Below, piece after piece: positions 1 to 47,693 of a stretch of 47,693 nucleotides of DNA; the first letter of the stretch is position 1, and each line of letters begins with the position of its first letter. The notes under the pieces are model-generated. The model was given only the letters and a program-made list of their open reading frames with translations, made no database searches and was not told the DNA's origin. This DNA is from Beijerinckiaceae bacterium (GTDB taxonomy: Bacteria > Pseudomonadota > Alphaproteobacteria > Rhizobiales > Beijerinckiaceae), in NCBI GenBank assembly GCA_025459195.1, contig JALORF010000003.1, positions 1-47,693 on the forward strand. The letters are read 5' to 3'. The position numbers and the translations under genes are program-made.

Positions 1-753
1 GTGACCGCGCCGCCCGGTGCGATCCGGCCACAGCCATTGCCGCTGCCGACGGTTCAGCCGCCGGCACAGACCCGGCAGCCCGGCGCGCCTGTCACGACGC
101 CCGGTCAGCAGCCGCCGCCTCCGGTGACGGCACCCGGCCTGCCGCCGCGCCCCGGTGCGATCGGAGGCCCGCCGGTGGCACCACGAACAGTGACGCCGCC
201 CCCGCTCAACACGCCCCAGACGCCGCCGGCAGCCACCGGCCAGCCGCCACGTCAGGGGACAGGGATTGCTCCGGCTGCGCCACCTGTGATCCGGCCCGCG
301 ACGCCGCCTCCCGTCGTTGCGCCGCCTGCGGTCACGCCGCCCGTCACTGCCCCGCAAAGGGCGGCCCCGCAAAGGCCCGCGCCACCGGTCGTTGCCCCGC
401 CGTTGCAGCCGCGCGTGGCGCCGCCCCCACAGGTTCAGCGCCCGCCGCCGCCTGTGGTGCGCCAGCCTCCGCCCGTGGTGCGCCAGCCGCCGCCGGTCCT
501 GCGGCAGGCACCACCCCCGGTGGTGCGCCAGCCACCGCCGGTCATCCGTCAGGCACCCCCGCCGGTCCAGCGCGCCGCGCCTCCGGTTTTCGCGCCACCC
601 AGGGCTGCGCCCCCACCGCTGCGCGCCGCGCCGCCGCCGCCACGGGTCGCGCCGCCGGTTGCGGCACCGCCCCGGGCTGCACCTCCTCCGCGGGCTGCCC
701 CGCCTGCCGGGCGTCGCCCATGCGGCCTTCCCGGTCTGCCGCCTTGCGCCTGA
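1..753 (+). CDS. Proline-rich protein, C-terminal part (5' end cut by window)
   Basis: The frame is open from base 1, so the visible GTG need not be the true start and the gene probably begins upstream. The visible 250 residues are almost entirely Pro, Ala, Arg, Val and Gln, with imperfect repeats of the type VVRQPPP / VIRQAPPP around residues 150-200, and a short Cys-containing end ([13 protein letters not shown]). No folded domain, membrane segment or catalytic motif is visible. Such regions are extended and disordered and often serve as spacers across the periplasm or cell wall, but no function can be assigned. Antisense and +2-frame ORFs over it reflect its GC-rich repeat composition. Confident as a coding region from the persistent Pro/Ala codon pattern; identity unknown. 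Confidence 0.6.
447..580 (+). repeat. Imperfect direct repeats encoding (V/I)(V/I/L)RQ(P/A)PPP units
   Basis: Units of about 24-27 bases around gtggtgcgccagcc(t/g)ccgcc recur five to six times within the proline-rich gene. They are in frame, so they change the length of the Pro-rich segment without breaking it. Confidence 0.6.
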
Positions 754-936
754 CCGCCTGAGACCATCGGTCATCGGCCTTGACCGCTGGCATGAGCCCA
801 CGGCCGCCCTGAATCGACACGGCAGGGCGGCCATGGTCGCGGTCTGCGCCCAAGGCAGGGCGCGTCTGCTTTAGAATGATTAGCCTTTGGGAAGAGTGGG
901 GATTATATCCGGGAAGAACGTGGATTTCCCTCGCCG

Positions 937-2838
937 ATGTCGCCACCTGCCAGCACCGCCCCGAAGCCAGCCGTCTCGGCCGCGTCGGGCGGGTTCGTCT
1001 CGACCTTCCGTGCCCTGTGGCCCTATCTGTGGCCCAAGGATCGCAAGGATCTGCAAGTCCGTGTCCTGCTGGCCTTCGCTCTGCTGGTCATCGGCCGGGT
1101 CATCCTGGTCGGCGTGCCCTTCTCCTTCAAGTATGCCACCGATGCGCTGAGCGCTGAACTGGCGAAGGCAGGCAGCATCGGCGTCGGCTGGCTGATCGCC
1201 GCGCCTCTGGCGCTGACAGCGCTCTATGGCCTGATGCGGGTCGGCTCGGCCGCCTTCATCCAGTTGCGCGATGCGGTGTTTGCGCCGGTGTTCATGCACG
1301 CGGTGCGCAAGCTGGCGCACCAGACCTTCGCGCACCTGCACCATCTGTCGCTGCGCTTCCATCTGGAGCGCAAGACCGGCGCGCTGACGCGGGTGCTGGA
1401 GCGGGGCCGCAGCGGCATCGAGGACATGGTCCGGCTTGGGCTCAACCAGCTCGTGCCGGTCATCGTCGAACTGACGCTGATGATCATCGTGCTGCTCTGG
1501 ACCTTCGACTGGCGCTATGTGCTGCTGCTCATCGCCATGGTGACGCTCTATATGGGCTTCACCATCAAGGCGACCGAATGGCGCATCAACATCCGCCGCA
1601 ACATGAACGACAGCGACACCGACGCCAATGGCAAGGCCATCGACTCGCTGCTGAACTTCGAAACGGTGAAATACTTCAGCGCCGAGCGGCGCGAGACGGC
1701 GCGCTACGACGTGGCCATGGAGAAGTATGAGAGGAACAGCGTCCGCGCCTATCAGTCGCTGGCGGTGCTCAACTTCGGCCAGGCGCTGATCTTCTCGATC
1801 GCGCTGACCATCGCCATGTGGATGTGTGTCGACGGCATCCGTTCGGGGCGCAACACCATCGGCGACTTCGTGCTGATCAACGCCCTGCTGATCCAGCTCT
1901 ACACCCCGCTGAATTTCATGGGCACGGTTTACCGCGAGATCAAGCAGGCCACGCTCAACATCGAGGAGATGTTCGCGTTGCTCGGGCGCGATCCGGAAAT
2001 CCGCGACAAGCCGGGCGCGCCGGCGCTCAGGGTCGCGGCGGGCGAGGTCCGCTTCGAGGATGTGCATTTTGCCTATGTGCCGGAGCGCAAGATCCTCAAG
2101 GGCATCAGCTTCACCGTGCCGCCTGGCAAGACGGTCGCCATCGTCGGGCCGTCCGGAGCCGGCAAGTCGACGATCTCGCGGCTGCTGTTCCGCTTTTATG
2201 AGCCCAATGCGGGCCGGGTGCTGATCGACGGACAGGACATTGCCGGCGTGACGCAGGCCTCGCTGCGCGCCTCGATCGGCATGGTTCCGCAGGACACGGT
2301 GCTGTTCAACGACACCATCGGCTACAACATCGCCTACGGGCGCGATGGGGCCTCCGACGAGGATGTGAAGGCCGCTGCCGCCATGGCGCAGATCGACCGC
2401 TTCATCGCCTCGTTGCCGGATGGCTACAACACCCAGGTCGGCGAGCGTGGCCTCAAGCTCTCGGGCGGCGAGAAGCAGCGGGTGGCGATTGCCCGCACCT
2501 TGCTGAAGGCCCCGCCCGTGCTGGTGCTGGACGAAGCCACCAGCGCCCTCGACAGCTTCACCGAGCGCGAGATCCAGGATGCGCTCGACAAGGTCTCGGT
2601 CGGCCGCACCACGCTGGTCATCGCCCACCGGCTCTCGACGGTGGTCAATGCCGACGAGATCATCGTGCTCGACAAGGGCGTGATTGCCGAGCGCGGCAGC
2701 CATGACATGCTGCTGGTGCAGAATGGCATCTATGCCGCGCTGTGGAACCGCCAGCGCGAGGTCGCCGTCGCGGAGGAGACCCTCAAGCGCGCTGCTGCCG
2801 CCGAGGAACCCAGCGTCAGGATCACGTTGACCAAATGA
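937..2838 (+). CDS. Atm1-type ABC exporter (fused membrane and ATPase domains)
   Basis: This is a 633-residue half-transporter: a six-helix ABC exporter membrane domain (about residues 25-330) followed by an ATPase domain (about 365-605). The ATPase has Walker A GPSGAGKST (404-412), signature LSGGEKQR (about 508), Walker B VLVLDEA (about 528) and an IAHRLST H-loop. The length and sequence style match the ABCB7/Atm1 family, inner-membrane homodimers that export glutathione-linked sulfur species or metal conjugates and support iron-sulfur or heavy-metal homeostasis. The ATG at 937 has only a weak ribosome site; no better in-frame start is visible. It overlaps the next MFS gene by ATGA, so the two are translationally coupled. 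The 656-residue antisense ORF is a shadow. The substrate is inferred from family only. Confidence 0.9.
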   Translation: MSPPASTAPKPAVSAASGGFVSTFRALWPYLWPKDRKDLQVRVLLAFALLVIGRVILVGVPFSFKYATDALSAELAKAGSIGVGWLIAAPLALTALYGLMRVGSAAFIQLRDAVFAPVFMHAVRKLAHQTFAHLHHLSLRFHLERKTGALTRVLERGRSGIEDMVRLGLNQLVPVIVELTLMIIVLLWTFDWRYVLLLIAMVTLYMGFTIKATEWRINIRRNMNDSDTDANGKAIDSLLNFETVKYFSAERRETARYDVAMEKYERNSVRAYQSLAVLNFGQALIFSIALTIAMWMCVDGIRSGRNTIGDFVLINALLIQLYTPLNFMGTVYREIKQATLNIEEMFALLGRDPEIRDKPGAPALRVAAGEVRFEDVHFAYVPERKILKGISFTVPPGKTVAIVGPSGAGKSTISRLLFRFYEPNAGRVLIDGQDIAGVTQASLRASIGMVPQDTVLFNDTIGYNIAYGRDGASDEDVKAAAAMAQIDRFIASLPDGYNTQVGERGLKLSGGEKQRVAIARTLLKAPPVLVLDEATSALDSFTEREIQDALDKVSVGRTTLVIAHRLSTVVNADEIIVLDKGVIAERGSHDMLLVQNGIYAALWNRQREVAVAEETLKRAAAAEEPSVRITLTK

Positions 2839-4073
2839 CGCTTGCCGCACCTGCCCGGTCAGCGCGCTCGTTTCCCCTGTTCATCCTGGGGCTGGCGACC
2901 ACGCAGATCCTCGGGTGGGGCATGACGCTGTATCTGCCCTCGATCCTCGACCGCCAGATCAACGCCGATCTGGGCGTCGGCCGCAACATCATCTATGGTG
3001 GCATCACCGTCATGCTGTTCATCGCGGCGCTGGTCGGCCCGCGCTTCGGGCGCTGGATCGACGAAGGCGGCGCACGCCACCCGATGCTGGTCGGCAAGCT
3101 GTTGCTGGCCGCAGGGCTGGTCGGCATCGGCCTGAGCACGGGGCCCGTCAGCTATCTCGCCGCCTGGGTTCTGATCGGCATCGGCACGCCGCTGTCGCTC
3201 AGCATCGGCTCGCTGGCCTCGGTCACGCAGAGCTTTCCCGAACGCGGCCGGCGCGGGCTCAGGGCACTGATGCTGTTCGGCGGGCTGTCCAACGGCCTGG
3301 TCTGGCCGCTGACCGGCTGGCTCGAGACGGAGATCGGCTGGCGCAATGTCTGCTTCGTCTATGCCGCCGTGCAGGGCCTGATCTGCGTGCCGCTGGCCCA
3401 TTGGCTGATCCGCGCGCCGGTTGTGCTGGGCCCTGACGATGCGGCGGCGCCGGTCATGGCTGCCGGCCAGTTGTCCGATGCGCAGCGCCGGCAGGGCTTC
3501 TGGCTGCTTGTTCTGGCGGCCGGGTTCAGCGGGCTGGTCTCATGGGGGCTGCCGCTGTTCTTCGTCGCCATGTTCCTGCAAGGCGGCATGGAACCGGGCA
3601 TGGCGATCTTCCTGGCCTCCGTGACCGCCTATTTCACCTTCCTCGCCCGCATGATCGACTTTGCGCTGGCCGGAAAGGTGCCGGGCGTGCGCATCGTGGC
3701 CGGGGCCTCGCTGGTGTCGCCGGTCGTGTTCGTGCTGATGCTGCTGGCACTGGTGGCCTTGCCGCCGGGCGCAGGGCAGGCCGCGCTGCTCGCCGTGGCG
3801 ATGGGGCTCTATGGCGTCGCGATGGGGCTGATCGCCACCTCGCGCGCCACCTTGCCGTTCGAGCTGTTCGGCTCGGGCGGCTATGCCTCGACGCTGGGCA
3901 AGCTCTCGTTCTTCCTCAACATGCTGTTCGCGGCCTCGCCGCTGTTGTTCGCCGTGATCTATGACGGGCTCGGCAAGGAAGCGGCGATTCTGGGCGGGCT
4001 GGCCGGCAGCCTCGTCGCCGCCATCGCTTATCTCAGGCTGGAGCGGCTGGTCTGTGGCGCGAAAGCCGCCTGA
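2835..4073 (+). CDS. MFS transporter
   Basis: The protein has 412 residues and about twelve hydrophobic helices in two halves with an Arg/Asp-rich cytoplasmic loop after helix 2 (RFGRWIDEGG), typical of the major facilitator superfamily. I chose ATG 2835, which overlaps the stop of the Atm1-like gene (ATGA), over the longer ORF-track start, because the upstream extension lies inside the exporter and the helix pattern starts at FPLFILGLATTQ. Several MFS proteins of this type move small organic anions or drugs, but no substrate-specific motif is visible. Coupling to an Atm1-type exporter might suggest metal or thiol stress, which is speculative. Confidence 0.85.
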   Translation: MTLAAPARSARSFPLFILGLATTQILGWGMTLYLPSILDRQINADLGVGRNIIYGGITVMLFIAALVGPRFGRWIDEGGARHPMLVGKLLLAAGLVGIGLSTGPVSYLAAWVLIGIGTPLSLSIGSLASVTQSFPERGRRGLRALMLFGGLSNGLVWPLTGWLETEIGWRNVCFVYAAVQGLICVPLAHWLIRAPVVLGPDDAAAPVMAAGQLSDAQRRQGFWLLVLAAGFSGLVSWGLPLFFVAMFLQGGMEPGMAIFLASVTAYFTFLARMIDFALAGKVPGVRIVAGASLVSPVVFVLMLLALVALPPGAGQAALLAVAMGLYGVAMGLIATSRATLPFELFGSGGYASTLGKLSFFLNMLFAASPLLFAVIYDGLGKEAAILGGLAGSLVAAIAYLRLERLVCGAKAA

Positions 4074-4177
4074 GCGGAACACGGCCGGCAGTTCCATGCA
4101 CTTGCCTATGGCGCGGCGGCCCTTTCCCTCTTACATGAAGGCCGAACGACAAGCCCGAACACCGAAAGCCGCCCCCG

Positions 4178-4876
4178 ATGTCCATCCTTGATTCCGTGAA
4201 GAAGCTGTTCGTTCCCATCCACAAGGAAGGCTATCCGTTCATCGCCATCGGTGCGGTGGCCACAGCGGTGCTCGGTCATCTGTGGTCGCCTTTTGGCTGG
4301 ATCGGCCTGATCATCACCATCTGGATCTGCTATTTCTTCCGCGATCCGGCGCGCGTCACCCCGCAGCGCGAGGGGCTGGTGATCTCGCCCGCCGATGGCC
4401 GCATCAGCATGATCGTGCAGGCCGTGCCGCCGCCCGAACTGGAGATGCCCGCCGAGCCGATGACCCGCGTCTCGGTGTTCATGAACGTGTTCGATTGCCA
4501 TGTGAACCGCTCGCCGGTTGCTGGCACGGTCCGCAAGATCGCCTACACGCCCGGCCTGTTCCTCAATGCCGAACTCGACAAGGCCAGCGATGACAACGAG
4601 CGCAACGCGTTGATCATCGATACCCCGGCCGGCCCGATCGTGGTCGTGCAGATTGCAGGCCTGATCGCCCGGCGCATCGTGCCCTTCATCAAGGAAGGCG
4701 CGGTGCTCGCACCCGGCGAGCGCTTCGGCCTGATCCGCTTCGGCAGCCGCGTCGATGTCTACCTGCCGCTTGGCGTCAAGCCGCTGGTCAGCGAAGGCCA
4801 GACCGCGATTGCCGGCGAAACGGTGATTGCCGACATCGGCTCTGCCGAAGCGGCGCGCGTCTTCCGCACGCAGTAA
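4178..4876 (+). CDS. psd: Phosphatidylserine decarboxylase
   Basis: This membrane enzyme decarboxylates phosphatidylserine to phosphatidylethanolamine. The 232-residue length fits the short proteobacterial PSD type. One or two hydrophobic helices lie at residues 18-50, followed by the conserved FFRDP segment, SPADG, a metal/His region ([13 protein letters not shown]) and RFGSRVD near the C-terminus. Family knowledge: the chain cleaves itself between Gly and Ser of this GS pair, and the Ser (residue 190) becomes the pyruvoyl cofactor. pssA, which makes the substrate, lies about 1 kb downstream in the same direction, separated by a minus-strand DUF3047 gene. Confidence 0.96.
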
Positions 4877-4878
4877 AC

Positions 4879-4907
4879 CCTTCGCCCCGGCCTGCCGGGA
4901 GCGAAGG
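4879..4907 (+). terminator. Long GC-rich hairpin after psd (possible terminator without T-tract)
   Basis: CCTTCGCCCCGG and CCGGG-A-GCGAAGG form a roughly 12-bp stem with one bulged A and a CCTG loop, directly after the psd stop. No T-run follows, so it is either a Rho-assisted end or an mRNA 3'-end stabiliser between the convergent psd and DUF3047 genes. Confidence 0.4.
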
Positions 4908-4977
4908 CAAGCGCGACTGCGCGCCCGAGCCTGTGCGAGGCACGAAAGGGCCATGCCCCCCTGCCAGAAGCAAAGGG

Positions 4978-5689
4978 CTATTCCAGCCTCAGCCCCTCGA
5001 TGGCAGCGTCGATGCTGCTGCCGGTGTCATCGGAATCGGACGACACCGCGATGCCGACCAGCGGGCCAGGGCGCGCCGGGCATGCGCAGCACCAGCTTGC
5101 CGCTGGAGCCCATGTGCGGGCTGGCCACCACCGCATTGCGCGCCCCGTTGCCGCCCCAGACATAAACGAGCGCAGCACCGGACGCCCACCACATCGCCGA
5201 GGTCAGGCTCTGCGCGCCCTTGGCCGCGTTCGCGGCGGCCGCATCGCGCGCAAACACGAAGTAGAGCGCGATGGCGCGATCATCGCCGCCTTTCCGGGAC
5301 AGATCGGTGGCAGGAGGACCGCTGTTGACGCGCCAGCGCCAGCGCGCCGCCATCAACGGCCACTTGTCCTCATCAAGGCTGCGCCAGATCACGCTCACGG
5401 CTTTCTGGCCCTTGATGGTGAGCTGGTTCGCACCTTCCGCAGCAAAGCTCATCGGCGTCAGCGAGCGGAAAGTCAGCGGCTTCCAGCCCTGACCTTGCAG
5501 GCTCGGGCCAAAGCTGATCGGACCGGCAAGGACAGGCGAGCCACTGGCGAGCAGGCCGGCCACCAGACCTGTCACCAGACTTGCCACAAGGCTTGCGCCT
5601 GGCGCGCGGCGGGAGCGGGCGGAAACGGGGGAATGCCGGAAGCCGGACACCGGGCGGCATGGCGGTGGGCAGAGCGAGAGCCTGTTCAT
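4978..5689 (-). pseudogene. DUF3047 family protein, frameshifted near the C-terminus
   Basis: The minus-strand frame from ATG 5689 encodes a leader with a hydrophobic signal-like segment (SLVASLVTGLVAGLLASG) and then DUF3047-like sequence (WRWRVN, RKGGDDRAIALYFVF, SAMWWASGAALVYVWGG). It then runs into a non-family tail (GAPWPAGRHRGVVRFR) and stops at 5027. The expected ending, PLVGIAVSSDSDDTGSSIDA, continues in the neighbouring frame and stops at 4978. The frame changes around 5075-5090 in gcgcgccctggcccgctgg; skipping one base restores the reading. This is either a real recent frameshift or a sequencing error in a GC-rich run. DUF3047 proteins are exported and of unknown function. The gene sits between psd and pssA on the opposite strand. 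Confidence 0.75.
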
Positions 5690-5835
5690 GCTGCCTTATA
5701 CATCGCCGCGCTTCGGCCGGACACATCGCTTGCGACTTCGTGATCGCCGGTCAGGCGTTGCCATCGCCGGCCTTGCCGGCTTGTGAGCCCTGCTGCTTCG
5801 GATTACGGTGCGGCCATCGGCGAAAGGCCTGTCCA

Positions 5836-6729
5836 GTGAGCGATCTCTTTCCCCCCTTCCAGCCCGACCGGGACGAGCCCAAGAAGCGGCGCTTCAAGCC
5901 GATTCCGTTCCGGCTTCTGGCCCCGAACCTGATCACGCTGCTGGGCCTCGCGCTCGGGCTCACCGGCATGCGTCTGGCGATTGAAGGCAAGCTCGAACTG
6001 GGCGTGGTCTGCGTGCTGATTGCCGCCGCGCTCGATGGTGTCGACGGGCGTCTGGCGCGTTTCCTGAAAGGCACCTCGCGCTTCGGCGCGGAGCTTGATT
6101 CGCTGGCCGATTTCGTCAATTTCGGCGTCGTGCCGGCTGTCGTCCTGTATCATTTCGTGCTCAAGGACCTGAAGAATCTCGGCTGGATCATCTGCATCAT
6201 CTTCGCCATCGCCATGTGCCTGAGGCTGGCGCGCTTCAACGTGATGATCGACGATCCGGGCAGGCCTGACTGGCAGAAGAACTATTTCACCGGCATGCCG
6301 GCCCCGGCGGGGGCCGTCACGGTCATGCTGCCGCTCTACCTGCACTTCCTCGATGTGCCGGTGCAGCCCTATGGCGCGATTCCGGTGGCGCTCTATGTGC
6401 TGGCCTGCGCCTTCCTCACCATCTCGACGGTGCCGATGTATGCCGGCAAGACGCTGGGTGCGAAGGTGCCGCGCCAGTGGGTCGCCCCGATCTTCGTCAT
6501 GGTCACGCTGGCCGTGGCGCTGGTGGTGGCCTATCCGTTCGAGGCGCTGAGCCTGATCGTGATCGGCTACTTTGCCGCAATCCCCCTTGGCATCCGCGCC
6601 TTCCGGGCCCGCGAGAAGGCCGACCGCGAGGCTGCCAGGTTGCCGGTCAGCCAGCCGGTGCCCGCCACCGCCGCGGCGACCGGACCGCCGTCCCCGGCAC
6701 CCCCATCCAACGAGCCATCCCGGCCCTGA
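5836..6729 (+). CDS. pssA: CDP-diacylglycerol--serine O-phosphatidyltransferase
   Basis: This integral membrane enzyme joins CDP-diacylglycerol and serine to form phosphatidylserine, the substrate of psd. The full CDP-alcohol phosphatidyltransferase signature is present: D70-G71-x2-A74-R75-x8-G84-x3-D88-x3-D92, within several hydrophobic helices. I chose GTG 5836 (MSDLFPPFQPD) rather than the ORF-track start at 5581, because the upstream 85 residues are antisense to the DUF3047 leader and unlike the family. The result is 297 residues with a Pro/Ala-rich C-terminal tail. With psd it gives the phosphatidylethanolamine branch of membrane lipid synthesis. Confidence 0.95.
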   Translation: MSDLFPPFQPDRDEPKKRRFKPIPFRLLAPNLITLLGLALGLTGMRLAIEGKLELGVVCVLIAAALDGVDGRLARFLKGTSRFGAELDSLADFVNFGVVPAVVLYHFVLKDLKNLGWIICIIFAIAMCLRLARFNVMIDDPGRPDWQKNYFTGMPAPAGAVTVMLPLYLHFLDVPVQPYGAIPVALYVLACAFLTISTVPMYAGKTLGAKVPRQWVAPIFVMVTLAVALVVAYPFEALSLIVIGYFAAIPLGIRAFRAREKADREAARLPVSQPVPATAAATGPPSPAPPSNEPSRP

Positions 6730-6738
6730 GCCGGAAGG

Positions 6739-6771
6739 GCAGGGCCGCCTGCAGGGCCGCCTGCAGGGCCG
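6739..6771 (+). repeat. Tandem 12-bp repeat (gcagggccgcct, about 2.75 copies)
   Basis: Two perfect copies of gcagggccgcct are followed by a third partial copy ending gcagggccg, immediately after the pssA stop and before maf. The unit is noncoding here. Confidence 0.7.
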
Positions 6772-6851
6772 AAGGCAGGCGCTGGCGCATGGTTCACTTT
6801 TTCCCGCCAATCCCGTAAGCCACGGGTCGCATCAACAGAAGTGGACCGCCC

Positions 6852-7526
6852 GTGTTTGGCCGCCGCGCCTCATCCTCTCCGTCCCCCTCGCCATCGGTGC
6901 CCGGCTGGCGGCCCCTGCTGGTGCTGGCTTCTGCCAGCCCGCGCCGGCTCGCCCTGCTCGATCAGGCCGGCATCAAGGCCGATTCGCTGCTGCCGACCGA
7001 TATCGACGAGACACCGAGGAAGAACGAGCGCCCGCGCGATCTGGCCCGGCGGCTGGCCCACGAGAAGGCGGAAGCTGCCCTCGTCGTGACCCGCAACCAG
7101 CCCGACCTGACGGGTGCCTACATCATCGCCGCCGACACGGTGGTGGCGCTTGGCCGGCGCGTGCTGCCCAAGCCCGAGATCGTGGATGAAGCGGCCGAGT
7201 GCCTGAGGCTCCTGTCAGGCCGTGCCCACAGGGTCTATACGGCGGTGACGCTGGTGACGCCGAAAGGGGCCTTCCGCGAACGGCTGGTCGAGACGCGCAT
7301 CCGCTTCAAGCGCCTGTCCTCGCAGGACATCGAAACCTATCTGGCCAGCGGCGAATGGCGCGGAAAGGCCGGTGGCTATGCGGCGCAAGGCATCGCCGGC
7401 TCGTTCATCGTCAAGCTGGTCGGCTCGCACAGCGCCGTGGTCGGCCTGCCGCTCTACGAGACCCTGTCGCTGCTCGGCGGCGAGGGCTATCCTGTGCATA
7501 TGGGCTGGCTCCAGGCCGCCAACTGA
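6852..7526 (+). CDS. maf: Maf family nucleotide pyrophosphatase
   Basis: Maf proteins hydrolyse non-canonical or modified nucleoside triphosphates and are linked to septum control. The N-terminal substrate loop SASPRR (residues 27-32), the acidic AADTVVALG segment and the later [18 protein letters not shown] region are all present. The chain has 224 residues, slightly longer than usual because of a Ser/Pro-rich N-terminus (residues 6-17). The GTG start at 6852 has a poor ribosome site, and the true start may lie closer to the first beta-strand, though no ATG is available there. It precedes an acyl-CoA synthetase and then yacG, suggesting one transcript. Confidence 0.92.
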
Positions 7527-7565
7527 GACCGGCGGCGAAAGGCCGCGCCTGCTGGAGGTGAGCGC

Positions 7566-9089
7566 ATGAACATCGCCCTGTGGTTGCAGCGCACGGCGCT
7601 GGCTGTTCCCGATGCACCGGCCCTCGGCCACGGCCTTGGAATCACCGCCCGCTATGGTGCGCTGGCCGACACAGTGGCCTGCCGAGCGGCCAGCCTGCGG
7701 CAGCGCTTCGGGTTGGTGGAAGGCGAGCGGGTCGCCATCATTGCCGGCAACACGCCAGATTATGTCGAGGCGCTCTATGCCATCTGGCATGCGGGGCTCG
7801 CGGCCGTCCCGGTCAACGCCAAGCTGCATGGGCTTGAGATCGCCTACATCCTCGAACATTCCGGCGCGCGGCTGGCTTTCGTTTCCGCTGATCTCGAAAG
7901 CATGGTCGCCGGCCACGCTCCGTCGTCGCTGGAGCATCTGGTCCGCTTCGGCTCGGATGACTGGACGCAACTGGCTTCGGCTGCGCCGCTCGCACCCGTG
8001 CCGAGGCACAGCGGCGATCTGGCCTGGCTGTTCTACACCTCCGGCACGACAGGGCGGCCCAAGGGGGCCATGCTCTCCCATGGCAACCTTGCCGCCATGA
8101 GCCAGGCCTACGCGCTGGAGGTCGACCGCGTCGAGCCGGGCCATCCCATCCTGCACGCCGCACCGATGAGCCACGGCTCGGGCCTTTACATCATGGCCCA
8201 TGTCATGCGCGGCGGCATCAATCTGGTGCCGGAAAGCGGGGCTTTCGAACCCGCTGAGATCGTGGCCACCATGGACCACTGGCAGAACGTCTCGATGTTC
8301 GCCGCGCCGACCATGATCAAGCGCCTCGTCGCCAGCGGCGCGGCCTTCGCGCCCGGCGCCATCCGCACCATCATCTGGGGCGGCGCGCCGATGTATGTCG
8401 AGGACACGCGGGCGGCGCTGGCGCATCTGGGCCCCTGCCTTGCCCAGATCTATGGCCAGGGCGAAAGCCCGATGACCATCACCCGGCTGCCGAAGGGCGA
8501 AATCGGCGATGCCGCCCACCCGCGCTGGCTGGACAGGCTTGCCTCGGCTGGCCGCGCCTTCGCCTGCATCGAGACCACCGTGGTCGATTCCGATGGCCGC
8601 CACCTGCCGCCCGGCGAAACCGGAGAGGTGATCTGTCGGGGCGCGCCCGTGATGTCCGGCTACTGGAACAACGAGGCTGCCAGCGCCCGCTCTCTGCGCG
8701 ATGGCTGGCTCCACACCGGCGATGTCGGGGCCTTCGATGCCTCGGGCTATCTGGTGCTCAAGGACCGCGCCAACGACCTGATCATCTCGGGCGGCTCGAA
8801 CATCTATCCGCGCGAGGTGGAGGAGGTGCTGCTTGAGCACCCCGCCGTGCGCGAGGTCTCGGTGATCGGCCGCTCCGACCCGGACTGGGGCGAGGTGGTG
8901 ATCGCCTATGTGGTCGGCGAGGCCGGCAAGGCCGAACTTGATGCGCTGTGCCTGTCACGCATCGCCCGCTTCAAGCGCCCGAAGGACTATGTCTTCGTGG
9001 ACGCCCTGCCCAAGAGCAACTATGGCAAGATCCTCAAGACGGACCTGCGCCGCGCTGACGCCGCGCGCCTTGAAGGGAAGGGGTCGTGA
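7566..9089 (+). CDS. Acyl-CoA synthetase (AMP-forming ligase)
   Basis: This is a class I adenylate-forming enzyme that activates a carboxylic acid as acyl-AMP and transfers it to CoA. Core motifs occur in order: P-loop YTSGTTGRPKGAM (157-169), YGQGE, GWLHTGDVG, the hinge KDRANDLIISGGSNIYP, and the C-terminal catalytic Lys in PKSNYGKILK (K488). At 507 residues it is a complete soluble enzyme. GGAGGTGAG precedes ATG 7566. Its stop overlaps the yacG start region, so it is likely co-expressed with yacG. Chain-length preference cannot be read from sequence. Its place between maf and yacG is unusual and suggests insertion into a conserved housekeeping pair. Confidence 0.9.
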   Translation: MNIALWLQRTALAVPDAPALGHGLGITARYGALADTVACRAASLRQRFGLVEGERVAIIAGNTPDYVEALYAIWHAGLAAVPVNAKLHGLEIAYILEHSGARLAFVSADLESMVAGHAPSSLEHLVRFGSDDWTQLASAAPLAPVPRHSGDLAWLFYTSGTTGRPKGAMLSHGNLAAMSQAYALEVDRVEPGHPILHAAPMSHGSGLYIMAHVMRGGINLVPESGAFEPAEIVATMDHWQNVSMFAAPTMIKRLVASGAAFAPGAIRTIIWGGAPMYVEDTRAALAHLGPCLAQIYGQGESPMTITRLPKGEIGDAAHPRWLDRLASAGRAFACIETTVVDSDGRHLPPGETGEVICRGAPVMSGYWNNEAASARSLRDGWLHTGDVGAFDASGYLVLKDRANDLIISGGSNIYPREVEEVLLEHPAVREVSVIGRSDPDWGEVVIAYVVGEAGKAELDALCLSRIARFKRPKDYVFVDALPKSNYGKILKTDLRRADAARLEGKGS

Positions 9090-9310
9090 TGGGAACACCC
9101 GTCGAATTTCCGGTCCGGGCGGCGAGCCGCACCTGCCCGATCTGCTCCAGGCCCACCGCAGCAGCTTTCAAGCCCTTCTGCTCGAAGCGCTGCGCCGATG
9201 TCGACCTCAACCGCTGGCTGACAGACCGCTACGCCGTCCCGGTCGAGGAAGGCAGCGACCGGCCATCCGCTGACGAGGGCGAGCATGACGAGGGCTCCCG
9301 CCGCCGCTGA
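9089..9310 (+). CDS. yacG: DNA gyrase inhibitor YacG (zinc-binding)
   Basis: This small zinc protein of the YacG family is reported to bind GyrB and inhibit DNA gyrase. It has the four-Cys knuckle C16-x2-C19 ... C31-x3-C35 (CPIC ... FCSKRC), followed by the conserved ADVDLNRWL and an acidic tail. I use ATG 9089, which overlaps the upstream stop (TGATG); GTG 9086 is one codon earlier and equally possible. AAGGGAAGGGG gives the ribosome site. It lies about 155 bases upstream of tRNA-Phe, a common order in alphaproteobacteria. Confidence 0.94.
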   Translation: MGTPVEFPVRAASRTCPICSRPTAAAFKPFCSKRCADVDLNRWLTDRYAVPVEEGSDRPSADEGEHDEGSRRR

Positions 9311-9464
9311 GCCAGTGCCAGCGGCCTCCCGGCCTTTGGCAAACTGCCCGCCCGCCGCCTGCCAGCGCGATGCAACCATGATCCGGCAACGAAACTCTGG
9401 ACAGGCGAAAAGCGAGCGACTATACCCCGCCCACCAACGCGGTGCGCCCAGTGCAACCGCCGGC

Positions 9465-9540
9465 GCCCGAGTAGCTCAGTTGGTAGAGCAAGCGATTGAA
9501 AATCGCTGTGTCACTGGTTCGATTCCGGTCTCGGGCACCA
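9465..9540 (+). tRNA. tRNA-Phe (anticodon GAA), CCA encoded
   Basis: A complete cloverleaf is visible. The acceptor stem GCCCGAG (9465-9471) pairs with CTCGGGC (9530-9536). The D arm is GCTCAGTTGGTAGAGC. The anticodon stem AGCGA/TCGCT encloses loop TTGAAAA with anticodon GAA at 9498-9500. The T arm contains GGTTCGATTCC, and the 3' end is A-CCA. A terminator hairpin follows 35 bases later. Confidence 0.98.
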
Positions 9541-9575
9541 TCTTCCCTTCCAAAGACAGTCAAGGAAGACCACCA

Positions 9576-9599
9576 AGCGTTGATTTTTCAGCGCTTTTT
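9576..9599 (+). terminator. Rho-independent terminator after tRNA-Phe
   Basis: AGCGTTGA and TCAGCGCT form an 8-bp stem (one G-T pair) around a TTTT loop, followed directly by TTTT and shortly after by another T6 run. Its position just past the tRNA 3' end fits transcript termination. Confidence 0.8.
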
Positions 9600-10073
9600 G
9601 TCTGGTTTTTTGCACCGAGGCCTAGACAGGCCGAGCAGCAGCCAAGAGTTTTGTTGGGCCTGTTGTTGGGCTGAAGGCCACGCGGCAGGCCGCCTGCAGG
9701 TCGCGACGCGGATGCGCAAGAAGCGCACCGAGGCGCTTTGTCGCCGCCCCACCGCGCCTCGATCGGACCATAGCTGGACTTCGGCAACGGTCGCAGACCA
9801 AATCAGAGCCTCAGGCGAAAGATGCCGGATCAGGCTTGCTTCAATGCGCGGCGGCCAATCCCGGCTACGGCATAACCAAAGGCAGACACCACGTATCGGC
9901 AGCCCGGAAACGGTTCAAGCAATCCGGGCCACCTCTCGGGGCGATTGCCTGCGGGTTTGGAGGGCAGTGCCCCTGGACAACCACTTTGCCTGACCGCCGA
10001 TCTCCCGTAACACTGACCCGAAGCGCCTTGCGATGCTGGCCTGCGATACGCCTGACCTGAAGGACCGAACCTG
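9600..10073 (+). other. Intergenic stretch without a recognised gene
   Basis: About 470 bases between the tRNA-Phe terminator and the alcohol dehydrogenase. Short ORFs exist in several frames, but none has a ribosome site plus a recognisable domain. No copy of the tRNA 3' end, which would mark an integrated element, is seen here. The promoter of the dehydrogenase presumably lies in the last 100 bases. Confidence 0.5.
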
Positions 10074-11204
10074 ATGCCGATCATCTCCTACCTGACCACC
10101 ATCCGGTTCGACTTCGGAGCGATTGCCGGGCTGCCGGAGGACATTGCTGCCTGTGGCATGTCCAATCCGCTGCTGGTCACCGACAAGGGCGTGGTCGCCA
10201 CCGGTATTGCCGCCCGGATCGCAGCCTTGATGCCGAAGGGCGGGGCGACCCCCATCTTCGATCAGACGCCGTCCAATCCCACCGAAGACGCGACCGATCT
10301 GGCTGTCGAGATGTACAAGGCGCATGGCTGCGATGGCATCGTCGCCTTGGGCGGGGGCTCACCGATGGACCTCGCCAAGTCGGCGGCCGTCCTGGCAACC
10401 CATGGCGGCGTCTTGCGCGATTACGCCTTCATCCATGGCGGCGCCGCGAAAATCACGCCGAAAATCGCCCCGGTGATCGCCATTCCGACGACCTCTGGCA
10501 CGGGCTCCGAAGTCGGGCGCGGCGCGGTGATGAGCTTTCGCGACGGGCGAAAGCTGTCGGTCATCTCGCCGCTGCTGTTCCCGAAGCGGGCGATCTGCGA
10601 CCCCGAACTGACGCTGGGCTTGCCGCCGCTGCTCACGGCCGCAACCGGCATGGACGCGCTGACCCACGGCATCGAGTGCTTCACCTCGAACACGGAAAAC
10701 CCGCCCGCCGGGGCGATCGCGCTGGAATGCACCCGCCTCGCGGCCCGCGCGCTCGAAACCGCTGTCAAGGATGGGAGCAACCGGCAGGCGCGCCATGACA
10801 TGATGATGGCATCGATGATGGGTGCCATGGCCTTCCAGAAGGGCCTCGGCGCAGTGCATGCGCTCGCCCACACGCTCGGTGGCCTCAAGGAGGTGCATCT
10901 GCATCATGGCACGCTCAATGCCGTGCTCCTGCCGGCGGTGCTGCGCTTCAATGCCGGGATACGGCAAGCCGAATATGCCCGCCTTGCCTATGAGATGGAT
11001 GTCCCGGCCGGCCAGTCCATCGACCGGTTCATCGAGGACCTCAACCGCCGGATCGGCCTGCCGGCCACCCTCCGCGAGATGGGCGTGAAGCGCGAGTGGT
11101 TCGCCAGGGTGGCCGAGATCTCGCTTGAGGATCACTGCACCCGGACCAACGCCAGGACACCAACAGCCGCAGACTACCACGCCATGCTGGAAGAGGCCTT
11201 CTGA
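10074..11204 (+). CDS. Iron-containing alcohol dehydrogenase
   Basis: This NAD(P)-dependent group III alcohol dehydrogenase interconverts an alcohol and an aldehyde or ketone at an active-site divalent metal. The N-terminal nucleotide-binding half has GGGSPMDLAK (93-102) and PTTSGTGSEVG (139-149). The helical metal half has D194 and H198 in GMDALTHGIE, H262 and H266 in VHALAHTLGG, and H278 in HHG. At 376 residues it is full length. Family members include 4-hydroxybutyrate, lactaldehyde and maleylacetate-type enzymes, and the substrate cannot be decided. It stands alone, convergent with the tungstate regulator, with no operon partner. Confidence 0.9.
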   Translation: MPIISYLTTIRFDFGAIAGLPEDIAACGMSNPLLVTDKGVVATGIAARIAALMPKGGATPIFDQTPSNPTEDATDLAVEMYKAHGCDGIVALGGGSPMDLAKSAAVLATHGGVLRDYAFIHGGAAKITPKIAPVIAIPTTSGTGSEVGRGAVMSFRDGRKLSVISPLLFPKRAICDPELTLGLPPLLTAATGMDALTHGIECFTSNTENPPAGAIALECTRLAARALETAVKDGSNRQARHDMMMASMMGAMAFQKGLGAVHALAHTLGGLKEVHLHHGTLNAVLLPAVLRFNAGIRQAEYARLAYEMDVPAGQSIDRFIEDLNRRIGLPATLREMGVKREWFARVAEISLEDHCTRTNARTPTAADYHAMLEEAF

Positions 11205-11270
11205 GCCAGCCGGACCGAAGGGGCCGGTGATGGCGATGCTCGCGCCTGATCGGCGTCCAGCCATCCCCCC

Positions 11271-12167
11271 TCAGCGGTTGAAGCGGACGGTGCCAGCCTC
11301 CGAGATGTCATAGCCGGTGAGCAGCGCCGCATGGCGGTGGAATTCCGGCTCGCGCATCAGGGCGAGCAGCGTCTGTGCCGCTGGCTCGAAATAGATGCGC
11401 CGGCGCATGACCAGATCGAAGCGCTCTGCGGCGAGCGGCACGAAGCCGAGCCCGTGGGCCGCTGCAACGGCGCGGCTGGCGATGCCGCAGTCGATCTCGC
11501 CCGCCCGGATGGCGAAGGCGAGGTCCTGACCCGTCGCGAACGGCTCGCCGACCCGGTTGAAGGCCTCGCGCGCAAGACCCGATTCTGCGGCCAGCCGATC
11601 CAGCAGCAACTGGGCCCCCGCGCCGCCCTGGCGGACCCCGAGCCGCGCCTGCCGTGTCGCGACATCGCCAAGCGTCGTCAGCGCCAGCGGATTGCCGGCT
11701 TGCGTCAGCAGGCCCTGTTCGCGGCGCGCGAAGGCGATGACCACCGCATCGGTCAGCCGCGCCTGTGCCTTGACCGCTGCGATGTTGGCGTCCTCGTCAG
11801 CGTGCTGGTCCGCACCTGCCCCATGCACATGGATCGCCGCCATGGCGATCTCGTTGCGGCCAAGCCGGTCAAGCCCGGCCGTCGACCCTTCGCTGAGCAG
11901 GGCAAGCCCGCAGGCCGAGCGCCGGACGGCCCATTCCAGCAGCGGATCATGGCTGCCGCCAATGATGGCCGGTGGTGCCAGCGGCACAAAGCCATCCGGA
12001 TGGGCGAGGCCCGCCTCGATCCAGCGATCCAGTGCGGCACGCGGGAACAGCCATTTGCCCGTCACCTTCGAGCAGGGCACGGCCCCGTTGGCAACCAGTT
12101 CATAGAGCTTGCGCTCCTTGATGCCGAGATAGGCGGCGGCCGTCTCGGTGCTGAGGTAGGTTTCCAT
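11271..12167 (-). CDS. Regulator: excisionase-type HTH fused to a periplasmic-binding-like domain
   Basis: The 298-residue protein begins with a helix-turn-helix of the excisionase/MerR-like type (YLSTETAAAYLGIKERKLYELV, roughly residues 4-50). A binding-protein-like domain (about 75-280) follows, containing DPLLEWAVRRS and GEIDCGIASRAVAAAHGLGFVPL. Family knowledge: such fusions act as one-component sensors for oxyanions or related ligands and sit beside molybdate or tungstate importers. The gene is divergent from tupBCA with about 100 bases between starts, so tungstate (or molybdate) control of the importer is likely; that link is inferred from position. Confidence 0.85.
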   Translation of the reverse strand: METYLSTETAAAYLGIKERKLYELVANGAVPCSKVTGKWLFPRAALDRWIEAGLAHPDGFVPLAPPAIIGGSHDPLLEWAVRRSACGLALLSEGSTAGLDRLGRNEIAMAAIHVHGAGADQHADEDANIAAVKAQARLTDAVVIAFARREQGLLTQAGNPLALTTLGDVATRQARLGVRQGGAGAQLLLDRLAAESGLAREAFNRVGEPFATGQDLAFAIRAGEIDCGIASRAVAAAHGLGFVPLAAERFDLVMRRRIYFEPAAQTLLALMREPEFHRHAALLTGYDISEAGTVRFNR

Positions 12168-12266
12168 GTCTTTTTAACTGCGCTTGACTGCATGAATTCC
12201 AAACTTGAATCTTTCTAGGGAAAATCCATAAAGAAGCCAATCGAAATTGCAGCGCTCCCGGGCCAG
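12168..12266. promoter_or_regulatory. Divergent control region between the regulator and tupB
   Basis: This 99-base gap is notably AT-richer than its surroundings (tttttaactg, gaatctttctaggg, aaaatccataaag) and must contain both divergent promoters and the regulator's binding site. No perfect inverted repeat stands out by eye. Confidence 0.5.
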
Positions 12267-12968
12267 ATGGACATCTCAAGCAGCTTTGCAGCCGCCTTCG
12301 GGCTGATCGTCGGCCTCGATCCGCAATTTGTGCAGATTGTCGGGCTGTCGCTGCGCGTCACGCTGACAGCGGTGCTGCTGGCTGCCGTGATCGGACTGCC
12401 GCTTGGGGCACTTCTGGCTGTGGCGCGCTTTCCCGGTCGCTCGGCCCTGATCGTGCTGGTCAACGGGCTGATGGGCCTGCCGCCCGTTGTCGCCGGCCTC
12501 GTCGTCTTTCTGTTGCTGTCACGCTCGGGGCCGCTGGGCGCGCTTGGCTGGTTGTTTTCGCCAGCGGCAATGGTCATTGCGCAGACCTTGCTCGTGCTGC
12601 CCATCATCATTGCGCTGACACGGGGCACCATCGAGGAATTGTGGGGCGAATACCGCGAGCATCTGACCTCGCTGGGCCTGACCGGAGCGCGGGCGATCCC
12701 GACCTTGCTGTGGGATGGACGCTTCGCGCTGGCCACCGGCCTGCTGGCGGGCTTCGGCCGGGCCAGCGCCGAGGTCGGCGCGGTGCTGATCGTGGGTGGC
12801 AATATCGCGGGCCATACCCGGACCATGACCACCTCGATCGCGCTCGAAACATCGAAGGGCGATCTGCCGTTGGCCCTGGGGCTCGGGCTGGTCCTGATCG
12901 CGCTGACGCTGGCCATCAACGCCGCCGCCTATGGGGCGAGCCGTATCGGCGCACGGTTCGCGGGGTGA
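12267..12968 (+). CDS. tupB: Tungstate ABC transporter permease
   Basis: This is a 233-residue inner-membrane permease with about five hydrophobic helices and the binding-protein-dependent EAA-like loop (EYREHLTSLGLTGARAIPTL), which docks on the ATPase. It is followed by an overlapping ATPase gene (TGATG) and then a TupA-type binding protein, the standard tungstate importer set. ATG 12267 lacks a strong ribosome site but matches the expected N-terminus. Assignment to tungstate rather than molybdate rests on the TupA signature downstream. Confidence 0.88.
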   Translation: MDISSSFAAAFGLIVGLDPQFVQIVGLSLRVTLTAVLLAAVIGLPLGALLAVARFPGRSALIVLVNGLMGLPPVVAGLVVFLLLSRSGPLGALGWLFSPAAMVIAQTLLVLPIIIALTRGTIEELWGEYREHLTSLGLTGARAIPTLLWDGRFALATGLLAGFGRASAEVGAVLIVGGNIAGHTRTMTTSIALETSKGDLPLALGLGLVLIALTLAINAAAYGASRIGARFAG

Positions 12969-13684
12969 TGGCCATGCGCGACATCGCCAGCATCCTGCCG
13001 CTCTCGGTTGAGGGTCTGTCCTTCGAAGCAGATGGCAAGCGCCTTCTGGACAGTGTCAGCTTCACCTTGCCAAAGGGCGGCGTCACCGCCGTCATCGGCC
13101 CGAACGGGGCCGGCAAATCGCTCACCTTGCGGCTCTGCCACGGATTGCTGGTGCCATGCGCGGGTGCAATCCGCTGGCAGGCCGAAACGGGCCGCCGCCG
13201 TCATGCCATGGTCTTCCAGCGCCCTGTCATGCTGCGCCGGTCGGCCCGGGCCAACATCGTGCATGCGCTGGCTGCCGTCGGCATGACGGAGGCGGCATCG
13301 CGGGCTGATGCGGCGCTTGCCCGTTTCGGGCTGGCAGCGCTGGCGGACCGTCCGGCACGGCTGATGTCGGGCGGTGAGCAACAGCGCCTCGCCATCGCGC
13401 GGGCCTGGGCGCTGGAGCCGGAGGTGCTGTTTCTCGACGAGCCGTCATCGCAGCTCGATCCGGGCGCGACCCGGCAGATCGAAGAGATCATCCAGAGCCT
13501 TGCCTCAGAAGGCATGACCATCCTGATGACCACCCACGACCTTGGTCAGGCAAGGCGGCTGAGCCAGCGCATCCTGTTTCTCGACCGCGGGCGTCTGATC
13601 GATGATGCGCCCACCCAAGCCGTTTTTGCGGGTCAGTCATCCAACGCTGCCCGCGCTTTCATTGCCGGAGACCTGCTCTGGTGA
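12968..13684 (+). CDS. tupC: Tungstate ABC transporter ATP-binding protein
   Basis: This 238-residue ABC ATPase energises tungstate import. Walker A is GPNGAGKSL, the signature is MSGGEQQR, Walker B is VLFLDEPSS, and the H-loop is MTTHDLGQA. I start at ATG 12968, which overlaps the tupB stop (TGATG). The longer ORF in the track merely extends into tupB. The Ser/Leu after GK (GAGKSL instead of the more common GKST/GKTT) is a mild variant. Confidence 0.88.
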   Translation: MAMRDIASILPLSVEGLSFEADGKRLLDSVSFTLPKGGVTAVIGPNGAGKSLTLRLCHGLLVPCAGAIRWQAETGRRRHAMVFQRPVMLRRSARANIVHALAAVGMTEAASRADAALARFGLAALADRPARLMSGGEQQRLAIARAWALEPEVLFLDEPSSQLDPGATRQIEEIIQSLASEGMTILMTTHDLGQARRLSQRILFLDRGRLIDDAPTQAVFAGQSSNAARAFIAGDLLW

Positions 13685-13715
13685 ACCCGATCCCACACAA
13701 CGGAGGAACACGCCC

Positions 13716-14594
13716 ATGTTGACCAAGCGCAGCCTTCTGGCCGCAGGCTTCGGCCTCGCCCTGACATCCTCGGTGCTGGCGCAGGCCACGCTCACAGCCC
13801 CGCCGCCAGCCCAGGGCGCAGCGCCGGCTGCCCAGACGCGCTTCATCACCGTGTCGTCGACCACCTCGACCACGGATTCGGGCCTGTTCAACCATCTGCT
13901 GCCAGCCTTCAAGGCGAGGACTGGCATCGAGGTCCGTGTTGTCAGCCAGGGCACCGGACAGGCGCTCGACACTGGCCGCCGCGGCGATGCCGATGTGGTG
14001 TTCGTGCATGCCCGCGCGCAGGAGGTGAAGTTCGTCGAGGACGGCTTCGGTGTCGAGCGCAAGCCGGTGATGTACAACGACTTCGTGCTGATCGGGCCGA
14101 AATCCGACCCGGCCGGCATCAAGGGCTCGAAGGACATCGCCGCCGCGCTGAAGGCCATCCAGGCCAAGGCTGCGCCTTTCGTCTCGCGCGGCGACAAGTC
14201 CGGCACCCATGCTGCTGAACTCAACCTGTGGAAGGTGGCCGGCGTCGAGATCGAACAGGCCAAGGGCCCGTGGTATCGCGAGATCGGCCAGGGGATGGGC
14301 GCGGCTCTGAACACATCGGGCGCGATGGGCGCCTATGTGCTGTCCGACCGCGCCACCTGGATCAATTTCAGGAACCGCGGCGATCTGGAAATCGTGGTCG
14401 AGGGCGACCGCCGCCTGTTCAACCAGTATGGCGTCATCCTCGTCAATCCGGCCAGGCACGCCCATGTCAAGAAGGCCGATGGACAAGCCTTCATCGACTG
14501 GCTGCTCGGGCCCGAAGGCCAGAAGGCGATCGCCGACTACAAGATCAACGGCGCGCAGTTGTTCTTCCCCAACGCCACCCAGCCGGGGGCTTGA
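13716..14594 (+). CDS. tupA: Tungstate ABC transporter substrate-binding protein
   Basis: This exported binding protein captures tungstate for TupBC. A signal peptide (residues 1-22, cleavage near VLAQA) is followed by the characteristic TupA segments SSTTSTTDSGLF, RRGDADVVFVHA, VMYNDFVLIGP and SRGDKSGTH. The phosphate/molybdate-type fold binds the oxyanion through such Ser/Thr and Arg residues. ATG 13716 has a good GGAGGA ribosome site 8 bases upstream, so I prefer it to the ORF-track start. The protein has 292 residues. Here it is the last gene of the operon, whereas many tup loci start with tupA. Confidence 0.92.
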   Translation: MLTKRSLLAAGFGLALTSSVLAQATLTAPPPAQGAAPAAQTRFITVSSTTSTTDSGLFNHLLPAFKARTGIEVRVVSQGTGQALDTGRRGDADVVFVHARAQEVKFVEDGFGVERKPVMYNDFVLIGPKSDPAGIKGSKDIAAALKAIQAKAAPFVSRGDKSGTHAAELNLWKVAGVEIEQAKGPWYREIGQGMGAALNTSGAMGAYVLSDRATWINFRNRGDLEIVVEGDRRLFNQYGVILVNPARHAHVKKADGQAFIDWLLGPEGQKAIADYKINGAQLFFPNATQPGA

Positions 14595-14670
14595 ACCGGG
14601 GCATGGCACGGCGTCCGGCATCATGCTCATCCGCCGACTGATCCGGACACTGACATGGAATGCGGCAAGC

Positions 14671-14696
14671 AGCCGGTGACAGCCTGTCACGGGGCT
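14671..14696 (+). terminator. Hairpin between tupA and the SDR gene (candidate)
   Basis: AGCC-G-GTGAC and GTCAC-GG-GGCT pair around an AGCCT loop in the gap after tupA. No T-run follows, so it is only a weak terminator candidate. Confidence 0.35.
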
Positions 14697-14850
14697 GTTG
14701 CACGAATCCGGCTTTTTCCGGCATGAGAGGTGCATGCTCTGGCCTGGGCTGTCGTGCCGGGCACTGCGACAGGTCTTGCAGGAAACACCTGCCGGACTCG
14801 CCTGCCAGAAGCACCTCGCCAGAAGCGCCTTGCCAAAGACCGGAGCCGAC

Positions 14851-15639
14851 ATGACAGACCCGATTGCCAAGGTTGCCCTCATCACCGGTGCCGCACGCGG
14901 CATCGGCCTTGCCGCATCGAGGCGCTTTCTGGCCGAGGGCTGGCGCGTAGCCATGCTGGATGTCGAACATGAGGTGCTGGTGCAGGCGGTCGAGGGTCTG
15001 GCCGCACCTGGCCGCACCCTGGCCCTGCCGTGCGATCTGTCCGACCCTGCGGCGATCACGGCGGCCTTCGCGGCTCTGGCCGGGCATTTCGGCAGGCTCG
15101 ATGCGCTGGTCAACAATGCCGGCATCGCCGTGTTCAAGCCGATCCTCGAAACCACGCTGGAGGACTGGAACCGGGTGATGGCCGTCAACCTCACCGCACC
15201 CTTCCTCTGCACGCAGGCCGCAGCGCGGCTGATGCGCGAAACCGGTGGCGGCGCGGTGGTCAACATCACCTCGATTTCCGGCCTCAGGGCCTCCACCTTG
15301 CGCGTGGCCTACGGGGTCAGCAAGGCGGCACTGAAGCATCTCACAAAGCAGCAGTCGGTCGAACTGGCCTCCCTCGGCATCAGGGTCAATGCTGTTGCGC
15401 CAGGCCCGGTCGACACCGCCATGGCCAAGGCGGTCCACAGCCAGGCCATCCGCGCCGACTATCATGACTCCATCCCGCTGAACCGCTACGGGCTGGAGGA
15501 GGAACTGGCGAATGCCATCTTCTTCCTGTGCAGCGATCAGGCCAGCTACATCAACGGCCAGAATCTGGCTGTCGATGGTGGCTTCGACGCGGCCGGCATC
15601 GGCCTGCCGACCTTGCGGCGTGCGCAGAACGGCAGTTGA
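14851..15639 (+). CDS. SDR family NAD(P)-dependent oxidoreductase
   Basis: A classical short-chain dehydrogenase/reductase of 262 residues. It has the coenzyme motif TGAARGIG near the N-terminus, NNAG in the middle, the catalytic Ser region NITSISG, YGVSK with catalytic Tyr and Lys, and a C-terminal NLAVDGGFDAAG of the usual type. I chose ATG 14851 (MTDPIAKVALITG) instead of the ORF-track start at 14698, since the motif should lie 10-15 residues from the N-terminus. The substrate is unknown. Its neighbours (tungstate import, B12 uptake) give no functional link. Confidence 0.9.
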   Translation: MTDPIAKVALITGAARGIGLAASRRFLAEGWRVAMLDVEHEVLVQAVEGLAAPGRTLALPCDLSDPAAITAAFAALAGHFGRLDALVNNAGIAVFKPILETTLEDWNRVMAVNLTAPFLCTQAAARLMRETGGGAVVNITSISGLRASTLRVAYGVSKAALKHLTKQQSVELASLGIRVNAVAPGPVDTAMAKAVHSQAIRADYHDSIPLNRYGLEEELANAIFFLCSDQASYINGQNLAVDGGFDAAGIGLPTLRRAQNGS

Positions 15640-15729
15640 TCCGTCACGCCCGAGCTGCCTGCCAGCCACGACGAAAGATGCGCATCCATCCGGATTGCCA
15701 AGCGTCAGGCTGCGTGCCACTGATGAGGG

Positions 15730-15905
15730 GCTTTCGGTGCCTGTGGAGACATGGGTGAAACGGGAACGCGGTGCGGATGAGCCATCATCCCAAGCCGCGG
15801 CTGCCCCCGCAACTGTAAGCGGCGAGCCGGTTTCAAACACGCCACTGGTCGATCAGACCGGGAAGGCTGAAGCCGGCAATGACCCGCGAGCCAGGAGACC
15901 GGCCG
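15730..15905 (+). promoter_or_regulatory. Cobalamin riboswitch upstream of btuB
   Basis: The stretch carries the conserved B12-aptamer elements in order: ggtgcctgtgg, the cgggaacgcggtgcgg segment, the core GCCCCCGCAACTGTAAGCGG, GCCACTGG followed by CCGGGAAGGC, and the closing CGCGAGCCAGGAGACCGGCC. The btuB start lies about 50 bases downstream. In this class adenosylcobalamin binding represses the downstream gene, usually by hiding its ribosome site. Confidence 0.95.
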
Positions 15906-15955
15906 AGAGCATGTGCAACCTCTGAACTCTGGCGGTGGGCCAGGGAAGGAAACTC

Positions 15956-17917
15956 ATGTTCTGGTCTCCCCGACGGGCGCTCCTCGCGTCCGCAAGCCTC
16001 CTCGTATTCTCCTCGACAATCGCATCGGCACAGACGCCCGGATCAGCAACGCCCGGATTATCCGGCGCGATTCCGCTGGACGTGACCGTCACGGCCAACC
16101 GTGTGCCGACCAGCATCCAGCGCACCGGCAGCGCCATCACCGTCATCTCGGCTGACGAGATTGCGCGAACCCATCCAGGCTCTCTGGTTGATGCGTTGCG
16201 GGCGGTCCCCGGCCTCGACCTTTCGGAAGGCGGCGGCCCCGGCTCCACCACCACGATCCGTCTGCGCGGCGCCAATTCGGGCCAGACACTCGTCATGATC
16301 GATGGGGTGCGCATCAATGATCCCAGCGGCCCCAGCGGCGAATTCGATGCGTCCTTGCTGGCCCCGGCGCTGATCGAGCGCATCGAGGTGCTGCGCGGTC
16401 CGCAAAGCGCACTCTATGGCTCCGATGCCATTGGCGGCGTGGTCAACATCATCACCCGCAAGGGCAGGGGCCAGCCCCGCTTCAGCATCGGCGTGGAGGC
16501 TGGCAGTTACGGCATGCTTCAGGGCACGGCCTCGGTCTCCGGGTCGAGCGGGCCGTGGACCTACGCGTTCTCGGGCTCCGGCACCCGCAATGACGGCTTT
16601 TCCAGCCTTGGCTACCGCATCGGCAGTTTCGAGAGCCGTTTCGGCAAGCTGGAGGCCGACGGCTTCAATCGCTTCGGCGGTTTCGGGCGCATCGGCTTCG
16701 ATCCCGGCAATGGCTTCCGTTTCGATGTCAGCGCGCTGGTTGTCGACACCAAGAAGAAGATCGATGATCCCTTCATTGCCCTGCCGGACAGTCCCACCGC
16801 CTTCACCCGCAACCGGCTCTCGCAAGTCGCGGTCACGGCCGAACTCGACACGTTCGAGCGGGCACTGGTCCACAAGCTGCAGATTTTCGCCAACCAGACC
16901 CGCCGTTTCACCCTCGATGGCGCGGACCTGCGCTATCGCTATGTGGGGGCGCGCACGGGCGGCGAGTATCAGGCGAGGCTTGCGCTCGGCGCCTTTGGCA
17001 CGCTGATCGGCGGAGCGCGCATCGAGCGCGAGACGCTCACCAGCAGCGAGCCGGACTTCTCCAACTTTCCGGCAATCGGCACGGCGCGGGACAGCTATGC
17101 CCAGACCACGCAGTCGCTGTTCGCCCTCTGGCAGGGCCAGATCGGCGAGCGGCTGGCCGTGTCTCTCGGTGGCCGGCGCGACCAGATCATCGGAGCCGAT
17201 CCGTTCCACACCTGGCGCGCGACCGCAGCTTACCTGATCCCGGAAACCGGCACCAAGCTCAGGGCCAGTGTCGGCACCGGTGCCAAGGCACCGACACTCT
17301 ATCAGCGCTTCTCGGATTTCGGCACGCCGGGCCTCAGCGCCGAACGCAGCTTCGGCTATGATGCCGGCATCGACCAGACCCTGCTCGATGGCCGCCTCAA
17401 GCTCTCGGTCACGGCCTTCTCGAACCGAATCCGCAACCTGATCGACTTCGATTTCGGTCCCGGTTGCCCGCCGGCGCAGCAGTTCTCAGGCTGCTATGTC
17501 AACGTCTCGCAGGCCAAGTCGGAGGGCATCGAAGCGAATGCCCGCGCCATTCTGATCGAGGGGTTCCTCACCGCCTCCGCCACCTACACGCACATGCGGG
17601 CGCGCGATCTCCAGACCGGGCTGGCGCTGGCCCGCCGCCCGGCCCATAGCGGACGGCTTTCCTTCCAGATCACGCCGCTGGCTGGCTGGACGGTGGAGCC
17701 CTCGCTGGTGGTGCTGTCGGAGCGCTTCTCGACGAGCAACGAGCGCCAGCGGCTCGCACCCTATGCGCGTCTTGACCTGTTCACATCCTATCAGGTCAAC
17801 GACACGGTGCAGATCCATGCCCGCATCGAGAACATCACCGATGCGCGCTATCAGGAGGTGCGCAATTTCGGCACCACGGGCCGCGCCTTCTATGCCGGCC
17901 TGACCGCCACCTGGTGA
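15956..17917 (+). CDS. btuB: TonB-dependent vitamin B12 receptor BtuB
   Basis: This outer-membrane beta-barrel imports cobalamin using TonB energy. A signal peptide (about 1-26) is followed by a TonB-box-like VTVTANR, the plug domain (about 45-150, with VPGLDLSEGGG, RLRGANSGQTLVMIDG and IEVLRGPQSALYGSDAIGGVVNI) and a long barrel ending in an aromatic residue (LTATW). ATG 15956 has GGAAGGA just upstream; the protein has 653 residues. The cobalamin riboswitch directly upstream strongly supports B12 rather than another substrate. No BtuFCD or cobalamin synthesis gene is present in the window, so the inner-membrane step must be elsewhere. Confidence 0.95.
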   Translation: MFWSPRRALLASASLLVFSSTIASAQTPGSATPGLSGAIPLDVTVTANRVPTSIQRTGSAITVISADEIARTHPGSLVDALRAVPGLDLSEGGGPGSTTTIRLRGANSGQTLVMIDGVRINDPSGPSGEFDASLLAPALIERIEVLRGPQSALYGSDAIGGVVNIITRKGRGQPRFSIGVEAGSYGMLQGTASVSGSSGPWTYAFSGSGTRNDGFSSLGYRIGSFESRFGKLEADGFNRFGGFGRIGFDPGNGFRFDVSALVVDTKKKIDDPFIALPDSPTAFTRNRLSQVAVTAELDTFERALVHKLQIFANQTRRFTLDGADLRYRYVGARTGGEYQARLALGAFGTLIGGARIERETLTSSEPDFSNFPAIGTARDSYAQTTQSLFALWQGQIGERLAVSLGGRRDQIIGADPFHTWRATAAYLIPETGTKLRASVGTGAKAPTLYQRFSDFGTPGLSAERSFGYDAGIDQTLLDGRLKLSVTAFSNRIRNLIDFDFGPGCPPAQQFSGCYVNVSQAKSEGIEANARAILIEGFLTASATYTHMRARDLQTGLALARRPAHSGRLSFQITPLAGWTVEPSLVVLSERFSTSNERQRLAPYARLDLFTSYQVNDTVQIHARIENITDARYQEVRNFGTTGRAFYAGLTATW

Positions 17918-18016
17918 CCACGCACCCCGTGGCCAAAGGCGTGCCGCACACCGGCCACCGCTGTTGAACGCAGGCAGCGCTTTCAGCCCGTGAAAGTCCG
18001 CGACAGCAATCAGAAA

Positions 18017-18044
18017 GCCGGCTTCCCTGAAGCCGGCCTTTTTT
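18017..18044 (+). terminator. Rho-independent terminator after btuB
   Basis: GCCGGCTTC and GAAGCCGGC form a perfect 9-bp stem with a CCT loop, followed by C and T6. It ends btuB and lies before the convergent bicupin gene. Confidence 0.92.
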
Positions 18045-18098
18045 GTCGTCGGTGCCGCAACTCCTCGACGAGGAAAAGCAGGCTTGCGCATCTCCCCG

Positions 18099-19061
18099 CT
18101 ACAGCAGCCGCCCCGTTGCACCGGCCGGATCGTCCGTGTTCATGACGCGGTAGAGCGAGGCTTCCCCTGTCATCGACGGCGTGAGCGCATGCTTCAGCCC
18201 AGGCGGAATGGCGGCCGTATCGCCGGGGTTGAGGACCGTCTCTCCCCCGTCCCATGTCAGCCGCCAGTGGCCCCGCATCGGCATCAGGATCTCATGGCGG
18301 TCGAGGACATAGGGCGTTTCGGGCAAGGAATGCCGCGAGATCAGTTCAACCTCGAAGCCCGGCCTGTCGCGCAGTTTGCCGGCCGCTCCGATCACCTTCG
18401 CGGGCTGGCGGTCCGAGAGGGCCATCAGGTCCCAGTAGCGGGCGACATGTCCGGGCACCACATCAGCGGTTGACGGTTCGGGGTAGGCCGCGAGCTCGGC
18501 CTCGGTCAGCAGCGGCATGGGGGGAACGCCGTCCGGCAGCTTCTGGCCCTTCTTGCTGTCATAGAGCTTGCCGTTCGCGCCAAGGACAAGGCCGTGGGCC
18601 CTGGCCTCCTCGATCACCTGCGGGGCCCAGATCACACCGCCGCCGGCGTCATCGCCACCAAGCACCGCCATGATCATCCCGTAGTCGGTGCCGATGTTCT
18701 CGAAGCCGCGGAAGATGCCGGTGGGGATGTTGATGATGTCGCCTTCTTCCAGAACGACCTCGCCGGCCTTGCCCCAGCGTCCCCAGAAGAAGCGCCAGCG
18801 GCCCTTGAGCGCAAAGAACACCTCCGCCGTGCGATGCGAATGCAGGGAATTGCGGCACTTCGGCGGTTGTCCGGCCGCACCGATGTTGAAGCCGGGGGTC
18901 TCCTTGATGTGCACATGCTGGTCCGGGCTTTCCGAGACGCCGCCACCGATGATGGTGAAGTTCTCCTTGGTGTCGGAGCCCGGCGTGTGGGCGTCAATGA
19001 AGGCGGTCTTGCACGGTCTCAGGTCTCCATAGCGGACGATCCGGCTCATCACGTCGATCAT
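18099..19061 (-). CDS. Bicupin protein (possible dioxygenase or sugar-acid enzyme)
   Basis: This 320-residue protein has two cupin barrels. The first (about 70-135) carries the metal motif HSHRTAE-x6-G and a second motif GDIINIPTGIFRG in which the usual His is replaced by Arg. The second (about 240-300) has DRHEILMPMRG and GDTAAIPPGLKHA. Bicupins include gentisate-type dioxygenases and other metal enzymes, but no subfamily is clear to me. AGGAAAA lies upstream of the ATG. It is the last gene of a minus-strand operon, 30 bases after the RraA-like gene, and probably acts on the imported compound or its product. Confidence 0.8.
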   Translation of the reverse strand: MIDVMSRIVRYGDLRPCKTAFIDAHTPGSDTKENFTIIGGGVSESPDQHVHIKETPGFNIGAAGQPPKCRNSLHSHRTAEVFFALKGRWRFFWGRWGKAGEVVLEEGDIINIPTGIFRGFENIGTDYGMIMAVLGGDDAGGGVIWAPQVIEEARAHGLVLGANGKLYDSKKGQKLPDGVPPMPLLTEAELAAYPEPSTADVVPGHVARYWDLMALSDRQPAKVIGAAGKLRDRPGFEVELISRHSLPETPYVLDRHEILMPMRGHWRLTWDGGETVLNPGDTAAIPPGLKHALTPSMTGEASLYRVMNTDDPAGATGRLL

Positions 19062-19091
19062 GTGGGTTTTCCTGTCTTTGATGTGTCTGGT

Positions 19092-19796
19092 TCAGTGGAC
19101 ATCTTCGGCTTCGCCCCAGGCTGTCAGAAGCCTGTGAATGTCGAAATCCGGCGACCGCGCCGCCTTCAGGATTGGCGCTTCCTTGCGGGTCACCAGATCG
19201 ATGGCATGCGGCAGTTCGGCCTCCATGCCGGGCTCGATGATCACCGCACCGTGGCGGTCGGCATGGATCAGGTCGCCCGGAACAATGGCGAGGCCAAAGA
19301 CCTGGACCGGCAGGTCAAAGCCGGTCACATGCACGAAGGCGTGGCTTGGCCCAATGCTGCCGGCCAGCAGGCAGAACCCCGGATCGATGGCCCCCAGATC
19401 GCGGATCGAGCCATTGGTGAGCACGCCTTGCAGGCCCAGTCCCTTGTGGATCGCCACGTTGACCTCGCCCCAGAACGCCCCGATGCCAGGCTCGTCGCCG
19501 TGATCCTCGATGACGACAAGGCGAGGGCGCTGCTCGCTGGCCAGGTAGCGGTAGTAGTTCAGCCGGCGCGCCCTGACCACGGCCGCGTCGTCGCTGGCAG
19601 GCCTGTCCGCGCGGATGCGGGCGGTCAGCGCAAAGCCGACCATGGGTGGCAGCACGGGGTCTGCCGCGATGACCGTGGCGCGCGTGAACCCGGTGCTCCG
19701 GCGCCGGCCCTCGATCAGTTCGATGGCATTGCAGATTGTCGGCGTGTCGACCGCCTTCAATGCAGCGAGGACATCAGGGGCAAGATGGCGCGTCAC
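19092..19796 (-). CDS. RraA-family lyase (aldolase/decarboxylase-like)
   Basis: This 234-residue protein has the fold motifs of the RraA / 4-hydroxy-4-methyl-2-oxoglutarate aldolase family: WGEVN..A, the Arg-Asp pair in TNGSIRDLGAI and the PGDLIHADRHGAVIIEP segment. The conserved RD pair suggests a metal-dependent retro-aldol or oxaloacetate decarboxylase activity rather than an RNase E regulator. I chose GTG 19796, which overlaps the permease stop (GTGA); the longer ATG start would run inside the permease gene. The protein likely cleaves a 2-oxo acid made from the imported compound. It is a distant paralogue of the GalC-like gene at 35420. Confidence 0.85.
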   Translation of the reverse strand: MTRHLAPDVLAALKAVDTPTICNAIELIEGRRRSTGFTRATVIAADPVLPPMVGFALTARIRADRPASDDAAVVRARRLNYYRYLASEQRPRLVVIEDHGDEPGIGAFWGEVNVAIHKGLGLQGVLTNGSIRDLGAIDPGFCLLAGSIGPSHAFVHVTGFDLPVQVFGLAIVPGDLIHADRHGAVIIEPGMEAELPHAIDLVTRKEAPILKAARSPDFDIHRLLTAWGEAEDVH

Positions 19797-20614
19797 TTTA
19801 CTGCTCCTCCGGTCAGGCCAGCCTCGAAATGTTTCTGGATCGCCACGGCTGCGATGAAGGCGGGCACGGTGATGAAGATCCCGGCTGCCGCCATCAACTC
19901 CCACAGATCGCCGCGCTCGGTGCGGAAGCTCACCAGCCCGACCTGCAAGGTCACCGCCTTGTCGCGGGTCAGGATCAGGGCGAAGATGAACTCGTTCCAG
20001 GTCAGGATGAAGCAGAACACCGACGCCACGATCACGCCCGGCAGCGCCATGGGCACGACAACGCGGGTGATGATGGCGAGCCGGGAGGCCCCATCGATCA
20101 GCGCAGCCTCGTCACATTCGATCGGCACCGCATCGAAATAGTCCTTCAGCATCCAGACCGCGAAGGGGGTCACGATGGCCAGATTGACGATGACCAGGCC
20201 GGTGCGGGTGTCGAGCAGGCCCAGATCGCGGAACATCAGGTAGAACGGCAGGATGATCACCACAGCCGGGATAAATTGGGTGGCCAGCATCAGGAAGAAC
20301 AGGCCGCGCTTGAAGGCGAACTCGAAGCGCGAGAACGAATAGGCCGACAGGATCGCCGCCGGAATGGCGATGGCCAGCGTGAAGAAGGCGACCACCGTGC
20401 TGTTGACGATGCGCAGACCGATGTTCCAGGGGGCCTCGAAAACGATGCCGAAGTTCTGGACGGTTGGCGTGAAGCCCAGCCCCAGTTGATAGACGTCGCG
20501 CGGCAGCTTGAAGGCTGTCAGCATCATCCACGCGATCGGAAAGACAATCATGCCGAAGAACAGCAGCAGCACCGCCGATTTCAGCGCAGTGGCAAGAGGC
20601 GAGGGCGCGGTCAC
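19793..20614 (-). CDS. ABC transporter permease, carbohydrate type (MalG-like)
   Basis: A 273-residue inner-membrane permease with six hydrophobic helices and the EAA loop DEAALIDGASRLAIITRVVVP, which contacts the ATPase. It starts with GTG 20614 overlapping the stop of the partner permease (GTGA) and itself overlaps the RraA-like gene. It pairs with the MalF-like permease upstream; the ATPase subunit is absent from this operon. Confidence 0.9.
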   Translation of the reverse strand: MTAPSPLATALKSAVLLLFFGMIVFPIAWMMLTAFKLPRDVYQLGLGFTPTVQNFGIVFEAPWNIGLRIVNSTVVAFFTLAIAIPAAILSAYSFSRFEFAFKRGLFFLMLATQFIPAVVIILPFYLMFRDLGLLDTRTGLVIVNLAIVTPFAVWMLKDYFDAVPIECDEAALIDGASRLAIITRVVVPMALPGVIVASVFCFILTWNEFIFALILTRDKAVTLQVGLVSFRTERGDLWELMAAAGIFITVPAFIAAVAIQKHFEAGLTGGAVK

Positions 20615-21492
20615 CGGGCAATGACCTTCGGCGGCATCACCAGCCGCGTGTAGACAATGCCGATCCCGACCAGGATGGCGGTGAGCACGATCGCCAGGGC
20701 CGAGGCATGGCCCATGTCATAGTGCACGAAGCCGATGGTGTAGACATAATGCGCCAAGGTCTGGGTGGTGATGCCGGGCCCGGCTCCTGTGAGCGTCTGG
20801 ACCGAATCGAACATCTTCAGCGCGAAGATCGTCTTGAGCACCAGGGCCACCGCGATCACTCCCTTGATCTGCGGCAGCACGACGAGACGGGTGGTCTGCC
20901 AGGGCGTCGCCCCGTCGATCAGCGCCGCCTCCTCGGTCTCCACTGGCACGGCCGCCAATCCACCCAGGAAGATCAGGGTCAGATAGGGGAACCAGTGCCA
21001 GACATCGGACAGGATGAGCGCTGCCATCGCGTAGCCGGGACTGGCCAGCCAGATCACGTCCGCGAGCGGCGGGACAAGCCAGCCAATGCCCTTGGCCAGC
21101 ACGCCATATTCGCCGTTGAACATGAAGCGGAACGAAACCCCGATCAGCGCCGGGCTCATCGCGAAGGGCAGGATCAGCACGGCGCGCGTCAGGCTTTGCA
21201 GCACCCCGGCGCGGCGCAGCAGCAACGCCAGGCCGAGGGAGACGGCCACCGCAATCACCACATCCAGCGTCACGAACACAACCGTGACCTTGAGGGCATT
21301 CCAGAATTCCGGCTCCTCGAAGGCGAATGCATAGTTGTCCAGTCCGACCCAGCCTTGTGGAACCGGCGAGCGTTTAAGCCGCCAGTTCCGGAAGCTGGTG
21401 GCAATCGCCGAGCCCAGCGGCCACAGCGTCGTGCCGAGCACGATGACGAGCGCCGGCACAAGCAGCAGATAGCGCATGATGCGGTCTGGCAT
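20611..21492 (-). CDS. ABC transporter permease, carbohydrate type (MalF-like)
   Basis: A 293-residue permease with six helices and the EAA loop EEAALIDGATPWQTTRLVVLP. It lies 34 bases after the binding-protein gene and overlaps the MalG-like gene by 4 bases. Together they form the membrane channel of a CUT1-type importer. Substrate class (sugar, sugar acid or other polyol-like compound) follows from family only. Confidence 0.9.
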   Translation of the reverse strand: MPDRIMRYLLLVPALVIVLGTTLWPLGSAIATSFRNWRLKRSPVPQGWVGLDNYAFAFEEPEFWNALKVTVVFVTLDVVIAVAVSLGLALLLRRAGVLQSLTRAVLILPFAMSPALIGVSFRFMFNGEYGVLAKGIGWLVPPLADVIWLASPGYAMAALILSDVWHWFPYLTLIFLGGLAAVPVETEEAALIDGATPWQTTRLVVLPQIKGVIAVALVLKTIFALKMFDSVQTLTGAGPGITTQTLAHYVYTIGFVHYDMGHASALAIVLTAILVGIGIVYTRLVMPPKVIAR

Positions 21493-21526
21493 GGCCTTGT
21501 GCCGATGCTGTCAGTCTGCCGGGGTC

Positions 21527-22843
21527 TCAGCCGCGCCGCGCGATGCGGCGCACGGTGGCTTCCGCCGCCTTGAAGGCGTCAGAGACCGAGCGTGTGCCCG
21601 ACGCGGCTTCGGACATGGCGGTTTCCATGGCCTCCATCATCTGCGGCCAATCGGCCGTGTAGGGCACGACCTTGGTGTTCTGGAGAGCCTCCGCCGCAAA
21701 CGTATGCATGCCGCCGAAGCGCTTGTTGACATCCGGGTCGCGCAGGTTCGACCACTGCGTCGCAATCACATCGCTCTCCTTGGGATCGAGCAGGATGTCG
21801 CGCTCGAGGGAGGGCTCGGTCACGAAGGTGATGAATTCCATCGCCGCGTCCTTGGCCTTGCTGTTGCGGGCGATCCCGTAGATCCAGTTGTTGATGTAGG
21901 TCGAGCGCGGCCCGCCGGCGAACGAGGGCAGCGGTGCAAAGCCAACCTGCTCTTCCGTCAGCTTCGACACCTTCGGGTCGATCAGCCCGCCCCGCACCCA
22001 CCACCAGACGGCAACCATGGCCGAATTGCCGCCGCGCATCGAATTGACCGCATCCTGTTCGTTGAACGACACGGCGGCGGCAGGCGTCACCTTGTGGGTG
22101 CGCAGCATGTCGATGTAATCCTGCGTTGCGCGCAGGCCGGCCTCGCTGGCAAACAGCGGCATGCCCTTGGCATCGAACACATCGGCGCCGCGGCCCCACA
22201 GGAAATTGTACCAGACCATCAGGTTCTGGCCGTTGCTTTTGCCATAGGGCAGCGCAATGCCGGCAATCTGCTCCTTGTCCTGAAGAACCTTGGAGATGCT
22301 GACCACCTCGTCCCAGGTCTTGGGCGCGGCAAGACTGTGCTTTGCGAACAGATCCTTGCGATAGAACAGCAACTGGACATGCGAGCGGGTCGGCAGCCCC
22401 AGTTGCCTGCCTTCGACGGCACCCAGATCAAGGAAGGCCTTGGGGTAGCGCGCCGTGTCGATCTTCTTGCCCGCGATGCGGGTATCCAGCGGGTCCAGCA
22501 GATTGACCAGCGACGGCACCCACTGGTCCATCACCACCACGATGTCGAAGCCGCCCGTGCCGCCGACCATCTCGGCCGTCAGCGCCTCACGCATGTTGGC
22601 GAACGGGACATAGGTGTATTTCACCGTGATCCCTGTTGCCTCCGTGAACGCCGCAGCCCTTGCCTCATGGGCGCGGAACTGCGTGGCGACCACGCAGAGA
22701 ATCTTGATTTCCTGCCCGGCGAAAGGCTTGCCGGATCGCAGATTGGCCAAAGCCGCCGCCTGCGCCTGTGCCGGCCGGGGCAATGCGCTGGCGAGGCCCA
22801 GTGCCGATGCGCCGATGGCGAAATCACGTCTGTTGAGTGTCAT
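21527..22843 (-). CDS. ABC transporter substrate-binding protein, carbohydrate type
   Basis: This 438-residue exported binding protein belongs to the extracellular solute-binding family 1. It has a twin-arginine-like leader (NRRDFAIGASALGLASALP, cleavage near AQA) and typical segments such as TGITVKYTYVP, FDIVVVMDQWVPSL, GLPTRSHVQLLFYRKDLF and NNWIYGIARNSKAKDAA. I chose ATG 22843 (MTLNRRDF) with GGGAGGA just upstream over the ORF-track start at 22984, which would remove the leader. It is the first gene of the operon, behind a palindromic operator-like site. Confidence 0.9.
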   Translation of the reverse strand: MTLNRRDFAIGASALGLASALPRPAQAQAAALANLRSGKPFAGQEIKILCVVATQFRAHEARAAAFTEATGITVKYTYVPFANMREALTAEMVGGTGGFDIVVVMDQWVPSLVNLLDPLDTRIAGKKIDTARYPKAFLDLGAVEGRQLGLPTRSHVQLLFYRKDLFAKHSLAAPKTWDEVVSISKVLQDKEQIAGIALPYGKSNGQNLMVWYNFLWGRGADVFDAKGMPLFASEAGLRATQDYIDMLRTHKVTPAAAVSFNEQDAVNSMRGGNSAMVAVWWWVRGGLIDPKVSKLTEEQVGFAPLPSFAGGPRSTYINNWIYGIARNSKAKDAAMEFITFVTEPSLERDILLDPKESDVIATQWSNLRDPDVNKRFGGMHTFAAEALQNTKVVPYTADWPQMMEAMETAMSEAASGTRSVSDAFKAAEATVRRIARRG

Positions 22844-22878
22844 GCTGTCCTCCCGAGACCCGGTCTTGCTGACCATGT

Positions 22879-22894
22879 TTGCATTCGTATGCAA
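22879..22894. promoter_or_regulatory. Palindromic operator candidate (TTGCAT-TCGT-ATGCAA)
   Basis: TTGCAT and ATGCAA form a perfect inverted repeat around TCGT, 36 bases upstream of the binding-protein start and between two divergent transcription units. Read on the minus strand it contains TTGCATAC, also found in front of the lactonase-like gene at 47303. It resembles sites of FCD-type GntR regulators. Confidence 0.55.
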
Positions 22895-23046
22895 GATGGC
22901 GCGAATGTTGGAGCTTGGCAAGCATCGCTGCCGGCGCATCGCATTGCACGCTGCACGGGCAGGGCCCCGGCGGGTGATTGACACGGGGAGGGCGGGGTAT
23001 ACTGATAGCAGATCAGCAGGACGACCCCGGGAGTGACGAGCATTCC

Positions 23047-23448
23047 ATGACGCAGATCCAGCGCCCGGCGGTTGCGGGCAACCAGCTCGCGATCACGTTC
23101 CTCTATTATCGTGACCTCCAGGGTGCGATGAGCTTTTACGAGGACATGCTCGGTCTCACCCTCGCGATCGATCAGGGCTGGTCCAAGATCTACCGCATCA
23201 CCGATAGCGGTTATGTCGGGCTGGTGGATGAAACCCGGGGCAGCCATCGAGCCAATCCGATCAAGCCCGTCCAGCTTTGCATCCGTGTCGCCGATGTCGA
23301 CGCCTGGTATGCGTGGATCGCCTCCCGCGGCCCCGAAGGCCTGCGCGGGCCGCGTTCCAACACAGAACTGAAGATCCGCGCGTTCGTGTTCAACGATCCG
23401 GAAGGCTACCAGATCGAAATCCAGTCCGCGCTGACGGCGGACGCGTGA
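23047..23448 (+). CDS. VOC family protein (glyoxalase/dioxygenase superfamily)
   Basis: This is a small single-unit (133 residues) vicinal-oxygen-chelate protein with the typical start ITFLYYRDLQGAMSFYEDMLGL, a central VGLVDE strand and a closing DPEGYQIEIQS with a possible metal Glu. The class binds a metal and acts on vicinal oxygen compounds, as glyoxalases, epimerases or resistance proteins do. I chose ATG 23047 over the longer ORF. It is the first gene of a plus-strand operon with a dipeptide-type importer and may act on its cargo; the reaction is unknown. Confidence 0.8.
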   Translation: MTQIQRPAVAGNQLAITFLYYRDLQGAMSFYEDMLGLTLAIDQGWSKIYRITDSGYVGLVDETRGSHRANPIKPVQLCIRVADVDAWYAWIASRGPEGLRGPRSNTELKIRAFVFNDPEGYQIEIQSALTADA

Positions 23449-23496
23449 GCCGACGATGGCCAGACCGCGCCAGTTGCCTATCCAGGGAGAAAAGCG

Positions 23497-25065
23497 ATGA
23501 ACACCAACGGCTTTGCAAATCTGACGCGCCGCGGCGCGATCGCGGGTGCCGCAGCGGCGGCTCTCATCCCGACCGGGGCGCTCGCCCAGGCCAAAGCGCT
23601 GACCATTGCGCTGACGGCCGACGCCATCATCCTCGATCCCCACGCGGCGAACGAACTCTCCGCCAACATCATGTTCTACCATTTCTACGATGCGCTGGTG
23701 CAGCGCACGCCCGAACTGGAGTTCAAGCCCAGTCTGGCCGAGAGCTGGCAGGTCACGGATGATCTGACCTGGGTCTTCAAGCTCCGGCGTGGCGTGAAGT
23801 TCCACAATGGCGACGAGTTGAAGGCCTCCGACGTGGTCTTCACCGTCGAGAGGCTGAAGAAGGCGCTGATGGCCAGTCTGGTCGCCAACATCGCCGCTGC
23901 CCGCGCCATCGACGATTACACCGTCGAGTTCAAGACGCCGAAGCCCTATGCGGTCCTGCACATGGCGCTCGCCGAAATCCTGATCATGAACGAGAAGCAT
24001 GCCAGCGCGCAGACGCCGGAGCAGATCGGCCTGAGGCCGATGGGGACCGGGCCCTACCGCCTGGTGGAGTGGATCAAGGAAGATCGTCTCGTGATGGAGG
24101 CGCACCCCGATCACTGGCGCGGCAAGGCGAAGATCGAGCGTGTCACCTTCCGGCCGATCACCAACCCGGCAACCCGCACGGCGGCCCTGCTCACCGGCGG
24201 CGTCGATGTGATCCAGGACCTGTCGGTGCGCGATGTCGCAAGCGTGCGCGCCAACAATGCCTTCAACGTCATCACCCGACCGAGCCTGCTCAACATCGTG
24301 CTGGCACTCGACATGCGCGACAAGTCGCCGACCATCGATCTGCCCGTCAATCCGATGAAGGACCAGCGGGTGCGCGAGGCAATCGTGCGCGCCATCAATG
24401 TCGAGGGCCTGCGCACCGTGGTGATGAACGGCTTTGCCACGCCGAGCGAGCAGTTCGTGCCATCCTCGCATCTGGGCTACGTGCCGGGCCTCAACTTCCG
24501 GCAACTGTATCCGTTCGACCTGGCACGGGCGGCGGCGCTGATGAAGGAGGCGGGCTTCGAGCGTGGCTTCACCATGACGCTCGACACGACCAACAACCGC
24601 TATGTCAACGACGCCACCATCGCGCAGGCGCTGGCCAGCATGCTGTCGCGCATCAACATCACCGTGAATCTGAACCTGATGCCGCGCGCCAACTTCTTTG
24701 GCTACATCCGCGTGCCGTCAGACAAGTCGAGCTTCATCATGAGCGGCTGGGACACGCCCTCGGGCGACGCGGGCAACATGTACAACGTGCTGCTCTACAG
24801 CCGCGGCCGCAAGGCCGGCTACGGTCAGGCCAACCGCGGGGCCTACTCCAATCCCGCCTTCGACGAGGCCATCGACAAGGCGGACGCCACCTCCGACATG
24901 AAGAAGCGCCATGAATACCTGCAGGAGGCGACGAAGATCGCGGCGCGCGACATCCCGATGATTCCCGTGCATTACGAGCAGGACATCTATGCCGCCAAGA
25001 AGAACGTGACGGTGGTGCCGCGCATGGACAAGTTCATCTGGGCCTACGAAATGGACGTGACCTGA
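23497..25065 (+). CDS. ABC transporter substrate-binding protein, family 5 (dipeptide/nickel type)
   Basis: A 522-residue periplasmic binding protein with a twin-arginine-like leader (TRRGAIAGAAAAALIPTGALAQA). It carries the family-5 signature segments PSLAESWQVTDD, WVFKLRRGVKFHNGDEL, GTGPYRLVEW and the long C-terminal lobe. AGGGAGAA precedes ATG 23497. Such proteins deliver peptides, but also opines, sugar acids, metal complexes and plant compounds. It heads a complete importer with two permeases and two ATPases. A stable hairpin after its stop may set it at a higher level than the membrane parts. Confidence 0.92.
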   Translation: MNTNGFANLTRRGAIAGAAAAALIPTGALAQAKALTIALTADAIILDPHAANELSANIMFYHFYDALVQRTPELEFKPSLAESWQVTDDLTWVFKLRRGVKFHNGDELKASDVVFTVERLKKALMASLVANIAAARAIDDYTVEFKTPKPYAVLHMALAEILIMNEKHASAQTPEQIGLRPMGTGPYRLVEWIKEDRLVMEAHPDHWRGKAKIERVTFRPITNPATRTAALLTGGVDVIQDLSVRDVASVRANNAFNVITRPSLLNIVLALDMRDKSPTIDLPVNPMKDQRVREAIVRAINVEGLRTVVMNGFATPSEQFVPSSHLGYVPGLNFRQLYPFDLARAAALMKEAGFERGFTMTLDTTNNRYVNDATIAQALASMLSRINITVNLNLMPRANFFGYIRVPSDKSSFIMSGWDTPSGDAGNMYNVLLYSRGRKAGYGQANRGAYSNPAFDEAIDKADATSDMKKRHEYLQEATKIAARDIPMIPVHYEQDIYAAKKNVTVVPRMDKFIWAYEMDVT

Positions 25066-25108
25066 CGGCCGGAGCCGCAATGGCGCAACCGTTGTTGCCG
25101 CCCCCTGA

Positions 25109-25131
25109 AGCCAGCCCCGCCGGGGCTGGCT
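25109..25131 (+). other. Perfect GC-rich hairpin between binding protein and permease genes
   Basis: AGCCAGCCCC and GGGGCTGGCT make a perfect 10-bp stem with a GCC loop, 43 bases after the binding-protein stop. No T-run follows. Such structures often stabilise the upstream binding-protein mRNA or partly stop transcription before the permeases. Confidence 0.65.
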
Positions 25132-25159
25132 GCCTTGTCCGACAGCATCGGGACGCATC

Positions 25160-26125
25160 GTGTTCGGCTACCTGATCAAGCGCTTCATCCAGATGATCTT
25201 CGTGCTGTGGATCGTCTCCGTGCTGGTCTTCGTGATGATGAGCTTCACGGGCGACCCGACCTACATGATGGTGCCGCTCGATGCGACCGATGAACAGATC
25301 GAGCAGGCACGCCGGATCCTGGGGCTCGATCAGTCTCATCTGGTGCAGTATTGGCGCTTCCTGACAAACCTGCTGCAGGGCGATTTCGGGCGCTCCTTCG
25401 TCTTCCGCCAGCCGGCCCTGCAACTGATCATGGAGCGACTGCCGGCGACGCTGGAGATCGTCTTCCTCGCCATGATCATGGCGCTGGTGGTGGCGATCCC
25501 GCTCGGCGTCTATGCCGGAGCCTACCCGCAGCGCGCCGGCAGCAGGGCGCTCATGGCAGGCTCGCTGGTCGGCATTTCGCTGCCCGGCTTCTGGCTCGGC
25601 ATGGTGCTGATCTTCATCTTCGCGGTGAAGCTGCAGATGTTTCCCTCGTCCGGGCGCGGGCCCACCGAGGTGATCTGGGGCATGCGCCTCAGTTTCCTCA
25701 GTTGGGAAGGCTTCCGCCACCTGATCTTGCCGGCGGTCACGCTCTCGATCGGCACGCTGGCCATCCTGATGCGCATCATCCGCGCCGAGATGATGGAGGT
25801 GCTGCGCCAGGACTACATCAAGTTCGCCCGCGCCAAGGGGGCAGCCAACCGTTTCGTGTTGTTCAAGCATGGCCTCAAGAACGCGCTGATCCCGTTGATC
25901 ACCGTATTCGGACTGATGCTGGGCGACCTGATCGCTTTCGCGACGCTGACCGAGACGATCTTCGCCTGGCCGGGCATCGGCAAGCTCCTGGTGGATTCCA
26001 TCTATCGCGGCGACCGGCCGGTGATCGTGGTCTACCTGATGTTCGTCGCCTTCCTGTTCGTTGTGGTCAACTTCCTCGTCGACGTGGCCTATGCGCTGAT
26101 CGACCCGCGCATCAAGGTGACCTGA
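25160..26125 (+). CDS. ABC transporter permease, DppB-like
   Basis: A 321-residue permease with six helices. It has the N-terminal signature of DppB proteins (YLIKRFIQMIFVLWIVSVLVF) and the EAA loop YIKFARAKGAANRFVLFKHGLKN. The GTG start at 25160 lies after a short GGGAC. It forms the channel with the DppC-like protein that starts 3 bases after its stop. Confidence 0.92.
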   Translation: MFGYLIKRFIQMIFVLWIVSVLVFVMMSFTGDPTYMMVPLDATDEQIEQARRILGLDQSHLVQYWRFLTNLLQGDFGRSFVFRQPALQLIMERLPATLEIVFLAMIMALVVAIPLGVYAGAYPQRAGSRALMAGSLVGISLPGFWLGMVLIFIFAVKLQMFPSSGRGPTEVIWGMRLSFLSWEGFRHLILPAVTLSIGTLAILMRIIRAEMMEVLRQDYIKFARAKGAANRFVLFKHGLKNALIPLITVFGLMLGDLIAFATLTETIFAWPGIGKLLVDSIYRGDRPVIVVYLMFVAFLFVVVNFLVDVAYALIDPRIKVT

Positions 26126-26128
26126 GCC

Positions 26129-27034
26129 ATGGCCACCAACATGCCTGCCGCCCCATCGGCCCTGCGCCGTTTCATGGCCTCGGAACTGGCCCATAACTGG
26201 CTGCGCAGTGCCTCGGCCATTGCGGGCAGCATCATCATTCTGGGCTTTGTCGTGATGGTGACGGCCGGCCCCTATCTCACCGCCCAGAACCCCTATGACG
26301 TGCGCCAGCTCGACATCATGGAGGCTTTCAAGCCGCCGATGTGGCTCGAAGGTGGCACGGGCCAATACATTCTCGGCACCGACCAGCAAGGCCGCGATGT
26401 CTGGGCCAGCATCGTCTATGGCAGCCGCATCTCGCTGTTCATCGGGCTGGCCGCCATGCTCGGCTCGGCGCTGATCGGGGCGACGCTCGGGCTGGTGGCC
26501 GGCTTTTACGGCGGCCGCCTCGACACCGTCATCATGCGCATTGCCGACATCCAGCTTTCGTTTCCCTCCGTGCTGATCGCGCTGGTGCTGATGTCGGCCT
26601 TCGGCACCGGCGTCGACAAGGTCCTGATCGCGCTCGTTTCGGTCGGCTGGGTGGTCTATGCCCGGACCGTGCGTGGCGCGACGCTGCGCGAGAAGAGCCG
26701 CGAATATGTCCAGGCGGCGCGCGTCTCCGGCCTGCCCAACCACAAGATCATCCTCAAGCACGTGCTGCCCAACGTGCTGACGCCGCTGATCGTCATCGCC
26801 ACCATTCAGGTCGGCACCTTCATCCTGATCGAGGCTTCGCTGAGCTTCCTGGGTGTCGGGGTTCCGATCACCCAGCCGTCGCTTGGCCTGCTGATCAAGA
26901 ATGGCTTTGACGTGCTGTTCAGCGGCCTGTGGTGGATTTCCGTCTTTCCCGGCCTGTTCATCATGCTGGTCGTGTTCGGCATCAACCTGCTCGGCGACTT
27001 CCTCCGCGACGAGTTGAACCCGAGGTTGAAATGA
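26129..27034 (+). CDS. ABC transporter permease, DppC-like
   Basis: A 301-residue permease with a hydrophobic N-terminal segment, the conserved LGTDQQGRDVWASIVYGSR stretch and the EAA loop YVQAARVSGLPNHKIILKHVLPN. It partners the DppB-like gene. Its stop overlaps the first ATPase start (ATGA). Confidence 0.92.
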   Translation: MATNMPAAPSALRRFMASELAHNWLRSASAIAGSIIILGFVVMVTAGPYLTAQNPYDVRQLDIMEAFKPPMWLEGGTGQYILGTDQQGRDVWASIVYGSRISLFIGLAAMLGSALIGATLGLVAGFYGGRLDTVIMRIADIQLSFPSVLIALVLMSAFGTGVDKVLIALVSVGWVVYARTVRGATLREKSREYVQAARVSGLPNHKIILKHVLPNVLTPLIVIATIQVGTFILIEASLSFLGVGVPITQPSLGLLIKNGFDVLFSGLWWISVFPGLFIMLVVFGINLLGDFLRDELNPRLK

Positions 27035-28020
27035 CAGCGCAGACCGACGCGCCGCTGCTCCGCGTCTGCGGCCTCAAGACCTGGTTCCACACCTTTGGCG
27101 GCGTGGTGAAGGCGGTCGATGGCGTCTCGTTCGATCTGTCGCCGGGCGAAATCCTCGGCATCGTCGGCGAGTCAGGCGGCGGCAAGTCGATGGTCGGATT
27201 TTCGATCATGGGGCTGATCGACAAGCCCGGACGGATCGAGGCGGGCGAGATCATCTTCGATGGCCGCAACCTCGTCAGCCTCGACGACAATGCCATGCAA
27301 GCTGTGCGCGGCCGCCAGATCGCGATGATCTTTCAGGATCCGATGACCGCGCTGAACCCGCTCTACACCATCGGCAACCAGCTTGAGGAGATGCTGACGC
27401 TGCACACCGATCTCGGACCGCAGGCGCGCCGGGAGCGCTGCATCGAGATGCTGGCGGAGGTCGGCATCCCGCAGCCGGAGGCGAGGTTGGGAGCCTACCC
27501 GCACCAGTTTTCGGGTGGCATGCGCCAGCGCGTGGTGATCGCCATCGCCATGATTGCCGGCCCGCGCCTGCTGATCGCGGACGAGCCGACCACCGCCCTC
27601 GATGTCACGATCCAGGCGCAACTGCTCAGGCTGATGAAGGCGCAGGTCGAGCAGCGCCGCACCGCACTGATCATGATCACGCATGATCTGGCCGCAGTGT
27701 CGCAGATGGCCGACCGGATCGTGGTGCTGTATTGCGGCCGCGTGGTCGAGATCGGCGCATCCGCCGCGCTGATTGCAGGCCCGCGCCATCCCTACACGCG
27801 CGGACTGCTCGATTCTATCCCCGCCAACCATCAAGGCCGGTCGCGGCTGCCGCAGATCCCGGGAACCGTGCCCGACATCCGCAAGCTGCCGCCCGGCTGC
27901 AGCTTCGCGCCGCGCTGCCCGCGCGCAGCCGAGCGCTGCCGCTCCGAAATCCCGGAGTTGACAGCCGCGCCGGCCGGGGGCGCCTTCGCCTGCCATTTCC
28001 CGCTGGAGGCCGCCCCATGA
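27031..28020 (+). CDS. ABC transporter ATP-binding protein, DppD-like
   Basis: A 329-residue ATPase with Walker [10 protein letters not shown], a [11 protein letters not shown]-loop region, signature FSGGMRQR, Walker [13 protein letters not shown] and H-loop MITHDL. The C-terminal oligopeptide-type extension contains a Cys-rich motif ([15 protein letters not shown]), which in some relatives binds an iron-sulfur cluster. ATG 27031 overlaps the DppC stop, so the longer ORF start is rejected. It works as a heterodimer with the DppF-like subunit. Confidence 0.93.
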
Positions 28021-29063
28021 GCGAGGAGCCGCTGCTGCGCGTGGACGGACTTGAACAGCGCTTTGATGCCTCGGGCAGCCTGTTTGACCGGCTGCGCTTC
28101 GAAAATGGCCGCATCAGCGCCCCGCGCCGCATCGTGCATGCGGTGAACGGCGTCAGCCTGACCATCGCGCGCGGCGAGGTGCTCGGCCTTGTCGGCGAGA
28201 GCGGCTGCGGCAAGTCCTCGCTCGCCAAGACCATCATCAAGCTGCACGAGCCGACTGCCGGGCGGATCATGCTCGAAGGCGAGGACATCACCGGATACGG
28301 CTTCCAGCGCATGCAGCCGGTGCGCCGCAAGATGCAGATGATCTTCCAGGACCCCTATGCCTCGCTCAACCCGCGCCAGCAGGTCAGCGACATCGTGGTC
28401 GAGCCATGGCGTGAGGTCGCCGGCGGAACCTCCGGTGATGCCCATGAGCGCGCCATGCAATTGCTGGCCAAGGTCGGGCTCGGGGCTGAACATGCCGCGC
28501 GCTATCCGCACCAGTTCTCGGGCGGCCAGCGGCAGCGCATCGGCATTGCCAGGGCGCTGTCGGTCAACCCGGATCTGATCATCGCCGACGAGCCGGTTTC
28601 GGCTCTGGATGTCTCGATCCAGGCGCAGATCCTCAACCTGATGCTGGATCTGAAGGACGATTTCGGCTTCTCCTACCTGTTCATCACCCATGATCTCTCC
28701 GTGGTGCGCTTCATCAGCGACCGCATTGGCGTGATGTATCTCGGTTTCATGGTCGAGACCGGCCCGCGCGACGCGATCTTCGACAATCCGCGCCATCCCT
28801 ACACGCAGGCGCTGCTCAAGGCCGCGCCGCGCATTGGCCAGCCATTGCCGCCGGCGGCAGAGCAACTCACCGGCGAGGTGCCGAGCGCCTTCGTTCTGCC
28901 GCAGGGCTGCGCCTTCCGCACACGCTGCCCGCTTGCCCATGCGCGCTGCGCCACGGAGCGGCCGGCGCTGAAGCACATCGGCGCCGGCCAGTCCGTCGCC
29001 TGCCACCTGCACGAGGCCGACGAGACGCCGCTGCCCGCTGCCGCGCTGTCCGCCGCTGCCTGA
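28017..29063 (+). CDS. ABC transporter ATP-binding protein, DppF-like
   Basis: A 348-residue partner ATPase. It has Walker A GESGCGKSS, Q-loop QDPYASLNPR, signature FSGGQRQR, Walker B LIIADEPVSALD, H-loop FITHDLSVV and a C-terminal Cys cluster (GCAFRTRCPLAHARC). An insertion near residues 25-40 (FDRLRFENGRISAPRR) is seen in many DppF/OppF proteins. ATG 28017 overlaps the DppD stop (ATGA). Confidence 0.93.
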   Translation: MSEEPLLRVDGLEQRFDASGSLFDRLRFENGRISAPRRIVHAVNGVSLTIARGEVLGLVGESGCGKSSLAKTIIKLHEPTAGRIMLEGEDITGYGFQRMQPVRRKMQMIFQDPYASLNPRQQVSDIVVEPWREVAGGTSGDAHERAMQLLAKVGLGAEHAARYPHQFSGGQRQRIGIARALSVNPDLIIADEPVSALDVSIQAQILNLMLDLKDDFGFSYLFITHDLSVVRFISDRIGVMYLGFMVETGPRDAIFDNPRHPYTQALLKAAPRIGQPLPPAAEQLTGEVPSAFVLPQGCAFRTRCPLAHARCATERPALKHIGAGQSVACHLHEADETPLPAAALSAAA

Positions 29064-29067
29064 ACGG

Positions 29068-30558
29068 ATGCCGCCCATGACCTCGCCCATGCAGTCGCCG
29101 ATGACAACGAACCTCACCATCACCCAACCGCGCGCCGTGCTCGATGATCCGCATGCCTGCACCGACTCCAGTGACGTGTTGAGTGTCTTCAGCGCTCTGT
29201 TCGAGGGCCTGGTCAGGCGCAGTGACGCTGGCTATCAGCCGGCCCTGGCGACGCACTGGTCAATGTCCGAGGATGCCCGGACCAGCAGCTTCACCCTACG
29301 TGATGGCGTCCGCTTCCATGATGGCGAGCCGTGCGATGCGGAGGCCGTGAAGCACTGCCTGGAACGCATGGCGCGGCCCGACATGGGTGCGACACTCGGC
29401 GCGCCGGGTGTCTACGCGCAGTATCTGGCCGGCATGACCTTCGAGATCGTCGACGGCAGGCGGCTGAAGCTCACCACGGTCGAGCCGCTCGCCGACATTC
29501 TCGACATCCTGCATGTCGGTCACATCGTGTCGCCGCGTGCCCTGGCCGCAGCCGGTGACGACCTGGCGAAACGAGCGGTTGGCACAGGCCCTTACCGGCT
29601 GGAGCGCTGGCGCGATGGCGAGGAGGTCGGTGTCAGCGCCAACATGGCCTATCATGGGCGCAGGCCCGCCTTCGCCACCATCAACTGGCGGCGCGGGGCC
29701 AGCGCGGCAGAGCGGCTCTCGCTGCTGCGGGACGGCCACGCACAGGTCGCGAACGGCCTTGACCATGGGCAGGCCGCTGTCCTCGACCGGCAACGCTTCA
29801 CCACCCTCGATTATCTGAGCCCGGTGGCGCTGATCCTGATGTTCAATGCCGCGCGAGGACCGGGCGCTGACCCGCGCGTGCGCCGCGCGCTCAACCTCGG
29901 CATCGACCGCATGGGGCTGGTGCGCGATGTGCTGGGCGGCGCGGGCCAGCCGCTGCATGGCTATGTCAGCCCCGTCCACGACGGAGCGGATCCCGATGCG
30001 CCTGGCTTTGCGCATGACCTCGCCATGGCCGGGCAGTTGTTGCGCGAGGCAGGATATGGAACCGGGCTGGAACTCAACCTCTATTGCCCGACGCGCCTGC
30101 CGGACGAGGCGCAGATGCTTGCCGCTGCACTGGAGCGGCAGCTTGCGCCCATCGGTGTCAGCTTCCGCATCCATCTGGAGCCGGACCGGGTGCATTACGC
30201 CAACCAGGTCAGGCTGAAGCAGATTCACGACATCTGCGTGTTCGACTCCAGTCCGATGAGCTGCTTCCGCGTGCTGCATGAGAAAGTCGATTCGCGCGTC
30301 AGGGGATCGTGGTGGGAAGGCTATGCCAACCCCGAGGCCGAAGCGCTGATGGACCGCGCCCGCCGGACTGTGGACGAAGGCCCGCGACGTGCCATCCAGC
30401 GGCAAATCTACCGTCTGCTGCAGGCCGACCCGCCATGGCTCTACGTCTATAACCATCGCCGCATGGTGGGCCTCGCTGGCCGCCATCCGGCCTTTGTCAT
30501 GCCCCGCGATGGTGTTCTCAACGTCAGGGCTCTCGCGCCGCCGTCCGAGCCGGCATGA
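29068..30558 (+). CDS. Family-5 substrate-binding-like protein without a signal peptide
   Basis: This 496-residue protein is plainly a family-5 solute-binding homologue: LVRRSDAGYQPALATHWSMS, FTLRDGVRFHDGEPCDAEAV, GTGPYRLERW, YANPEAEALMDRAR. It begins directly with the mature fold; residues 1-30 contain no hydrophobic leader, lipobox or twin arginine. No upstream extension is possible, since the DppF stop lies only 4 bases before the ATG. Later ATGs (29077, 29089, 29101) also give no leader. It is either a cytoplasmic binding or sensor protein or one that lost export. It is the second binding protein of this operon and differs clearly from the first. Confidence 0.85.
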   Translation: MPPMTSPMQSPMTTNLTITQPRAVLDDPHACTDSSDVLSVFSALFEGLVRRSDAGYQPALATHWSMSEDARTSSFTLRDGVRFHDGEPCDAEAVKHCLERMARPDMGATLGAPGVYAQYLAGMTFEIVDGRRLKLTTVEPLADILDILHVGHIVSPRALAAAGDDLAKRAVGTGPYRLERWRDGEEVGVSANMAYHGRRPAFATINWRRGASAAERLSLLRDGHAQVANGLDHGQAAVLDRQRFTTLDYLSPVALILMFNAARGPGADPRVRRALNLGIDRMGLVRDVLGGAGQPLHGYVSPVHDGADPDAPGFAHDLAMAGQLLREAGYGTGLELNLYCPTRLPDEAQMLAAALERQLAPIGVSFRIHLEPDRVHYANQVRLKQIHDICVFDSSPMSCFRVLHEKVDSRVRGSWWEGYANPEAEALMDRARRTVDEGPRRAIQRQIYRLLQADPPWLYVYNHRRMVGLAGRHPAFVMPRDGVLNVRALAPPSEPA

Positions 30559-30723
30559 TGCTGGCCGGCATGTGAGGGGGCAGCCTTCGGAGCCGATCAG
30601 GGATACCTGGCGTGCCTGTTCAAAGCGCTCCGCGTTCCGTGCGCAGGTTTGTTCTGGATGCCGTTGGAACATGATGGCCGTCAGCCGGATGACAGACGCG
30701 CTGCCGCCGTGCCAAGCTGAAGC

Positions 30724-31623
30724 ATGCGTATCGACGTTCTTGGTTTGCAGGCCTTTGTCAGCATTGCCGAACGCGGCAGTTTCCATGGTGCCGCCACACA
30801 CCTGAACCTGTCGCAGACAGCGCTCAGTCATCGTATCCGCAAGCTGGAGGATTCGCTTGCGACGACATTGTTTGAAAGGACGACACGGCAAGTCATGCTG
30901 ACGCCGGCGGGCGCAGCCTTGCTGCCACGCGCGACGAAGATATTCGCCGATCTGGGTGAAGCGATCAGCGAAGTGCGTGGAACCAGCACATCCGTTCAGG
31001 AGCCCATCGTTCTTGGATGTCTGCCCACGATTGCCATGCAGGTCCTGCCGCGGGCCATGCAGGAATTCAAGGCCGACCACCCTGATGTGATGGTGAAGGT
31101 CCATGACAGTTCCGCCACGGAGATCGCAGCGCGCGTTCTGGCCGGAGAGGCTGAATTCGGCGTCACCGTTGCCACTGCCGGGCGTTGGGACCTTGACATG
31201 GTCGCCATTGCCAAGGAGCCATTTGTGCTGGTCTGCCATCGCTCGCTCCCGGCGGCTGCGCACCCTGTGCTGACCTGGGCACAGCTTCAGGACATGCCGC
31301 TGGTCAGGATCAGCGCGGAAACCGGCAACCGCATCCTGATCGACGATGCCCTTGGAGCACGGCGTGAGACGATGCGCTGGCAATACGAGGTGCAGCGCGT
31401 CACGTCTGCCGTCAGCCTTGTCCGGTCGGGGATTGGCGCGGCGATCGTGCCGCAATTGGCGTTCGATGTCATCGAAGCCGATGATATTGTCGCCATCCCG
31501 CTGCGCTCGCCGGCCGTGTCGCGCACGCTTGTCCTGGTCACACGCAAGGGTGCGCCGCTGCGCCAGGCCACCAGCGCCCTGCTCAAGCTGCTGACCGCGC
31601 ATCTGAAGGCGCGCTTCGGCTGA
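30724..31623 (+). CDS. LysR family transcriptional regulator
   Basis: A 299-residue LTTR. The N-terminal winged helix-turn-helix (LQAFVSIAERGSFHGAATHLNLSQ, residues 7-65) is followed by a two-lobed effector domain (about 92-295), with IVLGCLPTIAMQVLPRAMQEF and SLVRSGIGAAIVP. It lies directly upstream of, and in the same direction as, the oxalomesaconate-pathway operon, with 119 bases between that contain an inverted repeat. Galactose-style naming is misleading; gallate and protocatechuate operons often carry LysR regulators. It likely activates that operon in response to a pathway compound. Confidence 0.88.
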   Translation: MRIDVLGLQAFVSIAERGSFHGAATHLNLSQTALSHRIRKLEDSLATTLFERTTRQVMLTPAGAALLPRATKIFADLGEAISEVRGTSTSVQEPIVLGCLPTIAMQVLPRAMQEFKADHPDVMVKVHDSSATEIAARVLAGEAEFGVTVATAGRWDLDMVAIAKEPFVLVCHRSLPAAAHPVLTWAQLQDMPLVRISAETGNRILIDDALGARRETMRWQYEVQRVTSAVSLVRSGIGAAIVPQLAFDVIEADDIVAIPLRSPAVSRTLVLVTRKGAPLRQATSALLKLLTAHLKARFG

Positions 31624-31663
31624 AGGCCGGGTCCCCGGCTGCCCATCGCAAGATGCATTCAGT

Positions 31664-31695
31664 TCATCAATAGCACCAAAATGCTCATTTGATGA
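31664..31695. promoter_or_regulatory. Inverted repeat TCATCAA-N18-TTGATGA in front of the catabolic operon
   Basis: A perfect 7-bp inverted repeat lies 48-79 bases upstream of the first operon gene, just after the LysR gene, in AT-richer DNA. The arrangement suits a LysR operator near a -35 region. A loose hairpin ending the LysR transcript is less likely with an 18-base loop and no T-run. Confidence 0.5.
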
Positions 31696-31742
31696 CATAA
31701 TCGACGGCGGCGTATCGTTGGATCGTTCAACGGACCTCGCCC

Positions 31743-32576
31743 ATGTCGCATCTCAATGCCCGGCATATCGCCTTCATCGGCTTCGGCGAAGTCGGCCAGA
31801 CCTTTGCGCGCGCATTGCTGTCCAGGCCCGACGTGATCGTGGCCGCTCATGACAGGTTCTTTGGTAAGCCGGCCGGGATGCGCCTGATGGAGCAGGCACA
31901 AGCGTTGGGTGTCGCGGTCTGTGCCTCGGCGCCTCTTGCTGCGCGGGAGGCAGGCATCGTCATCAGCGCGGTGACAGCGTCGGAAGCGGAAGGTGTCGCG
32001 CGTGAGGCTGGCCGCTATCTGCGGGCAGGGCAGATCTTCCTCGATGTCAACTCGGCCGCGCCAGCCACCAAGCAGCGGGCGGCTTTGCATGTCGAAGCGG
32101 CTGGCGCGCACTATGTCGAGGCAGCCGTGATGGCGCCCGTCCTGAAGCCTGGGCTTGCAGTGCCCATCCTCGCGGGAGGGCCGCATGCGGCCGAGGCATC
32201 TGTTTTGCTCAACGCGCTCGGCATGAACATCACGCCCGTTGCTGAGGCGTATGGCGTCGCCTCCGCCATCAAACTGTGCCGCAGCATCATGATCAAGGGC
32301 ATCGAGGCATTGATGCTCGACTGCGCGACGGCGTCTGCCCGTTGGGGCGTCACGCAGGATGTTTTCGACAGTCTGACCCGGACTTTCCCCTCAATCGATT
32401 TCCACAGCCTCGCGCGCGACATGACAGAACGCGTCGCCACCCATGGTGTCCGCCGCGCAGCAGAGATGCTGGAAGCCGGCGAAATGCTGGGTGCGCTGGG
32501 CCTTGATCCTGACCTCGCCAATGCCGTGGCTGCGGCACAACTGCGCGGAGCGCGCATCTCGCAAAGGACACCTTGA
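31743..32576 (+). CDS. DUF1932 NAD(P)-dependent dehydrogenase (6PGDH-like)
   Basis: A 277-residue protein with an N-terminal Rossmann motif (IAFIGFGEVGQTFARAL), the DVNSAAPATKQ segment and a helical C-terminal DUF1932 domain (KLCRSIMIKGIEALMLD, with the catalytic-type Lys). The fold is that of beta-hydroxyacid dehydrogenases, which oxidise hydroxy acids or reduce the matching oxo acids with NAD(P). It starts the operon. Its natural substrate is unknown; position suggests a hydroxylated or aldol-type acid near the oxalomesaconate steps. It is not of the Gfo/Idh/MocA type used by LigC. Confidence 0.85.
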   Translation: MSHLNARHIAFIGFGEVGQTFARALLSRPDVIVAAHDRFFGKPAGMRLMEQAQALGVAVCASAPLAAREAGIVISAVTASEAEGVAREAGRYLRAGQIFLDVNSAAPATKQRAALHVEAAGAHYVEAAVMAPVLKPGLAVPILAGGPHAAEASVLLNALGMNITPVAEAYGVASAIKLCRSIMIKGIEALMLDCATASARWGVTQDVFDSLTRTFPSIDFHSLARDMTERVATHGVRRAAEMLEAGEMLGALGLDPDLANAVAAAQLRGARISQRTP

Positions 32577-32578
32577 GC

Positions 32579-33571
32579 ATGACACGGTTCCCCACCCGTC
32601 GCGCGGTGTGCGCAGGGCTGTTTGCCTCCTCCGCCGTCGCGGCCCCTGCCATCACGAGGGCACAGGGCGCATGGCCCACGCAAGTCATCCGCCTCGTCGT
32701 GCCGTTCACGCCGGGCGGCAGCACCGATCTGCTGGCAAGGCTGCTTGCTGATCGGCTGTCGCGCAGCATCGAAGGGCGTGGCTTCGTGATCGAGAACCGG
32801 GCCGGGGCCGGCGGCTCCATTGCGGCGGGGCAAGTGGCCCGCGCCGATGCCGACGGGCACACGCTGATGATGGGCCACATCGGCACGCTCGCCTTCAACC
32901 CGTCGCTCTACGCCAATCTGAGCTATGATCCGGTGCGTGATTTCCAGCCGGTGGCGCTGGTTGCGTCAGTGCCCAACATCCTCGCCATCAACCCGAAGGT
33001 GCCGGCCCGGAACGTGGCGGAATTCATAGCCTATGCAAAGGCCAACCCGGGCGTGCTCAACTATGCGTCCGGTGGATTGGGCAGCGCGGCGCACATTGCC
33101 GGCGCCTATCTTTGCAGCAAGGGCGGGTTTCAGGCCACGCATGTGCCCTACCGGGGCACGGCACCCGCAGTGAACGACCTTGTTTCGGGAGCGGTCCAGT
33201 TCACGCTGACGGGCGGTCCTGCGCTGCTGCCTCTTGCGGCAGGCGGCCAGTTGCGCGCCCTCGGCGTGGCCAGCACGGCTCGCGTGCCGTTTGCACCCAA
33301 CCTGCCCACCATTGCGGAAAGCGGGTTGCCGGGTTTCGAAGCGGTGCAGTGGTATGGCATCGTGGCTCCCGCCCGGACGCCGGCAGCAATCGTTGACCGG
33401 CTCAACCGCGAGATCAATGCGCTGCTGGAAACGCCGGACTTCAAGGCAACCCTCGACAAGGATGGAGCGATTGCGCTCAAGGGCACGCCGGACGATTTCA
33501 GCCGGCTGATCGCCAGTGAAATCACGCTCTGGCGCGACATCATCCGCCAGTCCGGCATCACGGCGGGCTGA
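32579..33571 (+). CDS. TctC/Bug-type tripartite tricarboxylate binding protein
   Basis: This exported binding protein (330 residues) has a leader with paired Arg (PTRRAVCAGLFASSAVAAP) and TctC signature segments VIRLVVPFTPGGSTDLLAR, VENRAGAGG-like IENRAGAGGSIAA, HVPYRGTAPAVNDLVSG and AVQWYGIVAPARTP. These proteins bind carboxylic or aromatic acids. No TctA or TctB membrane gene accompanies it, so it is an orphan, common in Bug-rich bacteria. The ORF-track start is TTG 32573; I prefer ATG 32579, which has AAAGGA at suitable spacing. A similar orphan is known near pmd genes of Comamonas. Confidence 0.88.
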   Translation: MTRFPTRRAVCAGLFASSAVAAPAITRAQGAWPTQVIRLVVPFTPGGSTDLLARLLADRLSRSIEGRGFVIENRAGAGGSIAAGQVARADADGHTLMMGHIGTLAFNPSLYANLSYDPVRDFQPVALVASVPNILAINPKVPARNVAEFIAYAKANPGVLNYASGGLGSAAHIAGAYLCSKGGFQATHVPYRGTAPAVNDLVSGAVQFTLTGGPALLPLAAGGQLRALGVASTARVPFAPNLPTIAESGLPGFEAVQWYGIVAPARTPAAIVDRLNREINALLETPDFKATLDKDGAIALKGTPDDFSRLIASEITLWRDIIRQSGITAG

Positions 33572-33573
33572 GG

Positions 33574-34686
33574 ATGTCCGATACCGCCATTCGCTGCATG
33601 CTGATCCGCGGCGGCACCTCGAAAGGCGTCTATCTGCTTGCCGAGGATTTGCCATCCGACCCTGCTGCGCGGGATGCCTTGCTGCTGGCGCTGATGGGCT
33701 CGCCCGACCGGCGGCAGATCGATGGGCTCGGCGGCGGGCATCCGCTGACCAGCAAGGTGGCCATCGTCTCGCGCTCGGTCCTGCCCGGCTGCGACATCGA
33801 CTTCCTGTTTGCACAGATCGGTATCGACTGCGGCACCGTCGATACGACACCCAATTGCGGCAACATCCTCGCAGGCATCGGCCCCTTTGCCCTGGCACGA
33901 GGGCTCGTCAAAGCAACTGGCGCGCAGACCACCATCCGCGTCCGCACGCTCAACACCGGCACCATTGCCGACCTCACACTCGAGACGCCCGATGGTCAGG
34001 CTGCAACGGACGGACAGACCAGGATTGATGGCGTTCCAGGCACAGCGGCGCCGATCAGGATCGCCTTTCTGGACACCGAAGGGTCGGTTTGCGGGGCCTT
34101 GCTGCCGACCGGACGCATCGTGGATGTGGTGGACGGTGTTCCCTGCACCCTGATCGACAACGGCATGCCCGTGATCGTTCTGCGTGCAAGCGACGTCGGC
34201 CGCACCGGCCATGAGCCGCATGATGTGCTTGACCGGGACAGCGCCCTGAAGGCGCGCCTGGAGGCGATACGCCTCGCCGCCGGGCCGCTGATGAACCTTG
34301 GTGACGTTGCAGGCAAGGCGATCCCCAAGATCGCGTTGGTGGCCGAGCCCCGCGCCGGTGGCAACATCGGCACGCGCAGCTTCATTCCCCATGCCTGCCA
34401 CGCCGCCATCGGCGTGTTTGCAGCCGTGTCGGTCGCGACAGCCGCCGTGCTGCCCGGCTCGCCCGCAGCAGCAGTCGCGCGGATCGGCCAGGGCCGCAAC
34501 CGCACGATCTCCGTCGAGCATCCGAGCGGTGAATTCTCGGTGGCGCTGACGATCGGCGGCACCGCAGCCGATCCCGTGGTCGAACGGGCCGGTCTCGTGC
34601 GCACCGCACGCATTGTGATGGATGGAACCGCCTTCGTGCCCACGAGCCGGCTCGCCTTGCCGGCTCTGGCCGAAGCCATGACCTGA
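33574..34686 (+). CDS. galD: 4-oxalomesaconate tautomerase-like protein (GalD/PmdU/PrpF family)
   Basis: The 370-residue protein starts with the family signature MLIRGGTSKGVYLLAEDLP and has GLGGGHPLTSKVAIV, NCGNILAGIGPFAL and the C-terminal PSGEFSVAL. PrpF-type isomerases shift a double bond in tricarboxylate substrates; the GalD/LigU/PmdU members convert keto and enol or double-bond isomers of 4-oxalomesaconate. The GalB- and GalC-like genes directly downstream strongly support this branch over the PrpF methylaconitate role. The gap to the preceding gene is 2 bases. The symbol follows the Pseudomonas gallate genes and is by similarity. Confidence 0.85.
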   Translation: MSDTAIRCMLIRGGTSKGVYLLAEDLPSDPAARDALLLALMGSPDRRQIDGLGGGHPLTSKVAIVSRSVLPGCDIDFLFAQIGIDCGTVDTTPNCGNILAGIGPFALARGLVKATGAQTTIRVRTLNTGTIADLTLETPDGQAATDGQTRIDGVPGTAAPIRIAFLDTEGSVCGALLPTGRIVDVVDGVPCTLIDNGMPVIVLRASDVGRTGHEPHDVLDRDSALKARLEAIRLAAGPLMNLGDVAGKAIPKIALVAEPRAGGNIGTRSFIPHACHAAIGVFAAVSVATAAVLPGSPAAAVARIGQGRNRTISVEHPSGEFSVALTIGGTAADPVVERAGLVRTARIVMDGTAFVPTSRLALPALAEAMT

Positions 34687-34700
34687 ATGAAGGACAACCG

Positions 34701-35423
34701 ATGCCCAGCGACAAGACAGGCCTCGTCATCACCGCCCATCCGGGCGACTTCGTCTGGAGGGCAGGGGGTGCCATCGCCCTGCACGCCAGCCGTGGCATGC
34801 GCGTCGTCATCCTGTGCCTCTCTTATGGCGAGCGCGGCGAGAGCCAGTTTGCCTGGAAGCAGCCTGGCGTGACGATGGCGGACGTGAAGGCGCAGCGCCG
34901 CGACGAGGCCGAACGCGCGGCAGCCATCCTCGGTGCCGAGATCGAGTTCATGGATGCGGGCGATTATCCGCTGCGCACCACCGACGCGATGCTGGACCGG
35001 GCCATCGACATCTTTCATGCCATCAACCCGTCCTTCGTGCTGAGCCACAGCCTCGAAGACCCCTACAATGTCGATCATCCCGAGGCGACGCGGTTTGCCC
35101 AGACGGCGCGCATCATCGCCCAGGCGGCGGGCCACAAGCCTGATCCGGCGCGCAGCTATGCCGCGCCACCGATGTTCCTGTTCGAGCCCCACCAGCCCGA
35201 ACAGTGCGGCTTCAAGCCCAATGTGATCCTCAACATCGATGATGTCTGGGAAACCAAGCGCAAGGCCTTCGAGGTGCTGGGCGCCCAAAAGCACCTGTGG
35301 GAATACTACACCCGCGTGGCGCTGAACCGCGGCGTTCAGGGCGGGCGCAATTCCGGTCGCGCCATGACCTATGGCGAGGCCTACCAGCGGCTGTTCCCCG
35401 AAGCGCTGGAGAGCCTGGCATGA
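34701..35423 (+). CDS. galB: 4-oxalomesaconate hydratase-like protein (GalB, PIG-L family)
   Basis: A 240-residue protein of the PIG-L/LmbE deacetylase fold with [31 protein letters not shown] and the Zn-type segment [16 protein letters not shown]. GalB hydrates 4-oxalomesaconate to 4-carboxy-4-hydroxy-2-oxoadipate (CHA); it is unrelated to LigJ, which does the same step elsewhere. The usual deacetylase AHPDD is AHPGD here, as expected of a member that does not deacetylate. AAGGA lies before ATG 34701. The stop overlaps the GalC-like start (ATGA), so the two enzymes are coupled. Confidence 0.88.
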
Positions 35424-36112
35424 CCCCGGTCGTCATTCGCGACAAGCGGCGCGCCGCCAGCGCTGACATGGCCACGCTCGGGCGGCTCGGCGTGTCCACC
35501 AGCCACGAAGCCATGGGGCGCAGCGGGCTGATGAAACCCTACATGCGCCCGATCTGGCCGGGCGCACAGATCGCCGGCGGGGCTGTCACCGTGCTGGCCC
35601 AGCCCGGTGACAACTGGATGCTGCATGTTGCCATCGAGCAGGTGCAACCGGGTGATGTGCTGGTGGTGGCCTGCACCGCCGACAACACCGACGGCATGTT
35701 CGGCGATCTGCTTGCCACCTCGCTGATGGCGCGCGGCGGTATCGGGCTGGTGATCGACGCCGGCGTGCGTGACGTGAAGACGCTGACCGCAATGGGATTT
35801 CCGGTCTGGTCGCGGGCGATCTCGGCCAAGGGCACGATCAAGGCCACACTCGGTTCGGTCAACGTGCCGGTGGTGTGCGCCGGCGCGCTGGTCCATCCGG
35901 GCGACGTGATCGTGGCCGATGATGACGGCGTTTGCGTTGTGCCGCGCCGCGCTGCGGCGGCTGTCGCGGCGACCGGCTCCGCGCGGGAGGCGAACGAAGA
36001 GGCCAAGCGCGCCAGGCTCGCCTCGGGAGAGCTTGGCCTCGACATGTACGCCATGCGCGAAGGCCTCGCCCGGGCGGGGCTGACCTATCACGATGCGCCG
36101 GAGAGCGACTGA
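35420..36112 (+). CDS. galC: 4-carboxy-4-hydroxy-2-oxoadipate aldolase / oxaloacetate decarboxylase-like (GalC/LigK/ProA)
   Basis: A 230-residue RraA-family class II aldolase, the length of LigK and ProA enzymes. It has [21 protein letters not shown], the metal/substrate segment [19 protein letters not shown], the Arg-Asp pair [10 protein letters not shown] and [17 protein letters not shown]. It splits CHA into pyruvate and oxaloacetate and decarboxylates oxaloacetate, feeding central metabolism. ATG 35420 overlaps the GalB stop, so the ORF-track start at 35297 is rejected. The C-terminal helix ([21 protein letters not shown]) is typical of the family. Confidence 0.92.
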
Positions 36113-36178
36113 AGGAGCACCCCGGCCTCAACCAACCACCGATGCCAGACCAACAAAAAGCAACAGAGGGAGAATGAC

Positions 36179-37219
36179 ATGATCAATCGTCGCCATTTCG
36201 CCGCCAGCCTGATCGCCATGCCCGCCGTCCTGCGCGCCACGCGCGCCGGAGCGCAGGAGGTCTCGATGCGCCTGCATCACTTCATGGGAGGGGTCTCGCC
36301 AGGACACCGCGAGTTCCTCGTTCCGTGGTCGAAAAAGGTGGAGGCTGAATCGGGCGGCCGCATCAAGATCGATGTCTTTCCCTCGATGCAGCTTGGCGGC
36401 GCACCGCCCCAGCTTTTCGACCAGGCACGCGATGGGGTCGTCGATCTTGTCTGGACGTTGCCGGGCTACACGGCCAACCGCTTCCCGCTGAGCGAGGTGT
36501 TCGAGCTGCCATTCGTTGCGGCAAAGCGGGCGATGAGCAATTCGCGAGCCCTTCAGGAATTTTCGCAGAAGCACCTTGCGCAGGAGTTCCGGGAGATCCA
36601 CCCGATCTGCTTCTGGGCGCATGATGGCGGCCTGATCCATGCCAATCGCCCCGTCACCAAACTGGAGGACATGAAGGGTCTGAAACTGCGCTTTCCAACC
36701 CGCCTTGCCGGCGAAGGCCTGCGTGCGCTCGGCGCAACGGCTGTGGGCATGCCGGTGCCACAGGTGCCCGAAGCGATTGCCCAACGCATCATTGACGGGG
36801 CGGTCATCCCCTGGGAGATCGTGCCCTCGATCAAGGTCCACGAGCTGGTCAAGAACCACACCGGCTTTCCCGGCACTCCGACCTTCTACACATCGACATT
36901 CGTGCTGGGCATGAACAAGGCGCGCTATGAGGGGCTGGCGCCGGAGCTGAAACGCGTCATCGATGCCAACTCAGGTCAGGTCGCGACCGCCATGGTCGCC
37001 GCCATGTTCGACAATGTCGCGCCGAAGGTGGCCGATCTGGCGACCAAGCGCGGCAACAAGGTCGTGGAACTTGCCAGCGACGAGGTCCAGCGCTGGCAGA
37101 AGGCGTGCGAGCCCGTCACGGCAGGCTGGCTCAAGGCGATGCGCGACAAGGGCATCAACGGCGACAATCTGCTGGCCGATGCCAAGGCCCTGATTTCCAA
37201 GTACGACGCAGCCGCCTGA
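36179..37219 (+). CDS. TRAP transporter substrate-binding protein (DctP family)
   Basis: A 346-residue exported TRAP receptor with leader INRRHFAASLIAMPAVLRATRAGA. The DctP core has LVPWSKKVEAESGGRIKIDVFPSMQLGG, the DLVWTLPGYTANRFPLSEVFELPF region and KLRFPTR with the Arg that binds a carboxylate. The substrate is therefore an organic or aromatic acid. GAGGGAG precedes the ATG; the dctQ start is one base after its stop. Confidence 0.92.
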   Translation: MINRRHFAASLIAMPAVLRATRAGAQEVSMRLHHFMGGVSPGHREFLVPWSKKVEAESGGRIKIDVFPSMQLGGAPPQLFDQARDGVVDLVWTLPGYTANRFPLSEVFELPFVAAKRAMSNSRALQEFSQKHLAQEFREIHPICFWAHDGGLIHANRPVTKLEDMKGLKLRFPTRLAGEGLRALGATAVGMPVPQVPEAIAQRIIDGAVIPWEIVPSIKVHELVKNHTGFPGTPTFYTSTFVLGMNKARYEGLAPELKRVIDANSGQVATAMVAAMFDNVAPKVADLATKRGNKVVELASDEVQRWQKACEPVTAGWLKAMRDKGINGDNLLADAKALISKYDAAA

Positions 37220-37220
37220 C

Positions 37221-37727
37221 ATGAACCCGCAGACCCCTCGGGAGGATGTCAATGCCGGGCCGGTGCTGGGCGGCATTGCCCGCACACTTGCGCTCATGGG
37301 TGGCGGGCTTTTGCTCGCCATCGCCGGGTTTGTCACCACAAGCGTGATGATGCGCTGGCTGCTGGGGGAGGGCATCGAGGGCGATTTCGAGTTCGTGCAG
37401 ACCGCCGCTGCCGTGGTCGCCTTCTGCTGTTTTCCGCTGTGCATTGCCGTGCGCGGGAACATCGCGGTGGATACGTTCAGCAGCGGGCTGCCGGAGCGCT
37501 GGCGCAATCGTCTCGATGCTGCGTGGGACCTGTTGTTTGCTGCGATCTGTATCGTGCTGGCATGGCGCCTGGCCCTGGGTGCGCTCGATCAACTGCGCAG
37601 CGGGACCACGCTGATGATCAGCGGGCTCAACATCTGGTGGGCAATCGGCATCTGCGCTGCCTTGCTGGCCGTTCTGGCAGCCACCGCGCTGGTCGTGGGG
37701 CTTCGCCTTGTGCGGAGGCCGACATGA
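37221..37727 (+). CDS. TRAP transporter small permease (DctQ family)
   Basis: A 168-residue protein with four hydrophobic helices and the family segment MMRWLLGEGIEGDFEFVQ, whose acidic residue is conserved. It is the small membrane subunit linking the receptor and the large permease. Its stop overlaps the dctM start (ATGA). Confidence 0.9.
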   Translation: MNPQTPREDVNAGPVLGGIARTLALMGGGLLLAIAGFVTTSVMMRWLLGEGIEGDFEFVQTAAAVVAFCCFPLCIAVRGNIAVDTFSSGLPERWRNRLDAAWDLLFAAICIVLAWRLALGALDQLRSGTTLMISGLNIWWAIGICAALLAVLAATALVVGLRLVRRPT

Positions 37728-39043
37728 GTGGCAATGCGGCGGCGCTGGCAGGCTTTGGCGTGATGATCGGCCTGATGATGCTGCGCATGCCGATCGGCAT
37801 GGCGATGCTTGTCGTTGGCCTCGGCGGCTATGTCTCGATGTCGAGCCTGCCGAACCTGCTCAACTACATGAAGACCACGCCCTATTTCCTGTTCGCGAAC
37901 TACACGCTGACGGTCATCCCGCTCTTCATCCTGATGGGCGCGCTGGCCGAGCGTTCCGGCATTGCGCGCGATCTGTTCAAGGCGGCGAGCGCTTGCCTCG
38001 GTCACAGGCGCGGCGGGCTGGCCATGGCTGTCATTGGAGCCTGCACAGGCTTTGGTGCCATCTGCGGCTCGTCCGTCGCGACAACAGCCACGTTCGGCCG
38101 CTCCGCGCTGCCCGAATTGTTGCGCTATGGCTATGCCGGCTCGCTGGCCACCGGAACCATTGCTGCCGGCGGCACGCTCGGCATCCTCATCCCACCCTCG
38201 GTTGTGCTCGTCGTCTATGCCATCTCCACAGAGCAGAACATCCTGAAACTGTTTCAGGCTGCCCTCGTGCCGGGCCTGATGGCGACCGCCTTCTACCTCA
38301 TCACGATTGCCATCGTCGTGCACCGCAACCCGGACCTCGCGCCCCTGCAACCACGCCAGCCCTGGGCTGCGCGCTGGCCGGCCCTGCTGGCGATCTGGCC
38401 AACCATCGCCGTGGCCGGACTTGTGCTTGGCGGCATCTATGGCGGCATCTTCACACCCACCGAGGGTGCCTCGGTGGGTGCCGTCGCCATGCTGCTCGTT
38501 GGCCTTGGTGCGCGCAAGCTGGACTGGAAAGGGGTCGCGGGCAGTCTTCGCGTCACAGCGGAGACCACTGCGATGATCCTGCTGATCCTGCTCGGCGGCG
38601 AGGTTTTCAATGCGTTCCTGGCGCTGACCCAGATGCCGACCGCTCTGGCCGAATGGATCGGGGGTCTGGGCCTGTCACCCCTGTTCGTGCTGGCGCTGCT
38701 TCTGGCGACCTACATCGTGCTTGGAGCGGTGATGGACGAACTGGCCATGATCATCCTGACATTGCCGATCTTCTTTCCCGTGGTGCAGGCGCTCGATTTC
38801 GGTCTTGGCCCGGATGAGGTGGCGATCTGGTTCGGCATCCTCGTGCTCATCGTGGTCGGCATCGGGCTGACTGCGCCCCCCATCGGCCTCAACGTCTTCG
38901 TGGTCTCGGCCATTGCGCGGACCATTCCCATCACCGCCACCTATCGCGGCGTGCTGCCTTATGTGCTGTCCGATGCGATCCGGCTGGGGCTCGTGTTTGC
39001 TTTCCCGACGCTTGCCCTCGGTCTGGTGCGGTGGCTGCAATGA
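37724..39043 (+). CDS. TRAP transporter large permease (DctM family)
   Basis: A 439-residue permease with about twelve hydrophobic helices, including the conserved IPLFILMGALAERSGIARDLF, GFGAICGSSVATTATFGR and GTLGILIPPSVVLVVYAI stretches. It uses the sodium gradient to import the bound acid. ATG 37724 overlaps dctQ; the ORF-track extension is frame read-through in dctQ. With the two preceding genes it makes a complete TRAP system in the catabolic operon. Confidence 0.93.
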   Translation: MSGNAAALAGFGVMIGLMMLRMPIGMAMLVVGLGGYVSMSSLPNLLNYMKTTPYFLFANYTLTVIPLFILMGALAERSGIARDLFKAASACLGHRRGGLAMAVIGACTGFGAICGSSVATTATFGRSALPELLRYGYAGSLATGTIAAGGTLGILIPPSVVLVVYAISTEQNILKLFQAALVPGLMATAFYLITIAIVVHRNPDLAPLQPRQPWAARWPALLAIWPTIAVAGLVLGGIYGGIFTPTEGASVGAVAMLLVGLGARKLDWKGVAGSLRVTAETTAMILLILLGGEVFNAFLALTQMPTALAEWIGGLGLSPLFVLALLLATYIVLGAVMDELAMIILTLPIFFPVVQALDFGLGPDEVAIWFGILVLIVVGIGLTAPPIGLNVFVVSAIARTIPITATYRGVLPYVLSDAIRLGLVFAFPTLALGLVRWLQ

Positions 39044-39073
39044 ACCTGACCCCACGCCCGCAAGGACCGCAAG

Positions 39074-40024
39074 ATGATCCCTGAACCATGCTTCGACATC
39101 GCTCATCTGGCGCATGTGGAGTTGTTGACCAACAAGCCCGAAGCGAGCCTCGACTTCTTCGTCAATGTCCTTGGTCTCACCGAAAGCGGCCGCGATGGCG
39201 GCTCGGTCTATCTCAGGGCCTATGACGATTACGAGTTCCACACGCTGAAACTGACGGCCTCGCACACCACCGGCGTGGGGCATGTCGGCTATCGCGCAAG
39301 CAGCGAGGCAGGACTGATGCGCCGTGTTGCTGCCATCGAGGCGATGGGGGCGGGCCTGGGCTGGACCGATGGCGACCTCGGCCATGGCAAGGCCTTCCGC
39401 TTCCATGATCCCGATGGCCACATCTTCGAGATCTACTTCGAAACCGTGAAATACGCGGCGCCTGAAGCGGAACGGCCCGCCCTCAAGAACCAGGCGCAGC
39501 GCTTCCACGGGCGCGGATGCGGCGTGCGCCGCCTCGATCATCTCAACCTGTTGGCGCAGGATGTTGATGCGATCCGCGCCTTCATGCCGCGCGCGCTGGG
39601 AAGCAGGGTGACCGAGCAGATCGTGCTCGACAGCGGCGAGGTCGGCGGTTGCTGGTTCACCGTCAACAACAAGAGCTATGACATCGCCTACACGCGCGAC
39701 AAGACGACTGCACGGGGCCGCTTCCACCATATGACCTATGCGGTGGACCAGCGCGAGCAGGTGCTGCAGGCGGCGGATGTCTTTCTCGAACACGGCGTGC
39801 ATATCGAGACCGGCCCGCACAAGCACGCCGTGCAGCAGACCTTCTTCCTGTATGTCTATGAGCCGGCCGGCAACCGGATCGAGATCGCCAATGCAGGTGC
39901 GCGCCTCATTCTCGATCCCGATTGGCAGACCGTGACCTGGACCGAAACGGAGCGCAAGAAAGGTCAGGCCTGGGGTCTGAAGACCATCGACAGCTTCCAC
40001 ACCCACGGAACGCCGCCAGAATAG
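39074..40024 (+). CDS. Type I extradiol ring-cleavage dioxygenase (catechol 2,3-dioxygenase-like, VOC superfamily)
   Basis: The 316-residue protein has two VOC modules: residues 5-125 (HLAHVELLTNKPEASLDFFV) and 150-275. The iron-ligand set of extradiol enzymes is visible in the C-terminal module: H156 in RLDHLNLL, H218/H219 in FHHMTYAV and E270 in GNRIEI, with spacing close to catechol 2,3-dioxygenase (153/214/265). So it probably opens a catecholic ring next to the diol with Fe(II) and oxygen. It lies 30 bases after dctM as the last gene of the operon with GalD-, GalB- and GalC-like enzymes. The substrate is not evident; a carboxylated catechol, trihydroxybenzoate or related acid would fit the transporter and the lower pathway. 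Confidence 0.88.
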   Translation: MIPEPCFDIAHLAHVELLTNKPEASLDFFVNVLGLTESGRDGGSVYLRAYDDYEFHTLKLTASHTTGVGHVGYRASSEAGLMRRVAAIEAMGAGLGWTDGDLGHGKAFRFHDPDGHIFEIYFETVKYAAPEAERPALKNQAQRFHGRGCGVRRLDHLNLLAQDVDAIRAFMPRALGSRVTEQIVLDSGEVGGCWFTVNNKSYDIAYTRDKTTARGRFHHMTYAVDQREQVLQAADVFLEHGVHIETGPHKHAVQQTFFLYVYEPAGNRIEIANAGARLILDPDWQTVTWTETERKKGQAWGLKTIDSFHTHGTPPE

Positions 40025-40036
40025 GTGGCAACCGTT

Positions 40037-40067
40037 CGCAGGCCGTGGTGCGGCGGGCCGGCCTGCG
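40037..40067 (+). terminator. Hairpin between convergent operons (candidate)
   Basis: CGCAGGCC and GGCCTGCG form a perfect 8-bp stem around a 15-base GC-rich loop, just after the dioxygenase stop and before the end of the convergent aldolase gene. There is no T-run, so termination is uncertain. Confidence 0.35.
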
Positions 40068-40177
40068 ACGAGGCCTTGCTTGAGCGGCCAGCCATTGCCG
40101 CGCCACGCAAACCAAGCGGCCTTTGGCAAGCCGGAGACGGTTCACACAGACGGCTGCGCGGCGCGGCGTCTTGCTGG

Positions 40178-40867
40178 TCATCCGGCGCGGGTTGCGGCCC
40201 CGGCGCTGTCCAGCGCTGCGCGCGCATCGCGGGCGGTTCCGAATTGCGGCAGGTCGGGTCGCCCGCCAGCATGCACGAAGCTGAGCGCATCGCGGATGAA
40301 GGCGATCTGCGCGGTTTCTTCGATGATCTCGGCGAGGTATTGCGCCTCCATCATCGTCTTGCCGACGCCGATCGTGCCATGATTGGCCAGAACCGCCGCC
40401 CGGATCGCCGGATCCCGAAACACCGGGCTGATCTCGACCTCGGTCTGCGGCCCGCCATTGCTTGAGAGCGGGATCAGCGGCATGCGGCCGATCTTCTCGA
40501 TGGTCTGCACGGTGAGGCAGGGAATCTCGAGCCCCGCGCTGGCATAGCCGGTGGCCCAGGGGCTGTGGCAATGCACGATGGCGTGGATGTCGGGCCGGAT
40601 TCGATAAAGATCGAGATGGAAATCGAGGTCCTTGGAAGGCTTGAACGGGGACGGCTCCAGCCGTCCGTCGAGATGCACCACCTGCAGGTTGTCGCGGGAG
40701 CATTCGTTGAAGCCGATGCCGGACGGCTTGATCAGAATGGCGCTCCCGCCCCCCAACCGTAGCGAGAGGTTGCCGCCCGCGTTGGTCTGAAGCCTCAGAT
40801 CGAAGCAGCGCCGCGCCGCCCAGATCAGCGTGTCCTTGCGGCTTTCGATGTCCAGTGGATCGAGCAT
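40178..40867 (-). CDS. Class II aldolase/adducin-family protein
   Basis: A 229-residue protein with TNAGGNLSLRLG, IKPSGIGF, the metal-binding HCHSPWATGY and LANHGTIGVG, the order found in fuculose-phosphate aldolases, ribulose-phosphate epimerases and related zinc enzymes. These split or rearrange sugar phosphates or decarboxylate 3-oxo acids. It is the last gene of the minus-strand operon, 17 bases after the Tm-1-like gene, with AGGAAA before the ATG. Together they may process the compound imported by the upstream ABC system. Confidence 0.87.
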   Translation of the reverse strand: MLDPLDIESRKDTLIWAARRCFDLRLQTNAGGNLSLRLGGGSAILIKPSGIGFNECSRDNLQVVHLDGRLEPSPFKPSKDLDFHLDLYRIRPDIHAIVHCHSPWATGYASAGLEIPCLTVQTIEKIGRMPLIPLSSNGGPQTEVEISPVFRDPAIRAAVLANHGTIGVGKTMMEAQYLAEIIEETAQIAFIRDALSFVHAGGRPDLPQFGTARDARAALDSAGAATRAG

Positions 40868-40884
40868 GGCGGGTTTCCTGTGGC

Positions 40885-42039
40885 TCAGAGATTGAAGGCG
40901 GCGAGTTCAGCCAGCGCGCTGGCGGCCGTGGCCGGGTGATTGATGTGGCTGTCGAGCACCTTGAGGCTGATGCCGGGGCGCAGGCTGGCCTGCATCGCCT
41001 CCAGAAAGACGCGCCGCAGCGCCTCATCCTCGATGGCCCCGCCGGGTGCGTCCTGATGCGAAAAGCCGCCCATCGGCACGAGCACCGCGACCGGGGCTGC
41101 GGCGGGCATGAGCGCGGCTGCAAGGGCACGGGCCAGAGCCGCCATCTCGTCATGCGTCACTTTCACATGGGTGAAATGGCCGGAATGGGCATAGTGCGGG
41201 CGCCCAAGCAGATCGGCGGGCACATCGCGCAAGGCACCGAGCCCGATGAAATTCAGCGCGCCCGGCAGCAGCAGCACCGGCATGGCCCGCGCGACCGCAA
41301 TGCTGAAGCGCTCCGGCATGGCGACATGCGCGCCGCCGAGCATGAGGCGCGTGAGCTCATGCGGGGTTGCATCCACCAACGCGCGAAAACGCCCCTCGCT
41401 GGCCATGCGGACATAGGCAGCCCCACCATAGCCGTTGGCGTGGAACAGGGTGGGTTCATGCCCTGCATCGCGCAGGCCGGCGGCGATGCCATCCGCCACC
41501 CCTTGCGTCGCGCCCAGCGCGGTGAGCGCCACCCCGGTCGATGACGCGACCGGGCGCTCGGCCCCGGCCTCGGCGACCAGCGCTGCAACCATGGCCGCCG
41601 CCCGGCCAAGCGTCTGGCGCAGGGCGTGGTTGAGCCCGGCAATGTCCGCCAGCGTCGGCACGAGGATGATGCCGGCACTGGCCAGGGCGGGGCGCGGATC
41701 GAAGGGCAGGGTGGTGACCATCACCTGCGGCAGGTCCATCGGCTGGTTCTGCATCAGCGCCAGGGCCATCTCGCCGCCTGTGCCGCCGCCAAGGCCGATG
41801 ACGGCTGCTGCGCCGCCCGCCACCAGCGCCGCCAGATCGCCGGTCGCCCGCGTCGTCACCTGCGCCATCCCGGCCAGCTTGCGCTCGCCTTGCCAGACCG
41901 CCCCTTCGGCACCAAGGCTGATGTCGACCAGCGCCACGCCAAGGCCGCACCGCTCCAGCGCGCGTGCCAGAAAGGCGGCCTCAGCGGCTTTGGTGTCCAG
42001 CGTGGCGATCAGCGCCACGACGGGCCGGACAGGCTGCAC
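40885..42039 (-). CDS. Tm-1-like ATP-binding domain protein (UPF0261)
   Basis: A 384-residue UPF0261 protein, related to the N-terminal part of the tomato Tm-1 virus-resistance protein. The N-terminal nucleotide-binding-like half has IATLDTKAAEAAFLAR and AAVIGLGGGTGGEMAL, and the C-terminal half has GALNFIGLG, HSGHFTHVKVTHDEM and LDSHINHPA. The partner TIM-barrel domain often fused or adjacent in this family is absent. The GTG start at 42039 lies 3 bases from the permease stop. Bacterial function is unknown; the operon suggests a catabolic enzyme. Confidence 0.88.
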   Translation of the reverse strand: MQPVRPVVALIATLDTKAAEAAFLARALERCGLGVALVDISLGAEGAVWQGERKLAGMAQVTTRATGDLAALVAGGAAAVIGLGGGTGGEMALALMQNQPMDLPQVMVTTLPFDPRPALASAGIILVPTLADIAGLNHALRQTLGRAAAMVAALVAEAGAERPVASSTGVALTALGATQGVADGIAAGLRDAGHEPTLFHANGYGGAAYVRMASEGRFRALVDATPHELTRLMLGGAHVAMPERFSIAVARAMPVLLLPGALNFIGLGALRDVPADLLGRPHYAHSGHFTHVKVTHDEMAALARALAAALMPAAAPVAVLVPMGGFSHQDAPGGAIEDEALRRVFLEAMQASLRPGISLKVLDSHINHPATAASALAELAAFNL

Positions 42040-42042
42040 CTG

Positions 42043-42909
42043 TCAGCCCTTGACCGCGCCAGCGGTCATGCCGGTGATGATCTGGCGTGAGGCGACGAAG
42101 GTGAACAGGATCGGCGGCACGGCCAGCAGCATGCCAGTGGCCATGATCACACCCCAGTCGATGTTGTATTCGGTCAGGCTGTTGACAATGGTGACAGGCA
42201 CCGTGCGCGTGTTGCGGTCCGACAGGGCGTTGGCCAGCAGGAACTCGTTCCAGCCGATGCGGAAGGTGAAGATGGCCGCCGCCGCCAGGCCGGGTTTGAC
42301 CAGCGGCAGCACCACAAGGAAGAAGACCTGGAACGGGCCGGCACCATCCATCCGCGCCGCTTCCTCAAGCTGAACCGGCACCTGCACGATGAAGCTCTGC
42401 AGGATCCAGATCACGAAGGGCAGGTTCATCGCGACATAGATCAGGATGATGCCGGTGCGTGTGCCGCTGATGCCGAACTGGAAGGTCCAGATGCCGAACA
42501 CCGGCACCAGCAGCACGGCAGGCGGCACCATGCGCATCAGCAGCGTCGAGAGCGAAACCGTGTCGCGTCCCATGAAACGGAAGCGCACCAGCGCATAGGC
42601 GGCCATGCAGCCGATCACCAGCGTCAGCGCGGTCGAAACAAGACAGATCACCAGCGAGTTGACCAGCGCCCGCCCGAAGGTGGGGTCGCAGGAGGCAAGG
42701 CCCGCCGGCTCATACCAGAGCAGATCGCACAGGGCCGTCTCGTAGTTGCGCAGCGTCGGCATGAAGATCAGGCCGCCCACATCCGACATGATGTCGACGT
42801 TGAGCTTCAGCGATGTGGCCAGCATCAGCAGGATCGGCCCGACCGCCATGATGACCAGCGCCACCAGCAGGGCGTAGAAGGCCGGGCTCTGCTTCTCGGT
42901 CTGGGTCAC
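42043..42909 (-). CDS. ABC transporter permease, carbohydrate type (MalG-like)
   Basis: A 288-residue permease with six helices and the EAA loop LEEAARMDGAGPFQVFFLVVLP. GTG 42909 overlaps the partner permease stop (GTGA). The periplasmic loop is longer than in the MalG-like protein at 19793, with a Cys pair region (ALCDLLWYEPAGLASC). Confidence 0.9.
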   Translation of the reverse strand: MTQTEKQSPAFYALLVALVIMAVGPILLMLATSLKLNVDIMSDVGGLIFMPTLRNYETALCDLLWYEPAGLASCDPTFGRALVNSLVICLVSTALTLVIGCMAAYALVRFRFMGRDTVSLSTLLMRMVPPAVLLVPVFGIWTFQFGISGTRTGIILIYVAMNLPFVIWILQSFIVQVPVQLEEAARMDGAGPFQVFFLVVLPLVKPGLAAAAIFTFRIGWNEFLLANALSDRNTRTVPVTIVNSLTEYNIDWGVIMATGMLLAVPPILFTFVASRQIITGMTAGAVKG

Positions 42910-43823
42910 GTTGCGGGCTCCTGAGCGGCGGCCAGGCGGCGGCTGCGCGCTTCACTGGCCTTGGTGTAGAGGAACATGGCAAGCGTCAACGCCATGAGCA
43001 CCAGCAACAGGATGTTGGACATGGCCGCAGCCTCGCCGAGCGCCCGGAACTCGGATGCCGTGCGGTTGATGCGCAGCGACAGGATCTCGGTCGACAGCCC
43101 CGGCCCGCCATTGGTCATCACCAGAATGACCTCCAGCACCTTGAAGGCGTCGATCAGCCTGAGCAGCATCGTGACAATCAGCACCGGCAGCATCAGGGGC
43201 AGCTTGATGTAGAGGATGGCCTGCCAGCCGCGCGCGCCATCGATGCGTGCCGCTTCCAGCGCCGATTTCGGCAGCGATTGCAGCGCCGCCAGCGACAGGA
43301 TGAAGATGAACGGCGTCCATTGCCAGACATCGGCGATGATGACGGCGGCAAAGGCCCAGGAACTGTCCGACAGCCAGGGCACAGGCTCCAGCCCGAGCGA
43401 GTTTAGCGTCCGGTTGAAGATGCCGATGGTGGGATGATACATGTAGCGCCACATCAGGCCCACGACGATCGGCGCAATCATCATCGGCAGGATGAAGACA
43501 GTGCGCAGCACCGTCAGCCCCTTCATGTTGCGGTCGAGCAAGAGCGCGAGGCCGACCCCGAGCACCATCTCCACCGATACCACGATCGCCGCAAAGGCGA
43601 GCGTGACGCGCAGGCTTTCGAGGAAGGCGGCGTCGGACAGGAGCTTGGCATAGTTCCTGAGCCCCACGAAGCTGGCTTCGCCGATGCGCTGGCTCGGGTT
43701 CCAGTCCAGGAAGCTGGCATAGATCACGTAGATGATCGGATAGACCAGCGCGCCAAGCAGGATCACCAGCGCCGGCGCCAGGAACAGGTAAGGGGTCAGC
43801 CGGTTGGCCGTCGCGACACTCAC
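42906..43823 (-). CDS. ABC transporter permease, carbohydrate type (MalF-like)
   Basis: A 305-residue permease with six helices and the EAA loop LEAARIDGARGWQAILYIKLP. It starts with GTG 43823, about 90 bases after the binding-protein gene, and overlaps the second permease. It forms the import channel with it. Confidence 0.9.
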   Translation of the reverse strand: MSVATANRLTPYLFLAPALVILLGALVYPIIYVIYASFLDWNPSQRIGEASFVGLRNYAKLLSDAAFLESLRVTLAFAAIVVSVEMVLGVGLALLLDRNMKGLTVLRTVFILPMMIAPIVVGLMWRYMYHPTIGIFNRTLNSLGLEPVPWLSDSSWAFAAVIIADVWQWTPFIFILSLAALQSLPKSALEAARIDGARGWQAILYIKLPLMLPVLIVTMLLRLIDAFKVLEVILVMTNGGPGLSTEILSLRINRTASEFRALGEAAAMSNILLLVLMALTLAMFLYTKASEARSRRLAAAQEPAT

Positions 43824-43911
43824 TCTTGGCCTTTCGGGGGCAGCGACGCGGCGAGCATGACCAGCGCGCCGCGTCCAGGTTTCATCAACGGTCCGGGCCT
43901 TGCGTCAGGCC

Positions 43912-45270
43912 TTACTTGCGCCAGGTGTAGTAGCCGGCGGCCTGCATTTCGGCACGGGTCCGCGTGGCGACACCATCGAGGCTGGCCTTGATGTCGGCAT
44001 TCTCTGTCAGCACCTTGGACAGGGTGGTGCCGAGATCGGCGTTGATCTTGCCCCATGGCGGGATGATCGGCCGCCAGTCCGGATCGGCATCCTTGAGCGC
44101 TTCGCCGAAGGCTGCGGAATAGGGGAACTTGGCATTCAAGGCCGCGTTGGCATGGGTCGAGAAGCGCGACGGGTTGCCGCCTTCCAGCGCGATCTTGAGG
44201 TCGGCCTCCTTCGAGGTCAGCCACTGCATCAGCAGGAAGGCCGCTTCCTTGTTCTTGGCGTTCTTGGGGATGGCGATGCCGAACCCGCCCGTCTGCGAAC
44301 CGCGCCGGACACCGGCAGGATGCTTCACCCAGCCGACCTTGCCGACAACCTTGCTGTTGGCGGGGTTTTCGAAGCCGGCCGCATAGACCGTGCTGTCCAG
44401 GAACATGGCCGACGTGCCTTGCGCGAACGAGGCGGCCGCTTCGGCCGGACCGAACACCTGCGAGCCCTTCACGCCGCAATCGATCATGGTCTTCAGCGCC
44501 CTGGCGGCAGCAACGCCCTGCTCGTTGTTGACGATCGGATTCCACTGGTCATCGAAGATGCGCCCGCCAAGCGGGGCCAGATGCAGCAGGAAGGCATGCG
44601 CCGCATGGTGGCCGGAGGCCGCGCGCATGGCAACGCCCCCCATGCCCGGTTCAAGCTGCGGGATCTTGCAGGCCAGATCGAGGAACTCGGTATAGGTCTG
44701 CGGCGGGGTCAGCTTGTGCTTCTCGAAGATGTCCTTGCGATAGAACAGGACCGAGGTTTCAGCGCCGAAAGGGACCCCGAACAGCGAGCCGGTGGGGCCG
44801 GGCAGATAGCCCTTCTTGCCGCCCGCCACGCCGATGTTCTGGACGTAGCCGTCGATCAGGTCCTCCGCATCGTAGGCCGGATCCGCGAGCTTCGGGTTCA
44901 TGAAGTAGCGCGCCAGGTTCTCGAGCTGGTCGGCAAACACATAGTCCGCCTTCGAGAACACGACATAGGAGATCAGGTCATAATCACCGCGCGCCTTGGT
45001 CAGCTCCAGTGTCTGCTTCTCGCGCATCTTGAGGAATTCAAGCTGGTCGACCTCGACCTGGATGCCGGTCTGCCGCGTGAACTCCGGCAGCACCTTGCGC
45101 ACGGCGGTGTAATGCGGGTGCGCCGGGAAGTTCACCACCAGCCGTGTGCCCGCATAAGGCTTGTAGGCGGCTTCCGACGCCATGGCCGGGCCCGCGCCAG
45201 CCGCCATGCCGGCTGTGGCGAGCGCGCTCGCCAACAGGGCAGCCTTCACACTGAAACGTCTCAAATCCAT
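43912..45270 (-). CDS. ABC transporter substrate-binding protein, carbohydrate type
   Basis: A 452-residue exported binding protein with a signal peptide (FSVKAALLASALATAGMAAG, cleavage near AMAS). Family-1 segments include VVNFPAHPHYTAVRKVLPEF, QTGIQVEVDQLEFLK, GVPFGAETSVLFYRKDIF and FGIAIPKNAKNKEAAFLLMQWL. GGGAGGAT precedes the ATG. It belongs with the two permeases downstream and the ATPase upstream, making a complete importer. Confidence 0.92.
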   Translation of the reverse strand: MDLRRFSVKAALLASALATAGMAAGAGPAMASEAAYKPYAGTRLVVNFPAHPHYTAVRKVLPEFTRQTGIQVEVDQLEFLKMREKQTLELTKARGDYDLISYVVFSKADYVFADQLENLARYFMNPKLADPAYDAEDLIDGYVQNIGVAGGKKGYLPGPTGSLFGVPFGAETSVLFYRKDIFEKHKLTPPQTYTEFLDLACKIPQLEPGMGGVAMRAASGHHAAHAFLLHLAPLGGRIFDDQWNPIVNNEQGVAAARALKTMIDCGVKGSQVFGPAEAAASFAQGTSAMFLDSTVYAAGFENPANSKVVGKVGWVKHPAGVRRGSQTGGFGIAIPKNAKNKEAAFLLMQWLTSKEADLKIALEGGNPSRFSTHANAALNAKFPYSAAFGEALKDADPDWRPIIPPWGKINADLGTTLSKVLTENADIKASLDGVATRTRAEMQAAGYYTWRK

Positions 45271-45333
45271 GCCATCCTCCCAGATGCTGGCCGCCCGTTC
45301 GCGGGGGGCCGTGATAGTGGTTGCATTCCAGCC

Positions 45334-46413
<1,080 letters not shown>

Positions 46414-46477
46414 GCTCTCCCTCATCGGCAGGGTCGGTCATGCCGCACTGCTCATTTGCACGGAAGCTAGGTGCTTG

Positions 46478-46493
46478 TTGTATACATAGTCAA
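46478..46493. promoter_or_regulatory. GntR-type operator candidate (TTGTATACATAGTCAA)
   Basis: The site contains the 8-bp palindrome TGTATACA within AT-rich DNA between the divergent ATPase operon and the GntR gene. FCD-type GntR regulators bind sites of this kind. A close copy, TTGCATACATAACTAG, precedes the lactonase-like gene at 47303. Confidence 0.6.
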
Positions 46494-46580
46494 TTGTTTT
46501 TATGCATGACACGCGGAGGTGGTTTGAACGCACGTCCGCCCATGCTAGGATCGAGCGCTCGCGACGGAGACGACAGCACC

Positions 46581-47231
46581 ATGGACAGCCCATCCCCCGG
46601 CCGGGAAACGACGTCGGCACGCATCGAGTCCGCCCTGCTTGAGGATATCGCGATCGGTGAACTCGGCCCCGCCGACAAGCTCGATGAGACCGGCCTTGCG
46701 GCGCGCTTCGGTGTGTCGCGCACGCCGGTCCGCGAGGCGCTGAGCCGGCTCCTGGCCCAGGGCGTGCTGGTGGGCGGCGACAAGCGCGGCGTGCGTGTGG
46801 CGCATTACAGCCGCGAGGAACTGGCCCAGATGTTCGAGGCCATGCACGAGATCGAGGCACTTTGCGCCGGCTTGGCGGCCCAAAGGCTGACCTTGCTGGC
46901 GCGCGCCGAGCTGGAGACAGCTCAGGCCGAGTGCCTTGCCGCCGCCGAGTCCGGCGACAGGCTGCGCTACCTCAAGGCCAACGAGGCGCTGCATTTCCTG
47001 ATCTACCGGGCGACACGCAACACCTATATCGAGAATCTCGCTGTCGATTTCCGCCGCCGCACTGGTCCTTTCCGCGCCAAGAAGTTTGCCACGCGGGCCG
47101 ACCTGATCGCCTCGGCCGCCAGCCACGAGGAATTGCTGCAGACCATCTTCTCGGCCGATTCGGAGCGCGCTTCGGACGGCATGCGCCGGCATATGACCGC
47201 GAGCTTTCTGCGGGTTCTGGCGGTCAACTGA
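46581..47231 (+). CDS. GntR family regulator with FCD effector domain
   Basis: A 216-residue regulator. The winged helix (LDETGLAARFGVSRTPVREALSRL, roughly residues 27-60) is followed by an all-helical FCD ligand domain (about 80-205) with the metal-type residues in EALHFLIYRAT and the later His in SAASHEELL. I chose ATG 46581, with GGAGA upstream, since the longer ORF-track start would cover the operator and promoter region. It is divergent from the ABC/Tm-1/aldolase operon and precedes the lactonase-like gene, both of which carry similar boxes, so it probably represses both and is relieved by a carboxylic acid or sugar-acid ligand. Confidence 0.9.
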   Translation: MDSPSPGRETTSARIESALLEDIAIGELGPADKLDETGLAARFGVSRTPVREALSRLLAQGVLVGGDKRGVRVAHYSREELAQMFEAMHEIEALCAGLAAQRLTLLARAELETAQAECLAAAESGDRLRYLKANEALHFLIYRATRNTYIENLAVDFRRRTGPFRAKKFATRADLIASAASHEELLQTIFSADSERASDGMRRHMTASFLRVLAVN

Positions 47232-47302
47232 GCCGCCCGGCTAAGGCTCGAAGGCAAAAACAGCGGCGGCACGGCCATATTCAGCTAGACAGGCGATCTT
47301 CA

Positions 47303-47318
47303 TTGCATACATAACTAG
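47303..47318. promoter_or_regulatory. Second GntR-type box (TTGCATACATAACTAG)
   Basis: It shares TTG-(C/T)-ATACATA with the box at 46478 and lies 23 bases before the lactonase-like start, in the short gap after the GntR gene. It suggests that this gene has its own GntR-controlled promoter. Confidence 0.5.
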
Positions 47319-47340
47319 CGTGTTGCATCCGGAGACGACC

Positions 47341-47693
47341 ATGGGCATTGCCGAGACGAAGATCTACCCCATCAACACGGGCTGGCTTGAGGCCGACCTC
47401 GGCACCTACATTTTCTGGAAGGGGCCGGCCGGCAAGAAGATATGGAACCCGGTCTACTGCTATTATGTCGACACCGGCGAGCACAAGATCCTGATCGACA
47501 CCGGCCTGTGCGACGAGGCCAGGGCCACGAAATACCACCACAAGTGCGAGAAGCGCGGCTGCACCGAGGTGCACAAGCACCTTGTGGAGAAGCTCGGCGT
47601 CCACCCGGACGAGATCGATGCGGTGATCTTCACGCATCTGCACTGGGACCACGTGCAGAACATGAAGGAGTTCCGCAACGCGCGCTACATCGC
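47341..47693 (+). CDS. MBL-fold hydrolase, N-acyl-homoserine-lactonase-like (3' end cut by window)
   Basis: This gene is missing from the ORF track because it runs off the window. GGAGACGACC lies directly before ATG 47341. The 117 visible residues read YPINTGWLEADLG, YYVDTGEHKILIDTG and THLHWDHVQN, the last being the HxHxDH dinuclear-zinc motif of metallo-beta-lactamase hydrolases. The style matches the AHL lactonase family, which opens lactone rings. Given its place in a catabolic regulon, a sugar-acid or pathway lactone is as likely as a quorum signal. Confidence 0.88.
   Translation, partial: MGIAETKIYPINTGWLEADLGTYIFWKGPAGKKIWNPVYCYYVDTGEHKILIDTGLCDEARATKYHHKCEKRGCTEVHKHLVEKLGVHPDEIDAVIFTHLHWDHVQNMKEFRNARYI

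Follow-up and report, generated by a model that had tools for sequence, protein, structure and literature searches.

A VOC-type dioxygenase encoded with 4-oxalomesaconate genes in a Beijerinckiaceae bacterium: a candidate route for gallate degradation

Gene content of the operon

The window analyzed here is the whole stretch of 47,693 nucleotides at positions 1 to 47,693 of contig JALORF010000003.1 from a Beijerinckiaceae bacterium (GenBank assembly GCA_025459195.1), whose genome is a 3.2 Mb draft in 253 contigs that is 96.7% complete. Nine genes occupy positions 31743-40024 on the + strand (Table 1). All begin with ATG and they nearly abut one another, with intergenic gaps of 2, 2, 14, -4, 66, 1, -4, and 30 bp in operon order. 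For the TctC gene, the ATG at 32579 is preferred from the sequence over a TTG at 32573. A LysR-family regulator gene is located on the same strand and ends 119 bp before the operon. By analogy with GalR, its product probably activates the operon, and related LysR genes adjoin the equivalent dioxygenase and gal genes in many relatives.

Table 1. Genes of the operon and the adjacent regulator, with supporting profile and structure matches
Feature	Position	Strand	Evidence and remarks
LysR-family regulator	30724..31623	+	PF00126/PF03466
DUF1932 NAD(P)-dependent dehydrogenase	31743..32576	+	PF09130, PF03446 (NAD_binding_2)
TctC-type periplasmic binding protein	32579..33571	+	PF03401; membrane partners absent from operon
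GalD, 4-oxalomesaconate tautomerase	33574..34686	+	NF033377, 500 bits vs cut-off 440; 6p3j, 421 bits
GalB, PIG-L-fold 4-oxalomesaconate hydratase	34701..35423	+	PF02585; 5cgz, 279 bits
GalC, 4-carboxy-4-hydroxy-2-oxoadipate (CHA) aldolase	35420..36112	+	TIGR02798, 364 > 304.5; NF006731, 376 > 179
DctP, TRAP importer binding protein	36179..37219	+	PF03480, NF037995
DctQ, TRAP small membrane subunit	37221..37727	+	PF04290
DctM, TRAP large membrane subunit	37724..39043	+	PF06808
VOC (type I) two-domain extradiol dioxygenase, putative gallate dioxygenase	39074..40024	+	TIGR03211, 322.6 > 320.2

The first-pass annotation had described a nine-gene oxalomesaconate operon at this site, and all nine genes were recovered there; the coordinates it gave are exact. 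Its placement of GalD, GalB, and GalC together with a DUF1932 dehydrogenase, TctC, a full TRAP set, and an extradiol dioxygenase in one operon was likewise confirmed by profile and PDB scores. GalD, GalB, and GalC score as the tautomerase, hydratase, and aldolase of the 4-oxalomesaconate (OMA) branch, and the structures matched by GalD and GalB are a solved OMA isomerase (6p3j) and a solved 4-oxalomesaconate hydratase (5cgz), respectively.

These three genes and a LysR regulator are shared with the galTAPR/galBCD genes of Pseudomonas putida KT2440 and the DesB system of Sphingobium SYK-6 (PMC12314914, PMC9942251, PMC6888825). However, the ring-cleaving enzymes of those systems, GalA and DesB, belong to the LigB superfamily, whereas the enzyme encoded here is of the VOC type. 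Furthermore, KT2440 has GalT and GalP, whereas this operon carries a TRAP importer, TctC, and an additional DUF1932 gene. The protocatechuate 4,5-cleavage pathway (LigAB, LigC, LigI, LigU, LigJ, and LigK; the pmd operon) similarly has a tautomerase, a hydratase, and an aldolase after OMA.

Known entries into the OMA branch

Published surveys assign gallate, 3-O-methylgallate, and protocatechuate 4,5-dioxygenases to the LigB superfamily (type II), and the substrates they give for type I enzymes are catechol, dihydroxybiphenyl, homoprotocatechuate, 2,3-dihydroxybenzoate, and compounds of that kind (PMC4250580, PMC3962378). No paper on a type I or VOC gallate dioxygenase was found in the open-access literature. 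The claim that LigAB/GalA, LigC, and LigI are missing from the operon holds, and a search of the whole genome was likewise negative. The LigB-superfamily domain (PF02900) has no match anywhere in the source genome, and the proposed enzyme, a VOC protein, does not belong to the GalA/DesB family. Homologs of LigI at E<=1e-20 and of LigC at E<=1e-40 are also missing from this genome, so that the LigB-type dioxygenase, LigC, and LigI of protocatechuate 4,5-cleavage are all lacking, and no LigM-class demethylase scores above background. A complete galA or ligABCI set elsewhere in the genome, earlier named as grounds for abandoning the proposal, was not found. Two PF00775 genes lie next to each other, as the genes for the subunits of protocatechuate 3,4-dioxygenase do.

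The lack of LigB is not due to draft incompleteness, because three congeners that are each 100% complete (G011, G052, and G132) carry the VOC and GalD genes and encode no LigB protein. LigC was also not found in the complete congeners. Across the family, LigB proteins of the LigAB/GalA class are absent from 17 of the 23 genomes that have both VOC and GalD.

A type I dioxygenase with an altered active site

The VOC protein scores just above the cut-off of the catechol 2,3-dioxygenase equivalog model, and two of its orthologs fall below it (296.8 and 301.6). Its predicted structure (pLDDT 80.9) resembles AphC (3lm4/7q2a) with a TM score of 0.86-0.88 and also matches LapB, XylE, and HPCD. Features common to all of these proteins are the two-domain VOC fold, the 2-His-1-Glu site, and second-sphere residues equivalent to H251 and Y260. 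The metal ligands of the type I site had initially been listed as H156, H218/H219, and E270. Among 130 homologs, H156, H219, and E270 are invariant and constitute the ligands, whereas H218 is an adjacent conserved His. N158, W194, H251, and Y260 are also invariant across this set.

In contrast to the aligned type I enzymes, the position of the catalytic His (His200 of HPCD; His194/195 of BphC) is occupied by Y202, and Tyr is found there in 128 of the 130 homologs. Only the two most distant homologs (L129 and L156) keep the His, which is also present in 3lm4, HPCD, and 3hpv. Tyr occupies the same position in PDB entry 9wgj, which among solved structures is the nearest in sequence (375.8 bits). 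This structure was deposited under the name ‘Catechol 1,2-dioxygenase’, and the open-access literature yielded no relevant paper on it. In a tree with long outgroup branches, the clade containing the window protein (88 rows, support 96/96) lies beside 9wgj and at a distance from AphC and HPCD. The carboxylate-binding arginines of HPCD, R243 and R293, are replaced by T246 and G297, which argues against homoprotocatechuate as the substrate. Judged by its residues, the VOC dioxygenase is a type I variant without one defining residue.

The second-sphere His is reported to be indispensable in BphC (PMC6880040) and His200 to be near-essential for turnover by HPCD (PMC10760822), and calculations indicate that this His, together with Tyr257 and His248, sets extradiol over intradiol cleavage (PMC6308299). 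The symmetry of gallate makes cleavage at C3-C4 equivalent to cleavage at C4-C5, and either one counts as intradiol and as extradiol at once. Both modes of cleavage thus give one product, which may explain the loss of the His at the Y202 position. With gallate as substrate, selection for the second-sphere His could have been relaxed, or the Tyr might instead meet the third hydroxyl.

Distribution and linkage to OMA genes

A scan of GTDB genomes recovered 416 relatives of the VOC protein, and the best 80 of these are nearly all from named or classified Alphaproteobacteria. Relatives are also carried by 86 plasmids. In a phylum sample of 399 genomes, a close relative is present in 21, and 20 of these belong to the class of the source organism. 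Linkage was counted at 64 genome loci with >5 kb on either side of the VOC gene. At least one of GalB, GalC, GalD, and LigJ is encoded within about 9 kb of the VOC gene at 51 of these loci, and two or more of GalB, GalC, and GalD are nearby at 47; the remaining 13 have no OMA genes near VOC. The copies on Enterobacterales plasmids also stand apart from OMA genes. Among 149 family genomes, VOC and GalD are associated with an odds ratio of 12.9 (P = 4e-9), a statistic that ignores kinship. The aligned type I enzymes serve semialdehyde meta pathways, whereas this gene is linked to the OMA branch.

Gene order and transporter class vary among relatives, with TRAP, branched-chain-type ABC, TctC, or MFS systems represented. 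In Methylobacterium and several other genomes, the VOC gene lies beside LigJ (631 bits to 2gwg), an OMA hydratase unrelated to GalB. Because two unrelated OMA hydratases adjoin it, the VOC gene is linked to the metabolite rather than to any single family of genes. Comparison of gene order across genomes, suggested by the first-pass annotation, reveals that the pairing of VOC and OMA genes is conserved in Alphaproteobacteria even though their order is variable. This module is widespread and not a one-off arrangement. A mutual exclusion of VOC and LigB genes at GalD loci was also considered and was rejected: a strong LigB gene is near two of 20 VOC-linked GalD genes, and the exclusion lacks significance (Fisher P = 0.69), since neither gene accompanies the majority of the other GalD genes.

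One alternative is that the VOC enzyme cleaves a different catechol altogether (catechol, pyrogallol, 2,3-dihydroxybenzoate, or a substituted one) and that only regulation keeps it in an operon with the OMA genes. The score barely above the catechol 2,3-dioxygenase cut-off, the alkylcatechol enzymes that are its nearest characterized relatives, and the existence of stand-alone copies would be consistent with this. Yet the linkage to GalB, GalC, GalD, and LigJ recurs across lineages with differing gene orders, two orthologs fall under the same cut-off, and neither a semialdehyde dehydrogenase nor a hydrolase of the kind used in catechol meta pathways is encoded in the operon. We consider such a role highly doubtful. 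Very likely, as judged from gene content and neighborhoods, the substrate is some compound of the OMA branch, namely gallate, 3-O-methylgallate, or protocatechuate.

Neighboring genes and candidate substrates

Other genes near VOC homologs provide hints regarding what is cleaved. LigM is encoded beside VOC at 14 loci, and a representative scores 724 against the cut-off of 580 for the vanillate/3-O-methylgallate demethylase model. On the pAt plasmid of walnut Agrobacterium strains, the order LysR-DUF1932-ABC importer / GalB-VOC-GalC-GalD has a gene of the PF07519 tannase/feruloyl esterase family (438 bits) immediately after it. In the source genome, a tannase search and its controls alike gave no match. 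LigM and the PF07519 protein could be upstream enzymes that feed trihydroxybenzoates into the pathway, which would favor gallate. PF07519 also includes feruloyl esterases and LigM also makes protocatechuate, and both facts count against this reading. In two loci (L118 and L119), LigAB genes are part of the VOC cluster, and one of the two also has VanAB-like genes; here, the two dioxygenases may divide substrates between them.

LigI is encoded beside VOC at nine distinct loci (302 bits to a solved PDC hydrolase). In Bradyrhizobium-like genomes, the order is LigI-TctC-GalB-GalC-NMT1-like-VOC. No LigC gene was found near VOC among the loci examined, and a single genome has both, although this avoidance is not significant (P = 0.19). 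DUF1932 accompanies VOC and LigI at only one of the nine loci. The occurrence of LigI without LigC, and mostly without DUF1932, suggests that no dehydrogenase takes part in forming PDC there and that its source is 3-O-methylgallate or gallate. This evidence is circumstantial, as a dehydrogenase could be encoded elsewhere in these genomes.

An enzyme like DesZ might account for some of these neighborhoods. The VOC protein would then be a 3-O-methylgallate dioxygenase that cleaves gallate poorly or not at all, and its product would proceed to PDC or be de-esterified to OMA. Cleavage of 3-O-methylgallate gives CHMOD or PDC (PMC6888825, PMC12314914), and its conversion to PDC has been described in SYK-6 (PMC6888825). 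LigM and LigI would fit this function as neighbors, and a second ring-cleaving substrate would explain the presence of both VOC and LigAB in the two mixed clusters. However, the source genome has neither LigI nor a LigM-class demethylase above background, and its operon lacks a candidate CHMOD esterase, making 3-O-methylgallate a rather improbable primary substrate.

The DUF1932 dehydrogenase raises another possibility, and nothing relevant to this protein was found in the open-access literature. Homologs lie within 12 kb of VOC, GalD, LigI, LigC, or LigB-type genes in 28 of 34 cases in the family. They adjoin LigI in five genomes and are near LigC in three (G040, G118, and G138), and one locus (L106) unites VOC, GalB, GalC, GalD, DUF1932, and LigI. 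DUF1932 is a general neighbor of PDC and OMA genes. A function in making gallate from dehydroshikimate was dropped, given that shikimate or quinate genes were not noticed nearby and that DUF1932 occurs in protocatechuate-type clusters.

As an NAD(P) dehydrogenase in the operon, DUF1932 could in principle replace LigC in converting the semialdehyde to PDC. VOC would then carry out 4,5-cleavage of protocatechuate and some other hydrolase would replace LigI, yielding a nonhomologous meta route. The adjacency to LigI, the locus that unites all of these genes, and the capacity of LigM to produce protocatechuate are compatible with such a route. Several observations point the other way. LigI is absent from the genome and the operon has no lactonase candidate, the 3,4-dioxygenase-like pair is already present, and DUF1932 is missing from eight of the nine loci with VOC and LigI. 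The notion of a VOC-specific LigC replacement is weakened further because DUF1932 is also found beside LigC itself and beside LigI, in both cases at loci with no VOC nearby, and so is not simply a substitute. On balance, protocatechuate cleavage by the VOC enzyme seems unlikely.

A proposed gallate pathway

Gallate is converted directly to 4-carboxy-2-hydroxymuconate/OMA, and protocatechuate requires LigC and LigI to reach the same point (PMC6888825, PMC12314914). LigC and LigI are not needed for gallate because ring opening by itself brings it to the oxidation level of the acid. Given that the genome lacks LigB, LigC, and LigI, and that protocatechuate has the 3,4-dioxygenase-like pair, only a substrate that goes straight to OMA would complete the module. 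Of the three candidates, gallate alone could be taken as far as pyruvate and oxaloacetate by enzymes identified in the operon. Thus, the operon is probably a gallate (3,4,5-trihydroxybenzoate) module in which the VOC enzyme replaces a LigB-type GalA/DesB. The first-pass annotation had proposed a different entry into the OMA branch by way of a VOC enzyme acting on a carboxylated catechol or trihydroxybenzoate. The conserved gene pairing and the absence of known entries lend support to this idea, and the substrate can now be narrowed to gallate as the most likely compound.

In the pathway envisioned, the TRAP system would import the acid and the VOC enzyme would open the gallate ring between two carbons that bear hydroxyls, forming OMA directly, as GalA and DesB do. 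GalD would then tautomerize OMA, GalB would hydrate the resulting compound, and GalC would split the hydrated product into pyruvate and oxaloacetate. The LysR regulator, like GalR, probably senses either the substrate or OMA.

Some evidence runs counter to gallate as the substrate. The closest characterized relatives take catechols that have no ring carboxylate, as illustrated by AphC with 4-ethylcatechol (7q2a). The clusters that include LigAB indicate that VOC is not the sole candidate for ring cleavage there, and the 13 unlinked loci and the Enterobacterales plasmid copies have no OMA genes nearby. Moreover, a route for gallate alone would have no step for DUF1932, and the genome is a draft in 253 contigs.

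Implications

A broader proposition, which we hold tentatively and at slightly less than an even chance, is that these proteins constitute an undescribed family of VOC gallate dioxygenases, widespread in Alphaproteobacteria, that carries Tyr in place of the catalytic His. The loss would be tolerated since the three hydroxyls of gallate equalize the cleavage products, and the enzymes might perhaps perform intradiol cleavage on simple catechols. Most members of the proposed family carry the annotation catechol 2,3-dioxygenase or ‘VOC family protein’. If the proposition is true, gallate and syringate catabolism has been overlooked in those genomes due to the annotation of the enzyme as a catechol dioxygenase. 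It would also represent a nonhomologous replacement of a central step in lignin and tannin degradation, and the fixed His-to-Tyr change would offer a natural test of the role of the second-sphere His and of the choice between intradiol and extradiol cleavage. Many Alphaproteobacteria from soil, plant-associated, and marine settings would then degrade gallate, derived from tannins and syringyl lignin, by using an enzyme that carries the name of a catechol dioxygenase.

Gene neighborhoods of the VOC dioxygenase and its relatives

Among relatives of the VOC extradiol dioxygenase, the 4-oxalomesaconate (OMA) hydratase encoded beside it alternates between two unrelated families, GalB (PIG-L fold) versus LigJ (amidohydrolase). 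LigI, LigC and GalD recurrently adjoin the DUF1932 dehydrogenase gene, even at loci that carry no nearby VOC gene, and a metabolite of the PDC/OMA branch is probably the substrate of this dehydrogenase. A Bradyrhizobium-like variant (loci L159, L160, L165 and L167), with no GalD or DUF1932 gene nearby, has the order LigI-TctC-GalB-GalC-(NMT1-like protein)-VOC; either a decarboxylase or a binding-protein role is possible for its NMT1-like member.

Locations of the features discussed
Feature	Location	Strand
DUF1932 dehydrogenase gene	window 31743-32576	
Other DUF1932 loci	G119:C21:9481, G028:C40:78659, G007:C68:14387, G067:C160:4265	
Other DUF1932 loci, continued	G096:C5:6255, G138:C137:3712, G118:C116:3131, G040:C21:23772	
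GalB/LigJ switch	L074, L035, L133, L134, L135	
LigAB and alpha/beta hydrolase gene, adjoining VOC cluster	L118:5639-7549	
LigAB and alpha/beta hydrolase gene, adjoining VOC cluster	L119:14515-16434	
VOC gene	window 39074-40024	+
Class II aldolase and UPF0261 (Tm-1-like) genes	window 40178-42039	-
Sugar-type ABC transporter	window 42043-45270	

At L119, a single 355-aa frame, adjoined by VanAB-like genes, is apparently a fusion of the alpha/beta hydrolase and LigA. Separately, Bosea relatives (L038-L054 and other Bosea loci) carry a MetE-like methyltransferase gene (NF005085 family) directly upstream of VOC, with ABC importer genes on its other side; a link to methoxylated aromatics is possible.

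The genes for the class II aldolase and the UPF0261 protein face the VOC gene in convergent orientation, adjoin the ABC transporter and apparently form a separate unit. Automatic annotation of the VOC clade is probably wrong, because the window protein, which lacks the catalytic (second-sphere) His, is accepted by TIGR03211, the equivalog model for catechol 2,3-dioxygenase.
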